Source: Chitinophaga sancti (GTDB lineage: Bacteria; Bacteroidota; Bacteroidia; Chitinophagales; Chitinophagaceae). Taken from it: DNA of 64,000 nt. The translations under genes and the position numbers were made by a program. A model generated the notes under the pieces. That model was given only the letters and a program-made list of their open reading frames with translations, was not told the origin of the DNA and ran no database searches. The stretch lies in assembly GCF_034087045.1 (NCBI RefSeq), contig NZ_CP139247.1:496001-560000 (forward strand). The letters are read 5' to 3'. Below, piece by piece: positions 1 through 64,000 of the stretch; within the stretch, counting starts at the first letter, position 1, and each line of letters begins with the position of its first letter.

Positions 1-20
1 TAAATATTTTCCGTATCATA

Positions 21-2555
21 TTATTTATTCCAATTTGAGAAATCATAAATCTTATAACTCACCTTATCATCTTTGTCTTGTGAAAAATGAAATATTTTAC
101 TATTCGTAGTTTGATTATGGTAAAAATCTGAATATAAATAATAACGTCCTGTCTGGATCTTCACCCCAAGATAATTAAATAATGTAGGATTACTAGATCC
201 AGTAAGTCCTCGTCCAATCCACCATTCCTTTCGAAAATTCCCTTGCTTAATTTCCCAAGAAGCATTCTTCAGTAATATCCCTTCATTATTAAAAGGAAGA
301 TAAACACTAATAGTCAACTGCACGTGATGTGCTATACCAGCTTTTTTCCCTTCCCGATGAGACAACAAAGATATTCCTCCTGCTTCCATATCCTCCTTGT
401 TTATGGAAAGAGTATTACCCTTAGTTTGGAAATCAGGAGCACCAGATGTACGAAGTACATCATTGGCGTAAATATCAAAATTGTATGCCTCATCCTTCGC
501 TGCATCAAATTTCTTTGCTCCTGTAATCCATTTAAAAGGAAGACCGTTATCCTTTGAGAATTCCAATATTGAATATAATGCCAGATCATCACAGGTGAAT
601 TTCTTTTCCTCCGACTCATATTTTTGGATATAATCCTTCAAATGGTTTTTATACTTAGTAATAAAACCATCATCCCATTTATTGTATATGGGCCATACAG
701 TATCTCCCTTAATATCACTATATAGTAAAGGTGCATCGTTCAATACTGCATACTGACTCCATCCCACCCGCGGGTTGGGATCCAGATTCCATCTTCTCCC
801 TAATCTCGGATCATACTCCCAAAACTCAGCTGTATAACTATTGCCTCCATCCTTTATCTCATCCGATTTTTCCTGGCCATTAAAACCATACCTGTACCCA
901 CGACTGCTATAACTTCTGTCTGGCTGAATCATACCAAACGGATAATAATCATTCGCATTCAACACCAACGCTGTATTATCTGATTTCAGTTCATCACTCA
1001 CTGTAGCGACAACATTACCTAAATGATTGGACAACTCATACTGCTTCTTATTAGTAGCCCCCCATAATGCAACTGTACTACTAGCATTAGCAGACATACT
1101 CAAATCAGGATACCATGCACCCAAACGACCGCTACCATATAATTGTTGCTCTTCCCAATAAATATTGGCATCACCATTTTTATTTCCATAGATCGCCAGC
1201 ACATTACCAGTCGCATCTCTCACATACCAGGTTTTATCCACCTGTGAATCATTGGTATATGACTTATAAATACGGTTACCATCTGCATCATACTTATATT
1301 CAATTGTGCTTCCATCTGCTTTGGTAATTGTCCTGATTTTACCATACGCCGTCCAGGTAACATTAGCTAAACCTCCCTCCAAATCACTTACCATATTCCC
1401 CATCTTATCATAACTATAGTTATTATCAGACTGAGACTTCAGGTCCGCCGTACCATAATCGTGCGTTGTAATAGCATCTGTAACCTGCGATAATCTATTA
1501 TTCAACAAATAACCTGATGCATCCCTAATATACCCATAGGTCAGTTTATCCATCCCCACATTCTTACCATTTGCACCACTACCATTTCTGTCATAACTCA
1601 GGATATTACCATTACCATCATAAGTCACATCTTCCTGGTATGCAGTTCCAGCAGTTGACGCATTCCATGAAGTAGCCCCAGCGGTCAACGGATGCTGATG
1701 CATTGCCTTCATACGGTTCAACTGATCATATCTATAACTATACCCCACTGTATTCCCAAACTGAGCAGATGCAACAGTCATACGGCTGATATTGCCATTA
1801 TACAGGTTATGTCCTGCAGCTGTGCTAGCAGAAGACTGCCAACCTAAAGGCATGAATTGCTGATTACCAATAGACGTGTAGTCGCCTGTATAATAGTCTA
1901 AGGAATAACCAAATACACCAGGTGCAACTACACTGTGTACATTACCTGCCAAACCATCCTTACCCATGTCATTCTCTGTATTCAGGTACTGACTGTTCAC
2001 ACCTTTCACCCACCCCTGTAAGGTATAGGCATAATCCACACCCTGCACTAATTGCTTATTTCCTAATTCCATGCGTGATAAAGGACCATGTAAATAGTAA
2101 TTATACAACACATCAGTTTTAGGATTCTCAATCTCCCATCCATCAGAGCTCACAGATTTAATACCCGTAAGCGATTTTATCACCCTGTTATCTGCATCAT
2201 ATTCATAACCATAATAAAACTGATCCGTCTTGGCATTATTATCATCAAAGTGTTGATAGCGCAGTTTATTTACTTTACCAGACACAAGATCATAATTGTA
2301 TTCTATCTGTTTGGTTCCCAGTCCATCAATCTGTTGCCACAGGGTCTTCACCATACCTATCTGATCATAACTATAATATGTCATCTGCGGAGTTGAAGAT
2401 CCATCCTGATAAGATTTTGCAGATACCCGCTTACGCAGGTTTTCCTGTGTATAACCAAATCCATCATATTGGTTATCATACCATATATGCATAATCAGGC
2501 CATTGATACCAGAGGATGCAAATGCAGTCAGGTTCGTAGCAGGTACATATGCCAT
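21..2555 (-). CDS. RHS repeat protein, 3' part with C-terminal toxin-like tip
   Basis: The 844 residues are almost all YD/RHS-type repeats (YDADGNR-like units) up to about residue 500. The RHS core follows at about residues 505-615, with NHLGNV, YYPFGM and YGFNGQEK motifs. The last 225 residues are a unique tip of the polymorphic-toxin kind. The tip has a Cys in TCDDLA (about residue 654) and a later HHVQL (about residue 743), which could be the Cys/His pair of a papain/NlpC-like hydrolase; that is inference. Family members normally have a signal peptide and well over 1000 residues before the core. Here there is no signal peptide and the ATG at 2555 is only the first Met after an apparent junction, so the gene is 5'-truncated and may be silent. 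No immunity gene can be identified, because the window ends just past the stop. Confidence 0.85.
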   Translation of the reverse strand: MAYVPATNLTAFASSGINGLIMHIWYDNQYDGFGYTQENLRKRVSAKSYQDGSSTPQMTYYSYDQIGMVKTLWQQIDGLGTKQIEYNYDLVSGKVNKLRYQHFDDNNAKTDQFYYGYEYDADNRVIKSLTGIKSVSSDGWEIENPKTDVLYNYYLHGPLSRMELGNKQLVQGVDYAYTLQGWVKGVNSQYLNTENDMGKDGLAGNVHSVVAPGVFGYSLDYYTGDYTSIGNQQFMPLGWQSSASTAAGHNLYNGNISRMTVASAQFGNTVGYSYRYDQLNRMKAMHQHPLTAGATSWNASTAGTAYQEDVTYDGNGNILSYDRNGSGANGKNVGMDKLTYGYIRDASGYLLNNRLSQVTDAITTHDYGTADLKSQSDNNYSYDKMGNMVSDLEGGLANVTWTAYGKIRTITKADGSTIEYKYDADGNRIYKSYTNDSQVDKTWYVRDATGNVLAIYGNKNGDANIYWEEQQLYGSGRLGAWYPDLSMSANASSTVALWGATNKKQYELSNHLGNVVATVSDELKSDNTALVLNANDYYPFGMIQPDRSYSSRGYRYGFNGQEKSDEIKDGGNSYTAEFWEYDPRLGRRWNLDPNPRVGWSQYAVLNDAPLLYSDIKGDTVWPIYNKWDDGFITKYKNHLKDYIQKYESEEKKFTCDDLALYSILEFSKDNGLPFKWITGAKKFDAAKDEAYNFDIYANDVLRTSGAPDFQTKGNTLSINKEDMEAGGISLLSHREGKKAGIAHHVQLTISVYLPFNNEGILLKNASWEIKQGNFRKEWWIGRGLTGSSNPTLFNYLGVKIQTGRYYLYSDFYHNQTTNSKIFHFSQDKDDKVSYKIYDFSNWNK

Positions 2556-2842
2556 GGAAGAATGTCCGTACGATAAAAATCACAGAGCAACAATATAGTA
2601 AGCAGGAATCCAGATTTGTAGCGATGCTGAAAAGGTATGAAACAACGATGTCTGCAGCGGCTAAAAATAAAATGATAGATGATGATCTAAATAGTTATTC
2701 TTCTAAATCTCTTTACGCAATGCTAGTATCAGAGTGTCGGGAGAATAAAATACTGCATAGATTAAATCGTGAATCAGGAGGTGCCGTATATGCAGGATAC
2801 ATTACCCTTTTAAAATGTTTTGACGAAATTATTGCGAAATAG
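2549..2842 (+). CDS. hypothetical protein, probably 5'-truncated
   Basis: A 97-residue reading frame on the plus strand, rich in Lys, Glu and Ser and probably helical. I do not recognise a family. It ends 7 bases before a strong hairpin terminator, which supports a real transcribed 3' end. Its ATG overlaps the first codons of the minus-strand RHS fragment, and both frames seem to lack their natural 5' ends. The most likely reading is that 2549-2570 is a rearrangement junction joining two 3' gene fragments head to head. It could instead be a small intact gene; no good ribosome binding site is visible. Confidence 0.4.
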   Translation: MPWKNVRTIKITEQQYSKQESRFVAMLKRYETTMSAAAKNKMIDDDLNSYSSKSLYAMLVSECRENKILHRLNRESGGAVYAGYITLLKCFDEIIAK

Positions 2843-2848
2843 TGTTAG

Positions 2849-2907
2849 TAATGCAAAAATCCTCCTATCAAAAATATCATCATTTTGATAGGAGGATTTT
2901 TGCATTA
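2849..2907. terminator. bidirectional terminator hairpin
   Basis: Perfect 25-base inverted repeat (2849-2873 and 2883-2907) with a 9-base loop. The stem is GC-rich in the middle (CCTCCTATC) and A/T runs flank it on both sides. It sits between the stop of the plus-strand ORF at 2842 and the minus-strand fragment ending at 2932, so it can end transcripts from both. Confidence 0.85.
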
Positions 2908-2931
2908 TCAATGACTCCCTTCGTTATAGGT

Positions 2932-3261
2932 TTACTTATATGTATACTCATATTTACCATCTGGAGAGGTGAGCGGCTTGTCAGGTAACGGGGCATCAGC
3001 GATATTTTCAGATCCCTTTTCAGCCACTGCCACAGTAATTTGCACTCCTGATCTCCTGGTAATACCGTTGTTTTAATTCCAGGTAAAGTTCACGGTATGT
3101 ACGCAACTCCACATCCGGGATACGACAGCTCTCCACAGGAATACAATAGCTCCAGTTATCACTGGTCGTTCCTTCTCCCTGGTTCACACTATTTTTTAGT
3201 TCAAAGAGGGTGAATTGTAAATTAATAAGGTAAGTATTTAATAATGAAACAAAAGCTCATC
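2932..3261 (-). pseudogene. fragment of a large RHS-locus secreted protein
   Basis: Two overlapping minus-strand frames can be read. The upstream one runs through FELKNSVNQGEG, CIPVESCR and LRTYRELYLELKQRYYQEI. The downstream one runs through TVAVAEKGSENIADAP and ends SPDGKYEYTYK-stop at 2932. Switching frame around 3060-3080 gives one continuous C-terminal region like those in big Bacteroidota proteins coded beside RHS genes. The family assignment is from memory of such sequences and is tentative. The 5' side is lost about 30 bases before the IS element at 3294. The stop lies 25 bases from the bidirectional terminator. Treat it as a frameshifted remnant. Confidence 0.5.
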
Positions 3262-3293
3262 TTTGAAATGCTGACACTTCTGCCTAATAACTA

Positions 3294-5013
3294 GGGTCTG
3301 CTGAATAAGTTTTCCGATGAATTATATTTCATTTTGACACCTTGCTATTTACCATTCCATACGTCTCATATATCGAGGTCTAAGTTGTGCATCCGGGCAA
3401 CTCACCATTATCGTTAAATAACCCTCTGTTACCAGCCAGTAATAGATTTGGAGTAATGACAAAAAAGAACCTGCTGCCAGTTTAAGCAGATTCATAACAA
3501 AGTAAATAGACATCACCCAACTCTCAGCTGTATCCTTAAGACGGGCCTTGATCTTACCCAGACCGTATGCATTTTTCCCCTGTCCAAATTTCCCTTCAAT
3601 CGCATTTCGTTCCGGCATCTGCTTTTGCAATAATCGCTTTTGCTGCTTACTATCTGATGAGGGCCGACCCAATGGCTTGCCAACATAACGGATCCCTTTT
3701 TCCTTCATGTATCGTCGGTTTTCACGTGTGCCGAACAACTGATCTCCTAATACCCGCTCCGGATAACACCCAAACAAGCGTTTATGGGTTTCCAGGCATT
3801 CGATTAGTAATCCTCCTTCATTGTAATTATCCCAACTCAGCTTCTCAATATGTGTGTAACCATCTTTCAACAACACCAGTTGCTTGCTGCCAAACTCCGT
3901 TGATACGCGGTCTTTGCCTCTCGGCATCGGACGCACATGCGGTTGATAGATACTTACAATCCGATCAGATATTTTCTGTTCTCTTTTCTTATACATCTCT
4001 ACCTGCTGACGATACATTTCCTGGATCACTTGTATTAACGTCCACTCTTTCGGTTTCAATGTCTCCTTAAAAGTAGGTCCTGTTTCAATCAGCCAGTTGA
4101 TATACTTTAAATCCCGCTTAACATATTGCAATTGCTGACGGATACCCCTGCGTATGTCTCTTTTGCTTTTGTTTTTCTTTTTGGCAATGTTCAAATATTG
4201 CTTCCTGGCTATATTGCGATACATCCGCGGCATAATCAGTTCAGCAGCCAGACATCCCCGCTCTATTATCCCTTCCAATTGACGGCGCCCCTCATTTAAT
4301 AACTTAATATCCGTTGGATAATCGATCTGTTGCTCTGACACCGTCGCGTCTAACATCAATGTTCCTGATAGTCCTTCAGATGGCGTTTCTTTTACTATCT
4401 CTGCATCCGCCTGGCAGCCAACTTTATTGCTCTCTCCTCCATCCCCATCACTTTCATCCTTACTGCCGGCATCCGATGTTTTCTCTTCTTTCGCTTTGGT
4501 TAATCCCGCTTCCTGCAAGATAATCTCATTCAACCTGGACATCACCTCTACGCCTAACCGTTTTCTAATACTGACCATCAGCGATGCATCAAAGGGAGCT
4601 TCCTGTTGAAAACTGCTTAGACCTACAAAATATTGCAGATATATGTTTTCTGTGATCTGCTCTACTACCTCACGATCGTCTATATTCAGTATATGTTTGA
4701 TGATCACCGCACCAATTACCATCCGCGCACTCAAGGTTGGCGCTCCGAAATCAGCCCGCATCTTTTTATAATACACATCCGCCAGTTTGTCCCACGGAAT
4801 CTTTGCAGCGAGTATAACCCACCTGTTGGAAGTGGATAACTGCTGCGAGAAGGGTGTGGAAAAACCTTCTAATGTCAATTGTTTTGCAGGTGTATAACGT
4901 ATCATGGCTGCATGCTTTTGGAGATGATTCATTCAATATTTATACACTATTCAAGCAAAAAATAGGCCATACAACATTGATTAACAATAGATTAATACTT
5001 ATTCAGCACACCC
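3294..5013 (-). mobile_element. insertion sequence, IS1182/IS5-like, complete
   Basis: The ends are 17-base inverted repeats, GGGTCTGCTGAATAAGT at 3294-3310 and its complement at 4997-5013 with one mismatch. Both sides are flanked by TA (3292-3293 and 5014-5015), which fits a 2-base target duplication. The element is 1720 bases and holds one intact transposase gene on the minus strand, with 81 bases between its start and the right end. Nothing in it looks broken, so it may be active. The right end has landed at the 5' side of the reading frame that continues to 5843. Confidence 0.85.
3349..4932 (-). CDS. transposase, IS1182/IS5-type DDE
   Basis: Catalyses transposition of the element at 3294-5013. 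The 527-residue protein has an N-terminal DUF772-like region (PTLSARMVIGAVIIKHIL, about residues 65-85). The DDE core follows: first Asp in LMLDATVSEQQ (about residue 195), second in RVLGDQLFGT (about 400), and Glu in RNAIEGKFGQGK (about 445). Between domains there is an acidic Ser/Asp/Gly-rich linker at about residues 150-180 and a basic insert. Length is normal for the family. The ATG is the first one inside the right inverted repeat. It has no neighbours within the element. Family name is given from motif recognition; IS1182 versus a related IS5 group would need a database match. Confidence 0.9.
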   Translation of the reverse strand: MNHLQKHAAMIRYTPAKQLTLEGFSTPFSQQLSTSNRWVILAAKIPWDKLADVYYKKMRADFGAPTLSARMVIGAVIIKHILNIDDREVVEQITENIYLQYFVGLSSFQQEAPFDASLMVSIRKRLGVEVMSRLNEIILQEAGLTKAKEEKTSDAGSKDESDGDGGESNKVGCQADAEIVKETPSEGLSGTLMLDATVSEQQIDYPTDIKLLNEGRRQLEGIIERGCLAAELIMPRMYRNIARKQYLNIAKKKNKSKRDIRRGIRQQLQYVKRDLKYINWLIETGPTFKETLKPKEWTLIQVIQEMYRQQVEMYKKREQKISDRIVSIYQPHVRPMPRGKDRVSTEFGSKQLVLLKDGYTHIEKLSWDNYNEGGLLIECLETHKRLFGCYPERVLGDQLFGTRENRRYMKEKGIRYVGKPLGRPSSDSKQQKRLLQKQMPERNAIEGKFGQGKNAYGLGKIKARLKDTAESWVMSIYFVMNLLKLAAGSFLSLLQIYYWLVTEGYLTIMVSCPDAQLRPRYMRRMEW

Positions 5014-5015
5014 TA

Positions 5016-5843
5016 ATTAGAGATTATATAAAGAAGCCAATTACTATTAATCAAATAACATCTGGAATTTCTTTAGTTAAGACTAATAATCAATATCTTG
5101 GAAGTGATTATCATTACTCCTTTATTGCAAAATTATTATGTGAAAATTATAATAGAATTACTCATGTTATGCTATATCGAAAGGAGAACAATGATAAAGA
5201 TGCAACTTTTAAATGGGCATATTACCCAAACACTAAGCCTCTCCTAATTGAATATGCTTTAGATGATTTCTTATTTAATCACCTTAATTGTGTGGAATAC
5301 AAGCAATTTATTATTGCGCAATTTCAGAATTATTTAAGCAATTTTAAAAATGAATTTAATCAATTAGACTTACTAGGTTTTTTTAATGTTTTTAAAATCT
5401 TACAGCCTTATTTAAAATATGATGAATTCGACCTGGTGAGTGTAGTAGGTGAAAAAATGCTATTACTTTCTAATCTAATTCCCTTTTTTAAATTTGAAGA
5501 ATATTGCCCCTCAGGCTATAAGCAATATGTGGAAAATCCCAAAAATTTGGATAGTATATTTACACGAACATATTATTTAACTTTTCAAAGGCAGAAAAAA
5601 GAATTAGGTGCAAGATCATTAACATTAATGATGATGCAAATATTTCAAAGACATTTTAAGATGAATATTACAGACAGATACCCATTTGTATCAAATGACT
5701 TTTCGCAGTCAGAAATAGAAAGTGGTGAACATCCCTCTATTCAAACAAGAACCAAACAGGATAAGGAAGAAAGAATTGAAAAAAAGAGAAATAAGAATCA
5801 GATAAGAATTGCTGAGAGACACTTTGTTAGGCTCTTTAAATAA
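5016..5843 (+). pseudogene. hypothetical protein, 5' end cut by the IS element
   Basis: An open frame of about 275 codons continues out of the IS right end to a stop at 5843. The DNA is very AT-rich. The protein is Asn/Phe/Tyr/Lys-rich (DDFLFNHLNC, FNVFKILQPYL), ending in a charged KEERIEKKRNK segment. I recognise no family. In the IS the frame is open back to a GTG at 4854, so a hybrid product is possible. The sequence left of the IS is not open in the matching frame, so simple insertion into an intact gene does not explain it; either the IS sits just upstream of the start or a deletion removed the 5' part. No convincing start plus ribosome binding site is seen after 5016. Confidence 0.45.
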
Positions 5844-5861
5844 AACAGTATATCTAGTGAT

Positions 5862-6407
5862 TCAAATTATTGGAATAATATATTTCTCGCCCCTACACTG
5901 AAAACATATTCCATTCTGTACATTGAAATAATCTGGGATATATCCTTTACCATTACATTTTGGACATGGTTCATATTCCAGTTCAGTTGATTCATCCCCA
6001 CTATACACTGGCACTTTATGATGCAGATGAAACTCAGTATGGCAGTGATTACAAAAGGTGATTAAATCTTCATTTTTATAATCCCATGGTAACCTGTTTA
6101 AAATGTATCTGGTGTGATGAACCTCTAGGTGATAATGCTTATCAGCAGAAACAAAAACACTATTAACAGAAGCTGTATCACCACCTAAATACACAACTCC
6201 ATTATCTATAAGCCAAAGATGCTCTGTCTTTTTTGTAATAGGATCATAATTATCAATAGTATCTTTCTTCTTACATTGCGTACATTGAAAATTATCTCTT
6301 TTAATAATTTCTTCCCTCTTAGACATCCATTCATTAGTACTGAGGTATTGACTATAAGTGAGATGTTTTCCCTCATTATTAAACAACAACAATTCTTTTA
6401 AGGGCAT
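5862..6407 (-). CDS. HNH-like endonuclease with C-terminal CxxCxGxG zinc finger
   Basis: The product is about 181 residues if started at the Met of MPLKELLLF (6407); the frame is open to 6491 but that extension looks like filler. An early CTQCKK pair, then HLEVHHTRYI, the W-D-Y-K-N-E-D-L segment and FCNHCHTEFH form an HNH nuclease core with structural zinc cysteines. The tail carries CPKCNGKGY and CFQCRGEKY, a DnaJ-type zinc-binding pair. The fusion suggests a nuclease with a nucleic-acid or protein-binding finger. It sits 20 bases from the convergent 3' end of the truncated ORF and beside a recombinase remnant and defence-like genes, so a role in mobile-element or phage conflict is a reasonable inference. 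Confidence 0.75.
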   Translation of the reverse strand: MPLKELLLFNNEGKHLTYSQYLSTNEWMSKREEIIKRDNFQCTQCKKKDTIDNYDPITKKTEHLWLIDNGVVYLGGDTASVNSVFVSADKHYHLEVHHTRYILNRLPWDYKNEDLITFCNHCHTEFHLHHKVPVYSGDESTELEYEPCPKCNGKGYIPDYFNVQNGICFQCRGEKYIIPII

Positions 6408-6589
6408 AACACAAATATTGATTAGGTAATATACATAATAATAGGCAGATGCAGCTATATGCCAGTTTCCCCCAAAAAATTTCCAACCCAAAATTTTAAA
6501 GCATATATAAGTATATAGCGTAAGTGCATCATCATTAAGACCACCCCTCTTATTCTACCACTAGTAAATACTAAGGTTTGGGGTCTTAC

Positions 6590-7043
6590 CCTTCCCATCC
6601 TTCCGGCACTTATAATACCACAGTGATTTTGCTTTGACTACATAACCTGTAAATGGCTGGTTGCAGGTATCACATTTAATGAAGATCTTAAGGGGCACAG
6701 CGTCTTGTTCCTTTTTATGTGGCACTCCGTATCCTCCCGAACCCTGATGAATGTTATTGACCTTTAAGAAGATTTCAGGGCTGATCATCTTCTCATGGTC
6801 ACCTTCGACTATTTTACCTTCCAATAACCCGTGGTTAATCATACCGCTATAGAACGGCCGTTTAAATATCTTAGTTAACTGCTGCTTATACATTTTTACT
6901 CCCATCGCCTTCAGCCTGGAAATAATTTCCTCATTCTTCATACCCTCCGCCTTCCAGATAAATGCCTTCTTTATCTTTTTTCCCACTTCGTTTACAACAA
7001 TTTTGCGTTGGCCGTTAATTTTCACTATATCATATCCCTGTGG
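6590..7043 (-). pseudogene. internal fragment of a large serine recombinase
   Basis: Nearly the same sequence as the middle of the intact recombinase at 20503-22146 (about residues 185-335 there). It covers the recombinase domain (KKIKKAFIWKAEGMKNEEI) and part of the zinc ribbon (CDTCNQPFTGY). Only a few substitutions are seen in the shared protein, for example Cys/Ser and Ile/Val. The catalytic serine domain and the coiled-coil C-terminus are missing. At DNA level the match stops abruptly at about 7043 (after CCCTGTGGTGG) and at about 6590. A 154-codon frame survives (6561-7025) but cannot make a working enzyme. It marks an older integration event of the same element family. Confidence 0.9.
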
Positions 7044-7051
7044 TGGTCCGT

Positions 7052-8719
7052 TTACAGGCCTGCAGTATCAAAATAAGACTTTGTAAAGGCCGAAATTTTC
7101 TGATGCCTTTCGGCTATTTCCTGTTCAGTCCACTGAATTTTTTCACGGATCTCTGTGTAACTTGAAAGTGCCGTATCCTGAAAAAGCTCACGTTTCTTTT
7201 CAAATGACTTATTGCTAAACTTGCTGTTTTGGTTCACTGTTAAAAGCGCAAGATTGCCTGCTAAATGAAGGAAATTGTTCCTAAAATCTTCGGTATACTG
7301 CTCCTCTTTTGGATTTTGCGGTTTGATATGTTCTATTGTATATCCTTCATATTGTTCCTTGTCCAGCAGAGCACCTGATTTGTTTGCAATCCTTATGGCA
7401 TTTTCATACTGCCAGAGTACAAACTTTATCGTATTAGGGTCATAATGCCATTTCCCATTACCAAAGTAATGGTGAATAATGTTTTTAAACCTATCTTGGT
7501 CATTCCAGTACCAGTTAAATCCAATTTCTGTTGCCTTTTTTATATCCTGGTAAAGCCGTTCTATGTCGTATCCATCTTTGCCGCTAAAATAGTTTTTTGC
7601 ATAAGTTGGCAAATGGTCACTCCGGTAGTCACCTAGCTTAAGCTTAAAGCAAAGAACTTCGAGCAACTTTAGAATTTTAGTGTAAAAATCGCCTGAGGTT
7701 TCCCCTTTGTAAAACAATGTCAATAAAACCAGTTGCCATTTTACTTCGTTCCCGACAAGGAAGAGATTAGCAATCTCAATGTGGGCCTTATTTTTTACGA
7801 TGCTCTTGGCGCTTAGGCTTAGACCAGCAAAATTTTCAAAAAAGCCTTTAATCCATTCCAGTTTGTCACTTTCATGGATGAGCTTTTCTTTTATTGATTC
7901 TATATTTCCGTTAATACTGTAAAACAGGCTGGAACTATAATCTAACAGCTCACTTTCAGTAAAATAACCTTCAGTAACTTCGAAATAGCGATATGTACTT
8001 GCAACAGCAGTCTGAATATCCGCAATGATGCTGTTTGCTTGTCTGACGTTTTCGCTTTGGATATATACCTGATGCATGAGATAAGCTTTAATGATCTCAA
8101 ACCGCGAAAGGTCCTTTCCTCGATTATTTTGGTACTCAAAAACCTGCGTAGCCTCGACTTTACTGCAAATAAAAAAAGTGCTGATTACCGCTTCCTCTAA
8201 GGTTTGCTGAACGGCATCAATTGTAAATTCATCCACATCAAGTAAATACTGTTCAAAATAACTGAAAGCCTCGATTAGTCTTCTTTGGGAAATGGTATCC
8301 GTATCGTCCTTTTTTGACATTAAATGTCTTTGTGTGATCTGTTTAAAGACAATCTGGTCGTCTCCAATTGTTCTAAATACGTCTGTTAAGTAGGTAGATT
8401 GTATTTTACTAACTTCTTTTCCCTTTTTATTTTTGATCTTGGCAATGGCCGAAAGAAGTAGAATTGTGGTGGTGAGCCGCTGCTGACCGTCGATGATATA
8501 AAGGGTGTTGTCCACTTTTTCAAAAAGAAACTGACCTAAATAGTAACGTTTGCCGCGTTGCTCCAGCAAATCATCCAGGAATTGCGAACATTGTTTTCTT
8601 TCCCAGCTATAGGCCCGTTGGTATTCTGGAATCCGTATGTTTTCTGCGTTAGTAAAAAGTGTCTGGATATTTTCGGTAAATATATTTTTAGCCTGCAGTA
8701 TATTTTGAGTACTATTCAT
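7052..8719 (-). CDS. DUF262/DUF1524 protein, GmrSD-type nuclease
   Basis: 555 residues. The N-terminal DUF262 domain has IPEYQRAYSWE (about residue 30) and the ParB/Srx-like DGQQRLTT motif (about 75), which in relatives binds and hydrolyses nucleotide. The C-terminal DUF1524 region has the HNH-like EHIKPQNP (about 466) and GNLALLTVNQNSKFSNK (about 495-512). Known members such as GmrSD are type IV restriction enzymes that cut glucosylated DNA; others are anti-phage nucleases. Length is typical and no defect is seen. The stop lies only 9 bases from the recombinase fragment at 7043, so this gene was probably carried in by, or inserted into, that element. ATG at 8719 is the natural start (MNSTQNILQ). 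Confidence 0.85.
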   Translation of the reverse strand: MNSTQNILQAKNIFTENIQTLFTNAENIRIPEYQRAYSWERKQCSQFLDDLLEQRGKRYYLGQFLFEKVDNTLYIIDGQQRLTTTILLLSAIAKIKNKKGKEVSKIQSTYLTDVFRTIGDDQIVFKQITQRHLMSKKDDTDTISQRRLIEAFSYFEQYLLDVDEFTIDAVQQTLEEAVISTFFICSKVEATQVFEYQNNRGKDLSRFEIIKAYLMHQVYIQSENVRQANSIIADIQTAVASTYRYFEVTEGYFTESELLDYSSSLFYSINGNIESIKEKLIHESDKLEWIKGFFENFAGLSLSAKSIVKNKAHIEIANLFLVGNEVKWQLVLLTLFYKGETSGDFYTKILKLLEVLCFKLKLGDYRSDHLPTYAKNYFSGKDGYDIERLYQDIKKATEIGFNWYWNDQDRFKNIIHHYFGNGKWHYDPNTIKFVLWQYENAIRIANKSGALLDKEQYEGYTIEHIKPQNPKEEQYTEDFRNNFLHLAGNLALLTVNQNSKFSNKSFEKKRELFQDTALSSYTEIREKIQWTEQEIAERHQKISAFTKSYFDTAGL

Positions 8720-8983
8720 ATGATATATAATTTTATAAATTGTTGAATTTTACGGGTGAAAAGGAAATAAAAGTATGATAGTACTTAATTCCGGATGTAT
8801 TATATATATAATAGCTGGTATTGTTACCATGACCTTGCTATCTTTGGTTTATCAATTAATTGAAAGAATATAAATAATACAATTGAAACGTTTTTTGCCA
8901 ATGTCTCCACATTTCGTACCTATTGTATCACATTAATTGATCTCGAATAATAATGCAGTGGTTAGATTAATGTTTATTACGTC

Positions 8984-10180
8984 TCATTTTTCGTAATACA
9001 AGCTATCCAAAAATGCTGCCCTTGCTTCACTTACTTTTTGTTCTGTATAGTTTTTAGGGCCTGGGTTTTGCCACCAGTCACTGTCATTAAGTCTTTCTAT
9101 AATTTCGTCCCAATATCTTTGATAGTCCATTGCGGATTGAATAATTCCGAAATCCTTACAAAGTGCTGACCGATTTTTACTATCGAAACATATAAATGTG
9201 TCTGGTCGCTTCATACATAATAGTCGTGTTGCAGTTGCTATGTAATTACCTGTAAACGTCTGCGTGAAATATTTTATAAAGTTGTCAAAATGTCGTTTTG
9301 TTATTTGACCCGAAAGCGGGATTTGGTCTAATGCCTTTGAAACATTTTTGTCATTTTTTTTGATCTTGTTTTTAAAAATCCCAGCTCCTTTCATACTTCC
9401 GAAATAACCCCAATCCTCTGCCCCATCAAGTTTTAGTTTGTTTGGAATACCTGCTATAAATTTTCGTTCGTCTTCTGTTAGTTCGCTAAAATGGTTTTTA
9501 CTTCTAAAGAGTTCACTTGAGATTTTTATTACTCTCAATCTTCGTTCAATTACGTGTTTGTTTTCACAACGAACTTCGCTCATAAATTCCGCCCAGCTTC
9601 TAATTATTATCGGAACTTCATGGATAGGCTTGGGCATTCGTTTTTCACTGCCGTATTGTCCGGATATACTTTTAATTTTTTGCCTGTGATTTTTCCAGGT
9701 TATCATATACTTTTCCAAGTCAGAATTGTCGAATATTTTTCCATCAACAAAAGCTTGTTCAACCAGTTTTATTGCATTGGCAAAGGTTTCAGATGAATTA
9801 TTGTCTTTGTTACTAAGCAATATGCACGCTTCGATATTTTGTGAGAATGCCTCTTTGGTGAAATTAGCACTACCAATAATTAGCTCCCATTTTTCAGAAC
9901 TATCGGTGAATAAATACAGTTTAGGATGAAATGTTCCTTCTGGGTGTTGGATAAAGCGGACTTTTTTGTCATTCAAAAATGCTTCAATAAAGTCAGGATG
10001 TGTTTGATAGAAATGAATTCCAACAACAATTTTGCCGATTTTATCTTTATTGATTAAAAGATCGTTGAAAAGCTTTGAACTGGAACTTGCCCAGGCTGTC
10101 GCCCAATAGAAATTTTTATATTGTCTAGTCAGTCGTCTAAACTCTTTTTCTAATTCTGTCGCCGTGGTTATTAGTTTCAT
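8984..10180 (-). CDS. phospholipase D-like nuclease family protein
   Basis: 398 residues. The N-terminal half has a PLD-like active site with HPKLYLF (about residue 82) and GSANFTKEAF (about 103), the HxK...GSxNxT pattern of PLD-type nucleases such as those in BfiI-like restriction enzymes. One HKD motif is visible, so it probably works as a dimer. The C-terminal half (IPLSGQITKRHFDNFIKYF, RPDTFICFDSKNRSALCKDFG) is unrecognised and may bind DNA. It lies 265 bases upstream of the DUF262 gene on the same strand, and the pair may form a defence islet. A role as a phage-restricting nuclease is inference. Start at 10180 is supported by conserved-looking MKLITTATELEKEF. Confidence 0.75.
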   Translation of the reverse strand: MKLITTATELEKEFRRLTRQYKNFYWATAWASSSSKLFNDLLINKDKIGKIVVGIHFYQTHPDFIEAFLNDKKVRFIQHPEGTFHPKLYLFTDSSEKWELIIGSANFTKEAFSQNIEACILLSNKDNNSSETFANAIKLVEQAFVDGKIFDNSDLEKYMITWKNHRQKIKSISGQYGSEKRMPKPIHEVPIIIRSWAEFMSEVRCENKHVIERRLRVIKISSELFRSKNHFSELTEDERKFIAGIPNKLKLDGAEDWGYFGSMKGAGIFKNKIKKNDKNVSKALDQIPLSGQITKRHFDNFIKYFTQTFTGNYIATATRLLCMKRPDTFICFDSKNRSALCKDFGIIQSAMDYQRYWDEIIERLNDSDWWQNPGPKNYTEQKVSEARAAFLDSLYYEK

Positions 10181-10309
10181 TAAAGGTTATTTTAAGCTAA
10201 CTACAAGCTCTTAAATATATGTAATTCTTGCGATGATTTATTTTCGTATATTTTTATCACAATTCAATATGCGTAGTTGTAGTCTTGACCTCATAATACG
10301 GACAAATAG

Positions 10310-10429
10310 TTAAGCTACATTTTTCACTTTCAACTCCTGGCTGTTTAATTCAAATTCATCGGGAGAAATATAACCAATATAGGAGTGTTGCCGCAAGTGG
10401 TGTATAGAACTTCTATATTGCTAAAAATG
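10310..10429 (-). pseudogene. C-terminal tip of an IS3-family transposase
   Basis: The minus strand reads SSIHHLRQHSYIGYISPDE then FELNSQELKVKNVA and a stop at 10310. The segment from IHHLR to YISPDEFE is the usual end of IS3-family OrfB integrases. No catalytic part or inverted repeat was found nearby. It is a relic about 40 codons long, next to the remnant of the serine recombinase 3' flank. Confidence 0.65.
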
Positions 10430-10474
10430 ACACTAACAGGTCCGGGAGGTAGAATTCCTCTATCTCCCCTAAAA

Positions 10475-10552
10475 GTGATCGATTATCGAAAGATGATCGG
10501 TCTCTTTTTCGTTAACAGTACATTGCCAGACAGGTGGGCAATCCGGGAATTA
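10475..10552. repeat. degenerate copy of the recombinase-element end
   Basis: GATTATCGAAAGATGATCGG, CTTTTTC and AGGTGGGCAATCCG occur in the same order and spacing at about 20583-20654, just outside tRNA-Asp and inside the intact recombinase gene. Here the copy is diverged. Together with the fragment at 6590-7043 it suggests an older element once spanned about 6.6-10.5 kb, enclosing the DUF262 and PLD genes. Confidence 0.6.
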
Positions 10553-10738
10553 TTCCTTCCTAATCAACGCTGATTGTAAGCTATCCATTTTTCAGTTCGC
10601 CATCCCTTATTTAGTTTCAGCTGGCAGCCATTACCCTTTACAATATTATCATTTACAGCTAAACTATCCGTCGCCGGTATCAACTGCATTAATATTCTTA
10701 AGTAACGCAATGGATACAATTAGCTCCAAATCGGGTTT

Positions 10739-10774
10739 AGCTTCCGGTACCGGGAAGCTGAATAGAAATTCAGC
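10739..10774. promoter_or_regulatory. two abutting palindromes upstream of DUF2798 gene
   Basis: AGCTTCC...GGAAGCT at 10739-10759 around a central GGTACC, overlapping GCTGAAT-AGAA-ATTCAGC at 10757-10774. They lie 80-115 bases before the small plus-strand gene at 10854. They could be an operator or an old terminator; nothing else distinguishes these. Confidence 0.35.
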
Positions 10775-10853
10775 ATGCCGTTTTTCGACCTATGTCAAAG
10801 TTTAAGATGAATAACCCTGCATTTTTGCATCATTAATTTAAACAATTCAAAAA

Positions 10854-11036
10854 ATGAAAAGAAAACATTTTAAGTACATCAACACCTTGTTTGTCGTTAT
10901 TCCGATGACGTTGATTATGGCTTTCGTAGGTTTGATGCGGAATCCTGGTTTTTGTAAAAAAAGGTTTTTCAAATTCCTGAAAGCATGGAGTGTAATGTTG
11001 CCAATTGCATATGCTGCTGCTTTCATCATCATGTAA
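10854..11036 (+). CDS. DUF2798-like small membrane protein
   Basis: 60 residues with a basic N-terminus (MKRKHFKYIN) and two hydrophobic segments (about residues 10-28 and 44-60), ending in the membrane. The pattern PMTLIMAFVG...FLKAWSVMLPIAYAAAFII matches the two-helix DUF2798 family of unknown function. The protein is short but complete for that family. It has its own upstream region of about 300 bases and a hairpin terminator 35 bases downstream, so it is probably monocistronic. The terminator is shared with the convergent lipoprotein gene. Confidence 0.7.
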   Translation: MKRKHFKYINTLFVVIPMTLIMAFVGLMRNPGFCKKRFFKFLKAWSVMLPIAYAAAFIIM

Positions 11037-11070
11037 AACGTTAATGGGTATTTAGAATAATACACAATAG

Positions 11071-11099
11071 AGAAAGTGTCGGCATAGTCGACACTTTCT
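11071..11099. terminator. bidirectional terminator
   Basis: AGAAAGTGTCG (11071-11081) pairs with CGACACTTTCT (11089-11099) around a 7-base loop. T- and A-rich tails follow on both strands. It lies between the convergent DUF2798 gene and the lipoprotein gene ending at 11117. Confidence 0.85.
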
Positions 11100-11116
11100 T
11101 TATTGAAAAAACAACA

Positions 11117-12088
11117 TCAATTCCTTAGCCACAAGGTATCCTTTACAAGCTTACTCGCCACTATAACAGTATCACGTGCCCGGTACCGCTCTTCACCAAA
11201 TATCCTTTCCATAAAAATATAGTAAGTACCCTGGGGTATATCCCGTTTTTCTCCGGAGCCATCTGCGCCAATCTCAATCTGAAAATTGCTGCCCTCACAG
11301 GTATCACGCCGATATAGTTCAATACTTGTGAAAACACATGCCTCACCACCGGGTATTCGTCCGCCAAAACTATCCATTATTACGTAATGAATACCGTTCT
11401 GCTCATTTACAGGCTTCTTTGCCAACAGAAAGGTATCCAGCATGATAGTATCGGAGATTGTAAGTGAGTCGGCTATCTCATAGGTCGCATTGTTAATAAC
11501 TGCGGACCCACGAAAATAGTATTTCATCACAGGGAGGTTAAATGCATAGATCCTTCCAAGACTATCAGTATTTAGCTTAAAGGAGCTTTGTTCACAATTG
11601 CTATTTTCAAAAAGTAGTCTACTATTAAACACGCAGATCTCCATATCTTTGAAAGTGCCTCCTAAAGAGTCGGCAATTACAATATGAAAGCCATTTTGAT
11701 TAACACGATCTATAGCGGCCACAAGTGCCAATGCAGCCTGTGGTGCTATTATTACAGCGCTTGCTGTGTATAATACACCTTCTATTTCTTCTGTATACCT
11801 GATACGGTAGCGCACACCAGCTGCAAGGGTCTTGAATTCAAAATATCCTTCAGCATCAGTGGTCACATCATAAATATAATTGATAGTATCCGCTTGGTCT
11901 GCATAACCGATAGTAACATGCTTACTACCAAGGGGACGGGTACTGTTGTTCTGTGTCAAATTGTTATATGCAAACAGTCGACCTCTGATGCGTTCTTCAC
12001 CTCGTGCATCAGAATCTTTCTTCAGATCCCTAAATTTCTGACAACCTGTTAATAATAAAATTAGAATAGCAAATAACTGTGTTTTCAT
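11117..12088 (-). CDS. lipoprotein with repeated beta-sandwich-like modules
   Basis: 323 residues with a lipoprotein signal peptide (ILILLLTGC; Cys at residue 16). An N-terminal carboxypeptidase-regulatory or Ig-like stretch has RIRGRLFAYNN and DAEGYFEFKTLAAGVRYRI. Two related modules follow, each with a HIVIADSLGG or HYVIMDSFGG start and an EICVFNS or EACVFTS strand with a paired cysteine, so there is an internal duplication at about residues 130-220 and 230-320. It is likely a surface or periplasmic lipoprotein of unknown role. The gene lies 9 bases after the stop of the 791-residue secreted protein, so both are one operon. Confidence 0.7.
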   Translation of the reverse strand: MKTQLFAILILLLTGCQKFRDLKKDSDARGEERIRGRLFAYNNLTQNNSTRPLGSKHVTIGYADQADTINYIYDVTTDAEGYFEFKTLAAGVRYRIRYTEEIEGVLYTASAVIIAPQAALALVAAIDRVNQNGFHIVIADSLGGTFKDMEICVFNSRLLFENSNCEQSSFKLNTDSLGRIYAFNLPVMKYYFRGSAVINNATYEIADSLTISDTIMLDTFLLAKKPVNEQNGIHYVIMDSFGGRIPGGEACVFTSIELYRRDTCEGSNFQIEIGADGSGEKRDIPQGTYYIFMERIFGEERYRARDTVIVASKLVKDTLWLRN

Positions 12089-12097
12089 ATAAAGGGT

Positions 12098-14473
12098 TTA
12101 AAAAAGACCAAGGGCTTTAACGAATGTTGACGGTTCAATATTAACTGACAGGAATAATCCAGCGGTTTTCAGGCCACTGGCCTGATCTGTGATCTGGTTA
12201 TTAAATACCTTAAACCGGGTTTCTTTAAAAAAATGTGCGCCTGCAATTGTTCTTATACCGGGTACCCAGTCGTAACTGACACCTGTATAATAATTATCCA
12301 GCGACTTAGGGATACTGATCCCTACAAATGCAGAGATCCGGTTCTTAAATGTTCCCGGGATGCGATTGTCCTGTTTAAATAATCCAAACGGATAAAAATT
12401 AAGCCCTGCTATTACTTTAAACTGTTCTCCGGGATCTCTTTCAGGCAGATCATTGGCTCCGCGTTTACCTACTGTGTAAGCACTGGTTGTAAATGCGACT
12501 CCGGCGCTGACGTCAATGTAGTGTATGCCTCCAACTTTAATACTTTGTTTTACCACATCTGTTTTCACTTCTTCCTCACCTTCTTTCCTTTCTTCTTTAA
12601 GTGTATAGATAAGTTTTTTGGGAGCAGCCGGTACATCCGGATAATAAACGATTGTACGGTACAGCTCATTATCGTCTGTTTCAGACGTCAGAAGTTGCGG
12701 GGGAATGGATCGGTTGGTGATTTCGAGATAAGGTAAATAACTGTTCATCTTTTCTTCCAGGTTCCCGGTAAGTGCTAACATTACTTTATTACACCGCTCC
12801 ACCTTGTCCATAAAACAATTAAACCTTTCAAACAATTTATTGGCACCCTCGTTTATTAACTCCTTCTCATATTTCAACCTGACACATTCATCTCTCGCAA
12901 TGAAACTATCGATCAGTACGGGAGGTATGGATTTACATTGTCCTTTGCAATTAGTATTATATGGAAGCGTCAGTGAGGCAATGATCAATGTCCTTTTATC
13001 AACATTCTGATCTTTAATAAGTGGGATTTTATATGTCTCTATTTCAACTGCATCAACCTCCTCCGTGTTTTCATCTCTTTGTATTTCTAATATCCTACGG
13101 GCCAGGCTATTCTGTATGGTATCGTAGCCTTGCATCATTTTACCTGATTGACTGAATGTAGCGTACGCTTCTGAGGCCTGCATTTTCTTTCCACCACTTA
13201 CCTTCACAATAGGAGCACGGGCAGTCAGTTGAGCTGGATTAAACAATCCCAATATAGCTGAAATCGCATCCGATTTACCTCCAACATCGGTGATCGCTCC
13301 TGAAAAGATGTTCAATGCGTCGTCCAGTTCGCCGGCTACAAAACCGCGATCTTTCAAATCCCCTTCTTCGAGTGATATAGATATTGAAGTTGACTTTGGC
13401 ACATTATGTACCAATACGGCAATCGCCTGCTCATCACTTATGGCCTTCTTATTTGCCTTCACATCGGTTTTATATCCATTGGCCCCATCATACTGGTATA
13501 ACCTGAATTCGCCATCCTTTTCAGTAACGGGAAAGGTAACTTTATTCACCACCCTGCTTGTAACTAAAAACTTCTTTAATTCTGCATCCATGGTCACTGA
13601 GCTAAATAATGTTGTATCTGCCGGGGTGATCAGACTGTTGGGTTCCGAATTGGGATATAACAGCCAGGTATTTGTAACTATCAAAGGGTTAACAGCCAGC
13701 TTGCCTCCGGTATACCATAACCAATCTTTGAGGAAATTATTCTTTGTTAAAAACGTATGTATCGCCAGCTTATCCGCTTCTTCAAATCCGGATTCAAATT
13801 TTATCACCGCGTTCAATTGCTTTACCAGCGGATTATCACTTTCATCGCAATCCATTACTTTACCCGCTAGCTCTTTCAGGATTTCATAATTCTTAACAGC
13901 ATTCTTATAGTTGTTTTCCAATACCCGCCACTTTCGGATATATTCAATATTCATATCATGATCGCCGACCCAATGATTTTTCGACTGCTCATAATATTTT
14001 AGTAAAAAAACCTTATAGGGATCACGTATTTCAAGATTGATCTGCTGTTCCCCAGGACGTGACTTGCCCTTGGTCACTGCATCAAGCTGCATTGTAAGCA
14101 TCGCACTTACCATGGCCGGATCAGGCACATTATTTAAAGATGGTCTATAGGTAGGATCATTCAAAGACTTTTGCAGGTTTTTAATATTTGCTTCTAATTG
14201 CGCTGTAAATCCGCTGCCCCACAACTTATCATAAAATGCAATACGCTTAGGATCATCCAGGTTAATAAGCGTTGTGTTCAATTTACTATTTAGCCGGCAC
14301 ATCAGCTCCTGCTTTTGCTTATCGGACAGATAGATAGTATCTGACTGCATCGAAACCGAACGCACTGATCGTTGAAGACTACCCATCTCTGAAATCAAAT
14401 AATCCTTAGTAAATTTTTGGGCATTTGCTGTGGTACATATAAACAAATAAAATGCTAACAATATTCTTCGCAT
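12098..14473 (-). CDS. secreted hypothetical protein with C-terminal barrel-like region
   Basis: 791 residues with a signal peptide (MRRILLAFYLFICTTANAQ). The central part is mixed alpha/beta. The last 150 residues (VGGIHYIDVSAGVAFTTSAY to GLFLSVNIEPSTFVKALGLF) alternate hydrophobic and polar residues and end in Phe, which fits an outer-membrane beta barrel or an autotransporter-like C-terminus. I do not recognise the family. It is cotranscribed with the downstream lipoprotein (9-base gap), suggesting an envelope complex. A 250-base AT-rich upstream region must hold the promoter. Confidence 0.6.
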   Translation of the reverse strand: MRRILLAFYLFICTTANAQKFTKDYLISEMGSLQRSVRSVSMQSDTIYLSDKQKQELMCRLNSKLNTTLINLDDPKRIAFYDKLWGSGFTAQLEANIKNLQKSLNDPTYRPSLNNVPDPAMVSAMLTMQLDAVTKGKSRPGEQQINLEIRDPYKVFLLKYYEQSKNHWVGDHDMNIEYIRKWRVLENNYKNAVKNYEILKELAGKVMDCDESDNPLVKQLNAVIKFESGFEEADKLAIHTFLTKNNFLKDWLWYTGGKLAVNPLIVTNTWLLYPNSEPNSLITPADTTLFSSVTMDAELKKFLVTSRVVNKVTFPVTEKDGEFRLYQYDGANGYKTDVKANKKAISDEQAIAVLVHNVPKSTSISISLEEGDLKDRGFVAGELDDALNIFSGAITDVGGKSDAISAILGLFNPAQLTARAPIVKVSGGKKMQASEAYATFSQSGKMMQGYDTIQNSLARRILEIQRDENTEEVDAVEIETYKIPLIKDQNVDKRTLIIASLTLPYNTNCKGQCKSIPPVLIDSFIARDECVRLKYEKELINEGANKLFERFNCFMDKVERCNKVMLALTGNLEEKMNSYLPYLEITNRSIPPQLLTSETDDNELYRTIVYYPDVPAAPKKLIYTLKEERKEGEEEVKTDVVKQSIKVGGIHYIDVSAGVAFTTSAYTVGKRGANDLPERDPGEQFKVIAGLNFYPFGLFKQDNRIPGTFKNRISAFVGISIPKSLDNYYTGVSYDWVPGIRTIAGAHFFKETRFKVFNNQITDQASGLKTAGLFLSVNIEPSTFVKALGLF

Positions 14474-14723
14474 ATAAATAAGGGATTAATTCAACAGATA
14501 TAACACGATGAGGGACGTTCAAGAAAAAATCGATCAATAAAATCTCTTTGCTACATTGTGGTGATGTCCGGATTTGCTCCCCAACATAACAATCGGGGTT
14601 TGCAAGCTTAACAAATATTGCGTTTACATTGTTCAATATAGACAAAAAATAAACTTTCCCTGTGTACTACATGAATTTCATGCAACAGTATTATAGCAAT
14701 TGTAGTGAAAACAAAAAAAACTT

Positions 14724-15146
14724 TCATTGAAACTTCCCTTGTTTCAAACGCTCATCATCTAACACAAACCCCTTAACGATAAATTCTCTCAGGTTCCTGG
14801 TAGCCCAAATTCTAAATTGAGTAGCCTGCATTGAATTTACCCTGTAGCCGACAGCTATTATTGCATCTAGATTGTAAAACTCCAATTTCCGTTTTATCTT
14901 TCTTCCCCCTTCTTGTTGAACTGTTTCCAAAATGGAAATAGTTGAACCCTTATCCAGCTCTCCTGACTCATATATGTTATTCAAATGCTTACTAATGGCA
15001 GGCACTTCTACCGCAAATAATTCGGCCATCCGCTTTTGAGTAAGCCAAAATGTTTCATCATTAAATATTACTTCTATTCTTATATCTCCTGCAGGTGTAC
15101 TGTAGAAAATAATGTCATTATATTGAAATGAATTTTCGTTTTCCAT
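14724..15146 (-). pseudogene. RhuM-family protein, truncated
   Basis: 140 residues. The start (FYSTPAGDIRIEVIFNDETFWLTQKRMAELF) and NLREFIVKGFVLDDERLKQGK are the conserved N-terminal half of RhuM-family proteins (named after a Salmonella SPI-3 gene), which are usually over 300 residues and have a KilA-N/BRO-like DNA-binding start. After ERLKQGK the frame breaks to FQ-stop and no continuation is found downstream. The gene is therefore a 5' remnant. RhuM genes often travel with mobile and toxin-antitoxin regions, in keeping with the accessory DNA that starts here. Confidence 0.8.
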
Positions 15147-15417
15147 TTAGAATGATAGCGTATAATTAGATTATGTTTTGGCAAATATGATAATATAAGA
15201 AAGTGATTTACAACTCCACAAATCATCTTCTTTTAATTCACTTTATGAAGTAATTTTATTGATGGCTGATTAACAAATCAAATGTTTAACCCTCCTTTCA
15301 GGACAGCTTGAGTATGATTCGGCAGGTTCGTATTTGCACACTTAATTTTTAATAAAGCGCAACTCAAAAACAAAGATGTATTAAGGAATTATCAATAATT
15401 AGTTTCTTAATGAATAT
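15147..15417. other. intergenic region, no gene seen
   Basis: AT-rich DNA between the RhuM remnant and repeat copy A. I see no convincing reading frame or RNA gene; it probably contains the promoter for the minus-strand remnant. Confidence 0.4.
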
Positions 15418-15584
15418 CTCTAATAAAAGTGTGAATTTTAGATAAATCCTCTATAAATAGGTTCGAAAGTTGCCCCCTTCGCCCCGCTAAAAAGCAAGAC
15501 CTGCTCATAGAGCGGGTCTTGCTTTTTAAATCTATTTTGATGAATTTTCAGGATGTTTGTTTTCAACTGTATAAGCGGTCGAAA
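15418..15584 (+). repeat. TTCGAA-bounded interspersed repeat, copy A (GCAAGACC subtype)
   Basis: Shares with the other copies an upstream segment (CTAATAAAAG, TTTTAGATAAATCCTCTATA), the core GGTTCGAAAGTTG-CCC-CCCGC (from 15461), a hairpin with 16-base arms (15491-15506, 15510-15525) and a tail ending GCGGTCGAAAT (a diverged TTCGAA). Closest to copy D at 34751. The hairpin followed by T-rich DNA could act as a terminator. Confidence 0.85.
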
Positions 15585-15642
15585 TAAAATGTGTTATATA
15601 ATCCTGGGCTGAGCTTTCCAGTTCTGAGTTAAGCAGCAGTAA

Positions 15643-16100
15643 TTAATTTTTGAACAAGCCCATTGTTATTTCTTTCTGTATAGCATTAACATAATAATCA
15701 TTCTTTTTGGCTCCATAGGTAGTTATAAGTGTAAGAAACAGTGTTTTACGGGTTTGGTTTTCTCCCGAAAAGCCCTTCTTTTTGCGTTAATACAGCAGCA
15801 TACTTTTTGTCTATAATAAATTCGGAAAGGGAAAATTTAATTTCACACAGATTGATACAATTATCCCTCCCATCAAATAGAAGATCTATTTGTGCGCCAT
15901 CTTCCTTATTTTACCAGCATATCGCCAAGGAGGTACTTCTGTATAAACATCAGATATTCCTATTGCTTTTTAATCTGCTGATCATGTTTAATACATATAC
16001 TTTCGAATGCAAGCCCACTCCAGCTTTTCCATGACGTGCTTTCAGATAGCCGCATCCAGTTGCCCGCTCCATGTGATTTATTATTCTCTATAAATTTTAG
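15643..16100 (-). pseudogene. C-terminal remnant of a DUF234-type ATPase
   Basis: The minus strand matches the last third of the ATPase gene at 36723-38156 closely at DNA level, including GCAAGCCCACTCCAGCTTTT and the region for QIDLLFD...LCEIKFS. Several small deletions and stops break the frame. The 5' two thirds, with the P-loop, are absent. It shows that this ATPase family has been copied more than once in the accessory region, here again right after a repeat copy. Confidence 0.85.
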
Positions 16101-16477
16101 GAAATAATTGCTAGCTAGACACCGTTCATTTCTTCACCTCATTTGTGACCAAATTATTATTAGAAATGAAAATATAAAATGATTATTTAAGGTCCGTTTA
16201 AAATAAACCAATTTCATTTTCATGACGCAGTTAAAAAGGAAAGAGGGTACGGGGAGTGACGGTATAGTTAATTTTATTAATTTCATCAAAACGAAACTTG
16301 TTTCGTATGTAAAAGTTAACTATCGCACAAACAATGACCGGCTGCTGGTAGCATTAACCCTTGTTTGTTGATTAAATTAACCACTTTCTATCTTTCAAAT
16401 CAAAATTGGCGAATACATATTAATCAAAACAATTCTGCTACCTGACCACGTTAACGATCAAATATTAATTATTTATC
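16101..16477. other. intergenic region upstream of the SGNH hydrolase
   Basis: About 380 bases of AT-rich DNA with no supportable gene. The start of the following plus-strand gene has only a weak A-rich leader (ATATTAATTATTTATC), as is common in Bacteroidota. Confidence 0.4.
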
Positions 16478-17737
16478 ATGACAAAACGATATCATACCCT
16501 CGGAATACTGCAATTTGGATGGCCGACACTATTGTTGCTGTATTGTATTTCTGTATCAGCTAATCCTCCTGTTAGCCAATATCACACAGATGACAAAACG
16601 AAATGGGTAGGTACCTGGGGAACAGCACTTTTGGCAATAGATCCTAAGGACATGCCCCCCAAACCAGGAATGGCTAACCATGTCTTAAGACAGATCGTCT
16701 GCGTCTCAATCGGTGCTGATAAACTAAGGCTGAAGTTCTCCAATAAATTTGGGAATAGTCCGCTCGAGATCAGATCGGTACAGATTGCGGTTGCGAAAGA
16801 CAGTAGCGCGATTGATATGTCAACCATTGCATTGTTAACCTTCAATGGGAAACAGGAAGTTATTTTGCAGCCAGGTACAGAAATTTATTGCGACCCCAAA
16901 TCGTTTGGGCTAAAGCCGAGGGCCAGAATCGCTATCACTATTTCTTTTGGCGAAGTCCCTTCCATTCTTACGGGGCATGGAGGCTCCCGGACTACCTCTT
17001 ATCTGTTTGCCAGCAACGCTGCCAAACCCGGTGAAACATACAGGGATATGATCAGGATTGATCATTGGTATATTATTGCAGGAATTGAAGTAGCAGCCAA
17101 AAATAATACGGGATCGGTTGTCGTTTTCGGTGATTCAATCGCTGATGGACGCGGTTCCGGGACCAATAAACAGAATCGCTGGCCCGATATATTATCAGAG
17201 AATTTGCTAAAAAATCCAGCTACCAGCAAGGTAGGTGTAATTAATATGGGGATCGGTGGTAATGCCATTCTTAAAGGAGGATTAGGACCTACCGGATTGC
17301 TACGTTTCGAACATGATGTCCTTGAGCAGAAAGGGGTCAGATGGCTTATTCTGGCAGAAGGAATTAACGACCTTGGCGGAGCACGAGACAGTTTGGCCGC
17401 TGATGACATAGCACAAAATCTCATTGCCGCTTATCAACAATTCATAGATCTGGCGCACGCCAAAGGAATAAAGGTGTACGGTGCTACCATCATGCCTTTC
17501 AAAAAAAGCTTCTATTATGAGAGCTACAAAAATTCCGCTCGCAACAAGGTCAACGAATGGATCCGGAGCTCGAACCATTTCGATGCAGTCATCGACTTTG
17601 ATCAGTTGATGAGAGATCCCAATGATAAGGACGTTCTAAAATATGAAGTACAAGCCGGGGCGAATGATTTTCTTCATCCTAACGAACTGGGTTACCGTTT
17701 AATAGGCGATGGAATAAACCTGTCTTTGTTTAAGTAA
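16478..17737 (+). CDS. secreted SGNH/GDSL-family hydrolase
   Basis: 419 residues with a signal peptide ending near VSA (about residue 28). An N-terminal beta-rich domain (about 35-200) precedes the SGNH hydrolase fold: block I VVFGDSIADGRG (Ser about 218), block II with GIGGNAIL (Gly), block III LAEGINDLGG (Asn about 298), and block V with DFLHPNELGY (Asp and His near 400). These are the four catalytic residues of this esterase superfamily. Members of this two-domain type act on acetylated or other ester-bearing glycans in the periplasm or outside; the exact substrate is not known here. It stands alone, facing the convergent VOC gene. Confidence 0.9.
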   Translation: MTKRYHTLGILQFGWPTLLLLYCISVSANPPVSQYHTDDKTKWVGTWGTALLAIDPKDMPPKPGMANHVLRQIVCVSIGADKLRLKFSNKFGNSPLEIRSVQIAVAKDSSAIDMSTIALLTFNGKQEVILQPGTEIYCDPKSFGLKPRARIAITISFGEVPSILTGHGGSRTTSYLFASNAAKPGETYRDMIRIDHWYIIAGIEVAAKNNTGSVVVFGDSIADGRGSGTNKQNRWPDILSENLLKNPATSKVGVINMGIGGNAILKGGLGPTGLLRFEHDVLEQKGVRWLILAEGINDLGGARDSLAADDIAQNLIAAYQQFIDLAHAKGIKVYGATIMPFKKSFYYESYKNSARNKVNEWIRSSNHFDAVIDFDQLMRDPNDKDVLKYEVQAGANDFLHPNELGYRLIGDGINLSLFK

Positions 17738-17885
17738 TGTTCGTGTAGAATTCCTCTTTTTCCGCAGAATGAGTGCGTGGTCATGGCTTAGATGGTTTTG
17801 ACTGCAACAGATCCGGAGGTGAATCCTATTTTCTTTGTGAAGTTGTAAAAAGACAACACATTTATTCAAATGTGCTTTCCCATTT

Positions 17886-18653
17886 CTATTGTTTAAATTC
17901 AAGATAGATTCCATGTGTAAGTGCAGGGGATAGTAATAAACTGTTTGTACTCTCACTGCCTTTGATACCTGACTGCTGTAAGATCGTTTTCAATTTTTTC
18001 AGATCTTTAACCTGCACAGTGGCCCCTATTACCTGGTGATGCGGGATTACCTGTAATGAGGCTGGCAATAAAATAACTTCGCCTTCTTTCAAGACTGCTG
18101 TTTGAGCGATTATTCCTGAGAACATCTTTTTCTGTTTGACTTTTATTCCGAGCTTTTTAAAAAGCTGGAGGTATGTGGGAATGTGATCTGTGGCCAGCCA
18201 GATACTTCTAAGGGAGTAGGCAGTATTGCTGTGGGCGAAATGCTCGGGTTTGTCGGTTGGTGAGTGATTTCTTGAGCCGAAAAAGAGTGGGTGTAAAATG
18301 TTTGTGTCAATTTGTTTATTTAATGCCGCGGGATTAGTGGCGAAGAGTCCAAAATAAACGGGGCCTTCTCCTTCTTTTAAGGAATTGTAATATTCGGTTG
18401 TCAGTGGATCCATGGGTTGTGATGCTGTAATAAGTTCGATTTCGGTACCATCAGGAAATTTGATGTGTTGATTGCGGATGCCGTTTTGATGGAACCTGCC
18501 GGGCTTGATAGAGAATCCTAATTTTTTATAGAAGTTGGTGGCGCTGTCAAGATTGTTAACAACCACAGGGATATGGTCGATGCCTATGATGATATCTTTT
18601 GGAAGAGGTATAAGTGATAGCGAGAGCAGGGCGAGCAAGAGATGTTTTTTCAT
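17886..18653 (-). CDS. VOC-fold (glyoxalase-like) protein, exported
   Basis: 255 residues. A short hydrophobic N-terminus (MKKHLLLALLSLSLIPLP) looks like a signal peptide. IDHIPVVVNNLDSATNFYKKLGFSI is a classic start of a VOC module, with metal-ligand-type His (DHI) and FPDGTEIELIT. A second module begins near IWLATDHIPTYLQLFKKLGI. The architecture suggests two paired modules forming one metal site, as in Glyoxalase_3-like proteins. The enzymatic reaction cannot be predicted. It is convergent with the SGNH hydrolase, about 150 bases away, with no cotranscribed partner. Confidence 0.8.
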   Translation of the reverse strand: MKKHLLLALLSLSLIPLPKDIIIGIDHIPVVVNNLDSATNFYKKLGFSIKPGRFHQNGIRNQHIKFPDGTEIELITASQPMDPLTTEYYNSLKEGEGPVYFGLFATNPAALNKQIDTNILHPLFFGSRNHSPTDKPEHFAHSNTAYSLRSIWLATDHIPTYLQLFKKLGIKVKQKKMFSGIIAQTAVLKEGEVILLPASLQVIPHHQVIGATVQVKDLKKLKTILQQSGIKGSESTNSLLLSPALTHGIYLEFKQ

Positions 18654-18730
18654 TGTAATTGCAGTTTGCTTTTAATGGCTATTAAGCGACGCCGAAATTT
18701 AAATAGCTTCCGGCCGGAAAGATGGATAAA

Positions 18731-18805
18731 TTTTCACTAATAAAGACATAAATTTTTGATAAATCATTCATAACCCGGTTCGAAAGATGTCCCCCTCCAG
18801 CCAGC
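18731..18805 (+). repeat. TTCGAA interspersed repeat, copy B (truncated)
   Basis: TTTCACTAATAAAGACATAA, TGATAAATCATTCATAA and CCGGTTCGAAAGATGTCCCC match the left half and core of the other copies in order and spacing. The hairpin and the right-hand TTCGAA are absent or replaced. It is the most diverged copy. Confidence 0.65.
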
Positions 18806-18941
18806 ACCTGGATAGAACGTTAGGATTGAAGCGCACTGGTTATCAGTTCTTTTTATTTTTTACAACCTAATCTTTGGGCTATCAGGCAGAAGGTTAAAAA
18901 TTCTCATCTTCCAACATCTCTTCGCGTTGTATTTTTGCTAA

Positions 18942-19961
18942 ATGATAAGTTTCAAAAACGACTATAGCGAGGGAGCGCTTCCTGCTATTTTACAGGCATT
19001 AGCAGCTACCAATGATATTCAACAGGGAGGTTATGGAGAGGATGATTATTCGCAACAGGCCATTGATCTCATTAAAGGGAAAATTAGTAACCCTCATACC
19101 GCGGTATACCTGGTATCTGGCGGTACACAAGCCAATCTTACTTTTATCTCTTCCGTATTGCGGCCTTATGAATCTGTGATTGCGGCTACCACCGGACATA
19201 TCTTTCATCATGAAACAGGTGCTATTGAAGCAACCGGACATAAGATAGAAACGGTACTTGCTAATGATGGAAAACTGACACCGGCGCTTGTTGCTTCTTT
19301 TATTGATAAAGTGGAGGCGGTGCATATGCCACTTCCACGGCTGGTGTATATTTCGAATTCTACAGAGTTGGGTACACATTATCTCAGGGCAGAACTGATC
19401 GCGCTTTGGGAGTATTGTCAGCGTAAAGGTTTGCTGCTTTACCTGGATGGAGCCCGTTTGGCTTCGGGGATGATGGCAGGGGATATCAGTTATCAAGATC
19501 TGGGACAGTATACCGATGCATTCTATATTGGAGGCACGAAGAATGGAGCGTTGATTGGGGAGGCGATTGTTATAAACAATCCATCTTTGCAGGAATACTT
19601 TGCTTATAATTTAAAAATGAGGGGCGCATTGCTGGCGAAAGGAAGGTTGTTGGGCATTCAGTTCAGGGAGCTTTTTAAGGATGATACTTATTTGTCGATA
19701 GGAGCTTATATGAATGAAATGGCGGGGAGGTTATCGGAAGGTATCAGGAAGGCAGGGTATGATTTTTTGATTGAATCAAAGACGAATCAGATATTTCCTA
19801 TACTGCCGGTGAGGGTGATTCATAAATTACAGGAAAAATATGCGTTTTATGTATGGCAACGGATAGATGAAGAGCAGGCGGCCATTCGGTTGGTGACTAG
19901 TTGGAGTACGCAGGGAGCGGTTGTGGAGGCCTTTTTGGAGGATTTGAGGGCTTGTAAATAA
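18942..19961 (+). CDS. threonine aldolase-like PLP enzyme (beta-eliminating lyase family)
   Basis: 339 residues of fold-type I PLP enzyme. It starts MISFKNDYSEGALPAILQAL, the usual start of low-specificity threonine aldolases. SGGTQANL (about 65-72) binds the cofactor phosphate, LYLDGARL (about 168-175) supplies the cofactor Asp, and GGTKNGALIGEA (about 197-208) supplies the Schiff-base Lys. It would cleave L-threonine or allo-threonine to glycine and acetaldehyde, in the cytoplasm; a relative acting on another beta-hydroxy amino acid is possible. Length is normal. It follows repeat copy B and has no operon partners. Confidence 0.88.
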   Translation: MISFKNDYSEGALPAILQALAATNDIQQGGYGEDDYSQQAIDLIKGKISNPHTAVYLVSGGTQANLTFISSVLRPYESVIAATTGHIFHHETGAIEATGHKIETVLANDGKLTPALVASFIDKVEAVHMPLPRLVYISNSTELGTHYLRAELIALWEYCQRKGLLLYLDGARLASGMMAGDISYQDLGQYTDAFYIGGTKNGALIGEAIVINNPSLQEYFAYNLKMRGALLAKGRLLGIQFRELFKDDTYLSIGAYMNEMAGRLSEGIRKAGYDFLIESKTNQIFPILPVRVIHKLQEKYAFYVWQRIDEEQAAIRLVTSWSTQGAVVEAFLEDLRACK

Positions 19962-20022
19962 CGTGACCGAAGAATAATTAATTAGACCTTGCCAACAGAA
20001 AATTACAAACTACTGCTATAGA

Positions 20023-20429
20023 TCAATCTTTAAATGGATTCGAACACTTGTAACTTTTAAGATAAAGTGTAATCTCCCGGGATATATTTCCTATCGCATT
20101 TACATGATCCACTATCATTTCATCTGTCAGCTCTTTGGTATGCAGGGGGAATACAGAAGGGCGTATATGTGGGTGAAAGATCAGGCCTAAGACCAGGCAA
20201 TTGGGGTGCGTGTGTAAAATAATTAGGTCCAGGGTCTGGCCGAATACAAAAGTATGGGCCAGTACTTTTCTTCTCCTCCCAGGATCATTCCGGATTGTTG
20301 GAAAATGATGCCGGTTCGGCCATCAGCGAAGATGGGGAAGGCGTTTTCAGCGGTTCCTCCGACATACCATATACGTGAAATGTAGGGTTGCAGAAGGGGA
20401 GGAATTTGTATGCCCGGAAAAAAATCCAT
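20023..20429 (-). pseudogene. AraC-family regulator, N-terminal half only
   Basis: From MDFFPGIQIPPLLQPYISRIWYV (start 20429) the protein resembles the N-terminal sensing domain of Bacteroidota AraC-type regulators (FADGRTGIIFQQSG). A frameshift near 20235-20245 then leads into FVFGQTLDLIIL and on to DHVNAIGNISREI, stopping at 20023. The C-terminal helix-turn-helix domain is missing. The 5' end is 71 bases from tRNA-Asp. The gene was probably broken by decay or by the nearby integration. Confidence 0.75.
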
Positions 20430-20499
20430 GATAATAACGGTAAGGAAATTTGGTAATTCAAATGATTTATGTACATTCGCGTCCCGAACGGACAAAAAC

Positions 20500-20573
20500 G
20501 GATCAGTAGTTCAGTTGGTTAGAATGCCGCCCTGTCACGGCGGAGGTCGCGGGTTCGAGTCCCGTCTGGTCCG
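20500..20573 (+). tRNA. tRNA-Asp (GTC)
   Basis: 74 bases fold into a full cloverleaf. The acceptor stem is GGATCAG with CTGGTCC, the D arm AGTTCAGTTGGTTAGAAT, the anticodon arm CCGCCCTGTCACGGCGG with anticodon GTC, and the T arm CGCGGGTTCGAGTCCCG. The discriminator is G and CCA is not encoded. The gene is overlapped on the other strand by the 3' end of the serine recombinase frame, so the 3' half of the tRNA is the probable attachment site. Confidence 0.97.
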
Positions 20574-22146
20574 CAGAAGGGGACTGATTATCGAAAAGAT
20601 GATCGGTCCCTTTTTCATTTGAGGGTGGATTGCCCGATAGGTGGGCAATCCGTGAGAAAATGTAGTTGACTTTTGGGGTTCGAAATGCCTCATTTTGGCG
20701 GTCGTAGATGATTCCGTTGGGGAATACGAGGGTTTGGAGTTTTTCTTTGGCTCCAGTATCGCTGGAATGCCATACCCTAGCCAGTTTGGAAGAAAGAGAT
20801 ATGGCTTGATTTATTACTTCTTCAGGGTTCGAAATACTGCCGGTGCATTTTTCCAGTTTGGTGGAAATAAGATTCCGCTCCTTACTATACCGGGCGTAAA
20901 ACTTATCGAACGTCTCCTGCCCTATTTCTTTTAATACATACCTACTTTCCTCCAAGCCGTCGATCTTGTTATCAACCTCCTTTAATTGGGCGGTTAATAT
21001 TTTCTGTTGTTCTATGTTTTCCCTGTTCATTTCATAATACTCCTCAATAAGTACCTTTCTAAGGGAATCTATCTGATTATCATCAAAACAGAATTGACTT
21101 AATAACTGCTCAAATAGTTCATGCATCCTTTTGGCGCTTTTATTGCATTTACAGCCATCCTTTCGGCACTTGTAATACCACAGGGATTTTGCTTTGACTA
21201 TATACCCTGTAAATGGCTGGTTGCAGGTATCACATTTAATGAAAATTTTAAGGGGTACAGCATCTTGTTCCTTTTTGTGTGGCACTCCGTATCCTCCCGA
21301 ACCCTGATGAATGTTATTCACCTTTAAAAAGATTTCAGGGCTTATCATCTTCTCATGGTCACCTTCGATTATTTTCCCTTCCAATAAACCGTGATTAATC
21401 ATACCGCAATAGAAAGGACGTTTAAATATCTTAGTCAACTGCTGCTTATACATTTTTACTCCCATAGCCTTCAGCCTTGAAATAATTTCCTCATTCTTCA
21501 TACCCTCAGCCTTCCAGATAAATGCTTTCTTTATCTTTTTACCTACCTCGTTTACAACAATTTTACGCTGGTCGTTAATCTTCACTATATCATATCCCTG
21601 TGGTGGCTTAGTAACCCAAATACCTTTGTCAAACTTTTCTATCATCCCGGCAACTGCCTTTTGCTTACGCAGTTGATTATCGTACTGACTAAACAAAAAG
21701 GTGATATTCTGATGCAATACACCGCTAGGATTAGATGTATCTGTGGGCTGAGTTACCGCAAATATGGTAACACCATAATTTTCCCTTAATTCCTCGGCTA
21801 ATTTAATAGCAGCACCTCCTGTTCGGGAGAAACGATCAAGTGTATAAACTAATATATGACTCACTTTCCCCTTGCGGGTTTTAATAAAGTCCAACATCCG
21901 ATTAAACTCTTTACGGCCATCGGTTTTCGCGCTTTCATAAGTGCCTCCAAAGTAACCAATTATACCCAGGTTGTTCTTACGAGCAGATTCTTCGATTGAT
22001 TTACGCTGAACATCCAGGCTTAAATTATGGTCTGCCTGTTCCTTGCTGGATACCCTGGTATATACCACAGCAGCCTGTGCGGCCACTTTAACAGGTTGTT
22101 TTTTGGAATAGTTTCCAAATTGTTTAAAAGCGTTAATAATACTCAT
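20503..22146 (-). CDS. large serine recombinase (site-specific integrase)
   Basis: 547 codons. The resolvase domain (about residues 25-165) has YTRVSSKEQ with the catalytic Ser and LVYTLDRFSR. A recombinase domain (about 180-290), a zinc ribbon (CDTCNQPF...CRKDGCKC, about 303-337) and a coiled coil (about 360-420) follow. It would integrate or excise a mobile element by serine-linked strand exchange. The frame runs through the whole tRNA-Asp on the other strand; its last codons (GLEPATSAVTGRH) are just antisense tRNA, so the natural C-terminus probably changes when the element is excised. The start ATG overlaps the stop of a 59-residue ORF. Copies of its parts occur at 6590-7043 and 10475-10552. 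Confidence 0.92.
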   Translation of the reverse strand: MSIINAFKQFGNYSKKQPVKVAAQAAVVYTRVSSKEQADHNLSLDVQRKSIEESARKNNLGIIGYFGGTYESAKTDGRKEFNRMLDFIKTRKGKVSHILVYTLDRFSRTGGAAIKLAEELRENYGVTIFAVTQPTDTSNPSGVLHQNITFLFSQYDNQLRKQKAVAGMIEKFDKGIWVTKPPQGYDIVKINDQRKIVVNEVGKKIKKAFIWKAEGMKNEEIISRLKAMGVKMYKQQLTKIFKRPFYCGMINHGLLEGKIIEGDHEKMISPEIFLKVNNIHQGSGGYGVPHKKEQDAVPLKIFIKCDTCNQPFTGYIVKAKSLWYYKCRKDGCKCNKSAKRMHELFEQLLSQFCFDDNQIDSLRKVLIEEYYEMNRENIEQQKILTAQLKEVDNKIDGLEESRYVLKEIGQETFDKFYARYSKERNLISTKLEKCTGSISNPEEVINQAISLSSKLARVWHSSDTGAKEKLQTLVFPNGIIYDRQNEAFRTPKVNYIFSRIAHLSGNPPSNEKGTDHLFDNQSPSADQTGLEPATSAVTGRHSNQLNY

Positions 22147-22322
22147 GCGGCTAATTTTTCAGGTGTTGGATTAAGATCTACAACTGGTGTCTCAATGGGT
22201 TCTGAGTGGTTAACAGATAGTAGGATCCTCGCTAATATTTTAAGTGTTATTAAAAGTTCAGGGTCTGATATATTAAGGCTTTCAGTATTCTTTGATGGTT
22301 CAGTTAACTCAGTGTTGCACAT
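22143..22322 (-). CDS. 59-residue protein coupled to the serine recombinase
   Basis: An ATG at 22322 opens a frame MCNTELTEPSKNTESLNISD... ending ...NPTPEKLAA, whose TGA overlaps the recombinase ATG (ATGA). This arrangement means translational coupling and supports a real gene. The protein is acidic at first, with a hydrophobic helix LLITLKILARILLSV in the middle. I do not know a family. It could be a recombination directionality factor or a regulator of the recombinase; this is inference from position only. The IS701-like element ends 8 bases upstream of the ATG, so the native ribosome binding site and promoter have been displaced. Confidence 0.65.
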   Translation of the reverse strand: MCNTELTEPSKNTESLNISDPELLITLKILARILLSVNHSEPIETPVVDLNPTPEKLAA

Positions 22323-22329
22323 AACTCTG

Positions 22330-23770
22330 TTTAGTCAAATTATAGTTCTTTACATATTATAGTCGAAACTTTGCACGGAAGCGGGTTTTGCATACCTTTG
22401 CATCATCCCAAAAGAAAAGCCCAAACAGTAGAAACCGAACGGGCTTAATTAATAAACAAAAATATGAGTCGAAAATAAGCAATTTCCGACTCGTAGAGAG
22501 TCGGTTGTTACAATTTCTTCTCAGCTTCACATTTTACTTTAAAAGCAAGACAAAAGACGGAACAGCAAATGCATCTTCTTATTTGAAGGGCTTAATGGTT
22601 AGTCGACGACGTAATTGCCAGGTGATGGCTCAGGAACTTCAGAATACTAGTCAGCAATGCTTACACCATTTTATAACCGTTGGCAAGTGGTGTTATTCGA
22701 AGCTGATGGATAAGATAACTTTAGACTTCTGGCATCTTTTACAACAGTGTGGACTGGAAGACGATACTTGTTTTATAGTTGATGAAAGCGGCAATCCTAA
22801 AAAGGGGAAGCTCTCTGCAGGGGTGAAAAGGCAGTACTGCGGCCAGATTGGAAAAACAGACAACTGTCAGGTTGGTGTGTTTGGAGCTTTATGCGGAGGT
22901 AGCCTTGTTAATCTTGTTCAAGCCAGATTGTCTTTAGGATCAGAAGCCACTAAAATTGACCTTGCTAAGGAAATCATTGATCATGTAGTGCTAAAATTAA
23001 AGGTGAAGGTAAAATGGGTCTGCTTTGATGCATTTTATGGCCGAGATGCAAATCTATTGTGTTATTTGATAAAGATAGGTTTACCATTCGTTGCCGATGT
23101 ACCAGATAGCCATGGGATCTGGCTGGAGGCATTCCAAATGAGAGTTCCAGTCAGCGTACCAGGAAAAAGAGGACCTAAAAATGTTTACGCACGACCAAAC
23201 AGAGAATCTATATCAATCCGTAAATACATGTCTGGATTGAAAAAGAAGGATTGGACGTGGATGAAAATACGTCATCAAAGCAAAAAAACTGTTTGCCTGG
23301 TTCCATTGCAGAGAGATTTATATATTCAATCCGTTAACAGAGAAGCGTCAGGAGCTTCAATTATTAATTAGAAAAGATGTTGATGGTACCATTAAATATA
23401 GCCAGTGCTATAAACCTGGGGCATCAATAAAAGAGTTGGCTTATATGCAGTGCAAGCGATTCTTTATTGAAAAATCATTTAGAGAAGGTAAAAAAGAGTT
23501 AGGACTAAATGAGTATCAGACCCGGAGCGCTCAAAGCTGGCATAAGCACATGGCTATGGTGATGTTGGCGCAACTGTTCCTGAACACTCAAAAACTCTTT
23601 TGCTATGAAGAAAAGGTTTGGGTAACAACACAAGATATCATCTTATTGATAAGATCTGTTCTCAAATTAACATTACGATCAATACGAAATATCATAGATG
23701 ATATTCTTGCAAAACAGCCACCAGATTATAGAAAAATGAAGAAATTATTATTTATTCGAATTTGACTAAA
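22330..23770 (+). mobile_element. IS701-like insertion sequence
   Basis: A 12-base inverted repeat TTTAGTCAAATT at 22330-22341 is matched by AATTTGACTAAA at 23759-23770. Between them lies one transposase gene, in two frames. The element is about 1.44 kb. I could not define a target duplication with certainty. It separates the recombinase/small ORF (8 bases to the left) from the plus-strand gene at 23781 (10 bases to the right), so it probably landed in a divergent promoter region and may now drive or silence either side. Confidence 0.75.
22388..23765 (+). pseudogene. IS701-family transposase, frameshifted
   Basis: The first frame (22388-23371) carries the DDE start VDESGNPKKGKLSAGVKRQYCGQ, then DNCQVGVFGALCGG and VKWVCFDAFYGRD (second Asp), typical of IS701/IS4-like transposases. 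It then runs to a false end. The second frame continues the protein as LFAWFHCREIYIFNPLTEKR, KELAYMQCKRFFIEKSFREGKKELGL (catalytic Glu) and on to 23765. The switch fits an A7 run at 23282-23288. This is either an inactivating indel, a sequencing error in the homopolymer, or rarely a programmed shift. The exact start is uncertain; conserved similarity begins near SFTFYFKSKTKDGTAN. Confidence 0.8.
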
Positions 23771-23780
23771 TCAAGTTAAT

Positions 23781-24413
23781 ATGAAAGTATTTTTTATAGT
23801 TGTTAGTATTATTTTCTTTTCACTATGTGGCAATTGTCAAACATTAAAAAAGGAACGCATTACTAAAAATGATAGGATGAAAGGTATTTCCCTTAAGTTC
23901 ACCTATTCATCCAAAGATAGTTATAGCTTTGTAAGCTTAATATTAAAAAAAGATAATACTTTTGCTTATAGTGCAAATACTATTGGGACTCATCAAGTAA
24001 GTGAGGGTACGTGGAAATTGTCAGAAGGTCTGTTAATATTGGAAAGCACATTTCAAATGAATAATATTCCTGTTGAAATAAGTAATCTAGATAATAGAAA
24101 ATTCGTTGATAGTTGTGATATTGCTGTTGTGGAAAATGTTAAGCATGAACTCCTGACAAATGTTTTTGTAGTAGTTAATAATGACACTATAAAATGTCTC
24201 CCAATGATTGGAATGTGTAACAGTGGATATGACAAGATAGATAGCGTTAAAATTGTTTTTGAGAATGGTATGTCATCAGGATGGATTCCCATTAAGTTTA
24301 ATGAAAAAAAAATAGCAATTACTGTATTGACGGATGTTCCCATTGGGAATTATTTAGTTATGAACGAGCGAAGGTTTAAGTTGGACGGTAATTATTTAAA
24401 ACAGCTCCCATAG
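23781..24413 (+). CDS. secreted hypothetical protein
   Basis: 210 residues with a signal peptide (MKVFFIVVSIIFFSLCGNCQ). The mature part is beta-rich (FKLSEGTWKLSEGLLILE pattern of a lipocalin-like description domain: NTFAYSANTIG then SEGTWKL). Two later Cys (NDTIKCLPMIGMC) could pair. The pattern of a Lys/Ser-rich strand pair followed by GTW is common in Bacteroidota lipocalin-like proteins, but I cannot assign a family firmly. The start is 10 bases from the IS701-like end, so its native promoter has probably been separated from it. Base composition is AT-rich like the accessory DNA around it. Confidence 0.55.
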   Translation: MKVFFIVVSIIFFSLCGNCQTLKKERITKNDRMKGISLKFTYSSKDSYSFVSLILKKDNTFAYSANTIGTHQVSEGTWKLSEGLLILESTFQMNNIPVEISNLDNRKFVDSCDIAVVENVKHELLTNVFVVVNNDTIKCLPMIGMCNSGYDKIDSVKIVFENGMSSGWIPIKFNEKKIAITVLTDVPIGNYLVMNERRFKLDGNYLKQLP

Positions 24414-24576
24414 ATGGGCATGGTGGATAAATTTAAACCAATAAATGAGTTATATTATGATTTTTATTCTACTGATTTCAAAATTATAATTGAAATGCTA
24501 TAATGATAGCATATTTATAACCCATAAAAATCCGGAAGGATTTCGCAACATATTAAAATTGAACATACACTCAGCA

Positions 24577-24637
24577 TAAGGGCGAATAACCAGCTTTTTT
24601 TCCCTCAAGAAATAAACGAGAGTAATTTTCGCCCTTA
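24577..24637. repeat. inverted repeat with 40-base spacer
   Basis: TAAGGGCGAA at 24577-24586 pairs with TTCGCCCTTA at 24628-24637. It may be a terminator for the gene ending at 24413. A similar GGGC-containing hairpin occurs at 34617-34653, also shortly upstream of a repeat copy. Confidence 0.4.
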
Positions 24638-24657
24638 TAGTTCTTTAGAATTTTACA

Positions 24658-24808
24658 AAACGTAGAACTGTTTGACTCCATATCTTGATCTTGGTCAACA
24701 GAATATACAATAAAGAATCTCACTAACAAATATTAAAAGACCTAGAACTGTTTGACTACATATCTTGGCTAACTGGATGTACGGCAAGGAATTTCACTAA
24801 CAAACGAA
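24658..24808. repeat. tandem direct repeat of about 75 bases
   Basis: TAGAACTGTTTGACTCCATATCTTG (longer in both copies) appears near 24665 and again near 24743 as TAGAACTGTTTGACTACATATCTTG. Both are followed by an A-rich stretch and CACTAACAAA. The second unit runs into repeat copy C, so this may be a duplication of the upstream part of that repeat. Confidence 0.6.
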
Positions 24809-24983
24809 TAAATCTTAGATAAATCCTCTTTAAATAAGTTCGAAAGTTGTCCCTGGTAGCCCGCAAAAATTTACAAACCTTCAAGTTCAATGACTTGAAG
24901 GTTTGTAAATTTAAAGAATTAGTGAGCGAGTTTCAATATCTCATTATAGATAATTGATAATTAATTACATAATTCGGTTCGAA
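24791..24983 (+). repeat. TTCGAA-bounded interspersed repeat, copy C (CTTCAAGT subtype)
   Basis: TTTCACTAACAAACG, TTAGATAAATCCTCTTTAAA and AAGTTCGAAAGTTGTCCC match the other copies. The hairpin is AAATTTACAAACCTTCAAGT and its complement, clearly different from the GCAAGACC hairpin of copies A and D. The right end is CGGTTCGAAC at 24976-24985. Closest relative is copy E. Confidence 0.85.
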
Positions 24984-25999
24984 CTGAATTTGCAGAGGTT
25001 ATGAATTAAAGATAATGAATCAGACTTCAGAATTCGTATGCAATTAAGGGAAGTATCCCAAAAAAGGACGTTACCCATAAGAAACTGGGCGATGATCCTG
25101 AACCAGTTTTTGACTATCTTCGGTGATAGAGTAAGAATCTAGTAAACTTTTTTAAAGCCTCAATTGAAACTTACACAGTCATTGAAATAGTTCCTTTTAG
25201 CTGCCTCATAAAAGTGAAATGATTGAATTTTAATCATATTGTAAATCAACTCATTCTGTTTGGAATCGTTAATATTATCGTTGGTAAGTTGGTTGTATAA
25301 TTTAAAAAGCCTTCACCAAAAATTGAATTTCCTCCTACTACAAGGAGAGTATTGATTAATGGGCGCCCTGCCCAATATTCTTCCCTGCTGATAGTTATTA
25401 AGCATTTACTCAACCGTTTCCTGTTTATGGAATTCATCTAACACCCCAACATTTCAAACATTTGATAATACCGTATGGGCTTCTTGGGTTTAGCTCTTTC
25501 GACCAAAATTTGTTTAATTGTAAAATGGTTCATTGTCAATAATTTTAACCAAAGGTAGATTTGGCGCAAATTGTTAACTGATTTGTTAAGAATAGATAAG
25601 AAAACCAAGTTCTTATTTTTTTGATAATTGATTATATGTATTGATAAATAATTAGTATGAGGTGGATAATAATATATTTATTACGAACTATTCGTAAAAG
25701 CATTATACTAATACCCAAACAACACAATTATTGCGCATAAAACTTATACTGTCATTTTCTGTATAGGTAAATAGTATTTCCCTTATCGTTAGTAAATTAT
25801 CGTACAAATATTTTGTACTGATAGCGTGTGCCCTTTTTTTATCATTAAAAGTATTAACTTCCTTTTACCATTTTAATGCATTGTTTGTAAAAAACAATTA
25901 TTACTTTAGAGATGATAACCAACGTTAAAGTATCTGCCAGCCAGAAAGAATAAATATGATATATTTTATTTAACCCAGACCAACATTTTAAGCTGAATA
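24984..25999. other. 1-kb AT-rich intergenic region before the peptide operon
   Basis: I see no gene that can be supported here. A 63-codon minus-strand frame (25246-25437) has no family features. The last 450 bases are very AT-rich (for example around 25600-25700), as expected for a promoter/leader region of the operon that starts at 26000. I cannot pick out a confident TTTG/TAnnTTTG promoter pair. Confidence 0.4.
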
Positions 26000-28195
26000 A
26001 TGAAGTATCCTTATTACCGTCAACATGACTTGATGGATTGTGGACCCACGTGCCTACGTATGATTGCTAAATTTTATGGTAAATCTTACGGCGCGCAATA
26101 TTTAAAGAAAAAGTGCCAACAGCATCGCTATGGTACATCCTTACTTGGAATCAGTGAGGGTGCCGAGAGCATCGGATTCAAAACCCTAGCTGTCAAAATT
26201 GATTTTGGTACATTTGTAAAGAAGGCCATTTTGCCTTGCATTGTTCTTTGGGATCAGGTACACTATGTTGTCGTCTATAAAGTCTCGGCAACGCAGGTTT
26301 TAATTGCTGATCCAGCCAGAGGAAAACTAAAACTTACAGCGAATGAATTCAAAGAAAAGTGGTTAAGCATTAAAGAAGAAACGATCCGCTCCGGCGTAGT
26401 TTTACTATTAGATCCGGCAGCAAATTTTAACGATGCCGAAGAGGATCAGCCAGAACACAAAGTGGGAATCGATCTGAAAAATGTACTGGCACATTTTGGC
26501 AGGCTCAAAACCCTAATAGCCCAACTTGGACTGGGTATGCTGGTAGGAATGGTATTACAGTTAATCCTGCCGTTTCTTACCCAGTCATTAGTGGATGTTG
26601 GCATTGCAGGTAATGACCTGAACTTCGTCACGATTGTATTGGTGGGGCAGCTCATGATTTTTCTGGGAAGTACCGTCGTGGATTTTATCCGTAGCTATAT
26701 ACTATTACATGTGGGTACAAGAGTGAATATTTCTCTGCTCACAGAGTTTTTTATGAAATTGATGAAGTTACCTATGTCATATTTTGATTCCAAAATGACA
26801 GGTGATACCATGCAACGATTGGGTGATCATAATCGCATTCAATCCTTTTTCACGAATACCTTGTTAACTACTGCTTTTGGCATCGTCAACTTTGTCGTAT
26901 TCACTTTTCTTGCTGTTTCTTATAGTACTCAACTGTTTTTCATATTTCTTGGTGGTAGCATCTTATATCTGTTTTGGATACTACTATTTATGCCGGTAAG
27001 GAAGAGAATGGATTTCAGGCAGTTTAGTTTAAATGCGGGCAACCAGAGCCTTACGATCGAGATGATTCAGGGAATGCAGGAAATCAAGCTCAATAATGCC
27101 GAAAAGCAAAAACGGTGGAAATGGGAGATTATTCAGGCCAGGATATTTAAACTGAGCATTCGCAATTTATTTATTAATCAGTTTCAGTCAGCAGGTGCGA
27201 TGCTGATCAATCAGGCCAAGAATATTCTGGTTTCATTTATTGCTGCCAGGGAAGTGATTAATGGAAATATATCATTGGGTGGCATGATGGCCATTCAATA
27301 TATCATCGGACAGCTGAATAGCCCTATACAACAAATTATTCAGTTCATACAGGCATTGCAGGATGCTAAAATCAGTATGGAGCGGATTAATGAGGTGCAT
27401 AAAATGGAGGATGAAAATGCTCCTGAGAAGGTGTTGCTCGAAGGATTGCCAGCCAGTAAGCGCATTGAGCTGAACAATGTTAGTTATATGTACCCTGGTT
27501 CAAATGATAATTATGTATTGAAGAATATTCAGTTACAAATCCCTGAGGGGAAAACGACTGCCATTGTAGGTACTAGTGGTAGCGGTAAAACGACGCTGTT
27601 AAAACTACTGCTAAGATTTTATAACCTCGAAGAAGGTGAAATCAGGGTAGGGGGATCCCGGCTTAGTCAGTACAATACTGGTGTGTGGCGGGGAAAATGC
27701 GGTATTGTCATGCAGGAAGGTTACATCTTTTCTGATACAATCGCCGCCAATATTGCTGTGGCAGATGAAACGCCTGACTACGACAGATTATTGCATGCTA
27801 TCAAAGTAGCCAACTTACAGACCTTTATTGACTCTCTGCCCATGGGCATGAATACAAAAATTGGTAGCCAGGGTAATGGTGTTAGCCAGGGACAGAAGCA
27901 AAGAATTCTAATTGCCAGAGCTGTATATAAAGACCCCGATTATATCCTGTTCGATGAAGCTACGAACTCGCTGGATGCTAACAATGAGCTGGTTATTATG
28001 AATAATCTGGAGTCCTTCTTCGAAGGACGTACTGTCGTGATTGTAGCGCATAGACTGAGCACGGTGAAAAAAGCGGATAACATAGTGGTACTGCGGGATG
28101 GCCAGATTAAAGAATCGGGCACCCATGAATCGCTGTTGGAGCTCAGACAGGAATATTATGAATTGGTGAAAAATCAATTAGAACTTGGTAATTAA
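26000..28195 (+). CDS. C39 peptidase-containing ABC exporter (PCAT)
   Basis: 731 residues, three parts. Residues 1-135 are a C39 cysteine peptidase: catalytic Cys in LMDCGPTCLRM (residue 14), His in VHYVVVY (about 88) and Asp in LIADPARG (about 104). It cuts after the GG of the leader peptide. A six-helix ABC transporter membrane domain spans about 160-440. The nucleotide-binding domain has Walker A GTSGSGKTT (about 523), a divergent signature GVSQGQKQR (about 627), Walker B YILFDEATNSLD (about 648) and the switch His in VAHRLS. It would export and mature the GG-leader peptide of 31538. The stop is 6 bases before the HlyD gene, so they are one operon. Confidence 0.95.
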   Translation: MKYPYYRQHDLMDCGPTCLRMIAKFYGKSYGAQYLKKKCQQHRYGTSLLGISEGAESIGFKTLAVKIDFGTFVKKAILPCIVLWDQVHYVVVYKVSATQVLIADPARGKLKLTANEFKEKWLSIKEETIRSGVVLLLDPAANFNDAEEDQPEHKVGIDLKNVLAHFGRLKTLIAQLGLGMLVGMVLQLILPFLTQSLVDVGIAGNDLNFVTIVLVGQLMIFLGSTVVDFIRSYILLHVGTRVNISLLTEFFMKLMKLPMSYFDSKMTGDTMQRLGDHNRIQSFFTNTLLTTAFGIVNFVVFTFLAVSYSTQLFFIFLGGSILYLFWILLFMPVRKRMDFRQFSLNAGNQSLTIEMIQGMQEIKLNNAEKQKRWKWEIIQARIFKLSIRNLFINQFQSAGAMLINQAKNILVSFIAAREVINGNISLGGMMAIQYIIGQLNSPIQQIIQFIQALQDAKISMERINEVHKMEDENAPEKVLLEGLPASKRIELNNVSYMYPGSNDNYVLKNIQLQIPEGKTTAIVGTSGSGKTTLLKLLLRFYNLEEGEIRVGGSRLSQYNTGVWRGKCGIVMQEGYIFSDTIAANIAVADETPDYDRLLHAIKVANLQTFIDSLPMGMNTKIGSQGNGVSQGQKQRILIARAVYKDPDYILFDEATNSLDANNELVIMNNLESFFEGRTVVIVAHRLSTVKKADNIVVLRDGQIKESGTHESLLELRQEYYELVKNQLELGN

Positions 28196-28201
28196 CACGT
28201 T

Positions 28202-29482
28202 ATGAAAAATCAGGATGCAAATTTATATTCAGACGAAATGAATGAAATAGTAGGGCAAATCCCCCCGTTTCTAATGAAATACGGCATTTTCATATTTATT
28301 GCTATTCTGCTCTTAATAGGGGGAGTGAGCTGGGTAGTCTGGTATCCGGAAATTGTGGCTGGCAAAGGAACCATATATGCTATGAACGCACCTAAGACAG
28401 TGAGCCCAAAACTGGGTGGACAAATAGCCCGTTTATTGGTACAGGAAGGTGATACGGTCAATCCGGAACAAACGCTGGCCATCATGAAATCCTTAGCAGA
28501 ATATGAAGAAGTGGAAAAATTATCGTCTCACGTAAAGCAATGGTATGAAGCTGCCCAAAATGAAGAGTGGAGTAAAATCAATGTATTACCATCTGATTAT
28601 AAAAATATCGGCGAATTACAAACGGCCTTTCAATCTTTTTATTTGAACTATGTACAGGCCAGGAATTTTATATTCAATGGTAACTATGTTGTGAAGAAGA
28701 ATATGTTGCTCAGAAGTATTCTTTACAATGATTCTCTGAAGCACAATCTGTTGAAGCAAAAGAGCATTTACGAAAATGACTACCAGCTGTCTGACAGTGA
28801 TTTCAAAGCACAGCAATATTTATATAAGGAGCGGGTCATTGCTAAATCAGAGTTTACAGCACAGGAAAGCAAGCTACTGGCGAAAAAAGTACCGTTGGAA
28901 AATGTAGAATCAAATATCCTGAATAACAGAATCACGATGATATCTAAAGAGCAGGAACGGATGGACCTGGACGACCGGTATAACCAGTACAGCCTTAGCT
29001 TTAATCAGGCGCTTAATAACCTGTGGTTTGCTATAGGGCAATGGAAACAGCAATATATACTGAGTGCAACTGCCGGGGGACGAGTAGTATTTCAGGAAAT
29101 GATACAGGAAGGTCAGGAAGTAGATGCCGGTAAAGCCTTGTTTTATATTGAATCGCTTGACCAGAATTGTTTTGCTCAGGTAAAGGTGCCTCAATCCAAC
29201 TTTGGAAAGTTACAGTTAAATCAACCAGTAAGACTGGCGCTACCCAGTTATCCTTCCCAGGAATACGGACGGCTTTCCGGTAAAGTTACCTATATCTCAA
29301 GAATGCCGGATAAGGATATGAATTATATGGTGAAGGTGTTTTTAACAGACGGATTGGTGTCGGACCGGGGATTTCACCTGGCCTTCTCAAATGAGTTGCA
29401 GGCAGATGCTGAAATCGTTACCGGTAAAGAGCGTATTATTAACAAACTGATGGCTGCAATGAATAGCGGTTACAAAAAGTAA
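28202..29482 (+). CDS. HlyD-type membrane fusion protein for peptide export
   Basis: 426 residues with one transmembrane helix (about 25-48: YGIFIFIAILLLIGGVSWVV). A biotinyl-lipoyl hairpin follows (GQIARLLVQEGDTVNPEQTL, about 75-95), then a long coiled coil (about 100-290) and the second lipoyl half (AGGRVVFQEMIQEGQEVDAGK). The last part is a beta-barrel domain. It would bridge the ABC exporter in the inner membrane to an outer-membrane channel. No TolC-like gene is in the window, so the channel must be elsewhere. It lies 6 bases after the exporter gene and 11 bases before the HTH gene. Confidence 0.92.
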   Translation: MKNQDANLYSDEMNEIVGQIPPFLMKYGIFIFIAILLLIGGVSWVVWYPEIVAGKGTIYAMNAPKTVSPKLGGQIARLLVQEGDTVNPEQTLAIMKSLAEYEEVEKLSSHVKQWYEAAQNEEWSKINVLPSDYKNIGELQTAFQSFYLNYVQARNFIFNGNYVVKKNMLLRSILYNDSLKHNLLKQKSIYENDYQLSDSDFKAQQYLYKERVIAKSEFTAQESKLLAKKVPLENVESNILNNRITMISKEQERMDLDDRYNQYSLSFNQALNNLWFAIGQWKQQYILSATAGGRVVFQEMIQEGQEVDAGKALFYIESLDQNCFAQVKVPQSNFGKLQLNQPVRLALPSYPSQEYGRLSGKVTYISRMPDKDMNYMVKVFLTDGLVSDRGFHLAFSNELQADAEIVTGKERIINKLMAAMNSGYKK

Positions 29483-29493
29483 ATGGAGGTATT

Positions 29494-29787
29494 ATGTCTT
29501 TCCTGAAATACATACAAAAGCTTAGAGTCATGGATTCATTTATCAGAAGAAAAGCTACAGGTACACAGGAGCAATTTTGCAGCCGGTTATGTATAAGCCG
29601 TAGTTTACTGAACAGTTATATCCATGAAATGCGGGAGCTGGGATTCCCGGTTAAATATGATAAGAAACGTAAAACCTATTACTACGAAGAGGATGGACAG
29701 ATTGTAAATGAACTGTTCCAAAAGCGAATTCCCAAAGATGAAATGAAAAATTATAATGGAGGAGGGGTAATAGTCCAGATATATTAG
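29494..29787 (+). CDS. small HTH (DeoR/WYL N-terminal-like) protein
   Basis: 97 residues. Residues about 10-60 form a helix-turn-helix of the HTH_11/DeoR sort (RKATGTQEQFCSRLCISRSLLNSYIHEMRELGFPV), followed by the two-strand wing YDKKRKTYYYEEDG. WYL-type regulators start this way, but the WYL ligand domain is absent, so this is the DNA-binding part alone. It has a good ribosome binding site (GGAGG, 5 bases before ATG). Its place inside the export operon suggests that it controls the peptide operon; that is inference. No operator could be identified. Confidence 0.75.
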   Translation: MSFLKYIQKLRVMDSFIRRKATGTQEQFCSRLCISRSLLNSYIHEMRELGFPVKYDKKRKTYYYEEDGQIVNELFQKRIPKDEMKNYNGGGVIVQIY

Positions 29788-29844
29788 ACTGTCAACTTCG
29801 AATTTTGCTTTTAATAATGAATATCTAATTAAAAGCATAAGCCA

Positions 29845-31473
29845 ATGTTATTCCTATCCGCATTGTTTAGCCCGGAGATCAGTCACAATAGTGCAGAGAC
29901 CGTACAACAATTATTATTATTAAAGAAGGTCAAAGTCACCGATAGTACCATTAACCGAAGTCTTGAAGAACATGCAGATTACCCGTCGTTGTTAAGTATT
30001 AGTGATGCATTGTTCCGCTGGAAAGTAGATAATGTTACTATAAGGGCTTCGGTCGATCAGTTAAGGGTTTTGCCTTTACCATACGTAGTGAAGTTGCAGC
30101 ATGAGCAATCTTCATTTTTCACAGTTGTGAAAGAATGGAGTAATGGTAAAGTGCTGATCAATGATGCTGTATCTAAAAAATGGCAATGGATGGATGAAAC
30201 TATTTTCCTTGAAAGATGGAAAGGTTTTGTCATGCTTGCAGAACAGGATGCACAATCCGGTGAACAGGAATATGTAAAGCAAAAGAAAAGAGCCGACCAG
30301 AAGAAGCTTACCTTTTTATCAACACTCATTGTTGTGCTGGGCCTATGGTTGGTCCCTGTCATTTTAAATATAGCCACTTATTCATGGATGGCATGGCCGG
30401 TTGTTGCCGCAATGACTTTAAAGTTTTTTGGCAGCTATATAGGTAGTTTACTGTTATGGTATGAAGTGGATAAGTCCAATGCCGGTTTACAAAAAGTTTG
30501 TAAAGCAGGTAAGAAAATCAATTGTCAGGCTATTCTGAATTCCAATGCGGCAAAGGTAATAGGCAGGTTTAGCTGGAGTGAAATTGGATTCTTTTACTTT
30601 ATTGGCGGTTTTATTTCACTTCTGGTAACGGGTATGGATAATAATATCCTTACAGCATTGGCCTGGCTGAATGTGCTGGCATTGCCCTATACTTTATTTT
30701 CTGTTTACTATCAATGGAGAATAGCCCGTCAATGGTGTTCTTTGTGTCTGACAGTGCAGGGTATACTGGTTGCAGAATTTATTGTGAATCTGTTCGGTCA
30801 TCAGCTAGCTCTGCCTTTCTGGAGTATAGCAGGGGCAATGACGCTGCTAGCCGCATTTGTACTGCCTGCATTGATCTGGTTTATCATTAAACCCATCTTT
30901 ATTGCGGCAAAAGATAGCCGGAGCCATGAATTGGAAGTGCTGCGTATGAAGCGCAATCCCCAGTTGTTTCAAAGCCTGCTGCAGAAGCAAAGGGTCATCG
31001 AAAGCGATACGACAGGCCTTGGTATCAGTTTAGGTAATCCTAATGGTAGCATTAAAATAACCAAAGTTTGTAACCCATATTGTGGCCCTTGTGCTAAATC
31101 ACATGTCCATATCGATGAACTCCTGGATGGAAATCCTGAAGTACAGGTGCAAATCATTTTTACCATGAAAGGGGATATCAATGATATGAATAATGTGCCT
31201 GTAAAACATTTGATGGCTATTCATCAGTTGGGCGATGAGAAATTGACCAGGCAGGCCTTGGATGCCTGGTATAACGCACCTGTCAAAGATTATAATGTAT
31301 TTGCCGCAAGGTTCCCTAAGCATGAAGCCGTACAACAGCAGGATGCAATGGTAGTACGAATGGGCGAGTGGTGCCGTGAAACCAATATCGCCTTTACGCC
31401 TACATTCTTCCTGAATGGACGTCAGTTCCCAGATACTTATAGCATAAGCGATTTAAAATATTTCCTAAGCTAG
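29845..31473 (+). CDS. membrane disulfide-forming enzyme: C39-like + VKOR + DsbA-like
   Basis: 542 residues. The first 130 resemble a C39 peptidase domain (RSLEEHADYPSLLSISDAL) but lack the catalytic Cys region, so it may bind leader peptides without cutting. Four or five helices then form a VKOR domain with the loop cysteines CKAGKKINC (about 218-226) and the active CxxC in WCSLC (about 297). The last part is a thioredoxin/DsbA-like domain with VCNPYCGPC (about 408-416) and the cis-Pro in FTPTFFLNG. VKOR passes electrons from the thioredoxin-like domain to quinone, so the whole protein makes disulfides in exported proteins. Next to it is a twelve-Cys peptide, the obvious substrate. Confidence 0.9.
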   Translation: MLFLSALFSPEISHNSAETVQQLLLLKKVKVTDSTINRSLEEHADYPSLLSISDALFRWKVDNVTIRASVDQLRVLPLPYVVKLQHEQSSFFTVVKEWSNGKVLINDAVSKKWQWMDETIFLERWKGFVMLAEQDAQSGEQEYVKQKKRADQKKLTFLSTLIVVLGLWLVPVILNIATYSWMAWPVVAAMTLKFFGSYIGSLLLWYEVDKSNAGLQKVCKAGKKINCQAILNSNAAKVIGRFSWSEIGFFYFIGGFISLLVTGMDNNILTALAWLNVLALPYTLFSVYYQWRIARQWCSLCLTVQGILVAEFIVNLFGHQLALPFWSIAGAMTLLAAFVLPALIWFIIKPIFIAAKDSRSHELEVLRMKRNPQLFQSLLQKQRVIESDTTGLGISLGNPNGSIKITKVCNPYCGPCAKSHVHIDELLDGNPEVQVQIIFTMKGDINDMNNVPVKHLMAIHQLGDEKLTRQALDAWYNAPVKDYNVFAARFPKHEAVQQQDAMVVRMGEWCRETNIAFTPTFFLNGRQFPDTYSISDLKYFLS

Positions 31474-31537
31474 CTAGGAAAAGGCTGTAGCTCTGGCCTG
31501 ATAATGAGCAATTGTTTGATCTGTTAAAAAAAGAATT

Positions 31538-31849
31538 ATGAAATCATTAAGTGAAAAATTTCAGTTCCTGAATCTGGAAGCAGACAGAGTATTGACCCGT
31601 GATGAGTTAAAAAGTATTTATGGCGGTGCAGAATGTGGTCCGGCAGCAGGCGGTGCCGTATGCCCTAACAACCTTTGCTGCAGTGCCTATGGCTTCTGTG
31701 GAGATACGACTGGGTATTGTGATGCAAATTGTGATAATCTATGTAGTGAACCAAGCGGTAAATGTACAACAGGCGGAGGAATGCCCGGTACTTGTACAGC
31801 AGTTACTTGTCTTGCAACTGGAGGTTATTTCTACGAATGCTTTGCTTAA
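31538..31849 (+). CDS. GG-leader precursor with hevein-like (chitin-binding) core
   Basis: 103 residues. Residues 1-30 are a double-glycine leader (LTRDELKSIYGG) for the C39 exporter. The core at 33-69 has eight Cys at 33, 42, 47, 48, 54, 61, 65, 69, spaced x8, x4, 0, x5, x6, x3, x3. Hevein has x8, x4, 0, x5, x6, x5, x3. The CPNNLCC motif is identical to hevein. Ser49, Tyr51, Phe53 and Tyr60 fall on hevein's sugar-binding Ser19, Trp21, Trp23, Tyr30. Four more Cys (76, 86, 91, 101) form a Gly/Thr-rich tail. A secreted, disulfide-rich chitin/GlcNAc-binding peptide is predicted; activity is unknown. A terminator follows directly. Confidence 0.9.
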   Translation: MKSLSEKFQFLNLEADRVLTRDELKSIYGGAECGPAAGGAVCPNNLCCSAYGFCGDTTGYCDANCDNLCSEPSGKCTTGGGMPGTCTAVTCLATGGYFYECFA

Positions 31850-31865
31850 ATTAACCATTCAACTT

Positions 31866-31898
31866 GCCTGATAATTTTTATTATCAGGCTTTTTTTTT
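31866..31898 (+). terminator. terminator/attenuator after the peptide gene
   Basis: GCCTGATAA (31866-31874) pairs with TTATCAGGC (31881-31889) and nine T follow. It sits between the peptide gene and the TlpA-like gene, 12 bases before the latter's ATG. It probably raises the peptide-to-downstream ratio by ending most transcripts while some read through. Confidence 0.85.
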
Positions 31899-31910
31899 AA
31901 TTTAATAGTT

Positions 31911-32981
31911 ATGATTAAATATATTCTGATATTAAAATTGTTGTTACCAGTCCTGATAGCAAAGGGTCAGTCATTTGAATTAAATGGTATTATTGAAGGG
32001 AAAGATAGCGGCGTTATATTTCTCTATTATAAAAGCACAGAACGATATCAACTGGACAGTGCTAAGATTAAAAATGGCCATTTTCATTTTCAGGGGGAAA
32101 TTGCCGGACCAGTAATCGCTTCTCTGAATAAATTCAGACCGGAAAAGCTGAAGAGTATTCACGACCGGAATGAATTCTATATAGACCCTACAAAAATGGA
32201 TATCACTGTGGAAGCCGATAAGTTTGAGCATTTCACTCTGAAAGGTGCTGCGACCGACAAGGACCGGGTATCGCTTATAAAATCCCAACAGTCAGAACGG
32301 GATAGTATCAACCTGCTCTCAGCTGCTATCGAAGCCACCACTGATAAGAATTTAAAATTAACATATATTCAGGCTACCAACCGGCTTAACCATATTATTC
32401 ATGAAAAGGATTCGGTGTTCATCGTGCATCATCCGGATTCATATGTTGCTGCAGATCTGTTGCAAAAAAGTATAAGTTTTCATACCATTCGTTTTACCTC
32501 ATACGACAGCCTTTATCAAAGAATGCCACTGGCCATTCAGCAGAGTGAAGTAGGCAAAAAGATAAAGGTTACAGTTGACAAAGAGAAAGCAGTTTCACCA
32601 GGAATGATAGCACCCGTATTCCCTGCCATAGATACCCTGACAGGTAAAAAGGCCATATTGCTGGACTTCTGGGCATCCTGGTGTATTCCCTGCCGCCAGC
32701 TGGCTCCACAGCTACATCAGCTATATGAGCAGTATAAGAATAAGGTTGAATTTATCAGCATATCACTGGACAAGAATAAAGCTGACTGGATAAAAGCCAC
32801 TCAGGAAGATAATATCAGCTGGGTGAATATACTTGAAGACAATCCCCAACAGTTATCCGGCAGGTACTTTGTATCCACTATACCTACTTATGTATTGATA
32901 GGAGCTGATAAAAAGATCATAGGTTATTATGCGCCGCTAACATGGCAGGAGCTCAAGACCGCGCTGGTCAATGTTAACTAA
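31911..32981 (+). CDS. TlpA-like thioredoxin with DUF4369 N-terminus
   Basis: 356 residues with a signal peptide (about 1-20). A DUF4369 beta domain follows (FELNGIIEGKDSGVIFLYYK). The C-terminal AhpC/TSA-type thioredoxin fold has ILLDFWASWCIPCRQLAP with the WCxxC pair (about 256-260) and the cis-Pro in VSTIPTYVLIG. Relatives reduce or reshuffle disulfides in the periplasm. Here it follows the twelve-Cys peptide and could correct wrong disulfides while the VKOR-DsbA protein makes them. It is last in the operon; a partial terminator lies just upstream. The ATG at 31911 is the first in frame before the hydrophobic stretch. Confidence 0.88.
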   Translation: MIKYILILKLLLPVLIAKGQSFELNGIIEGKDSGVIFLYYKSTERYQLDSAKIKNGHFHFQGEIAGPVIASLNKFRPEKLKSIHDRNEFYIDPTKMDITVEADKFEHFTLKGAATDKDRVSLIKSQQSERDSINLLSAAIEATTDKNLKLTYIQATNRLNHIIHEKDSVFIVHHPDSYVAADLLQKSISFHTIRFTSYDSLYQRMPLAIQQSEVGKKIKVTVDKEKAVSPGMIAPVFPAIDTLTGKKAILLDFWASWCIPCRQLAPQLHQLYEQYKNKVEFISISLDKNKADWIKATQEDNISWVNILEDNPQQLSGRYFVSTIPTYVLIGADKKIIGYYAPLTWQELKTALVNVN

Positions 32982-33042
32982 TTATAAATTCCCCCTGAGG
33001 TGCCGGCGGTAGGTATGCCTTTCATTCTGAAGTTATATAAGT

Positions 33043-33399
33043 ATGAAAAGGCTATTACTAATCCCCGCACTATTCCTGTTAGTGATGACAACTTTGCCCA
33101 GCAAACAGGGCATTTTATTCTGATTACAATAGATGGTTTCAGACCCGACTTTTATCAGGATGCTTCCTGGGGTATGGTGAATCTGCGCATGATGAGAGAT
33201 AGTTGTACTTATGCAGATGGTGTAAACAGTGTATTCCCAACTGTCACCTATCCCAACCGCACTTCCCTGATTACAGGTGTGACCCCGTCAAAACATGGCA
33301 TCTATTACAACACTCCCTTTGAATCCAAAGGGGCTACCGGTGTCTTGTATTTTCATTACGATTCATAAAAGGTGCCAACGCTTTGGGATGCGGTACATA
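33043..33399 (+). pseudogene. type I phosphodiesterase (ENPP-like), frameshifted and truncated
   Basis: A signal peptide MKRLLLIPALFLLVMTTL starts at 33043. The frame then has to shift near 33095 into AQQTGHFILITIDGFRPDFY (metal-binding Asp), with VFPTVTYPNRTSLITGV holding the nucleophile Thr, as in alkaline-phosphatase-superfamily pyrophosphatases. A TAA interrupts at about 33366, after which KVPTLWDAVHIG continues in frame, and similarity ends near 33400. The rest of the roughly 400-residue enzyme is gone. It is a decayed gene, directly downstream of the peptide operon, and abuts the DUF262 remnant. Confidence 0.8.
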
Positions 33400-34224
33400 T
33401 TGGAACGGTATGGAAAAGTTGACCTAGTAGTTAGAGGCTACCAGTCAAACCTATATTCCATTTACTACGCAACAAGATTGGAGCCCCAAAAGTATCTGGA
33501 AAGCAATGGAGAGGACCACTCCAAACCAGACCTGTATTATTTGAGCGAGGCTTATAAATGTATAAAGGACTGGTTCTTTGACCTGAAACGAGGCGTATCC
33601 GACGACGTGATGAATGATATCAGAAGGATACTCCTTCCTTCTTTATAAGACTCAAGCAAAATTCCTGAATGGAGCGTCCAGCCAATCTGGTATGAAATAA
33701 AAGACGAGAACGAAAAAGTGAAGATCTCTTCAAACGCCTAAACCGCGGCAAAATTCCTTTAACCAGTACCGAACTGATAAAGGCCAAATTCGTAATCACG
33801 GATGCTTTTAATGGGCTAGCCGAATACGATCAAATAAAACGAAAAACCCAATTCATACAAATATGGGAACCCGCAAAAAATTATAGCAATAAAATAGAAT
33901 ACCTCTTTAATATAAAAACAGGAAATAAAGACAAGGAAAAGGATCCCCCTGTATACCTTTATTCGTTTCTTTGACACCAAAGGAACCGCCGAAACCCCGT
34001 GGGAAAAATGGATTGAAATAGAAAAACATACCGACACACACTCCCTCTTCTACTGGTACCTCGACAAGAACTGCTACCATCAAATAGGCTATTTTATAGC
34101 CACTGGCCCCAAAGGTAGCAATTTAACATCCATAAAATCCATTCACACCAGAACCGACTTCGACAAAAAGATAAAAGAGCTCATTTCCCAAACCATTCCC
34201 GACAATTCGGAAGATCTTCTTTAA
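33400..34224 (+). pseudogene. decayed DUF262-family gene
   Basis: Pieces in different frames are collinear with a DUF262 protein: SEAYKCIKDWFFDL (to 33645), IPEWSVQPIWYEIKDENEK, DLFKRLNRGKIPLTSTELIK (about 33735-33790, the family's F-x-RLN-x-G...L-x-x-ELIK signature), then FNGLAEYDQIKRKTQFIQ and the far C-terminal HTDTHSLFYWYLDKNCYH and FDKKIKELISQTI, ending at 34222-34224. At least three frameshifts and a missing N-terminus make it non-functional. It differs from the intact DUF262 gene at 7052, so it is another family member. Confidence 0.75.
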
Positions 34225-34252
34225 TTGTTAAACTGGCTTCCTTTGAATTTGC

Positions 34253-34573
34253 TTAATGCCATACTATATGCATTTTATAATATATTATTTGCATAGTAGC
34301 TGAAGAAGTGTTTGCATACTCATTAAGTGATGCTCTGAATAATTCGTCCTGTGTTGTAATAATATTCTCAATTGCGGAACTGCCCTGAGCTTCCTGTAAA
34401 TTGATAGTATCGATAAATATTGCAGGGTTAGGGACGTTAGTAATTGCTCCTTCGAGTTCAGATAAGGCTCGGCCAGCTAATATAGTCTTTTTAAGGATAG
34501 CGATATCCTCTATAACTTTTTCCGGTGGTAATAACGGCAGATCATAATATGGAATGGCGTGATTAAATGACAT
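34253..34573 (-). pseudogene. Fic-family protein, N-terminal fragment
   Basis: 106 residues starting MSFNHAIPYYDLPLLPP. ILAGRALSELEGAITNVPNP and QGSSAIENIITTQDELFRAS are the N-terminal domain of Fic AMP-transferases. SSAIEN matches the inhibitory (S/T)xxxE(G/N) helix of class II Fic proteins. The catalytic HPFxxGNGR part is missing. The frame ends in unrelated residues at 34253, so this is a 5' remnant. It may still make an isolated inhibitory domain, but I consider it decayed. Confidence 0.8.
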
Positions 34574-34616
34574 TTTTCTATTTATAAACTTGGAGAAAAA
34601 ATTGCCCTTAATACGA

Positions 34617-34653
34617 AAACGAGGGCAAATATCCTGATTTTTCGCCCTCGTTT
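34617..34653. repeat. hairpin upstream of the Fic remnant
   Basis: AAACGAGGGC (34617-34626) pairs with GCCCTCGTTT (34644-34653). Its place is just before the Fic fragment's start on the minus strand and just before repeat copy D. It could be a terminator for a lost gene or an operator. Confidence 0.4.
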
Positions 34654-34750
34654 ATCAAGCAGGGGTAAAAATTACCTTCGTTTTAAATTCTAGAGAAAAT
34701 ATGAAAGGTTGATATGGTAATTAATATTATCAAATTGACAGATCATTTGT

Positions 34751-34917
34751 GCTAATAAAGAAATCAATAATAGATAAATCCTCTATGAATAAGTTCGAAA
34801 GTTGTCCCTCGTAGCCCGCAATAAAGCAAGACCCGCTCTATGAGCGGGTCTTGCTTTTTAAAACCTATTTTGATGGATAACTAAGATATTTGTTATCAAC
34901 TACATAACCGTTCGAAA
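34751..34917 (+). repeat. TTCGAA-bounded interspersed repeat, copy D (GCAAGACC subtype)
   Basis: GCTAATAAAGAAATCAATAA, TAGATAAATCCTCTATGAAT and AAGTTCGAAAGTTGTCCCTC are followed by GTAGCCCGC, a hairpin with 16-base arms AAAGCAAGACCCGCTC (34823-34838) and its complement (34842-34857), and a tail ending ACCGTTCGAAAT at 34907-34918. This is the best-preserved copy of its subtype. Confidence 0.88.
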
Positions 34918-34949
34918 TCGATGATTGCTTTTGATATGTACCTACCCAT

Positions 34950-35990
34950 CTAAGCATTTATATCCCTTATTCTCTGTTGTGCTAACTGTATTGCCATCTG
35001 TAGCTTTTGTTTCAGCAATTCTTTTGATGGCAATTCAAGAAGATATTGCGCAACATGTATACCCGCCGAATCAAGTTCTAAAAGTTCTACCAATTCATCA
35101 TTTTTATCCGCACAAAGAATTAATCCAATTGGAGAAAGTTCATGAGGTTGTTGTTCATATTTAGCCAGCCACCTGAGATACAATTCCATCTGGCTTTTAT
35201 GACTATGCTCAAACTTCCCTAATTTGAGGTCTATAGCAACTAAACGCCTTAGCTTACGGTGATAAAATAACAGATCTATATAATAATCTGTATCATCAAT
35301 GGAAATTCTCTTTTGCCTGGCGAGAAAAGCAAAATCATTGCCTAGCTCTAATATGAATAACTGTAGCTGGTATATAATTGCCTGCTCAAGATCTCTTTCA
35401 TTGTATGTATCCCGTAAACCAAGAAAATCAAGTATATAGGGATCTTTAATAGTAAAATCTACTGTCATTCCTCTCCTATTTTGTAATAATTCAAGGTCAT
35501 TCTTGATTACAAGCTCAGGCTTTTTGCTGATGGCAGTACGCTCATACAGCATAGAATTAATTCGTTCCTGTAGCTGCCGGCTACTCCACCTCTCATTTGA
35601 GGCCATTGTCAAGTAAAAGTCCCGCTGCACTTCATCTTTTAAATAGGCAATGGTTTTTATGTGCGTCCAGCTCAATTGTCTCCGCACTGCGGAGACAATT
35701 TGTGTTTTTGTAAAGATTTCCGCACAACGGAGGCAATGCCTTAATGTTTTATCATCCCAGCCTTTGCCAAAGGCTTCCATTAACGAAATAGATATCTTCT
35801 TAACTATTTCCTTTCCGTAGCCAGCCCTTTGATTCCCCAGAACATAATTATTTAATTTTGTGCCAATATTCCAGTATAATAGTACGAGTTCTGTATTTAC
35901 TGCTATTAGCACCTTGTGCTTACTATTTTCAATTATCTGACTTATTTCGTCAAATAAGATTTTCTCTTCTTTTATCAATTTATTCTCCAT
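34950..35990 (-). CDS. YhcG-family PD-(D/E)XK nuclease-domain protein
   Basis: 346 residues of the DUF1016/YhcG type. The N-terminal half (about 1-150: VLLYWNIGTKLNNYVL, AGYGKEIVKKIS) is a DNA-binding helical region. The C-terminal half has the nuclease core DDTDYYIDLLFYHRKLRRLVAIDLKLGKF (about 228-256), with the D...(E/D)xK signature as IDLL and DLK. Members are restriction/defence or toxin-like nucleases often found on mobile DNA. Length is close to the usual 340-380. The promoter must lie in the 36000 region. It lies right after repeat copy D. Confidence 0.9.
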   Translation of the reverse strand: MENKLIKEEKILFDEISQIIENSKHKVLIAVNTELVLLYWNIGTKLNNYVLGNQRAGYGKEIVKKISISLMEAFGKGWDDKTLRHCLRCAEIFTKTQIVSAVRRQLSWTHIKTIAYLKDEVQRDFYLTMASNERWSSRQLQERINSMLYERTAISKKPELVIKNDLELLQNRRGMTVDFTIKDPYILDFLGLRDTYNERDLEQAIIYQLQLFILELGNDFAFLARQKRISIDDTDYYIDLLFYHRKLRRLVAIDLKLGKFEHSHKSQMELYLRWLAKYEQQPHELSPIGLILCADKNDELVELLELDSAGIHVAQYLLELPSKELLKQKLQMAIQLAQQRIRDINA

Positions 35991-36385
35991 TCCAAAGATT
36001 CATTCGGTTGAAATATTTGAATGTATTAAAATTACTACATCCATAGATGAATAACAAATCTCCTTAAAGGATTCGTAGAGGTGTAAATAAATGAATATCA
36101 ATTAAATAACAAGATTTTCATTTAAAGAATAGCGCGAGTAACAAGGAGTTATAATTCACTTTTCAATTACCTTTGAGCAAAGCGGTATAATTGTTAAATG
36201 CTCTAATAAAGATCGCTGTAATTTAGTAATAGCAAATTCGATCTGCTGGATACACTGTGACACACATACGGGTTCCCAATATTTGACCAGAATATCCAGA
36301 GCCATTATGCTCTACGATTTTCAGAAGAAGCTTTAAACCTTTTTTAGTGTTTATGATTTAAATTTAGGAGAAATAGTTTTTGTTG
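35991..36385. other. intergenic region between divergent genes
   Basis: About 390 bases, AT-rich, holding the promoters of the YhcG gene (minus) and the small membrane gene (plus). I see no RNA gene or repeat in it. Confidence 0.4.
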
Positions 36386-36679
36386 ATGACAACCTTTAAT
36401 TACATAACAATAACATTATCACTAGGCGCACTTATTGTTTCAATTTTGACTTTTTGGCTTACAAGAATAAGAAGTGGGAAAGTTAAAATGACTAAACCAA
36501 CTATTATCTTCTTTGGCCCCGATGGTGGTGGCGAACGACACAACAAAGTATTTATTAGGACCTTACTATACAGTACTTCAGATAAAGGACAATATATTCA
36601 GAATATGTTTATTCGCCTCAGTAGAGCTGAATCGGTTCAGAATTTTAATGTTTGGGTGTATTTGTTTTCAACCCTATAA
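36386..36679 (+). pseudogene. small one-helix membrane protein, probably C-truncated
   Basis: About 97 residues (ATG 36386; a TTG two codons upstream, at 36380, lies closer to the AGGAG site). One transmembrane helix at the N-terminus (ITITLSLGALIVSILTFWL), then a short basic stretch and a beta-rich part (PTIIFFGPDGGG, KVFIRTLLYSTSDKGQYI, QNFNVWVY). The ending LFSTL looks like a frameshifted tail, so the family's C-terminal part is missing. Related proteins of unknown function occur in accessory DNA across bacteria. I give no function. Confidence 0.5.
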
Positions 36680-36722
36680 GTATTCGAAGTCAAATCGTTT
36701 CTGCGCTTAGGTTTCCAGTTAA

Positions 36723-38156
36723 CTAATTTTCGAATAAGGCTTCCATCGTAATTTCTTTCTGTATAAGATTAACATAGTTATCATTTTTTTTGGCTCCATA
36801 TGTAGTTATAAGAGTAAGAAATAATGTTTTACGGGTTTGGGTTTTCTGTCGGAAAACTCTTTCTTTTTGCGCTAATGCAGCAGCATATTTTTTGTCTATA
36901 ACAAATTCAGAAATGGAAAATTTAATTTCACACAGATTGATACAGTTATCTCTCCTATCAAATAGAAGGTCTATTTGTGCTCCATCTTCTTTCTCTTTAG
37001 CAGAGTAACGCCATGGAGACACTTCTGTATAAACATCAGCTATTCCTATTGCTTTTTTAATCTGTTGCTCATGTTTAAGGCATATACTTTCGAATGCAAG
37101 CCCACTCCAGCTTTTCCATGACGAGCTTTCTGAAAGTCGCATCCAGACACCCGCTCCATGTGATTTACTATTCTCTATAAATTTTATATAAAAAATTGAA
37201 TACTCATCTGTTAGCTTATAGATACTATCCCGGGAAGTTTTTTCAAAAGGCACATAGGGTGTGATAAATCCAGACTCCGACAGTTCTTCCAATAATTGTG
37301 TAGTACCTCCGCCGGAAGTCAGCGAGCAGACTTTAATTATTTCATTTCTTGTCAGCCCTCCTGGTTTAGCTGCCAACGCCCTGATCACTTCCATGTGATG
37401 TAAGGCTTCTTCGAATAATGAATGAAAAAGTATTTTGAATTCATTGTGCAATAACCCATTCTTGTTAAAACATGTTCTATCTAATACCTGCGCTGTACTC
37501 TCTCCTTTATTTACTTCTTTAAGATATAAAGGAACGCCACCCATTGCCATGTACAGTTGCAATAACTGATATTGATCCAGTTTTATCTTTCTACTATTCA
37601 AATACGCTTCCATCTCGCTAAGATTAAAAGGTAACAAGCGAATCCTTTTTGTTACCCTGTTATGTAGCCCTCCCCGGTTATTAATTACTTTCTGTATCAT
37701 CCATGACGCAGCAGACCCACAGATTACTACAACGAGGTTTTCCTGCCTGGAAGCCCACATATTCCAGAAATTTTCGAATGCCTGCATAAAGCCCGATCTT
37801 GGCGTTTGGATCCAGGGAAATTCATCAAAAAAGAGTACTCGCTTTTGCTTTTTTATAAGCGGGGCTACGTAACTTTCTAACAGGCTAAAGGCCTGTCTCC
37901 AATTACCTGGAATATCAATAGGTGAAACTTTCACAGAGCGGGTAAGGGCCTGAGCGAAATTAGCCAGTTGGTCACTAAGAATCGCATTATGAACACCTGA
38001 AAATTCAAAAATCAGCTCCTTTTGGTAAAAGTTCCGGATCAGAAAAGTTTTCCCGATTCTTCGTCTACCATATATTGCCACTAATTCAGCCTCATTGGAC
38101 AATAAAGCCCTTTGTAGTATAGCTTTTTCATCCTCTCTTCCTATAAGATATTCCAT
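36723..38156 (-). CDS. archaeal-type ATPase with DUF234 nuclease-like domain (1)
   Basis: 477 residues. MEYLIGREDEKAILQRALL leads to the P-loop YGRRRIGKTFLI (about 29-40). Walker B is VLFFDEFPWIQT (about 107-118), and ICGSAASWM is the sensor region. A winged helix at about 260-300 precedes the DUF234 domain with AQIDLLFDRRDNCINLCEIKF (about 410-430), which has the D...ExK spacing of PD-(D/E)XK nucleases. The family is found beside mobile DNA in archaea and bacteria; its role is not established. It has a perfect 18-base inverted repeat 12 bases before the ATG. A near-identical C-terminal copy occurs at 15643-16100, and a diverged full relative at 40433. Confidence 0.88.
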   Translation of the reverse strand: MEYLIGREDEKAILQRALLSNEAELVAIYGRRRIGKTFLIRNFYQKELIFEFSGVHNAILSDQLANFAQALTRSVKVSPIDIPGNWRQAFSLLESYVAPLIKKQKRVLFFDEFPWIQTPRSGFMQAFENFWNMWASRQENLVVVICGSAASWMIQKVINNRGGLHNRVTKRIRLLPFNLSEMEAYLNSRKIKLDQYQLLQLYMAMGGVPLYLKEVNKGESTAQVLDRTCFNKNGLLHNEFKILFHSLFEEALHHMEVIRALAAKPGGLTRNEIIKVCSLTSGGGTTQLLEELSESGFITPYVPFEKTSRDSIYKLTDEYSIFYIKFIENSKSHGAGVWMRLSESSSWKSWSGLAFESICLKHEQQIKKAIGIADVYTEVSPWRYSAKEKEDGAQIDLLFDRRDNCINLCEIKFSISEFVIDKKYAAALAQKERVFRQKTQTRKTLFLTLITTYGAKKNDNYVNLIQKEITMEALFEN

Positions 38157-38167
38157 TGTCTATTTAA

Positions 38168-38219
38168 TTTATATTTCGCCATAACTATATAAAGTTATGT
38201 GGTTATGGCGAAATATAAA
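38168..38219. promoter_or_regulatory. 18-base inverted repeat upstream of ATPase gene 1
   Basis: TTTATATTTCGCCATAAC (38168-38185) and GTTATGGCGAAATATAAA (38202-38219) are perfect complements with a 16-base AT-rich centre. The left arm ends 11 bases from the ATG at 38156. It could be an autoregulatory operator or an RNA hairpin in the leader. The second ATPase gene has a palindrome in the same place with a different sequence. Confidence 0.7.
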
Positions 38220-38441
38220 AAATTATTTTCCATCAATCAAACTGACAAACAGACACTTATGAAAATATAAATGAATTACTCCTTGGTAAATAAGAGTGTC
38301 AATTTTGTATTGAACAACTAAGCTCAAATAGGATTGAGGATATAATGGCAGGATTAACGTTGTTTCCATTTCTATACTTTATTTGTAGCAAAGTATTTTT
38401 AACAGAGCGTAGTCAATGATGCACAACCATGGTAGATAAAA

Positions 38442-38661
38442 ATTTCACTATTTTAAGAATTCCAGTTGTTCATTTCAATATACTCCATGATGATAGACAA
38501 ATCATCTTAGAATTGGTTCGAAAGTTGTCCCTCGTAGCCCGCTAATATTTAAAAGCCTTCAAGTTATTGAACTTGAAGGCTTTTAAGTTTAAAGAAATAG
38601 TCAGTGAATGCAAAACACCTCAGCATTAATAACTGATAAATAAGCATCTAGAATCGTTCGA
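38442..38661 (+). repeat. TTCGAA-bounded interspersed repeat, copy E (CTTCAAGT subtype)
   Basis: TTTCACTATTTT, TTGGTTCGAAAGTTGTCCC and TCGTAGCCCGC match the core. The hairpin TTAAAAGCCTTCAAGTT with its complement is the same subtype as copy C, as is the tail AACTGATAAAT...ATCGTTCGAAC (TTCGAA at 38656-38661). The segment before the core is more diverged than in A, C and D. Confidence 0.82.
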
Positions 38662-38694
38662 ACTTAATTGCATCGTAATTTGAAAAAGATCTTG

Positions 38695-40374
38695 TTATTT
38701 CTGGATTCTTGTGTCAGCCATAAATGCAATTAACATATTCGTTCTGTAAGACCAACTGGATTTTGATGCATTGTCTATACTCTTTTTAATCTCACTTTCG
38801 GTATAATATTTCTTTAGCAAGCCGAGAAGCTTCGAAATTGTTTCTGTCACTTCTCTGTCTTCGTCCATATAATATGTATGATCTGTCTTGTTGAAAATCG
38901 TTTTCAAGAATTCCTTCTTATCCGCAAGAATCATTCTTTCAGCATATTCGAAAATAATATTATAAGAAGTGTTGTCATTGATATAATCTATCATTTTCCC
39001 ATACTTATTATCGAGTTCCATTAGTTTAAAAGAAAATCTCATTGCATCCGTATTATAGTTTGCCAATTGTCTGGCTCGTGATAAGACCTTACTGCGCCAC
39101 TTTTTCTTCTCTTCTTCGTTTTCTATCCTTGAATAAATAAAAAGGTAATCATCAAAATCAAATGTATTAGGGAAAAGGTATTTTAATACTTCTGCTAGTT
39201 TATTTTCATCCTTTTCAAGAAAAGCTATTTTTTTCATGAATTGTAAATAGAGCAGATTATATTCTTCCCTGGAATTATTTTTAATCTGTTCCCGGCAATA
39301 TTTCTCAGCAAGTTGTAAATGTCCGCAATTAATCAGGTTATCTATCAGCAGCTCATTGTAATCATTATTGAAAGTAATAGGTTTAAATACCTTGTGGTAC
39401 ACTGCAAATAGGTCATTATTTACTACAATATTAAATAGTGTTTCTGTGTATATTTTTCCGTCGTAAAATTTTGTCGGGTCACACTTGATATATCGTTTTA
39501 CCAATTTATCAATTAAATCCTTCCCTTTCAGTGTTCCATCACACCCAATTGCTTTTTCCAGGAAGGATAAATAATGAATTCTCAGATTATAGGATTCTCC
39601 ATCAATGAGGTCTGCAAAGTAGCCTAAGGCTAAATTCCAGTCATCTTCATGCTGCAATTCATTTAAAGCTGTTAAGACTTTAGCAAACAGGCTTTCCAGA
39701 TATTTAATCATTTTATTACTGGATGAGCTAACCTTCCTTTGTATTTCCTCATAGCTTTCTACTAATGCGTTAAAATTTTCAAATGATTTTACGTCAGTCA
39801 AATTTGAATAATATTTCTCCACAATAGGAAGATGTATCTCTGTCCAGAGATCAATAATTTTTTTCACTTCTCCGACTTCTATTTTCCTTTTATTTTTTAT
39901 GACAGCCTTGACTGCATCCAGCGTAAGTTTCTTTACATCCTGTGGTGTGTGCTTGCTTGTCTGGTTCGAAAAATGATGGACAAAAGCAAGTTCCATGTCT
40001 TTATTCTTTATCAATAGCTCTTTTATCCACTTCCGCAGGTCAGCGATATCAACTTCATTTACAAGCATGTCAAGCTTGTCTGACTTTTTAGGATTTCCTG
40101 CCGACTTCTTCGCCCCTTTTTTTGCTATGTAGAGAAACAGTGCTATTTTATGTTGGCAGAAAGCAGCTTTGCTTTTACAGTCACAATTATGATGTAGCAA
40201 TTCTTTTTTATCATTCAATAAAATAGTGACATCAAAGCTTACATCATTTTCATCAACATAAGCCTGGTATTTATATTTTTCAATTTCATCACATTCTCTT
40301 ACGATGCACTTTTCCGATCTTTTTACCAGATTTCCAGGCAGTATATTTTTGTAATTATCAATTGACAATTCCAT
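38695..40374 (-). CDS. SWIM zinc-finger protein
   Basis: 559 residues. About residues 58-75 hold HNCDCKSKAAFCQHKIA, a SWIM finger (CxC...CxH). The rest is mostly helical, with lysine- and glutamate-rich repeats resembling alpha-solenoid/TPR-like helices (NLALGYFADLIDGES, HLQLAEKYCREQIKNN). SWIM fingers bind DNA or proteins; in bacteria such proteins sit beside SNF2 helicases or MoxR-VWA systems. No such partner lies nearby, so it seems to act alone or is displaced. It follows repeat copy E. AT-rich composition fits recent transfer. I give no function. Confidence 0.75.
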   Translation of the reverse strand: MELSIDNYKNILPGNLVKRSEKCIVRECDEIEKYKYQAYVDENDVSFDVTILLNDKKELLHHNCDCKSKAAFCQHKIALFLYIAKKGAKKSAGNPKKSDKLDMLVNEVDIADLRKWIKELLIKNKDMELAFVHHFSNQTSKHTPQDVKKLTLDAVKAVIKNKRKIEVGEVKKIIDLWTEIHLPIVEKYYSNLTDVKSFENFNALVESYEEIQRKVSSSSNKMIKYLESLFAKVLTALNELQHEDDWNLALGYFADLIDGESYNLRIHYLSFLEKAIGCDGTLKGKDLIDKLVKRYIKCDPTKFYDGKIYTETLFNIVVNNDLFAVYHKVFKPITFNNDYNELLIDNLINCGHLQLAEKYCREQIKNNSREEYNLLYLQFMKKIAFLEKDENKLAEVLKYLFPNTFDFDDYLFIYSRIENEEEKKKWRSKVLSRARQLANYNTDAMRFSFKLMELDNKYGKMIDYINDNTSYNIIFEYAERMILADKKEFLKTIFNKTDHTYYMDEDREVTETISKLLGLLKKYYTESEIKKSIDNASKSSWSYRTNMLIAFMADTRIQK

Positions 40375-40432
40375 TGTATCGATATATAAAATGATAAAAC
40401 TTATGTAACTTATTTCTCGACAAACTATTTAT

Positions 40433-41854
40433 TTAGGCAAAAAGATCATCCATAGTTAAACTATTCTGAACTATACCATTAGAATAAACGTTTTTTACTA
40501 TACCATAAGTAGTGATCATAGTTAAAAAAATAGATTTATTGGTATGTGTCGCGGTTCGAAAAGTGTCTATTTTAGATAATAATACTTCCCCATATTTTTT
40601 ATCTATGGTAAAAGGATTAATAGAAAACTTCATTTCACAAACATTTATCACATCATCCTTTCTGTCTATTATCAAATCTATCTGGTGCTTTTTCCCGTTA
40701 TCCGTATTTATCCATGATGAACAACTTGTTTGCACGCCACTTATGCCAAGAGCATGTTTAATTTCCGACAGATGTGCAAAACAAACCTGCTCAAATGCAT
40801 AGCCACTCCATGCCCTCTGCTGTGGAGTATTAAGTCCATTAATCCATTCGTTCTCATTCAGTGCATGACTTCCCCGTATGAATTTGATATAAAATAAGGA
40901 ATAAAAATCACTTAGCTGATAAAGGCTATTTTTCTCTTTTTTACCAAAGGATGTGTACCTCCTTATAAATCCACTCTCCTCCAATTCGTTTAATATTCTT
41001 GTTGTACTTCCCGCATTAGCCAGCCCTGTATTATTAATAATTTCAGAACGTGTTAATCCCTTAGCTTTTGTGCTTAATATTTCAATTACTGAAAGGTGTT
41101 TTTCAGCCTTATTGAATAGAGAAGTGTAAAGATCCGTAAATTCTTCTTTCAATAGTCCATCCCGCTGAAAACACAACCGATTAATATTCTGAGTAGCACT
41201 CATGCTAATATCTACATGATCAAGATAAAACGGGATGCCTCCCATCACCATATACAATTGAATTAACTGATATCTGCTAAATACTCCACCACGACTCTGA
41301 AAGAAGGTTTCACATTCCCTTAATGTAAAAGGTTCAAGGCGTATTCTGTGTGTTACTCTATTATGGAGTCCTCCTTTATTATGAATCAATGTGTTGATCA
41401 TCCATGAAGCAGCTGATCCACATACAATAAGGATAACATCATTTCTTGCACTGGCAAATGAATTCCAGAAATAGTCGAGTGCGGGAAGAAACCCAGATTG
41501 TGCAGTATCCAACCAAGGCAGTTCATCCAGAAATACTACTTTTTTTTGCTTAGTATTTTTGGATAATAGTTCTTCCAGTTGTGCAAAGGCCTCAAACCAA
41601 TTTTCTGGAATGGGAGTAGATAGATTAGAGTTGAACTTTTGTAATGCTCTATGAAAGTTAGACAAATTTTGTTGCAGGTTTATATTGGCGACCCCTGTAA
41701 GGTAAAATGTAAAATCCTGCTGAAAAGCTTCTCTAATTAAAAATGTTTTACCAACCCTTCGCCGGCCATATACAGCAACAAATTGTGATTTGTCAGAAAA
41801 TTTCACATTTTCAAGCACCTTCAATTCTTTTTCCCGACCAATGATTGTACCCAT
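40433..41854 (-). CDS. archaeal-type ATPase with DUF234 nuclease-like domain (2)
   Basis: 473 residues if begun at MGTIIGREKELKVLE (41854). The frame is open to 41932, but that extension lies inside a perfect palindrome. P-loop YGRRRVGKTFLI, Walker B VVFLDELPWLDT, ICGSAASWM-like VCGSAASWM, a winged helix (GLTRSEIINNTGLANAGST) and DUF234 HQIDLIIDRKDDVINVCEMKF mirror the first ATPase at 36723 over their whole lengths, at moderate protein identity. So the two genes are old relatives, not a recent duplication. Function unknown; the nuclease-like tail suggests a role in mobile-element conflict. It lies 58 bases downstream of the SWIM gene's start. Confidence 0.88.
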   Translation of the reverse strand: MGTIIGREKELKVLENVKFSDKSQFVAVYGRRRVGKTFLIREAFQQDFTFYLTGVANINLQQNLSNFHRALQKFNSNLSTPIPENWFEAFAQLEELLSKNTKQKKVVFLDELPWLDTAQSGFLPALDYFWNSFASARNDVILIVCGSAASWMINTLIHNKGGLHNRVTHRIRLEPFTLRECETFFQSRGGVFSRYQLIQLYMVMGGIPFYLDHVDISMSATQNINRLCFQRDGLLKEEFTDLYTSLFNKAEKHLSVIEILSTKAKGLTRSEIINNTGLANAGSTTRILNELEESGFIRRYTSFGKKEKNSLYQLSDFYSLFYIKFIRGSHALNENEWINGLNTPQQRAWSGYAFEQVCFAHLSEIKHALGISGVQTSCSSWINTDNGKKHQIDLIIDRKDDVINVCEMKFSINPFTIDKKYGEVLLSKIDTFRTATHTNKSIFLTMITTYGIVKNVYSNGIVQNSLTMDDLFA

Positions 41855-41883
41855 AATTACCAATTTGGCTTTAAATGTACAAA

Positions 41884-41934
41884 TTTTGACACTTAGAGCC
41901 AAATTGATCATCAATTTGGCTCTAAGTGTCAAAA
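41884..41934. promoter_or_regulatory. 25-base perfect palindrome upstream of ATPase gene 2
   Basis: Arms at 41884-41908 and 41910-41934 are exact complements around a single C. The central part reads AGAGCCAAATTGAT and its reverse. A third related half-site occurs near 41954 (AAGCCAATTTGACA) and a fourth near 41861-41872 (CCAATTTGGCTTT). This looks like an operator with repeated AGCCAAATTG half-sites, probably autoregulation of the ATPase, and it fixes the start at 41854. Confidence 0.75.
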
Positions 41935-42254
41935 AAATCTAGATAAAGCCAATTTGACAATGAATAAACATTATATGTTACATAAATAGCATTTAATCTA
42001 CTCCTGCTCCAATCTGAAGTTAAATCGGTGCAATCATCGAAATCTCATTTAAATAAAATGTCAGGAAAACAAGATGAATAAAGCATTCAGGGAAGCTCTT
42101 ACTTAATAGCTATTTATAGAAGAATATTTTCAAATGATTGCTCGCAAAAATCACCACGCAAATCAGATGCGTAGCATAAAATTAGCTTTGGGCAAAAGCG
42201 TAGTATCAAGGTCCTTATTAAAACATAAATTAGAATAGACTAATAGTTGTTGTC
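41935..42254. other. intergenic region, nothing else seen
   Basis: About 320 AT-rich bases upstream of ATPase gene 2 and of a broken plus-strand gene. I find no RNA gene or repeat here apart from one half-site near 41954. Confidence 0.4.
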
Positions 42255-42649
42255 ATGCATCCATATATTCCACATTTATTACAAGATATTACTGCTGCTC
42301 ATCGCACAAAAGGCCATGCGAAGAAAGAGAAAAGTCTTTTCAGGAAATTCTGGAAGAGTTTACTGAGGAGCAAGAAGGGCGGAAAAATACTTTCGGATAC
42401 TTCTGTGGTATGCAGGAGGAAGATTTTCCGCCTTCAGATCAGCTAATGAAAAAAAATATAAAGTTGGTATCTGGTGCTTTCAAAAAGATGATGCGATCCT
42501 GGAATCTTCAATGCTTATTGCCTAAATCTCTCCCTCCTGATCTTGAGTATAAACTCCTTATCCGGATGCTTAATCGTAAATTCAATCCTCAAAATTCAGG
42601 CATGGTGAGGTGTATTGAATTATCAGGACAGTGTATTTGTCTAAGTTGA
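42255..42649 (+). pseudogene. hypothetical protein, frameshifted
   Basis: MHPYIPHLLQDITAAHRTKG opens at 42255. A shift near 42335-42345 leads into SFQEILEEFTEEQEG and FGYFCGMQEEDFPPSDQL, then NIKLVSGAFKKMMRSWNL and LPPDLEYKLLIRMLNRKF, ending at 42649. Together they make about 130 residues of a Bacteroidota hypothetical family that I recall only as uncharacterised. The C-terminal Cys-rich end has decayed (SGQCICLS). Confidence 0.6.
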
Positions 42650-42737
42650 CTAGACCTTGTCGGACAGGATTGGCTACCTGCCAGGTAATTTCGAAGTGTT
42701 TCATTTATAAATTCCCACTTCACGGACTTTGCACAGC

Positions 42738-42820
42738 GCAATCGAAAGTTGTCCCTCTTGCTTTTTATACATAATCATGAATCCCTAACTTGTTTGTTTT
42801 CAACTACATTTAAGTTCGAA
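42738..42820 (+). repeat. TTCGAA interspersed repeat, copy F (hairpin deleted)
   Basis: AATCGAAAGTTGTCCCTC is joined directly to TTGCTTTTTA, so the hairpin's left arm and most of the right arm are missing, as if deleted between them. The tail TTTGTTTTCAACTACAT...AAGTTCGAAATC (TTCGAA at 42815-42820) is that of copies A and D. Confidence 0.72.
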
Positions 42821-43377
42821 ATCATTTCTTAGGCTGATGGCTTCATCTATTTTGTCGGATGAGAGTTGGTTTAATGAGGTGGTCTCATAGTGATCCAGGA
42901 TGCTCAATAATTTCATACATTCTCAGGTTTGGGGGTACAGAATTACCCGTTAACATCAAGACACTTAATAAATAGGGATAAAATCGTATAGCTTGGAATT
43001 CTTCTGGGTTAGAGAATTTCATAACTGTCCCATAAAGCTATAACAAGTTAGGAAAATTAGATGGTAAAAACAAAGTAATTAGGAGTGCTTTGAATGTGCG
43101 AGTGGTTAGTAGTGAGGGAATTGGTGGGTTATTGTGTTTATTCTATTTGAAAAAGGAAGGACCGGATTTGTTTTTAAAAGTGATGTAGATTATTATTTCA
43201 ATATTAGACAATTATTTTAACCCTTATTTCTTACATGCATTGTGATCTTAAAGGGGCACGTAAATCCAACGAATAGCATATTAAACACAAAATTATAATA
43301 TTGAAAATCAATTACTTAAATTTAAATATTTTGACAATTGGTTTCTTTTTTGATACCCAAAAGCGTATATTTACGCT
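42821..43377. other. intergenic region before the toxin-antitoxin pair
   Basis: About 560 bases with no supportable gene. The last 80 bases before the ATG at 43378 (TTGACAATTGG, then TATATTTACGCT) look like a promoter region, but I cannot fix the boxes. Confidence 0.35.
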
Positions 43378-43647
43378 ATGGCTAAGGATATCAAAAACAC
43401 AATAGTAAAAGATAACAATTATTTACTTACTGTTAGGAAACTTAGGTTGCGGAATTTCAGTAAGAATATTCCGTTTTTAATACTTTCTGACAAATTACCA
43501 GAGGGGCAGGTCTATAGAGAATATCCGGACGGTCGTATTGAGCTACAGCAGGTAGTTACTGTGGGAAAGAAATTTCAATCCAGGTTAATTCAGAAGCTTG
43601 AATCCAACGACGCTGACCGCATAAGAAAAGAGTATGGACTACTCTAA
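43378..43647 (+). CDS. antitoxin-like partner of a zeta-type toxin
   Basis: 89 residues: MAKDIKNTIVKDNNYLLTVRKLRLRNFSK, a basic start, then YREYPDGRIELQQVV and a C-terminal helix (SRLIQKLESNDADRIRKEYGLL). Small proteins of this sort lie upstream of Bacteroidota zeta-like kinases and are thought to be their antitoxins; this is from gene order rather than a known structure. The gene overlaps the next start codon by 14 bases, so the two are translationally coupled. The frame is intact, unlike the toxin. Confidence 0.65.
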   Translation: MAKDIKNTIVKDNNYLLTVRKLRLRNFSKNIPFLILSDKLPEGQVYREYPDGRIELQQVVTVGKKFQSRLIQKLESNDADRIRKEYGLL

Positions 43648-44287
43648 GCCGACCTTGCTTGTTATTTCCGGGCCTAATGGAGCAGGAAAATCCACTCATA
43701 TACAAACCATGTTACCAAAGGAATTTGATGGTATATAGTCATTTGACAGGGATCTAACCCGTACACAGTTTGAGGATGAATTAAGAAATGCAGGTACTGA
43801 TTCTAATGATGTAACAAGGCTTGCGACGATCAGAATGGAGGAAAAGCTGGTTAAAGAAATGCAACTTGCCATCCAAAATAAACAACATTTCGTTCTGGAA
43901 ACTCCACTTTCTCATCCTGACTACTGGAGGTATCTGGATCTATTTGAGAAAAATGGATATCAAATTCAATTGAATTATCTCTGTCTTGACAAAATAAGTG
44001 ACTGCACGGCAAGAGTTGGTCAGCGAGTGCTTGAGGGTGGTCATTATGTTGACCCAGATACTATAAGAGGTGTATATGAAAAGAATCTTGAGCACATCAA
44101 TAATTTCAGCACCACCTTTCAGGTAATCGAACTTTATGATGGGATGAAGGTGCCGATATTGTTAGCAAAAATAGAAAATGGTGATGTGTTGTGGGCGGAC
44201 AAGATAGCATTAAAGAAAAACTGGTTAAAAAAAGGAATGCCAGAAATAGCAGAGCAAATTCAACATTGGATAGCTTCTCAAAAGTAA
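43634..44287 (+). pseudogene. zeta-toxin family kinase with an in-frame amber stop
   Basis: From MDYSKPTLLVISGPNGAGKST (P-loop in the first 20 residues; ATG 43634) the frame reads to LPKEFDGI, then TAG at 43736-43738, then SFDRDLTRTQFEDELRNAG and ATIRMEEKLVKEMQLAI in the same frame to 44287. Zeta-type toxins phosphorylate UDP-N-acetylglucosamine, and the FDRD segment is where their substrate-binding Asp/Arg lie. With one nonsense codon the protein would be only 34 residues. Everything else looks intact (about 217 codons), so this is a fresh inactivation or a sequencing error. Confidence 0.82.
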
Positions 44288-44829
44288 TACTGAGCAAAGG
44301 TTTTATTTAAAAATCTACCTGTAGTAAAATTGAATGTTGGAAATATAATGATGGCTTGCAGTTATACTTAGGCCATTACAATATTCCCAATGAGATTAGA
44401 ATTTATTTTAAAGCAATTGAAACTAGAGAGTGTAAAATTTTTTGTGTAACCTCCTTCCTATTGTTTGAAACCCTGCCGGGATGAGGAAGGGGGAATGGCG
44501 CGGCAGCTGCGCCTTCCCCGGTTTTTGTACCTACTATTATAAGTCACCAATAATAGGCAATTAGCAGAGGAAATTTTACAGTCTCGAAAATTATTAAAGC
44601 AGTAAAGGGGTAACTAATTTACCTATCTCTTCCAATCCTTTCAGATATTAAGAGGCGGTAACTTTTGATACACCTAACCTACAATTACGTAATGATCCTA
44701 CAATGAGGCTGTTCAAATAATGGTTCCACCAAAAATTTTATTTAGTGATTGTGATTCAGCATAGGAATGAACCAAATCATCATAAAAACAGCAGCTACAG
44801 TCTTAGCAATAATTTTCATTGGGTTTTGT
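44288..44829. other. intergenic region with one hairpin
   Basis: About 540 bases between the convergent toxin and ECF sigma factor genes. It contains the hairpin at 44490-44526 and otherwise nothing that I can support. Confidence 0.4.
44490..44526 (+). terminator. GC-rich hairpin terminator
   Basis: GGGGAATGGCGC pairs with GCGCCTTCCCC (one bulged T) around GGCAGCT, followed by GGTTTTTG. It is the only GC-rich hairpin between the convergent toxin and sigma factor genes, and works best on the plus strand. Confidence 0.6.
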
Positions 44830-46068
44830 CTATTTTTTAAGTTTGTCTATTTTGCTTGTCAGCACTTTTTTTTCAACAGCAGACTTTGTAAACTGCAATG
44901 CCTGCCCATAATGGAATAGTGCTTGTTCGTGATTGATGCCGCTATACAGATAGCCCATTAGCCCGTGATAATAGCTGTTATTGGAAAGATTAAGTTTAGC
45001 CACTTCTTCAATGGCCATTTTATTTCCATATACTTTTGCAAATGCAAAAGCACGATTAAGAGCCGCAACCGGTGAGTATTCCATGACGAGTAAACGGTTA
45101 TACAATTGCAGTATGTGTTGCCATTTCTTTTCATGCTGCGTGCTGTGCCAATAGGCAATAGAAGCTTCAAGATGATACTTTGATATTTCGGATTTACCGA
45201 AAGCACTCATCAGGTAATAATTCCCTTTGTTGATAAGGTATTCGTCCCACAGGCTTTGATCTTGTTCTTCAAAAAGAATGGCTTCGCCATTTTCGTTCAT
45301 TCTGGCTTGCAACCGCGAACTCTGGAAGCACATCAGGGCAAGAAGGGCATTTGCCTGAGAGGTATTTGTAAGACTGTCCTCAACCAGAAGCAGTGTTAAT
45401 CGCATCGCCTCGGAACAAAGATCCTTCCGTATAAACTTGTCTTCATTTTGCGAAAAATATCCTTCATTAAATAGCAGGTATAGTGTTTTTAAAACAATGT
45501 CCAGTCTTTCATTGATGGCGTCCTTACTCAATTTTCTTAGCTGGAGGTCACCAGTACGGAAATTATCCCTTGCCCGTTGCAAACGTTTTTTTATTGTTTC
45601 ATGCTTGGTTAGGAAAGCATTAGCAATTTCATCCACGCTAAAGCCACAAAGGATCTGCAATGCAAGGCATATCTGTGCCGATGGCGGATTTATGGGATTA
45701 CATACCACGAAGATCATGGACAACAAGCTGTCGGCAATTACCTCTTCTGTAAATTCAAATTCCTCTTCCGATACGGCTTCCTTAGGTTTTATCTCATCCT
45801 GTATGCGTGTTTCAAAAAGCTGATGCCGTTTCAGGTAGTCTTTGGCCTTGTTTTTAGCAACCGTATAAAGCCATGCTTGCGGATTGTCCGGAACGCAATA
45901 TAATGACCAGTGTTCGATTGCTTTCAGGAATGTATCGCTGGCAATATCTTCGGCGATCTCAATATGCTGTAATCCGAAACGGCTGCTCAGTACAGCAGTC
46001 AGCTTCACATATTCCTGCCGGAATAGGTGAGGTATCAAGGTGTTGATATGATTGTTTTCAGGGTTCAT
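44830..46068 (-). CDS. ECF sigma factor, ECF42-like with DUF6596 tail
   Basis: 412 residues. Region 2 (about 10-80) has HIEIAEDIASDTFLKAIEHW and PQAWLYTVAKNKAKDYLKRH. Region 4 (about 125-175) has LQILCGFSVDEIANAFLTKHETIKKRLQRARD. The remaining 230 residues are helical, TPR-like (DUF6596), as in the ECF42 group, with the conserved LYLLFNEGY. These sigma factors lack an anti-sigma gene and are paired with YCII/DGPF-domain proteins, exactly what lies upstream here at 46914. Their tails are thought to control activity. The start overlaps the stop of the TfoX-like remnant, so the gene is last in the operon 47270 to 44830. Confidence 0.92.
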   Translation of the reverse strand: MNPENNHINTLIPHLFRQEYVKLTAVLSSRFGLQHIEIAEDIASDTFLKAIEHWSLYCVPDNPQAWLYTVAKNKAKDYLKRHQLFETRIQDEIKPKEAVSEEEFEFTEEVIADSLLSMIFVVCNPINPPSAQICLALQILCGFSVDEIANAFLTKHETIKKRLQRARDNFRTGDLQLRKLSKDAINERLDIVLKTLYLLFNEGYFSQNEDKFIRKDLCSEAMRLTLLLVEDSLTNTSQANALLALMCFQSSRLQARMNENGEAILFEEQDQSLWDEYLINKGNYYLMSAFGKSEISKYHLEASIAYWHSTQHEKKWQHILQLYNRLLVMEYSPVAALNRAFAFAKVYGNKMAIEEVAKLNLSNNSYYHGLMGYLYSGINHEQALFHYGQALQFTKSAVEKKVLTSKIDKLKK

Positions 46069-46407
46069 TATTTCTTCTTTTTTCCGCTTGTCTTTGCCCT
46101 GGGATTGAAATCAATGCATTGTTGCATCCAGAAGGTAAAATACCTTTGGTTGCGGATAGCGCGTGGACTGCCATAACCGTGTCCTTTATAGGGACCGTTC
46201 CTGGTCTCCATGATGCGAAATCCGTCCTTTTCTGCAAGTTTGTTCTGTAACGCCGGGTCAAAGCGTACCATCATTTCACCCCTACGCACATTTTACCATT
46301 GACCATGAAGGTAAGACTGCGGAATATTTCTTTCTCTTCTACTTCCAGGTCAGGAATATTTGCGAGAAATTACGAATACGGTTTGCCAGTAGTTCATCGT
46401 AAATCAT
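46068..46407 (-). pseudogene. TfoX N-terminal-domain protein, two frameshifts
   Basis: Three frames in line make a TfoX/Sxy-like protein: MIYDELLANRIRNFSQ (46407 on), IPDLEVEEKEIFRSLTFMVNGKMCVGVK, then GEMMVRFDPALQNKLAEKDGFRIM to the Lys-rich end RAKTSGKKKK at 46068. Family members are about 110 residues and have exactly this order. The shifts lie near 46350-46360 and near 46275-46285. Such genes are often found beside ECF42 sigma factors and DGPF proteins. The product would not be made in full, unless these are sequencing errors. Confidence 0.8.
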
Positions 46408-46496
46408 CGTTTTTCTTTTATTTTAAGCATAAATGCCAAAAATGACGACATAGGTTGCCGCCATTATTAGCTCCTTTTTAAACTGGTATCTTACGG

Positions 46497-46901
46497 TTAT
46501 TGCCCTTCATCGGCATGATAATCGTGACCATCACCATCAGACCAGTTCATAATAAATTCTTCACGGATGATCTTTCCATTTCTTACCGTGAAAATACAGA
46601 TTTCATCAAAATTCATCCGTCCGGCTCCCTTCATTTTTATATCCATACCCATGCCAACAGAAAACAGGTTGCCTGCAATGACCGGCTGTGTGGTATAACC
46701 TGAATAAAATTCTTCGATCATCGAAGTAAAATGCACCGCTTTGGCCTTAACATTTGGCTTTCCTTTTGTGTAAGGCTGGCTTTTGCTGTTGGACGGTTCA
46801 ATGGATTCTACCTCATCATCGTAATAGGTATCGATGATTTCTTCCCACTTGTTTTGCTGGGCGAGTAGGTAGTAATGATGTCCTATCTGATCTACGGTCA
46901 T
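46497..46901 (-). CDS. SnoaL/NTF2-like protein
   Basis: 134 residues. MTVDQIGHHYYLLAQQNKWEEIIDTYYDDEVESIEP is the helical start, and the rest (FYSGYTTQPVIAGNLFSVGMGMDIKMKG, EICIFTVRNGKIIREEFIM) is the curved sheet of the NTF2/SnoaL fold. Members are enzymes of varied type or binding proteins; no catalytic pair can be named. It lies 12 bases after the YCII gene, in the sigma-factor operon. Confidence 0.75.
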   Translation of the reverse strand: MTVDQIGHHYYLLAQQNKWEEIIDTYYDDEVESIEPSNSKSQPYTKGKPNVKAKAVHFTSMIEEFYSGYTTQPVIAGNLFSVGMGMDIKMKGAGRMNFDEICIFTVRNGKIIREEFIMNWSDGDGHDYHADEGQ

Positions 46902-46913
46902 AACCAGGTACGT

Positions 46914-47270
46914 TTAGCTGTTGTCTTCTGGTGTTACTACTTTTCTTACTTCCACATGGCCGCCAATGTTGAGGATGGGGCATTCTTTGGCAAGACTTAC
47001 TGCCTCATCAATAGTGGATGTTTTTACAACAATGTAACCGTTGATAAACTCTTTCACCTCTGTGTAAGGGCCATCGGTAATTACCTCTCCTGGTTTTACC
47101 GTTTTAGCTTCCGACATGGAAAGGCGGTTACCTTTGTCGGCCAGCTTATCCTGTGCGGCCATGCTACCCATCCAGTTCATCCAGTTGGTCAGTACTTGTT
47201 GCATTTGCTCAGGTGAAGGTTTGAAGCCTTCGTTTACGCTGTTTCTGAAGATCAAAACAAATTCTTTCAT
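46914..47270 (-). CDS. YCII/DGPF-domain protein
   Basis: 118 residues. MKEFVLIFRNSVNEGFKPSPEQMQQVLTNW leads to KPGEVITDGPYTEVKEFINGYIVV, with the DGP(F/Y) motif that names the family. DGPF proteins are the usual genomic partners of ECF42 sigma factors and have been linked to them functionally. It is first in the operon 47270 to 44830. Length is typical. Confidence 0.88.
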   Translation of the reverse strand: MKEFVLIFRNSVNEGFKPSPEQMQQVLTNWMNWMGSMAAQDKLADKGNRLSMSEAKTVKPGEVITDGPYTEVKEFINGYIVVKTSTIDEAVSLAKECPILNIGGHVEVRKVVTPEDNS

Positions 47271-47395
47271 TTATTTTAAATTTTATGTCTATAAGTATAA
47301 CGATTAAAGTGGATAAAAGGGGACAAGATCAGACCAAAAGTTATCAAAGTTTGGGTATTTTCTACTAGCTATGATCTCCCGGATTCAGGTTCCAC

Positions 47396-47875
47396 TTATT
47401 TAACAAAGATGCCATTATCGGTGGCGGATGAATTGCCATCGCTAAGTTTTTTTGCTTCGCCATTTTTCCACCATCCTGCTCCTTCATTTGTAAAACCCGC
47501 TACGTACACATCGTTTCCTGATACATAAACCTTTTGGGGTTAGGCTTTGGCCATATCTGCACTGCCAGGCAGTGTGGTTGGCACTCCATTATTCAATAGT
47601 TTGGCTAAGATTTTCGCCCCTGAGCCGATCTCATAGCCGGACAGATATACATCCTTCCCTGATGCGAATACAGATGTAGCATAATGGATTGTGGTGCCAT
47701 ATGGCAGATCTGTGGCGACACCATCGTTCCATAATCTCGCTACCAATACTCCATCACCAGGCAAATTTTGCTGTCCTAAAGCATATACTTTAGTGGGTGT
47801 TGTATCATCACTATTTTTGCACGCTGTAAACATAATAGCCACTGCAAACATTGCCGGTAAAAATTTCCTGCTCAT
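47396..47875 (-). pseudogene. lipoprotein, frameshifted
   Basis: MSRKFLPAMFAVAIMFTACKNSDD is a lipoprotein signal peptide (Cys at residue 19). The mature part has repeats such as VYALGQQNLPGDGVLVARLWNDGVATDLPYG and VYLSGYEIGSGAKILAKLLNNGV, typical of Bacteroidota beta-propeller-like lipoproteins. A shift at about 47530-47540 is needed to join PGSADMAKA to KVYVSGNDVYVAGF and AKKLSDGNSSATDNG, which stops at 47396. Only three repeats are present where several more are usual, so there is an internal deletion too. Confidence 0.7.
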
Positions 47876-47908
47876 GTTTGTCGATTTCTTTTTGATCGGT
47901 TCGAATTA

Positions 47909-49255
47909 TTATTTCTTCAATCTTTCCGTTGCTAAAACAGGTAGTCCTGTATTGCCGGTTTGTTTTATGAAATTAAACTTTATATCCCTCATCAACCATT
48001 GGCTATTTATTAGCGATAGAACAACATCATAAGTTCCTTCCACTATCCAGCATTCGTTGCCTAACCAATGTTCTGCCCTTCCTGTAAAATGAGCGTAGGC
48101 GGTAGCTTCCTCGGCTTTTACTTCAAATCCCCAAAGGCTATGGTGTGTTCTGTTAAAGCCTGGCAGGAAGGCGGCCCAGGTATCAGTAATCTCTTGCGGG
48201 GTGAGCATGGCAGCCGGGTTGCCGTTCATGGATGAATAATCGAGTAGGACTTTATCATTCATCACCGACATTACCTTCTGCCAGTTGCGATCATCGGCTC
48301 CGGCAAACAGTTTTTTTATTTGTTGAACTATTTCCGTATTTTTTTCAGGAAAAGCAGGTGACGTTAAAAGGGTTTTACAAAAAACGTTGATAGCTGCAAC
48401 TGCTTCGGTCAATTGTAACGGGTTGTCGTAAAAATCAAATTGAGTACCATCTGTCCAGTGTAATACCTTTTGCGAATGCGGAATGGCGGCAAAAAATTGC
48501 TTTATATTTTCAGGTAATACAGCGCCATCTGAGTGTACCATTAATACAGGCTGCCTAACTGAGGTAGCTAATGGTAAAGGATTAAACGTAAGCCAGCCCT
48601 CCCAACTCATTACAGCAAATTTATCTGCACTCCATTGTGGTACAGCTCCGCGTAAAGGGTTTAAATAGTAATCATATTCGCCAAACATTGCGGCCGATGC
48701 ATCCGTAATACTGATAGTGGGAATATATTTAACCTCCCCGTTTTCGCTAAATGCCTTTTGCGCAATTTTAGAGCTGTATATTTTATCCCGTACGCCTGTT
48801 TCACCACCATATATCTGCCTTACAGAGTTCGCATCGTGCAGCCATGCAGCTATCATTGCCAATCCTTTTACACGTTCATCCTCTGCTGCCACAGCAGCCA
48901 TATACCCGGCACCAGCACAAATCGCCGTCAAAAATATTTCTTCAGGGTTCACTTCGTTGACGGTTTGCATAAATGAAATCGCATTTTTATAATCGGTAAT
49001 TTTTGCTTCCGGGTTTTCCCAATATCTGGGCAACCCCTCGCTTTCACCAAAATACCGGGGATCGAAAGCCAGGGTAATAAATCCGTGTTGAGATAAGCGC
49101 CTTGCATATAAACCACTCATTTGTTCTTTTACCGTTGTCCATGAACCACCAACGATGATAGCAGGATATTTCTTGCCGGGAACAATATTGTCCGGAAAGT
49201 ATAAATTGCCGGTCAGGCGCAGGTCGGCGCTATAAAAATGTATATTCTTTTGCAT
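47909..49255 (-). CDS. alpha/beta-hydrolase fused to a SnoaL-like domain
   Basis: 448 residues. The first 300 are an alpha/beta-hydrolase (FDPRYFGESEG; IIVGGSWTTVKEQ oxyanion region; nucleophile elbow LTAICAGAGYMAA). The elbow has Cys where Ser is usual (A-I-C-A-G), as in dienelactone-hydrolase relatives. The Asp (VLMVHSDGAVLP) and His candidates (about residue 270: KVLHWTDGT) follow. The last 130 residues are an NTF2/SnoaL-like domain (VQQIKKLFAGADDRNWQKVMSVM, YAHFTGRAEHWLGN). Substrate unknown. It is 2 bases after the 343-residue secreted protein, in one operon with it. Confidence 0.82.
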   Translation of the reverse strand: MQKNIHFYSADLRLTGNLYFPDNIVPGKKYPAIIVGGSWTTVKEQMSGLYARRLSQHGFITLAFDPRYFGESEGLPRYWENPEAKITDYKNAISFMQTVNEVNPEEIFLTAICAGAGYMAAVAAEDERVKGLAMIAAWLHDANSVRQIYGGETGVRDKIYSSKIAQKAFSENGEVKYIPTISITDASAAMFGEYDYYLNPLRGAVPQWSADKFAVMSWEGWLTFNPLPLATSVRQPVLMVHSDGAVLPENIKQFFAAIPHSQKVLHWTDGTQFDFYDNPLQLTEAVAAINVFCKTLLTSPAFPEKNTEIVQQIKKLFAGADDRNWQKVMSVMNDKVLLDYSSMNGNPAAMLTPQEITDTWAAFLPGFNRTHHSLWGFEVKAEEATAYAHFTGRAEHWLGNECWIVEGTYDVVLSLINSQWLMRDIKFNFIKQTGNTGLPVLATERLKK

Positions 49256-49257
49256 AC

Positions 49258-50289
49258 TTATTTTATTTTGCTACAATCAATCCGTTCGCCATTGGTGCGC
49301 ACTTTTAGGCTGCCGTACTTGCCATTTCCTTCGTAGGGGCGTTCAAAGATCATGTTGTCATAATAGCAATTCCCGTTTTTCTTGTCTTTGTATGCAACCA
49401 TAATATACCGGGCGGTCTGTCTGTACAGGATAACACCCAGCTCGTTCTTCATCACTTTATAATCATCGCCAGGGCCGACTACAAACTTCAGCACTTCAAT
49501 GTTGGCCGGCAGGAATTTAATGATGTTGGCTTTGCTAAGCTGCGGGTCAGTAAAGGCATAGCTTTTCTGGCTAAATTCTTCGGGCATATCTGCTTTCATG
49601 GCATCATCATCCTGGGCAAAAGAATTTGCTTTTTGCTGTATAGGGGCAACAAAAGCAGCAAAGCTTTGGGCACTTTTAATGGTCAGGTAAAAATTGCCCT
49701 GCAGATCTTCTATTTTCCAGTTGAATTCCATTCTGGTTCCGGGCTCGGAGGTTTGCACTACCATAGCAATCAATGAAGGAGCCTGCATTCCGTCTGCATA
49801 CCGGGTAGTAGCTTCCAATGGTTTTGCCAGCACATCGAAATCAAGCTCTTTCGCATCCTGGTTAATTTTTGTGGCGTCTATTTTTACATAGTTAACCGAG
49901 TAGTTATCATCACCCTCTATCTTATATGCTACGTCAAAGGTCAATGTGTTCTCAGTGACATATTCTTTGATCGGTTTGGGAAAAACGATGTGGCCATAAA
50001 TGTTGTCTCCTTCTTTAAAGTCTTTGGTAGCGTCCGAATTGCTTCCGCTAAAACTCGCTTTGGAAAAGTAGATATTTACTTTGCCTGTTTTTTTGTTCAC
50101 TTCGGATGAAACTTCATCTGGCTCCACCTTTGCATCTTTCGCTTTTTCGGCAACGCTTTGGGCCTGGTTGGTGGCATCTTTTGCTTTATCTACATTTGAT
50201 TTTAGCTTCCCGAATTGCGCAAGGGAACTTTGCGCAGATAAAATGGTGGCAAGTAACGCCATGGTCATCATTTTTTTCATATTACTCAT
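49258..50289 (-). CDS. secreted hypothetical protein
   Basis: 343 residues with a signal peptide (MALLATILSAQSSLAQ). An amphipathic Lys/Ala/Asp-rich helix (NVDKAKDATNQAQSVAEKAK) is followed by a beta-rich domain (TGKVNIYFSKASFSG, IYGHIVFPKPIKEYV). Other parts (NIEVLKFVVGPGDDYKVMKNELG) are conserved in Bacteroidota secreted proteins of unknown function. The gene is followed at once by the hydrolase gene. MKKMM at residue 4 is an alternative start. Confidence 0.65.
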   Translation of the reverse strand: MSNMKKMMTMALLATILSAQSSLAQFGKLKSNVDKAKDATNQAQSVAEKAKDAKVEPDEVSSEVNKKTGKVNIYFSKASFSGSNSDATKDFKEGDNIYGHIVFPKPIKEYVTENTLTFDVAYKIEGDDNYSVNYVKIDATKINQDAKELDFDVLAKPLEATTRYADGMQAPSLIAMVVQTSEPGTRMEFNWKIEDLQGNFYLTIKSAQSFAAFVAPIQQKANSFAQDDDAMKADMPEEFSQKSYAFTDPQLSKANIIKFLPANIEVLKFVVGPGDDYKVMKNELGVILYRQTARYIMVAYKDKKNGNCYYDNMIFERPYEGNGKYGSLKVRTNGERIDCSKIK

Positions 50290-50559
50290 TCGTTATGTAT
50301 TATTAGATACTGTTTATTTTCATACTCTCCGGGACACTGCGGCACAAAAGCATTGCCGGCCCCCAAGCCGGATGTGCTGTTCCTGCCCCATGCGGGCAAA
50401 AAACAGGTAAAGGGGCAGTTGATATGCCCGACCAGTCAATATGACGATCCGTATTGAAAAATGGGGACAGATACCGGCATAATGCTGCCTCTTTTGGCGG
50501 CAAAATTCGGCAACGGGGCATCAAAACCCGTTTACATTTGGCAAGATTTTGGGTAGAGG
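50290..50559. other. intergenic region, nothing firm
   Basis: About 270 bases between the operon at 47396-50289 and the Crp-like gene. The local base composition is more GC-rich than elsewhere. It must hold the promoter for the secreted-protein operon; no terminator stands out. Confidence 0.4.
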
Positions 50560-51132
50560 CTAAGAATTTCCCCTTACCCTGCTGAGCGAAGTGGGAGTAA
50601 TGCCCAGATAGGAGGCAATATAATAGTGTTGTATTTCGTTTTCAAGCCCAGGGTAGTGGCTGCGAAACCATGCCAACTTGTTTTTAGCTGTTTCTTTTAA
50701 GAGCAGGACTTCCTTTTCTGCCCGCCGCAGACTGTCGAGCATCACGACTGTATTACCGAATTGTTGCAGGTCCGCATTATAAGGCATCAGGTCTTCCATT
50801 CTCGTGTTGTTAAACACAAGAATACGGGCGCTTCGGGAAATGACCTGTAGGTTATAAATCGAGCGGTTACCGGCTCTCCGCATGATAGCAGGGGTAATGG
50901 CATTGCCGCTTATATAAAAATTGACGGTTGCATCATCGCCTTTGGTATTGAGAATATAACCCCTGACAATACCTTCCAGAATAATGAATTCGGACTTGAC
51001 AATATCCTGTTCCTGCTCCAGGTACTGATCTGCATCCAAATGAATGAGTGCTGCCGCGCCCAATAATAGTTCGGCAGTAGGTTCGGAAATAGGGGAATAT
51101 ACGGACAGCGCTTTTTGTATAATTTCTTTCAT
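50560..51132 (-). CDS. Crp/Fnr-type regulator
   Basis: 190 residues. Cyclic-nucleotide-binding-like fold at about 15-120 (LIHLDADQYLEQEQDIVKSEFIILEGIVRGYILN), then a helix and a short helix-turn-helix (IQHYYIASYLGITPTSLSRVR, about 166-186). This is the common Bacteroidota form with a reduced DNA-binding domain. No ligand-binding Arg/Glu of true cAMP sites is apparent. It lies 65 bases from the CPBP gene on the same strand, so they may be cotranscribed. Confidence 0.9.
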   Translation of the reverse strand: MKEIIQKALSVYSPISEPTAELLLGAAALIHLDADQYLEQEQDIVKSEFIILEGIVRGYILNTKGDDATVNFYISGNAITPAIMRRAGNRSIYNLQVISRSARILVFNNTRMEDLMPYNADLQQFGNTVVMLDSLRRAEKEVLLLKETAKNKLAWFRSHYPGLENEIQHYYIASYLGITPTSLSRVRGNS

Positions 51133-51196
51133 ATTGCTATTAAATTACCTTACAGGGTGTGGATTGTCTGATGCTTTTAATTGTTGTGTTAAAAGG

Positions 51197-52021
51197 CTAT
51201 TGGCAGTTTTGTTCAGTGCGGGACAGGTTATGGGGTTTAAAAATTACTAACGTGGCAATGCCCCAAATGGTAATCAGCATACCCATGTAGTTAGAAATGT
51301 TCTGGTCGTTAAAATCTGCCAGAAAAACAATATCTACGGTAGCATGAAAAATGGCGCAAACCAGTATGCTTGCTTTGGAAGAGTTGTAGAACCAGGTAAG
51401 CAGCACACTACCCGTGAGCAGGCTGAATACCCAGCCGAAGATACCAGCTACATCCATATCCATAAAGCCCGGACGATACAAAAATAGTGGCAAATGCCAT
51501 ATTGCCCAAAATACAGTCAGGATAATACTTGAGGAGAGTGCATTAAATGTATATTGCAACCGGGGTAACGCAAAGCCACGCCAGCCCACTTCTTCGCCCC
51601 AACCAAAGAAAAACAGGTTATATAACAGGAACCCCGCAAAACTGAACTCAGGGAACTCTTTTGCTGCAAATAGACCGGATAGTGCCAGCGGGTGCTGATT
51701 CACCAGATAGTTGATTAAAGAGGCCATAAATGCCAGCAGGAAGGGGCTAAGCAAAGCTATGACCACATACAACAGCGGCCTGACTTTGATCATACGGCGG
51801 AAAAGATTATTTATTCCTTCCCCACCTTCAAATATCCAGGTGGTAATAAAGGAGGCTATCAGCGGTCCCAGGCCACCTATGCCGTGGTGAAATGCCAGCA
51901 CCGGTAAGCTTTTAATGCCCAAAGCCGGGCTATATAGCGGAAACCAGATTAACCAGCTTATAAGGTAGGCTAAAGTAAAATAGACACCCAAAGGCTTGAT
52001 CCGGGAAACTTGTTGATCCAT
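51197..52021 (-). CDS. CPBP-family intramembrane protease
   Basis: 274 residues if begun at MDQQVSRIKPLGVYF (52021; the frame is open to 52060). Eight hydrophobic segments. Motif 1 is EEVGWRGFALPRL (Glu-Glu pair and Arg), motif 2 AIWHLPLF (His), and motif 3 CAIFHATVDIVF (His), the Abi/CAAX-protease active site inside the membrane. In bacteria they act in peptide processing, bacteriocin immunity or protein maturation; which one here is not known. The gene is upstream of the Crp-like regulator. Confidence 0.88.
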   Translation of the reverse strand: MDQQVSRIKPLGVYFTLAYLISWLIWFPLYSPALGIKSLPVLAFHHGIGGLGPLIASFITTWIFEGGEGINNLFRRMIKVRPLLYVVIALLSPFLLAFMASLINYLVNQHPLALSGLFAAKEFPEFSFAGFLLYNLFFFGWGEEVGWRGFALPRLQYTFNALSSSIILTVFWAIWHLPLFLYRPGFMDMDVAGIFGWVFSLLTGSVLLTWFYNSSKASILVCAIFHATVDIVFLADFNDQNISNYMGMLITIWGIATLVIFKPHNLSRTEQNCQ

Positions 52022-52541
52022 GTCAGGTTTATTTCTGTTTGTCTTTAATGCATTAAACACCTTCCAGCCAGTGCCGGAGCGCTGAAGCCCTCGCTTTGCT
52101 GTTGAAAACCAAACGGTAACACTGCATCACATATCCAAACCAATACCTGTATTCTTATTTTGGACTGATGATTTTGGCTGCTAGTTATTACTCATTTCCA
52201 ACATATCAGCATCGCTATTTTTGATTTCAATTTTAATTGTTTAGATGATGAGGCAACGTTAAATTTTAAACCCAAAATGTTTTGGGAGGCCAACAAAATT
52301 ATTAAAAAAGAAATAGATGGAACTCCCTCTTTTGATCCGGGTACCTGATGGGGGCAGGTTCTGTTTTAAGAAGGTTTGAGAATTGAAATAGGAGTCCATG
52401 ACCTGAAATGATTCTGACTGTAATTGCTTCGGGACTGAAACCTTTTCTACACAAAGGGGCCTTTTTCTGCCACTTTTTAAAGCATCATTATTTATCATCG
52501 GAGATACTTTTCAAAAATAGGGTATATTTTTTCTGCAAAAG
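52022..52541. other. intergenic region, no supportable gene
   Basis: About 520 bases. A minus-strand 79-codon frame (52259-52498) and a short plus-strand frame (from 52278) are present, but neither shows family features. It probably holds the promoter of the CPBP gene. Confidence 0.4.
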
Positions 52542-52577
52542 AAAGAGGGTGCCTCATTTATTTATGACACCCTCTTT
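52542..52577 (-). terminator. terminator of the 600-residue secreted protein gene
   Basis: AAAGAGGGTG (52542-52551) pairs with CACCCTCTTT (52568-52577). On the minus strand a T-rich tract follows. It lies 5 bases after the gene's stop at 52583. Confidence 0.85.
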
Positions 52578-52582
52578 TAAAT

Positions 52583-54385
52583 TTACTTCACTGATATCTT
52601 CCCAACAGCGATCTTCGTTTTGCCAAACATCCTATCATTACGTCCTACCAGGTACAGGTTATTTCCTAATACGACACCTTTCCTTGGCATAGCAGTAGGT
52701 ATTTCCTTGTTATTGAAAATCATCTTACGGTTAATCTTACCTGTCAGCTCGTCAACGGAAATCATAAAACAATCTGATTTACCAAACCGCGTAACAGACT
52801 TTACCTTCTGTCCGGATTGAGTTACACCGGCATTTTTAGGATTATCATTCAGCACAAGGTTAATGGTATTACCAGATCTGACTACACCAAATCCTGAATA
52901 GAATGGCATTTTCAAAGAAGAAAAGAAACTGAAACCACTAATTGTTGCACCACCTCCTGTAGAAGTTGTTCCAACGGCATATCTTTCGCTCTGAGATTTA
53001 GGTAATACCTGTAACCAGTCAATTTCACCCTGAGGAGCCACTTTACACATCAGCAAGTCACCGCTTGAATATACCCTATAGGTAGTGTATGACCAGTGTC
53101 CGGGGGCACCATTAGTACCCGGTGTGTAAGTTGAAGTGGTATAAGTATAGGTATCAAAAGATTCAGCCAGTATCATCAACCCACCATCTGAGGAGTAGAA
53201 GATCTTTCTGAACTGCATGTACCGGGAGAAACCTTCTCCTTCTTCTGGGGTATCCTGCTTACCATCTTTTGTGTTTTCTTTCCCTGCTTTAGCTGTTTTA
53301 CTGTCTTTATCTTCTTTAGTATTTTTGCGTTCTTTGTCTTTCTTATTGTCTTTAGTGTCCTTACCATCATCCTTATCATCATCTTCTACATTATCACCAT
53401 TAGACAACATTGCATCATTAATGGCTTTATCGATTGTGGAAATCACTTTCCCGGTATTGACATCGATCCTTTGCACCAGCAGCCCATTTACTCTCCGGCT
53501 TTTCTTTTCATTGCTATAGAATGCAGCCAGTATCAGGTCCTGGTTCTTTTCCTGCAGCAATTTGGTACTGCTCAGCCATTTACCGTTAACGGTTGTATTA
53601 ATTTCTGATTCCTGTTTGCCGGCTTCATTATACACGCGAATATTGTAATGGTTAAAGTCGAGGAACTTCTCCTTTTTCTTTTTACCTTCTTCATATTCAT
53701 AGGTACGACCTACCAGGATTACCTTTCGGTTGATAGTATATATCACATCTTCCAGCTGGTATTTCTTTGCTTCAAATTCATTTGAAATAACGACAGGTTT
53801 AGCGCCCTTCAGCTTACTGTCAAACTCCTGTACTTTGTACTCGTTCTTTTCTTTTCCCTGTATACTGCTCACAAGCACCATCTTTGAGCTGTCAGCATTG
53901 TAGGTGAGTTTGAACTCCATCTTATCCCTCTTTGACTCCTGTTGGAAGGATGCCACCCGTTGCCATCTTACTGTCAGATCGCCGGATGCTTTATTCACTT
54001 TTGCTGCGAATAATTCAAGCATTCTGTCTCCCCGGCTATAGGAGGATGCAAAAATGAACAGGTCATTACCTAATGGGAAAAATTGTTCAAATTCTTTACC
54101 ACGCAGATCTTTATTATAGTTGCGACGGTAAATTTCTGAAAGGTTGGCATTCATTTTTATAAGCGTTCCCGACCCTCTGAAGGTAGCGCCAACCACATAA
54201 TAAGATTTCATTTTTATGTGGGCTTCTTCCAGGTAGATGCCTGTATTGTCTGTGCAAACTACTTTAAGGTCTGTTGAGCCTTTTTTGAGTTTGATGTCCT
54301 CCCCCCAATTTACGGATGATTTTTGCTGGGCTAAACTGGAAATGCTGATCGAAAGTGTTAACAAGTAGAGATAAATAAATTTCAT
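52583..54385 (-). CDS. secreted hypothetical protein with a charged Lys/Asp linker
   Basis: 600 residues with a signal peptide (MKFIYLYLLTLSISISSLAQ). The bulk looks like a beta-propeller-type repeat protein (VVCTDNTGIYLEEAHIKMKS, MLELFAAKVNKASGD, ITVLVGRTYEY). At about residues 325-385 lies a low-complexity linker of Lys, Asp, Glu and Asn (EDDDKDDGKDTKDNKKDK...), splitting the protein in two. The last third is propeller-like again, ending KISVK. I do not recognise a family. It has its own terminator and, with 680 bases upstream, its own promoter. Confidence 0.65.
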   Translation of the reverse strand: MKFIYLYLLTLSISISSLAQQKSSVNWGEDIKLKKGSTDLKVVCTDNTGIYLEEAHIKMKSYYVVGATFRGSGTLIKMNANLSEIYRRNYNKDLRGKEFEQFFPLGNDLFIFASSYSRGDRMLELFAAKVNKASGDLTVRWQRVASFQQESKRDKMEFKLTYNADSSKMVLVSSIQGKEKNEYKVQEFDSKLKGAKPVVISNEFEAKKYQLEDVIYTINRKVILVGRTYEYEEGKKKKEKFLDFNHYNIRVYNEAGKQESEINTTVNGKWLSSTKLLQEKNQDLILAAFYSNEKKSRRVNGLLVQRIDVNTGKVISTIDKAINDAMLSNGDNVEDDDKDDGKDTKDNKKDKERKNTKEDKDSKTAKAGKENTKDGKQDTPEEGEGFSRYMQFRKIFYSSDGGLMILAESFDTYTYTTSTYTPGTNGAPGHWSYTTYRVYSSGDLLMCKVAPQGEIDWLQVLPKSQSERYAVGTTSTGGGATISGFSFFSSLKMPFYSGFGVVRSGNTINLVLNDNPKNAGVTQSGQKVKSVTRFGKSDCFMISVDELTGKINRKMIFNNKEIPTAMPRKGVVLGNNLYLVGRNDRMFGKTKIAVGKISVK

Positions 54386-55069
54386 ATGAATGGGATGATT
54401 AAAAAATATGGGGACAATGATATGACAATAAACGGTAAAGTAAAATGATTTTCCGGGTGTTTTTAAATGAAACTGGATGGGGGTGCCGCTAAGCAGAATG
54501 CCTGTAGGAAATTCCAGGTTCGTTACTGACTATCCTAATGTACCGGGCGAAAAAATTATTGTTGTGGATTAACCGATGAAAAAAAAGCTTCGGCTTTTAC
54601 TTAATGCTGGTTATCCTTATTCTGCTTACATAATTATTTCCAAACAATAAAAGATGTGATAGTCGGAAAACTGAAAAATTCTGATTTAAAAAATAAAAGA
54701 CGAAATCCGGGTGGTGAGAGATGTATTTATGAGTTTCGGCTATAAAAAGTTAATGGTGTTCACCATTTTAGCAGTAAAAGTCGCTGAAATTGGCCATGAA
54801 AGGTGATATTAGTCAATATAAAAATTGAGTATAAAATTATAATCCTATTGATTTTTGTTTTTTATTTGCATTAATTATTAAGAGTAATACCTACGAAAAG
54901 ATAGCCCGATTAAAATATCAAAGATTCTGTACGATATCCCTGATCTTTTGATATTCTGTGAAGATGTATGCTATTTTGTTTGTACCATTATTTAACTGCA
55001 GTATTTAATTATTATTCAAATGCCTTGGGGGACGTGAATGATTTCCATTACTGTTTGAACCTTTAAATC
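54386..55069. other. 680-base intergenic region between divergent genes
   Basis: Promoter region for the minus-strand secreted-protein gene and the plus-strand RHS operon. The right third contains a hairpin or operator and a promoter candidate described separately. The rest is AT-rich and without supportable genes. Confidence 0.5.
54914..54978 (+). promoter_or_regulatory. candidate promoter and operator of the RHS operon
   Basis: An inverted repeat AATATCAAAGAT (54914-54925) with ATCTTTTGATATT (54943-54955, one extra base) overlaps a TTTG at 54947-54950. A TATTTTG lies at 54972-54978, 21 bases later. Bacteroidota primary promoters use TTTG at -33 and TAnnTTTG at -7, so this is a near-match missing one base in the second box. 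A repressor bound to the repeat would cover the -33 element. Confidence 0.35.
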
Positions 55070-57505
55070 ATGTGTAAAATGCTGAAAAAGGCATTATCGG
55101 TAGTCTGTTGCCTACTGGTAATGCTTGGGCACCGTGCATTTGCCGGTGAGCCGTACCTATCCCTATCACTCGTTAGCCCAGACACCATTCCTTCCGACCT
55201 GGGAGATCGTGCGTTATTAAGTCAGCCAGCTTTGAAACAGGCCGTTATTACAGCTGTAAATCAGCGGGCAGGGCCAGATAGTATACATGCAAGCGCACCT
55301 ACTCCTGATAGTATTCCTTTCAGCAAATTAGGCTTAAGTGGCATGAACTCTTCTGCCAAAGGAGCTTTTACCCAATACCTTGAATCTGGTAATAGTACAG
55401 TCGGTATGGCGCGTATGAAAACCATGTTCAATGATATGAAGGACAGCTCCAAAACCGCTTCTTATATCGATAATAAGTTGCGCGGTTTTTATGCGTTAAG
55501 GAACAACAACCCCGTCAATGGTAAGTTTAGCTTACCAGGCAAACCTCAGAACCAACTAAAAGGTGTATCCTGGACTACTGCTTATATAGATACTACCGCT
55601 ATGATGTCCGGCTGGTGGAATGAAGGTGTGGTACAGGATGTTGTAAAAATAGGTGGTATCCCAGTTCAAATTAATTACTCCACTTTATCCGGTTATAATT
55701 ATGCTGGCCCTTCACTCAATGATGCTCATTTCGTACAGTTCTCTTTTGACAGGGAAGCTTATTTGAGTGATGTGAACAGCCAGCTGACAAAGAACTATGA
55801 TTTAAAGAAATACTTCCTCGAAGACCTGGATATCAAAAGTAGCATGCAATCTTATGCAACCTCTTCCCTAAAAGCGTTCGAACAGGATGGTGTAAAATAT
55901 AAGATCAATGGTGATCAGCTCATGTATTATGATACCGCACAGTTACGCCAGTCTATTATGGGCTCCTCCTCGCCTATCAGTTTTTCTGCCGATTCTGCGA
56001 AACTATTAGCTGCTTCAAAAGATAGTAATGATCAGGCTTTATACAAACGATATCAACAGTCTGAATATTACCGTAAAGTGCTGGTATTGAAAAGCCAGAT
56101 GGGTGATGTGAAAGAAATGAACCAGTTGCTGGGCAACCAGAAGCAGGTAAATGCGAATATCGAAAACTGGATGCAGCAAGATGAGAACACGGCTAAGATG
56201 GGCGGAAAACTTTTGCAAATGAGCTTTTTGCAAAAGATGATGGCGAACATGCAATCCCTGAAAGCGGGTAGTGTGGGAGATTCAAATAGCTTGTTTATGT
56301 CTGGTGTGGCAGGGTCTTTCCTCAAAGATAATAAAGCCATCAGTCTCCTCGCTGGTAACAGCAGTGAACTGGGTATACAGGATGTTGGGATGCAATCTGC
56401 TACCGGTAAGACTTCTTACAGCATGCAAGGTATCTCACTTGGTAAAGGTGGTACCTCTTTCTCTGCCTTGAATGCTAACTCTAAAGCTCAAACAAATAGT
56501 GGTTTCAACACCTCTGCTATTAGCAGGAATGTATTTGTGGGATCTGTGGGAGAGAAAATGAGTCTGGGCGCATTAGGTACACTGGATGTAACACTTTCTA
56601 AATCCAGCAGCACGTATGGTACATCCTCTGATGCTGCAGGTGTTTCCAAATCCGCTGCCGGTGCCCTGCTGGACGATCTGTGGGCAACTGCATCTGTAGG
56701 TCTTACTTTGAATGGTAGTGTAAAGGAATGGGGCATGACCCATAAGGTATATGTTAACTACTCCGGTCTGGGATATGTAAATCCCGGCGCTCCTTTCGCC
56801 AGCAGAGGTACCATGCAATATGGCTTTTATGTAAAACGAGCCTGGAAGAAAAATAAAGCGACCGTAAGTGTACGTACTGACATTCGTGACCTTGCTACTT
56901 CTGCTACCACCAGTACTAAACGAACCAGTATGACCTATGCGGTGGATGGCCGTTACCGCTTTACAAAGAAAGTAACTGTTGGGATGAACCTCTTACAAAG
57001 TTCTCTTCGTGAAGATAAGACCACTGCTTATATGAACCGCAAGATCACCTTCACTTCCCAGGTAAATGGCAAGATCGATGGTCATGTATTCAGCAATAGT
57101 TCCACCCTGGGTATTCAGCAGTTGAATTACCTGCCTGTAAAAACATTGTTCCTGAACATAGGTTCTGCCCAGACAGTCGTAGCCGGTCCTGGTATGGTGA
57201 TCGTCAACTTAAACTATAGCCGTGATGTCAATAACGCAGCTGTGTACAATAATATCCTGAATACAGAAGGTGGTTATCAATATACCCTTGGTAAAAAAAC
57301 AACTTGCAGCAGCTCGTTGATCTATATGAACAGTGTTGATGTGGTTGAACAGATTGGTGTTCGTCAGCAGGTGGCGACTCAATTGTATAAGCGCTGGAAT
57401 GTAAGTCTCTCTGCCGATGTAAGAAAGAACCTGTTCAACTCCTCCGCCAACTATTACTACGGAAAATTCAATACTGCTATGGCAGTGCAATACCTGATAA
57501 AATAA
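55070..57505 (+). CDS. large secreted protein, probable outer-membrane barrel (RHS operon)
   Basis: 811 residues; MLKKALSVVCCLLVMLGHRAFA begins at 55079 and is a signal peptide. The N-terminal 450 residues are mixed and rich in Ser, Gln and Asn, with a helical part (KVLVLKSQMGDVKEMNQLLG). The C-terminal 330 residues (from VFVGSVGEKMSLGALGTLDVTLS) alternate polar and hydrophobic strands and finish NTAMAVQYLIK, which looks like a beta barrel of perhaps 14-18 strands. It is first of four genes (7, -4 and 30 bases apart) that end in a giant RHS protein, so it may be the channel or anchor for that protein. No known family recognised. Confidence 0.65.
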   Translation: MCKMLKKALSVVCCLLVMLGHRAFAGEPYLSLSLVSPDTIPSDLGDRALLSQPALKQAVITAVNQRAGPDSIHASAPTPDSIPFSKLGLSGMNSSAKGAFTQYLESGNSTVGMARMKTMFNDMKDSSKTASYIDNKLRGFYALRNNNPVNGKFSLPGKPQNQLKGVSWTTAYIDTTAMMSGWWNEGVVQDVVKIGGIPVQINYSTLSGYNYAGPSLNDAHFVQFSFDREAYLSDVNSQLTKNYDLKKYFLEDLDIKSSMQSYATSSLKAFEQDGVKYKINGDQLMYYDTAQLRQSIMGSSSPISFSADSAKLLAASKDSNDQALYKRYQQSEYYRKVLVLKSQMGDVKEMNQLLGNQKQVNANIENWMQQDENTAKMGGKLLQMSFLQKMMANMQSLKAGSVGDSNSLFMSGVAGSFLKDNKAISLLAGNSSELGIQDVGMQSATGKTSYSMQGISLGKGGTSFSALNANSKAQTNSGFNTSAISRNVFVGSVGEKMSLGALGTLDVTLSKSSSTYGTSSDAAGVSKSAAGALLDDLWATASVGLTLNGSVKEWGMTHKVYVNYSGLGYVNPGAPFASRGTMQYGFYVKRAWKKNKATVSVRTDIRDLATSATTSTKRTSMTYAVDGRYRFTKKVTVGMNLLQSSLREDKTTAYMNRKITFTSQVNGKIDGHVFSNSSTLGIQQLNYLPVKTLFLNIGSAQTVVAGPGMVIVNLNYSRDVNNAAVYNNILNTEGGYQYTLGKKTTCSSSLIYMNSVDVVEQIGVRQQVATQLYKRWNVSLSADVRKNLFNSSANYYYGKFNTAMAVQYLIK

Positions 57506-57512
57506 CAGCATT

Positions 57513-58610
57513 ATGAAGAATGGACTTAGACTTTTAATGACTGCGCTGTTTGGTATATTATGCCTGCAGGGCAAGGCCCAATACACTTTCACATTTATTC
57601 CAGAGGTACAGGGTAGATCAATTGACAATATTTATAAAGTACGTATCAGCAATACGGGAAGCACGACTACTGCCAACCTGCGTATTGTGGTGACAGAAGC
57701 ACAAGCTGGTGCGGTGGTCACTATTGATGTACCACAATTTCAACTCCTGCCGGGTACAGCTACGATACCGCCTGCTGCCACTTATCATGCAGCTGTAAGC
57801 TTTGGTAATAATAAGATCGCTACAATCATTCGCCAGAGTGGTTATTTCCCCGAAGGTGATTATGAATACTGCTTTCAACTCTATGAAGGGGGAAACCACA
57901 ATAGTGAATTGCTGGGCGAACAATGTTTCAATTATGAACTGGAGCCTTTTACCAATATGCAATTGATATCTCCATATGATGAAGACAAGATCTGTGATAA
58001 GCGCCCTTCGTTCAACTGGCAGCCTTTGATCCCTTCAGTGAATGGTGCCCAATACCGCCTGTTGCTGGTAGAAGTGAAGGACAGACAACAGCCGGTGGAA
58101 GCGTTGCGTATGAATCTCGCTATCATCAATCAACGTGATATTCCTATGCCGATGTTGTTGTATCCTTCTATTGCCAATGAGCTGGTGGAAGGTAAGCAAT
58201 ATGCATGGCAGGTAACTGCTTATCAGAACGACCTGATACTGGCTCAGTCAGAGATCTGGTCGTTCACAGTGGATTGTGAAAAAGACACGACCACTTTGCC
58301 GGTGGAAGCTTTCAGAAATATTGATGACCTGACCAGGGGCAACTTCTATATCGCAAGAGGACAGTTATTATTTGCCTTGCAAAATAACTATGCGAAAGCT
58401 GACCTGACTTACAGCATCCGCTGTTTGACAAAGCCTGATCAGACTGTGAAGAAACTCCCTACTGTAGTACTAGACAAAGGATACAACGAAGTGACCATTG
58501 ACCTGACTGACAATACCAGTTTCAAAGATGGGTATTACTACATCATGGATGTGAAATTGCCGGATGGTACGCGTAAACAATTAAGATTCATTTATAAACA
58601 AGCGGAATGA
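57513..58610 (+). CDS. secreted protein with beta-sandwich domains (RHS operon)
   Basis: 365 residues with a signal peptide (MTALFGILCLQGKAQ). The first 130 residues form a sandwich-like domain (DNIYKVRISNTGSTTTANLRIVVTEAQAGAVV). A fibronectin-type stretch follows (RPSFNWQPLIPSVNGAQYRLLLVE, KQYAWQVTAYQNDLILAQSEIWSF, about 165-250). The C-terminal 90 residues are again strand-rich (LTYSIRCLTKPDQ). Such domains bind proteins. It overlaps the lipoprotein gene by 4 bases (ATGA) and follows the barrel gene by 7, so it is probably a periplasmic or surface adaptor. Confidence 0.7.
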   Translation: MKNGLRLLMTALFGILCLQGKAQYTFTFIPEVQGRSIDNIYKVRISNTGSTTTANLRIVVTEAQAGAVVTIDVPQFQLLPGTATIPPAATYHAAVSFGNNKIATIIRQSGYFPEGDYEYCFQLYEGGNHNSELLGEQCFNYELEPFTNMQLISPYDEDKICDKRPSFNWQPLIPSVNGAQYRLLLVEVKDRQQPVEALRMNLAIINQRDIPMPMLLYPSIANELVEGKQYAWQVTAYQNDLILAQSEIWSFTVDCEKDTTTLPVEAFRNIDDLTRGNFYIARGQLLFALQNNYAKADLTYSIRCLTKPDQTVKKLPTVVLDKGYNEVTIDLTDNTSFKDGYYYIMDVKLPDGTRKQLRFIYKQAE

Positions 58611-59038
58611 GAGCTGGAGTAACTATACTGGCGTTGCTGTTACTATTGGCAGCATGCAAAAAGCGTGAGCCATCAACTGTAATAGCAGAAAGGGAAATGA
58701 GTGATTACCGGATGTACCTGCATAGCATGAAAGAAAAGAAAGAGGATGCCTCTACAATGTACTTCATGTTTGTCGTAAAAGCGATCAATGGGCAAAAGTT
58801 GCCATCCGGAACGGATAGTCGTTTTAACTACGGTGTCGATTCTCTTTTTTATATGGTAAATGGAAAGGATACCCTGCCTGCGCTGGATGCTGTGCGTATG
58901 GCGAATGGTAACCTGGATGGTATACAATATATGCTGGTCTTTGACCGGCCAGCGACAGCTGATACATTGAGACGTGTCGTTTTCAGGGATTGGTTATTTA
59001 CCAGTCACGTTATCAGCTTCCCATTTAAGCAGCAATAA
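58607..59038 (+). CDS. lipoprotein (RHS operon)
   Basis: 143 residues with a lipobox (LLLLLAACKKR; Cys at residue 17). The mature part begins with Lys and Arg rather than the SDDDD-like motif of Bacteroidota surface lipoproteins, so it probably stays in the periplasm. MYFMFVVKAINGQKLPSG and IQYMLVFDRPATADTL are strands of a small beta domain. It overlaps the preceding stop by ATGA and lies 30 bases before the RHS gene. Function unknown. Confidence 0.75.
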   Translation: MRAGVTILALLLLLAACKKREPSTVIAEREMSDYRMYLHSMKEKKEDASTMYFMFVVKAINGQKLPSGTDSRFNYGVDSLFYMVNGKDTLPALDAVRMANGNLDGIQYMLVFDRPATADTLRRVVFRDWLFTSHVISFPFKQQ

Positions 59039-59068
59039 TTACTAACAAGGACTTTTAAGACTGAAGAT

Positions 59069-62000
59069 ATGATAATCAGTAGTATTCATGCCCGTAAGCG
59101 GATTGCCTGTTTTTTCCTTGCGTTGCTAACAACGCAGGGATTAATACCCGCAACTACTTATGCGCTTACTTCCGGACCTGTACAACCAGAAGCAAGAGGC
59201 TTTACGCCGGCTAATACCAATGACCTGGTAGACCTGTTCACCGGTGATTTTAAATACAATGTTCCACTAGGCAGTGTGGGTGGTTATCCACTCAACCTGA
59301 GTTACAGATCAGGTACCAGTATGGATGACGAAGCCAGTTGGGTGGGTCTTGGCTGGAGTTTGAATGTAGGTGCTATCAACCGTCAGCTGAGAGGTGTGGC
59401 AGATGATAGCTATGGAGATCAGGTGGTGACACACGATGATATGAAAGAGAAGATTGTGTATGGCGGTATGGCGAGTGTGAGAGGTGAAGTGTTTGGTGGT
59501 ATGGTGAGTGGCTCCCTGTCAGTAAGTGTGTTTAATGATAACTATACAGGTGTGGGTGCATCAGTGGGTGTCAATGCAGGTTTGTCATTGTCTAAATTCA
59601 CGGGTGGTGCTATTACGCCTGGTTTAAATGTAGGGGTTACATCCAGTACACAGAATGGGGTGACGGTAACGCCGAGTATCTCTTTGTCTTTTACAAAGCA
59701 AATTAATGACTATAATTCTACCAGCATTAAAGCATCTGTAGGTATCGGCTACAATACCCGCGAAGGATTGAAGGATCTGACATTAGGTACTTCTTTTTCT
59801 GTGAAGGGTACTAAAATAGAGGAAATTAAAAATGAGGATGGTACAGTTAAGTCCATTAAAAAGTCGGATGGTGGTAGTAGCAGTATTAACGGGATCGGTT
59901 CTTCTATCAGCTTTAATACGCCTGCATTTTATCCAAAGACGAATGTTCCTTTTACTTCCAGCGGTTTTACATTTAGTCTCGATGCAGGTCCTGCAGGACA
60001 AGGTGCATTTGGTGGTATTGGAGGATCTGGTTATAAGACCGTTAGAAAGATAGCCAATAAAGTGCGTAGCATGCCTGCCTATGGTTTCCTGTATGCTGAT
60101 AAGGGAAAAGATGTGAAGAATGCGTTGATGGATTTCATGCGTGAAAAAGACAACCCTGTTATACCTGAACTGAAAAATCTGCCATTGCCTATTGCCACCC
60201 CTGATCTATTTGCTTATACCAACCAGGCAGGTAGTGGAGAGTTTCGCCTGTATCGTAATAGTACCGGCGTGTTTTTCGACAATGCCACAGAAGAAGTTAC
60301 GGAAAATAATTCTGCCAGTGCTGAAGTGGGCGTAGGTGCCTATGGACATGCCGGTACTTCTATATACAACCAGACTGCCACTAATTCTAATGGCAAATGG
60401 GTGAATGGCAACAACTTTCTTACCAATGGAGACTTCGTTGCCACCAATGGTAAAAGCGAAGAATCCGCTTATTTCAAGCAGGTAGGTGAGAAAGAATCAG
60501 CTGATCCTACTTTTTATAATCGTGTACTGGGTGATGATGCGGTAAATGTGCCGCTGAGTGGCAAAAAAGCAACTGGTGTATTACGCAATGCTGATAAATC
60601 AAAATCAATATCTGGTACTCCACTCAGGAAAGACGGCCGCCAGGTACGTCATACAGCTATTATGGCGCTGACAGCTGATGAAGCCAGAACCGCGGGGTTT
60701 GATAAAGAAATTTTGAATTATCCCCTTCCGGTAAATACGGATCAAAAAGCTTTTACTCCTGAAGAGTACAGTAAACTCAGCCCTACCTCCGATGCCAGAC
60801 AAGGTGATTTCAGAAAAGCGAAACACATTTCTGAGTTCACAGTCATGGGCGACGATGGTAAAAGAATGATTTATGGTATTCCTGTTTATAATAAAAAGCA
60901 GGTAGAATACACCTTTGCTACAACAGGTACGCCTGACCCAACTACGAATCTCGTTACGATTCCCGGCACGGCAGGATTTGGACATGCAGATTCTAAGAAA
61001 ACCGATAATTATTATCATAGGGAAGAACAACCTGCATATGCTACATCCTGGTTGCTGACACAGATCCTGTCACCTGATTATGTAGATCTGACCGGCGACG
61101 GTATTTCTGAAGATGACAGGGGGACTGCCGTTAAATTTAATTATACCAGGACAGCGACTAACTATAGCTGGAGAACCCCGGTAGCTCCCAATAAAGCGAA
61201 TTTTCACCGTGGTCTGAATGCTGATCCTGACGATAATAAAGCATCTTTTGTATATGGTGAAAAGGAACTCTGGTACATTACATCTATTGAATCCAAAGAT
61301 GAAGTTGCTTATTTTATTACCAGTGACAGGGAGGATGCGAAGGCCGTAGATTCCCTCGGGAATAAAATTGCTGCTGCTTCAGGGCAAAAACGACTGGATA
61401 CGATCAAGATATTTTCCAGGGGGGATTTAAAAACACCGAAGAAGACGATTGTATTCAATTATAATAATTCAACTATTCTTTGTCATAACACGCCTAACAG
61501 TGATTCAAGAGCTAATGGTAAACTCACCCTGTACTCCGTACATTTTAATTACAGGTCATCTACTGGTGGTACCTATCATCCGTATTGGTTCAATTATGGT
61601 AATAACCCTGATTATGCTTTCCTGAGTACTGACCGGTGGGGTATGTATAAAGGTAGTTCAGATAATGAAAATTCTGGTTTTGGTGAGATGGACAATATGG
61701 AGTTTCCATACACCAAATCAGATTACGACGCCAGGTGGGAGAATGCTGATACTTATCAGCTGACATCTATAGAGCTACCATCGGGAGGAACTATCAATGT
61801 CGGTTATGAATCGGATGACTATGCCTATGTACAGGACCAGCGAGCGATGCAAATGGCGCGAGTCACGAAATTGATAACGAATGGTGGAGAAACGAACAGT
61901 TTTAAGGATGCCAAAGGAATAGAAATAGAGGTGCCTGCAAGTGATGAAGGTAGTACGATACAAAACACTGCCGATTTTAAAAAGAAATACCTGAATGGAT

Positions 62001-64000
62001 CTGATTACCTGTATGCAAAATTCTATGTGAATATGACAGATGATCCTACGATTACAACGGATGATCATTTTGATTTTGTTTCTGCATATGGTAAAGTAAA
62101 AACGGCGACCAAAGATGGAAGAAAAATAAGCGTCGTTTTTGAGGATGATGAAGATGGAGGTGTCAGTGTGAATCCATTTATTAGTGCCGCCTGGCAGCGA
62201 ATGCGCCTGGAATACCAGCGATATGCCTACCCGGGATATAATAACCGTATCAATGATGATAAGCCTGTAAAAGCCGTTATATCAGCTTTACTGAATGCGT
62301 TGAAAACAATGGGGGAGCTGACCACCAATTTCAATAAACGTGCTTATAAGAAAGGCTTTGCAAATACTGTCAAGCTCAATAAGTGCATGGCGAGGTTAGT
62401 AAGACGGGATGGACATAAACTGGGAGGTGGTATCAGGGTCTCTTATCTTTCACTGAGTGATGGCTGGTCCCGTATGGATAATGAGCAGAGTGATTACTAT
62501 TATCAGCAGGGATATGAATACACAATTACTGAAAACGGTGAAACGATCAGTAGTGGTGTAGCTACTTTTGAACCTTCATTAGGTGGTGATGAAAATGCCA
62601 TGCACCTGCCTGTTAATTATACACAGGATGTGAAATGGGGATTGAGTAATTACTTCTACCTGGAACAACCTATGGGAGAAAGTTTATTCCCGGCGCCGTC
62701 TGTGGGCTACCGAAAAGTGACGGTATATAATTATGACAAGGATTATAATCTTTCGTTGAAGGCAGGTTATACATCCAAAGAATTCTATACAGCCAAAGAA
62801 TACCCGGTTGTAGTGAAACAAACACCTTTGGAAAGTTACCTGCATAATCCTGTCGGGTGGTCTAATTTCTTCGGTGGCAGTACCACTTATGAGTTGGCAA
62901 TGTCGCAGGGATATGCTTTGATCCTGAATGATATGCATGGAAAACCTAAGCTGGATCAGGAATTTAACCAATCGGGCGATGAGGTATCTGCTGTAGAATA
63001 TTTTTATAATTCAACGGAAGAGGGCGGAACTTATCGTATCAGTAATACAGTGGATGTAGTGGATAATAATGGTCAGATCACTAAAAACCAGGTGATTGGC
63101 AGAGAGGTGGATGTGTTTGCAGACATGCGGTCCAGTGAACTGTATAATACTGGTCGAAGCATCAATATTGGTTTTGATGTTTTGGCAATTGGCCCATGGC
63201 CTATACCAGTACCGCATTTTCCATGGAATAGCAATACGGATTACAGGTCCTTTAATTCTGCCAGTGTCGTAAAGACAATCCAGTATTATGGTACTGTATC
63301 CAAAATAGAAAAGCGGATAAATGGTTCCAGTATATCTACACAAACATTGTTGTATGATAAATATACTGGCGAACCAGTATTGACCCAGACACAGAATGAA
63401 TTCAATGATCCTGTTTATAACCTGAGTATCCCTGCTTACTGGATGTATAGTCGTATGGGCATGGCTTATAAGAATATGGGTATGCTGCTGTCTGGTTTCT
63501 CTACAGACGGGAATGCTGTTGTTTCCGGTACTTATTCTCCTTACTTAACAGCTGGTGATGAATTGGTGGATATTGGTAATGGCTACCAGTTATGGGTAGT
63601 GAATTCTCCTACATCCACTGGTGGTGCGAGTGCATTGAGAGTGATAGATGGTGTCGGAAGAGTGGTGAAAGGATATGCAGGAAATGTAAAAGTAGTGAGG
63701 TCTGGTTATCGAAACGTACTGAATAACGAGGCCACTGTTATTACCTGTTTGAAAAATCCGGTGGAAGGAACAAAACTGGTAGCACTCAACAATGAAGACC
63801 TGACAAGGTTAAAGGTGATCAATGCTTCTGCAGTATTATATGAGGAGGCATGGGGACAGGAAGCGGATTGTAATATCAAAAGTTGTCCGACTGGTTATAA
63901 TGAAGGGCCAAATGGCGATTGTGTGATCAAAGCTAATTACACGACTGCCCCCAAATTATTCCAACTTGTACATGGCGATGTGTCATCGTTGTATGGTAAA
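59069..64000 (+). CDS. giant secreted RHS-family protein, 3' end outside window
   Basis: 1644 codons and still open at the window edge. Signal peptide ends near TTYA (about residue 31). RGFTPANTNDLVDLFTGDF and PLNLSYRSGTSMDDEASWVG (about 45-100) are the usual N-terminal region of Bacteroidota RHS proteins and resemble the SpvB/TcaC start. The middle is beta-rich, with metal-binding-like DLTGDGISEDDRG (about 680). The YD-repeat region must start near the edge (KLFQLVHGDVSSLYG). The core and toxin tip are beyond 64000. The orientation is outward from the left RHS fragment at 21-2555. It is the last gene of the barrel-adaptor-lipoprotein operon, and presumably its cargo. Confidence 0.85.
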   Translation, partial: MIISSIHARKRIACFFLALLTTQGLIPATTYALTSGPVQPEARGFTPANTNDLVDLFTGDFKYNVPLGSVGGYPLNLSYRSGTSMDDEASWVGLGWSLNVGAINRQLRGVADDSYGDQVVTHDDMKEKIVYGGMASVRGEVFGGMVSGSLSVSVFNDNYTGVGASVGVNAGLSLSKFTGGAITPGLNVGVTSSTQNGVTVTPSISLSFTKQINDYNSTSIKASVGIGYNTREGLKDLTLGTSFSVKGTKIEEIKNEDGTVKSIKKSDGGSSSINGIGSSISFNTPAFYPKTNVPFTSSGFTFSLDAGPAGQGAFGGIGGSGYKTVRKIANKVRSMPAYGFLYADKGKDVKNALMDFMREKDNPVIPELKNLPLPIATPDLFAYTNQAGSGEFRLYRNSTGVFFDNATEEVTENNSASAEVGVGAYGHAGTSIYNQTATNSNGKWVNGNNFLTNGDFVATNGKSEESAYFKQVGEKESADPTFYNRVLGDDAVNVPLSGKKATGVLRNADKSKSISGTPLRKDGRQVRHTAIMALTADEARTAGFDKEILNYPLPVNTDQKAFTPEEYSKLSPTSDARQGDFRKAKHISEFTVMGDDGKRMIYGIPVYNKKQVEYTFATTGTPDPTTNLVTIPGTAGFGHADSKKTDNYYHREEQPAYATSWLLTQILSPDYVDLTGDGISEDDRGTAVKFNYTRTATNYSWRTPVAPNKANFHRGLNADPDDNKASFVYGEKELWYITSIESKDEVAYFITSDREDAKAVDSLGNKIAAASGQKRLDTIKIFSRGDLKTPKKTIVFNYNNSTILCHNTPNSDSRANGKLTLYSVHFNYRSSTGGTYHPYWFNYGNNPDYAFLSTDRWGMYKGSSDNENSGFGEMDNMEFPYTKSDYDARWENADTYQLTSIELPSGGTINVGYESDDYAYVQDQRAMQMARVTKLITNGGETNSFKDAKGIEIEVPASDEGSTIQNTADFKKKYLNGSDYLYAKFYVNMTDDPTITTDDHFDFVSAYGKVKTATKDGRKISVVFEDDEDGGVSVNPFISAAWQRMRLEYQRYAYPGYNNRINDDKPVKAVISALLNALKTMGELTTNFNKRAYKKGFANTVKLNKCMARLVRRDGHKLGGGIRVSYLSLSDGWSRMDNEQSDYYYQQGYEYTITENGETISSGVATFEPSLGGDENAMHLPVNYTQDVKWGLSNYFYLEQPMGESLFPAPSVGYRKVTVYNYDKDYNLSLKAGYTSKEFYTAKEYPVVVKQTPLESYLHNPVGWSNFFGGSTTYELAMSQGYALILNDMHGKPKLDQEFNQSGDEVSAVEYFYNSTEEGGTYRISNTVDVVDNNGQITKNQVIGREVDVFADMRSSELYNTGRSINIGFDVLAIGPWPIPVPHFPWNSNTDYRSFNSASVVKTIQYYGTVSKIEKRINGSSISTQTLLYDKYTGEPVLTQTQNEFNDPVYNLSIPAYWMYSRMGMAYKNMGMLLSGFSTDGNAVVSGTYSPYLTAGDELVDIGNGYQLWVVNSPTSTGGASALRVIDGVGRVVKGYAGNVKVVRSGYRNVLNNEATVITCLKNPVEGTKLVALNNEDLTRLKVINASAVLYEEAWGQEADCNIKSCPTGYNEGPNGDCVIKANYTTAPKLFQLVHGDVSSLYGK

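Follow-up and report, generated by a model that had tools for sequence, protein, structure and literature searches.

A genuine-looking hevein domain in a predicted leader-tagged, exported peptide of Chitinophaga sancti, encoded next to a VKOR-DsbA fusion

Hevein domains are chitin-binding modules best known from plants and fungi. An open reading frame of Chitinophaga sancti (31538-31849, + strand, in the 64,000-nucleotide stretch of DNA analysed here, the window) was predicted from its letters to encode such a domain behind a bacterial double-glycine leader. This raises the question of whether the domain is genuine and, if so, how a bacterium would make and export such a peptide and for what use. 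The ORF was found in the sequence and at the position given in the original prediction; of its 103 residues, the first 30 form a double-glycine leader and the other 73 a core that contains 12 Cys. The features of the locus are compiled in Table 1.

Table 1. Features of the hevein peptide locus (positions in the window; values are E values)
Feature	Position	Strand	Basis
ABC exporter with N-terminal C39 peptidase (PCAT), 731 aa	26000..28195	+	Pfam
HlyD-type membrane fusion protein, 426 aa	28202..29482	+	Pfam HlyD_3 3.8e-12
Small helix-turn-helix protein, 97 aa	29494..29787	+	HTH_Mga 2.1e-4
C39-like + VKOR + DsbA-like thioredoxin fusion, 542 aa	29845..31473	+	Pfam
Double-glycine leader, residues 1-30	31538..31627	+	Leave-three-out leader profile 4.1e-6
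Core peptide, residues 31-103, 12 Cys	31628..31846	+	ORF translation
Hevein (Chitin_bind_1) domain, residues 32-69	31631..31744	+	PF00187 1.9e-12
Four-Cys tail, residues 70-103	31745..31846	+	No Pfam match over cut-off
Intrinsic terminator, 10 pairs then T run	31866..31889	+	Pattern scan; directly 3' of peptide gene
TlpA-like thioredoxin with DUF4369	31911..32981	+	Thioredoxin_8 2.8e-21, DUF4369 1.6e-12; past terminator

The proposed hevein core was borne out by profile searches. Residues 32-69 matched Pfam Chitin_bind_1 (PF00187) over the entire profile (1-38 of 38) with 47.6 bits, above the curated cut-off of 27.8 bits, and a scan of the genome with the same profile returned the peptide at the identical place (E 3.7e-11). 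Eight Cys in hevein register (residues 33, 42, 47, 48, 54, 61, 65 and 69) were recovered with exactly the spacings that had been claimed (x8, x4, 0, x5, x6, x3, x3), and the tail holds the four further Cys ascribed to it (residues 76, 86, 91 and 101). Chance Cys spacing as the source of the match was excluded, as none of ten shuffles of the core with fixed Cys matched PF00187 at E<=10; the match thus rests on the residues and not on the Cys spacing alone. When 139 leader peptides including this one were scanned, 3 matched PF00187 and 136 did not (3/61 from the genus at E<=0.1 and 0/78 from the GTDB loci at E<=0.05). In the PDB, phmmer detected wheat germ agglutinin with E 4.3e-25 (over four domains) and hevein with E 7e-10, wheat germ agglutinins being the nearest solved structures by sequence.

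Ser49, Tyr51, Phe53 and Tyr60, named in the original prediction as GlcNAc-binding positions, do lie in the ligand columns of hevein, and we presume that they share the roles of the corresponding hevein residues. The Ser as well as the first and last Tyr of this set are kept in all four aligned relatives; Tyr51 and Phe53 occupy the columns of two hevein Trp, where wheat germ agglutinin domains likewise have Tyr and Phe. Structure prediction agreed in part: the first 17 Foldseek matches of a domain-only model in the PDB were all hevein-type, two of them antimicrobial peptides that we take to be hevein-like, but the mean pLDDT of the model, 73.3, is moderate and the best Foldseek E value was 8.5e-3. 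A model of the whole peptide (mean pLDDT 50.6) was of low confidence and too poor for use. Compared with the known members of the family (PF00187, CBM18; hevein, wheat germ agglutinin, plant chitinases), the peptide has a full-length profile match, a CPNNLCCS motif identical to that of wheat germ agglutinin domains, eight Cys in register and, like hevein, a Ser and three aromatic residues at the ligand positions. It differs from hevein in the spacing between Cys6 and Cys7 (x3 instead of x5), in Tyr and Phe replacing two Trp, in its additional four-Cys tail, its double-glycine leader and its bacterial origin. At the level of sequence, these results argue that the peptide carries a genuine hevein domain.

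The double-glycine leader was assessed with a profile of 54 sister-peptide leaders, from which all three hevein peptides had been left out. This profile ranked the proposed leader best of 536 ORFs (Table 1); earlier leader profiles are not independent evidence, because they included the leader itself. Curated models applied to this peptide alone gave a non-significant Pfam match (Bacteriocin_IIc, E 0.96) and no NCBIfam match at E<=1. Among the 61 related peptides of the genus, TIGR04149 (CFB GG leader) matched 37 and the “bacteriocin-like” model leader_Chryseo 32, both at E<=0.1. Cleavage is predicted after Gly30.

Neither the exporter and VKOR-DsbA genes next to the peptide nor the wider platform described below had figured in the original prediction. 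The peptide gene is the last in a + strand run of C39 ABC exporter, HlyD protein, helix-turn-helix protein, fusion and peptide, closed by the terminator, and with its short spacings (the HlyD gene starts 6 bases past the exporter gene) the run looks operon-like. The exporter matches Peptidase_C39 (2.5e-34), ABC_membrane (3.4e-33) and ABC_tran (9.3e-29) and retains Cys14 in DCGPT and the His of HYVVV, which we take to be catalytic; its C39 peptidase looks active. The fusion matches VKOR (1.2e-13), Peptidase_C39 (3.2e-8) and Thioredoxin_4 (9.3e-8). Its Cys219, Cys227, Cys298 and Cys301 (VKOR) and Cys413 and Cys416 (thioredoxin CxxC) are invariant in all 21 aligned fusions. Where the exporter has its catalytic Cys and His, the fusion has Asn and Phe, and none of the 21 shows a Cys or His in these columns. 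A Cys lies one column from the lost catalytic Cys in 7/21, so that some of these C39-like domains may not be fully dead, though the His is absent from all 21. The exporter and VKOR-DsbA genes strengthen the case for an exported hevein peptide.

The 97-residue protein is possibly a regulator; it reached 21.6 bits against HTH_Mga, under the cut-off of 23, and 20 of 122 related loci encode a relative (duplicates between both locus sets kept). The TlpA-like thioredoxin is a possible accessory of the system, with tblastn matches in 66 of the 122 loci that may reflect generic thioredoxin similarity. A lanthipeptide or radical-SAM peptide was considered and rejected, no such domains being found among 17 neighbouring proteins scanned (7 + 10; ORFs <180 aa outside the operon were mostly left out). 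Upstream of the operon, genes for a serine recombinase and a DDE-type transposase (20503-23371) suggest a variable island. On the other side, a phosphodiesterase-type ORF (33000-33648) appears broken into overlapping pieces in two frames, with the Pfam match in the first piece, and a DUF1016/YhcG nuclease and an ATPase on the - strand (34950-38156) match the PADLOC candidate defence families PDC-S02 and PDC-S27.

The fusion enzyme is widespread, and peptides of this leader type, with Cys-rich cores of other kinds, usually lie downstream of it. Relatives at E<=1e-20, some of them partial, occur in 39 of 79 Chitinophaga genomes, and a GTDB scan gave 261 matches, 80 of which were retained, with loci in Mucilaginibacter, Pedobacter, Parapedobacter, Niastella, Sediminibacterium and others. 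The genus set comprised 43 loci including the present window and shares some genomes with the GTDB set. A leader peptide lay within 2.5 kb downstream of the fusion gene in 31/43 genus and 64/80 GTDB loci, and anywhere in the examined stretch in 39/43 and 68/80. By profile, 12 genus and 16 GTDB loci had none within this distance on the same strand, and 4 and 12 had none anywhere in the stretch. Two of the four leaderless genus loci (L061 and L066) encode Cys peptides with odd leaders; in L061 (6651-7957), two peptides with a knottin-like C..C..CC..C..C pattern and a leader without GG stand beside the fusion gene. Nine tandem genes for six-Cys GG-leader peptides accompany a single fusion gene in L047 (2463-4922). 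The genome of C. sancti itself holds a second, distant VKOR fusion (L077, contig position about 8006 kb), followed by a six-Cys GG-leader peptide at 4652-4837 of that locus.

Among the sister cores, the LDL-receptor class A model matched 8 of the 61 genus peptides at E<=0.1 (best 6.9e-12), the one in L042 being weak (E 0.046). Searching all 79 genomes yielded 9 matches, spread over 5 of them and all in GG-leader peptides: seven in loci L067, L069, L070, L071 and L073, each beside a full-length fusion gene, and two in L084, a 3.1-kb stretch without one. None of the 78 GTDB-locus peptides matched LDL-receptor class A at E<=0.05. Other sisters resemble WAP, conotoxin and toxin_7 / knottin toxins, all under the Pfam cut-offs; weak matches to squash, Dickkopf and further families are leads only. 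The LDL-receptor class A peptides have leader type and fusion enzyme in common with the hevein peptide and, like it, a disulfide-rich core known from eukaryotes, but differ in fold and presumably in ligand. The hevein peptide is one cargo of this wider platform.

Even Cys counts are what would be expected of fully paired cysteines, and the cores of the platform were examined for parity. Of 137 unique cores, 130 had an even number of Cys (counting one truncated core with zero Cys as even) and 7 an odd number. Within 5-12 Cys, 124/130 cores were even compared to 129/321 control ORFs, i.e., other ORFs of the genus loci (Fisher 3.5e-31), and within a stricter 6-12 Cys, 124/128 compared to 129/168 (129 even, 39 odd; Fisher 2.8e-7); the peptides are related and not independent, which inflates both significance values. 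The 5-12 range took the place of a control of ORFs with >=4 Cys (267 even, 130 odd), which was not suitable since no Cys number is more common than four. Manual curation removed two ORFs, a truncated leader ORF in L052 and a weak leader-like fragment in L044; the peptides of L061 and L066 and six of the nine of L047 scored below the threshold of the leader profile and were not counted for parity. Cutting after a later GG (L110) turns the odd core of L049 into an even one.

In contrast to the platform, the hevein peptide is rare. Hevein has been called a eukaryotic innovation, with 13 bacterial homologues counted, in excerpts of a review of plant lectin evolution (PMC6362431). PF00187 was found in 3 of 79 Chitinophaga genomes, including the present one, and in 0/14 control genomes. 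In the second genome (G053), a DDE transposase gene stands where the leader of the copy starts, by which the peptide gene seems dispensable. The two copies agree in all 12 Cys and in the four ligand residues; core dN/dS is 0.51 (neighbours 0.055-0.25), a value resting on only 11 changes with one copy probably broken. The third, Chitinophaga sp. Cy-1792 (G057), encodes an intact, divergent GG-leader hevein peptide of 109 residues with 12 Cys, next to an exporter, HlyD protein and fusion that are 53%, 35% and 38% identical to those of C. sancti. Against PF00187 it scored 27.0 bits as a whole protein, just under the cut-off, and 29.2 bits in the genome scan; against wheat germ agglutinin, E was 1.6e-13.

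Protein database searches with the whole peptide and with region 31-72 returned its own sequence only. A three-row alignment retrieved, besides itself and the Cy-1792 peptide, a protein of Brassica carinata (59% identical across 38% of the query) as well as a protein with PF00182 + PF00187. No relative was confirmed among genome and viral contigs searched with the hevein alignment, and plasmids and phages gave no tblastn match. PF00187 scans of 395 phylum genomes gave at least the present peptide and one match under the cut-off, and in 394 family genomes the present genome stood alone among the candidates scored; with at most 18 candidates scored per genome, these are lower bounds, and the two samples overlap each other and the genus set. 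The match under the cut-off, in another family of the phylum (L005, G446), is weak and partial.

Searches of an open-access library turned up no description of GG-leader hevein peptides or of C39-like/VKOR/DsbA fusions with them. The nearest system found is that of the bacteroidetocins of Bacteroidetes, a tested precedent for an exporter, a thiol oxidoreductase and a four-Cys GG peptide; according to excerpts of PMC6671954, these likewise combine a GG-leader Cys peptide, an ABC exporter with double-glycine peptidase and a thiol oxidoreductase, leader cleavage and disulfide-dependent migration have been examined, and the peptides have been likened to class IIa bacteriocins and not to hevein. 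Their mature peptide, as given there, has 42 residues, four Cys and a 15-residue leader, in contrast to the 73-residue, 12-Cys hevein core. The TIGR04149 and leader_Chryseo families of NCBIfam supply the leader type of many sisters but do not match the hevein peptide, and, unlike the rSAM-modified RiPPs of TIGR04149, a scan of 17 neighbouring proteins showed no radical SAM domain at its locus.

We consider it probable that the peptide is a leader-tagged hevein peptide which is exported by the C39 ABC transporter with HlyD, receives its disulfides from the VKOR-DsbA fusion and likely binds chitin outside the cell. The leader-tagged peptide would be made ribosomally; the C39 domain of the exporter would recognise the leader and cut after Gly30, and the degenerate C39-like domain of the fusion would probably hold the leader and present the emerging core to the VKOR and DsbA parts. 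With the transporter and HlyD exporting the core, the DsbA-like part is predicted to oxidise it and to be recharged by VKOR, and a peptide with six disulfides would be released. The expected pairs are Cys33-48, 42-54, 47-61 and 65-69, presumed by analogy with the pairing in hevein, plus two in the tail. Binding to chitin is likely, judged from the domain and its ligand residues. That it serves against fungi, via the chitin of their walls, rather than attachment to chitin as food, is proposed with less confidence and is the least certain step.

The same gene types would also suit a class II-type bacteriocin directed against bacteria, with a hevein core whose ligand would be not chitin but peptidoglycan, which contains GlcNAc, or some other sugar of the surface. 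They are the types found with the bacteroidetocins, GG-leader peptides that kill Bacteroidales (excerpts of PMC6671954), and more than half of the related genus peptides carry leaders of the TIGR04149 or “bacteriocin-like” type. The hevein peptide itself, however, matches no bacteriocin model at E<=0.1, and the neighbours covered by a general domain scan gave no match to an immunity family. Moreover, the ligand residues conserved in it are those found in lectins that bind chitin, and we regard a bacteriocin as unlikely. An exported adhesin or chitin sensor, which would form a coat on chitin or on the cell surface and aid in finding or holding chitin with no killing, is only a little less doubtful. 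Chitinophaga uses chitin and the domain type would be apt, but a peptide carried by so few genomes of the genus, with unrelated cores such as LDL-receptor class A at sister loci, is easier to reconcile with variable weapons than with a nutrient role that the genus shares.

Finally, the gene could be a relic or a chance look-alike without function. Its rarity, the transposase gene found where the G053 copy begins and the core dN/dS point in this direction; against them stand the strong profile match, which shuffling abolished, the intact gene run and a second, divergent copy with 12 Cys, and we hold this reading to be very improbable. Returning to the exported chitin-binding peptide, it is quite possible, if short of probable, that Bacteroidota have a general production line for disulfide miniproteins of eukaryotic style. 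In it, the GG leader would be caught by a dead C39 domain, which would pass the core on to the tethered VKOR-DsbA oxidase at the exporter, and hevein, LDL-receptor class A and knottin-like cores would be swapped in and out as weapons or binders, with the hevein one as an antifungal chitin binder.

The hevein domain is found here in a leader-tagged, predicted exported peptide of Bacteroidota, whose leader type and oxidase are common to LDL-receptor class A and other Cys-rich cores. If the proposal is true, it would provide a clean test of leader-directed oxidative folding and a natural route to disulfide-rich peptides in bacteria, and miniproteins that bind chitin and possibly act against fungi could be obtained from bacteria.
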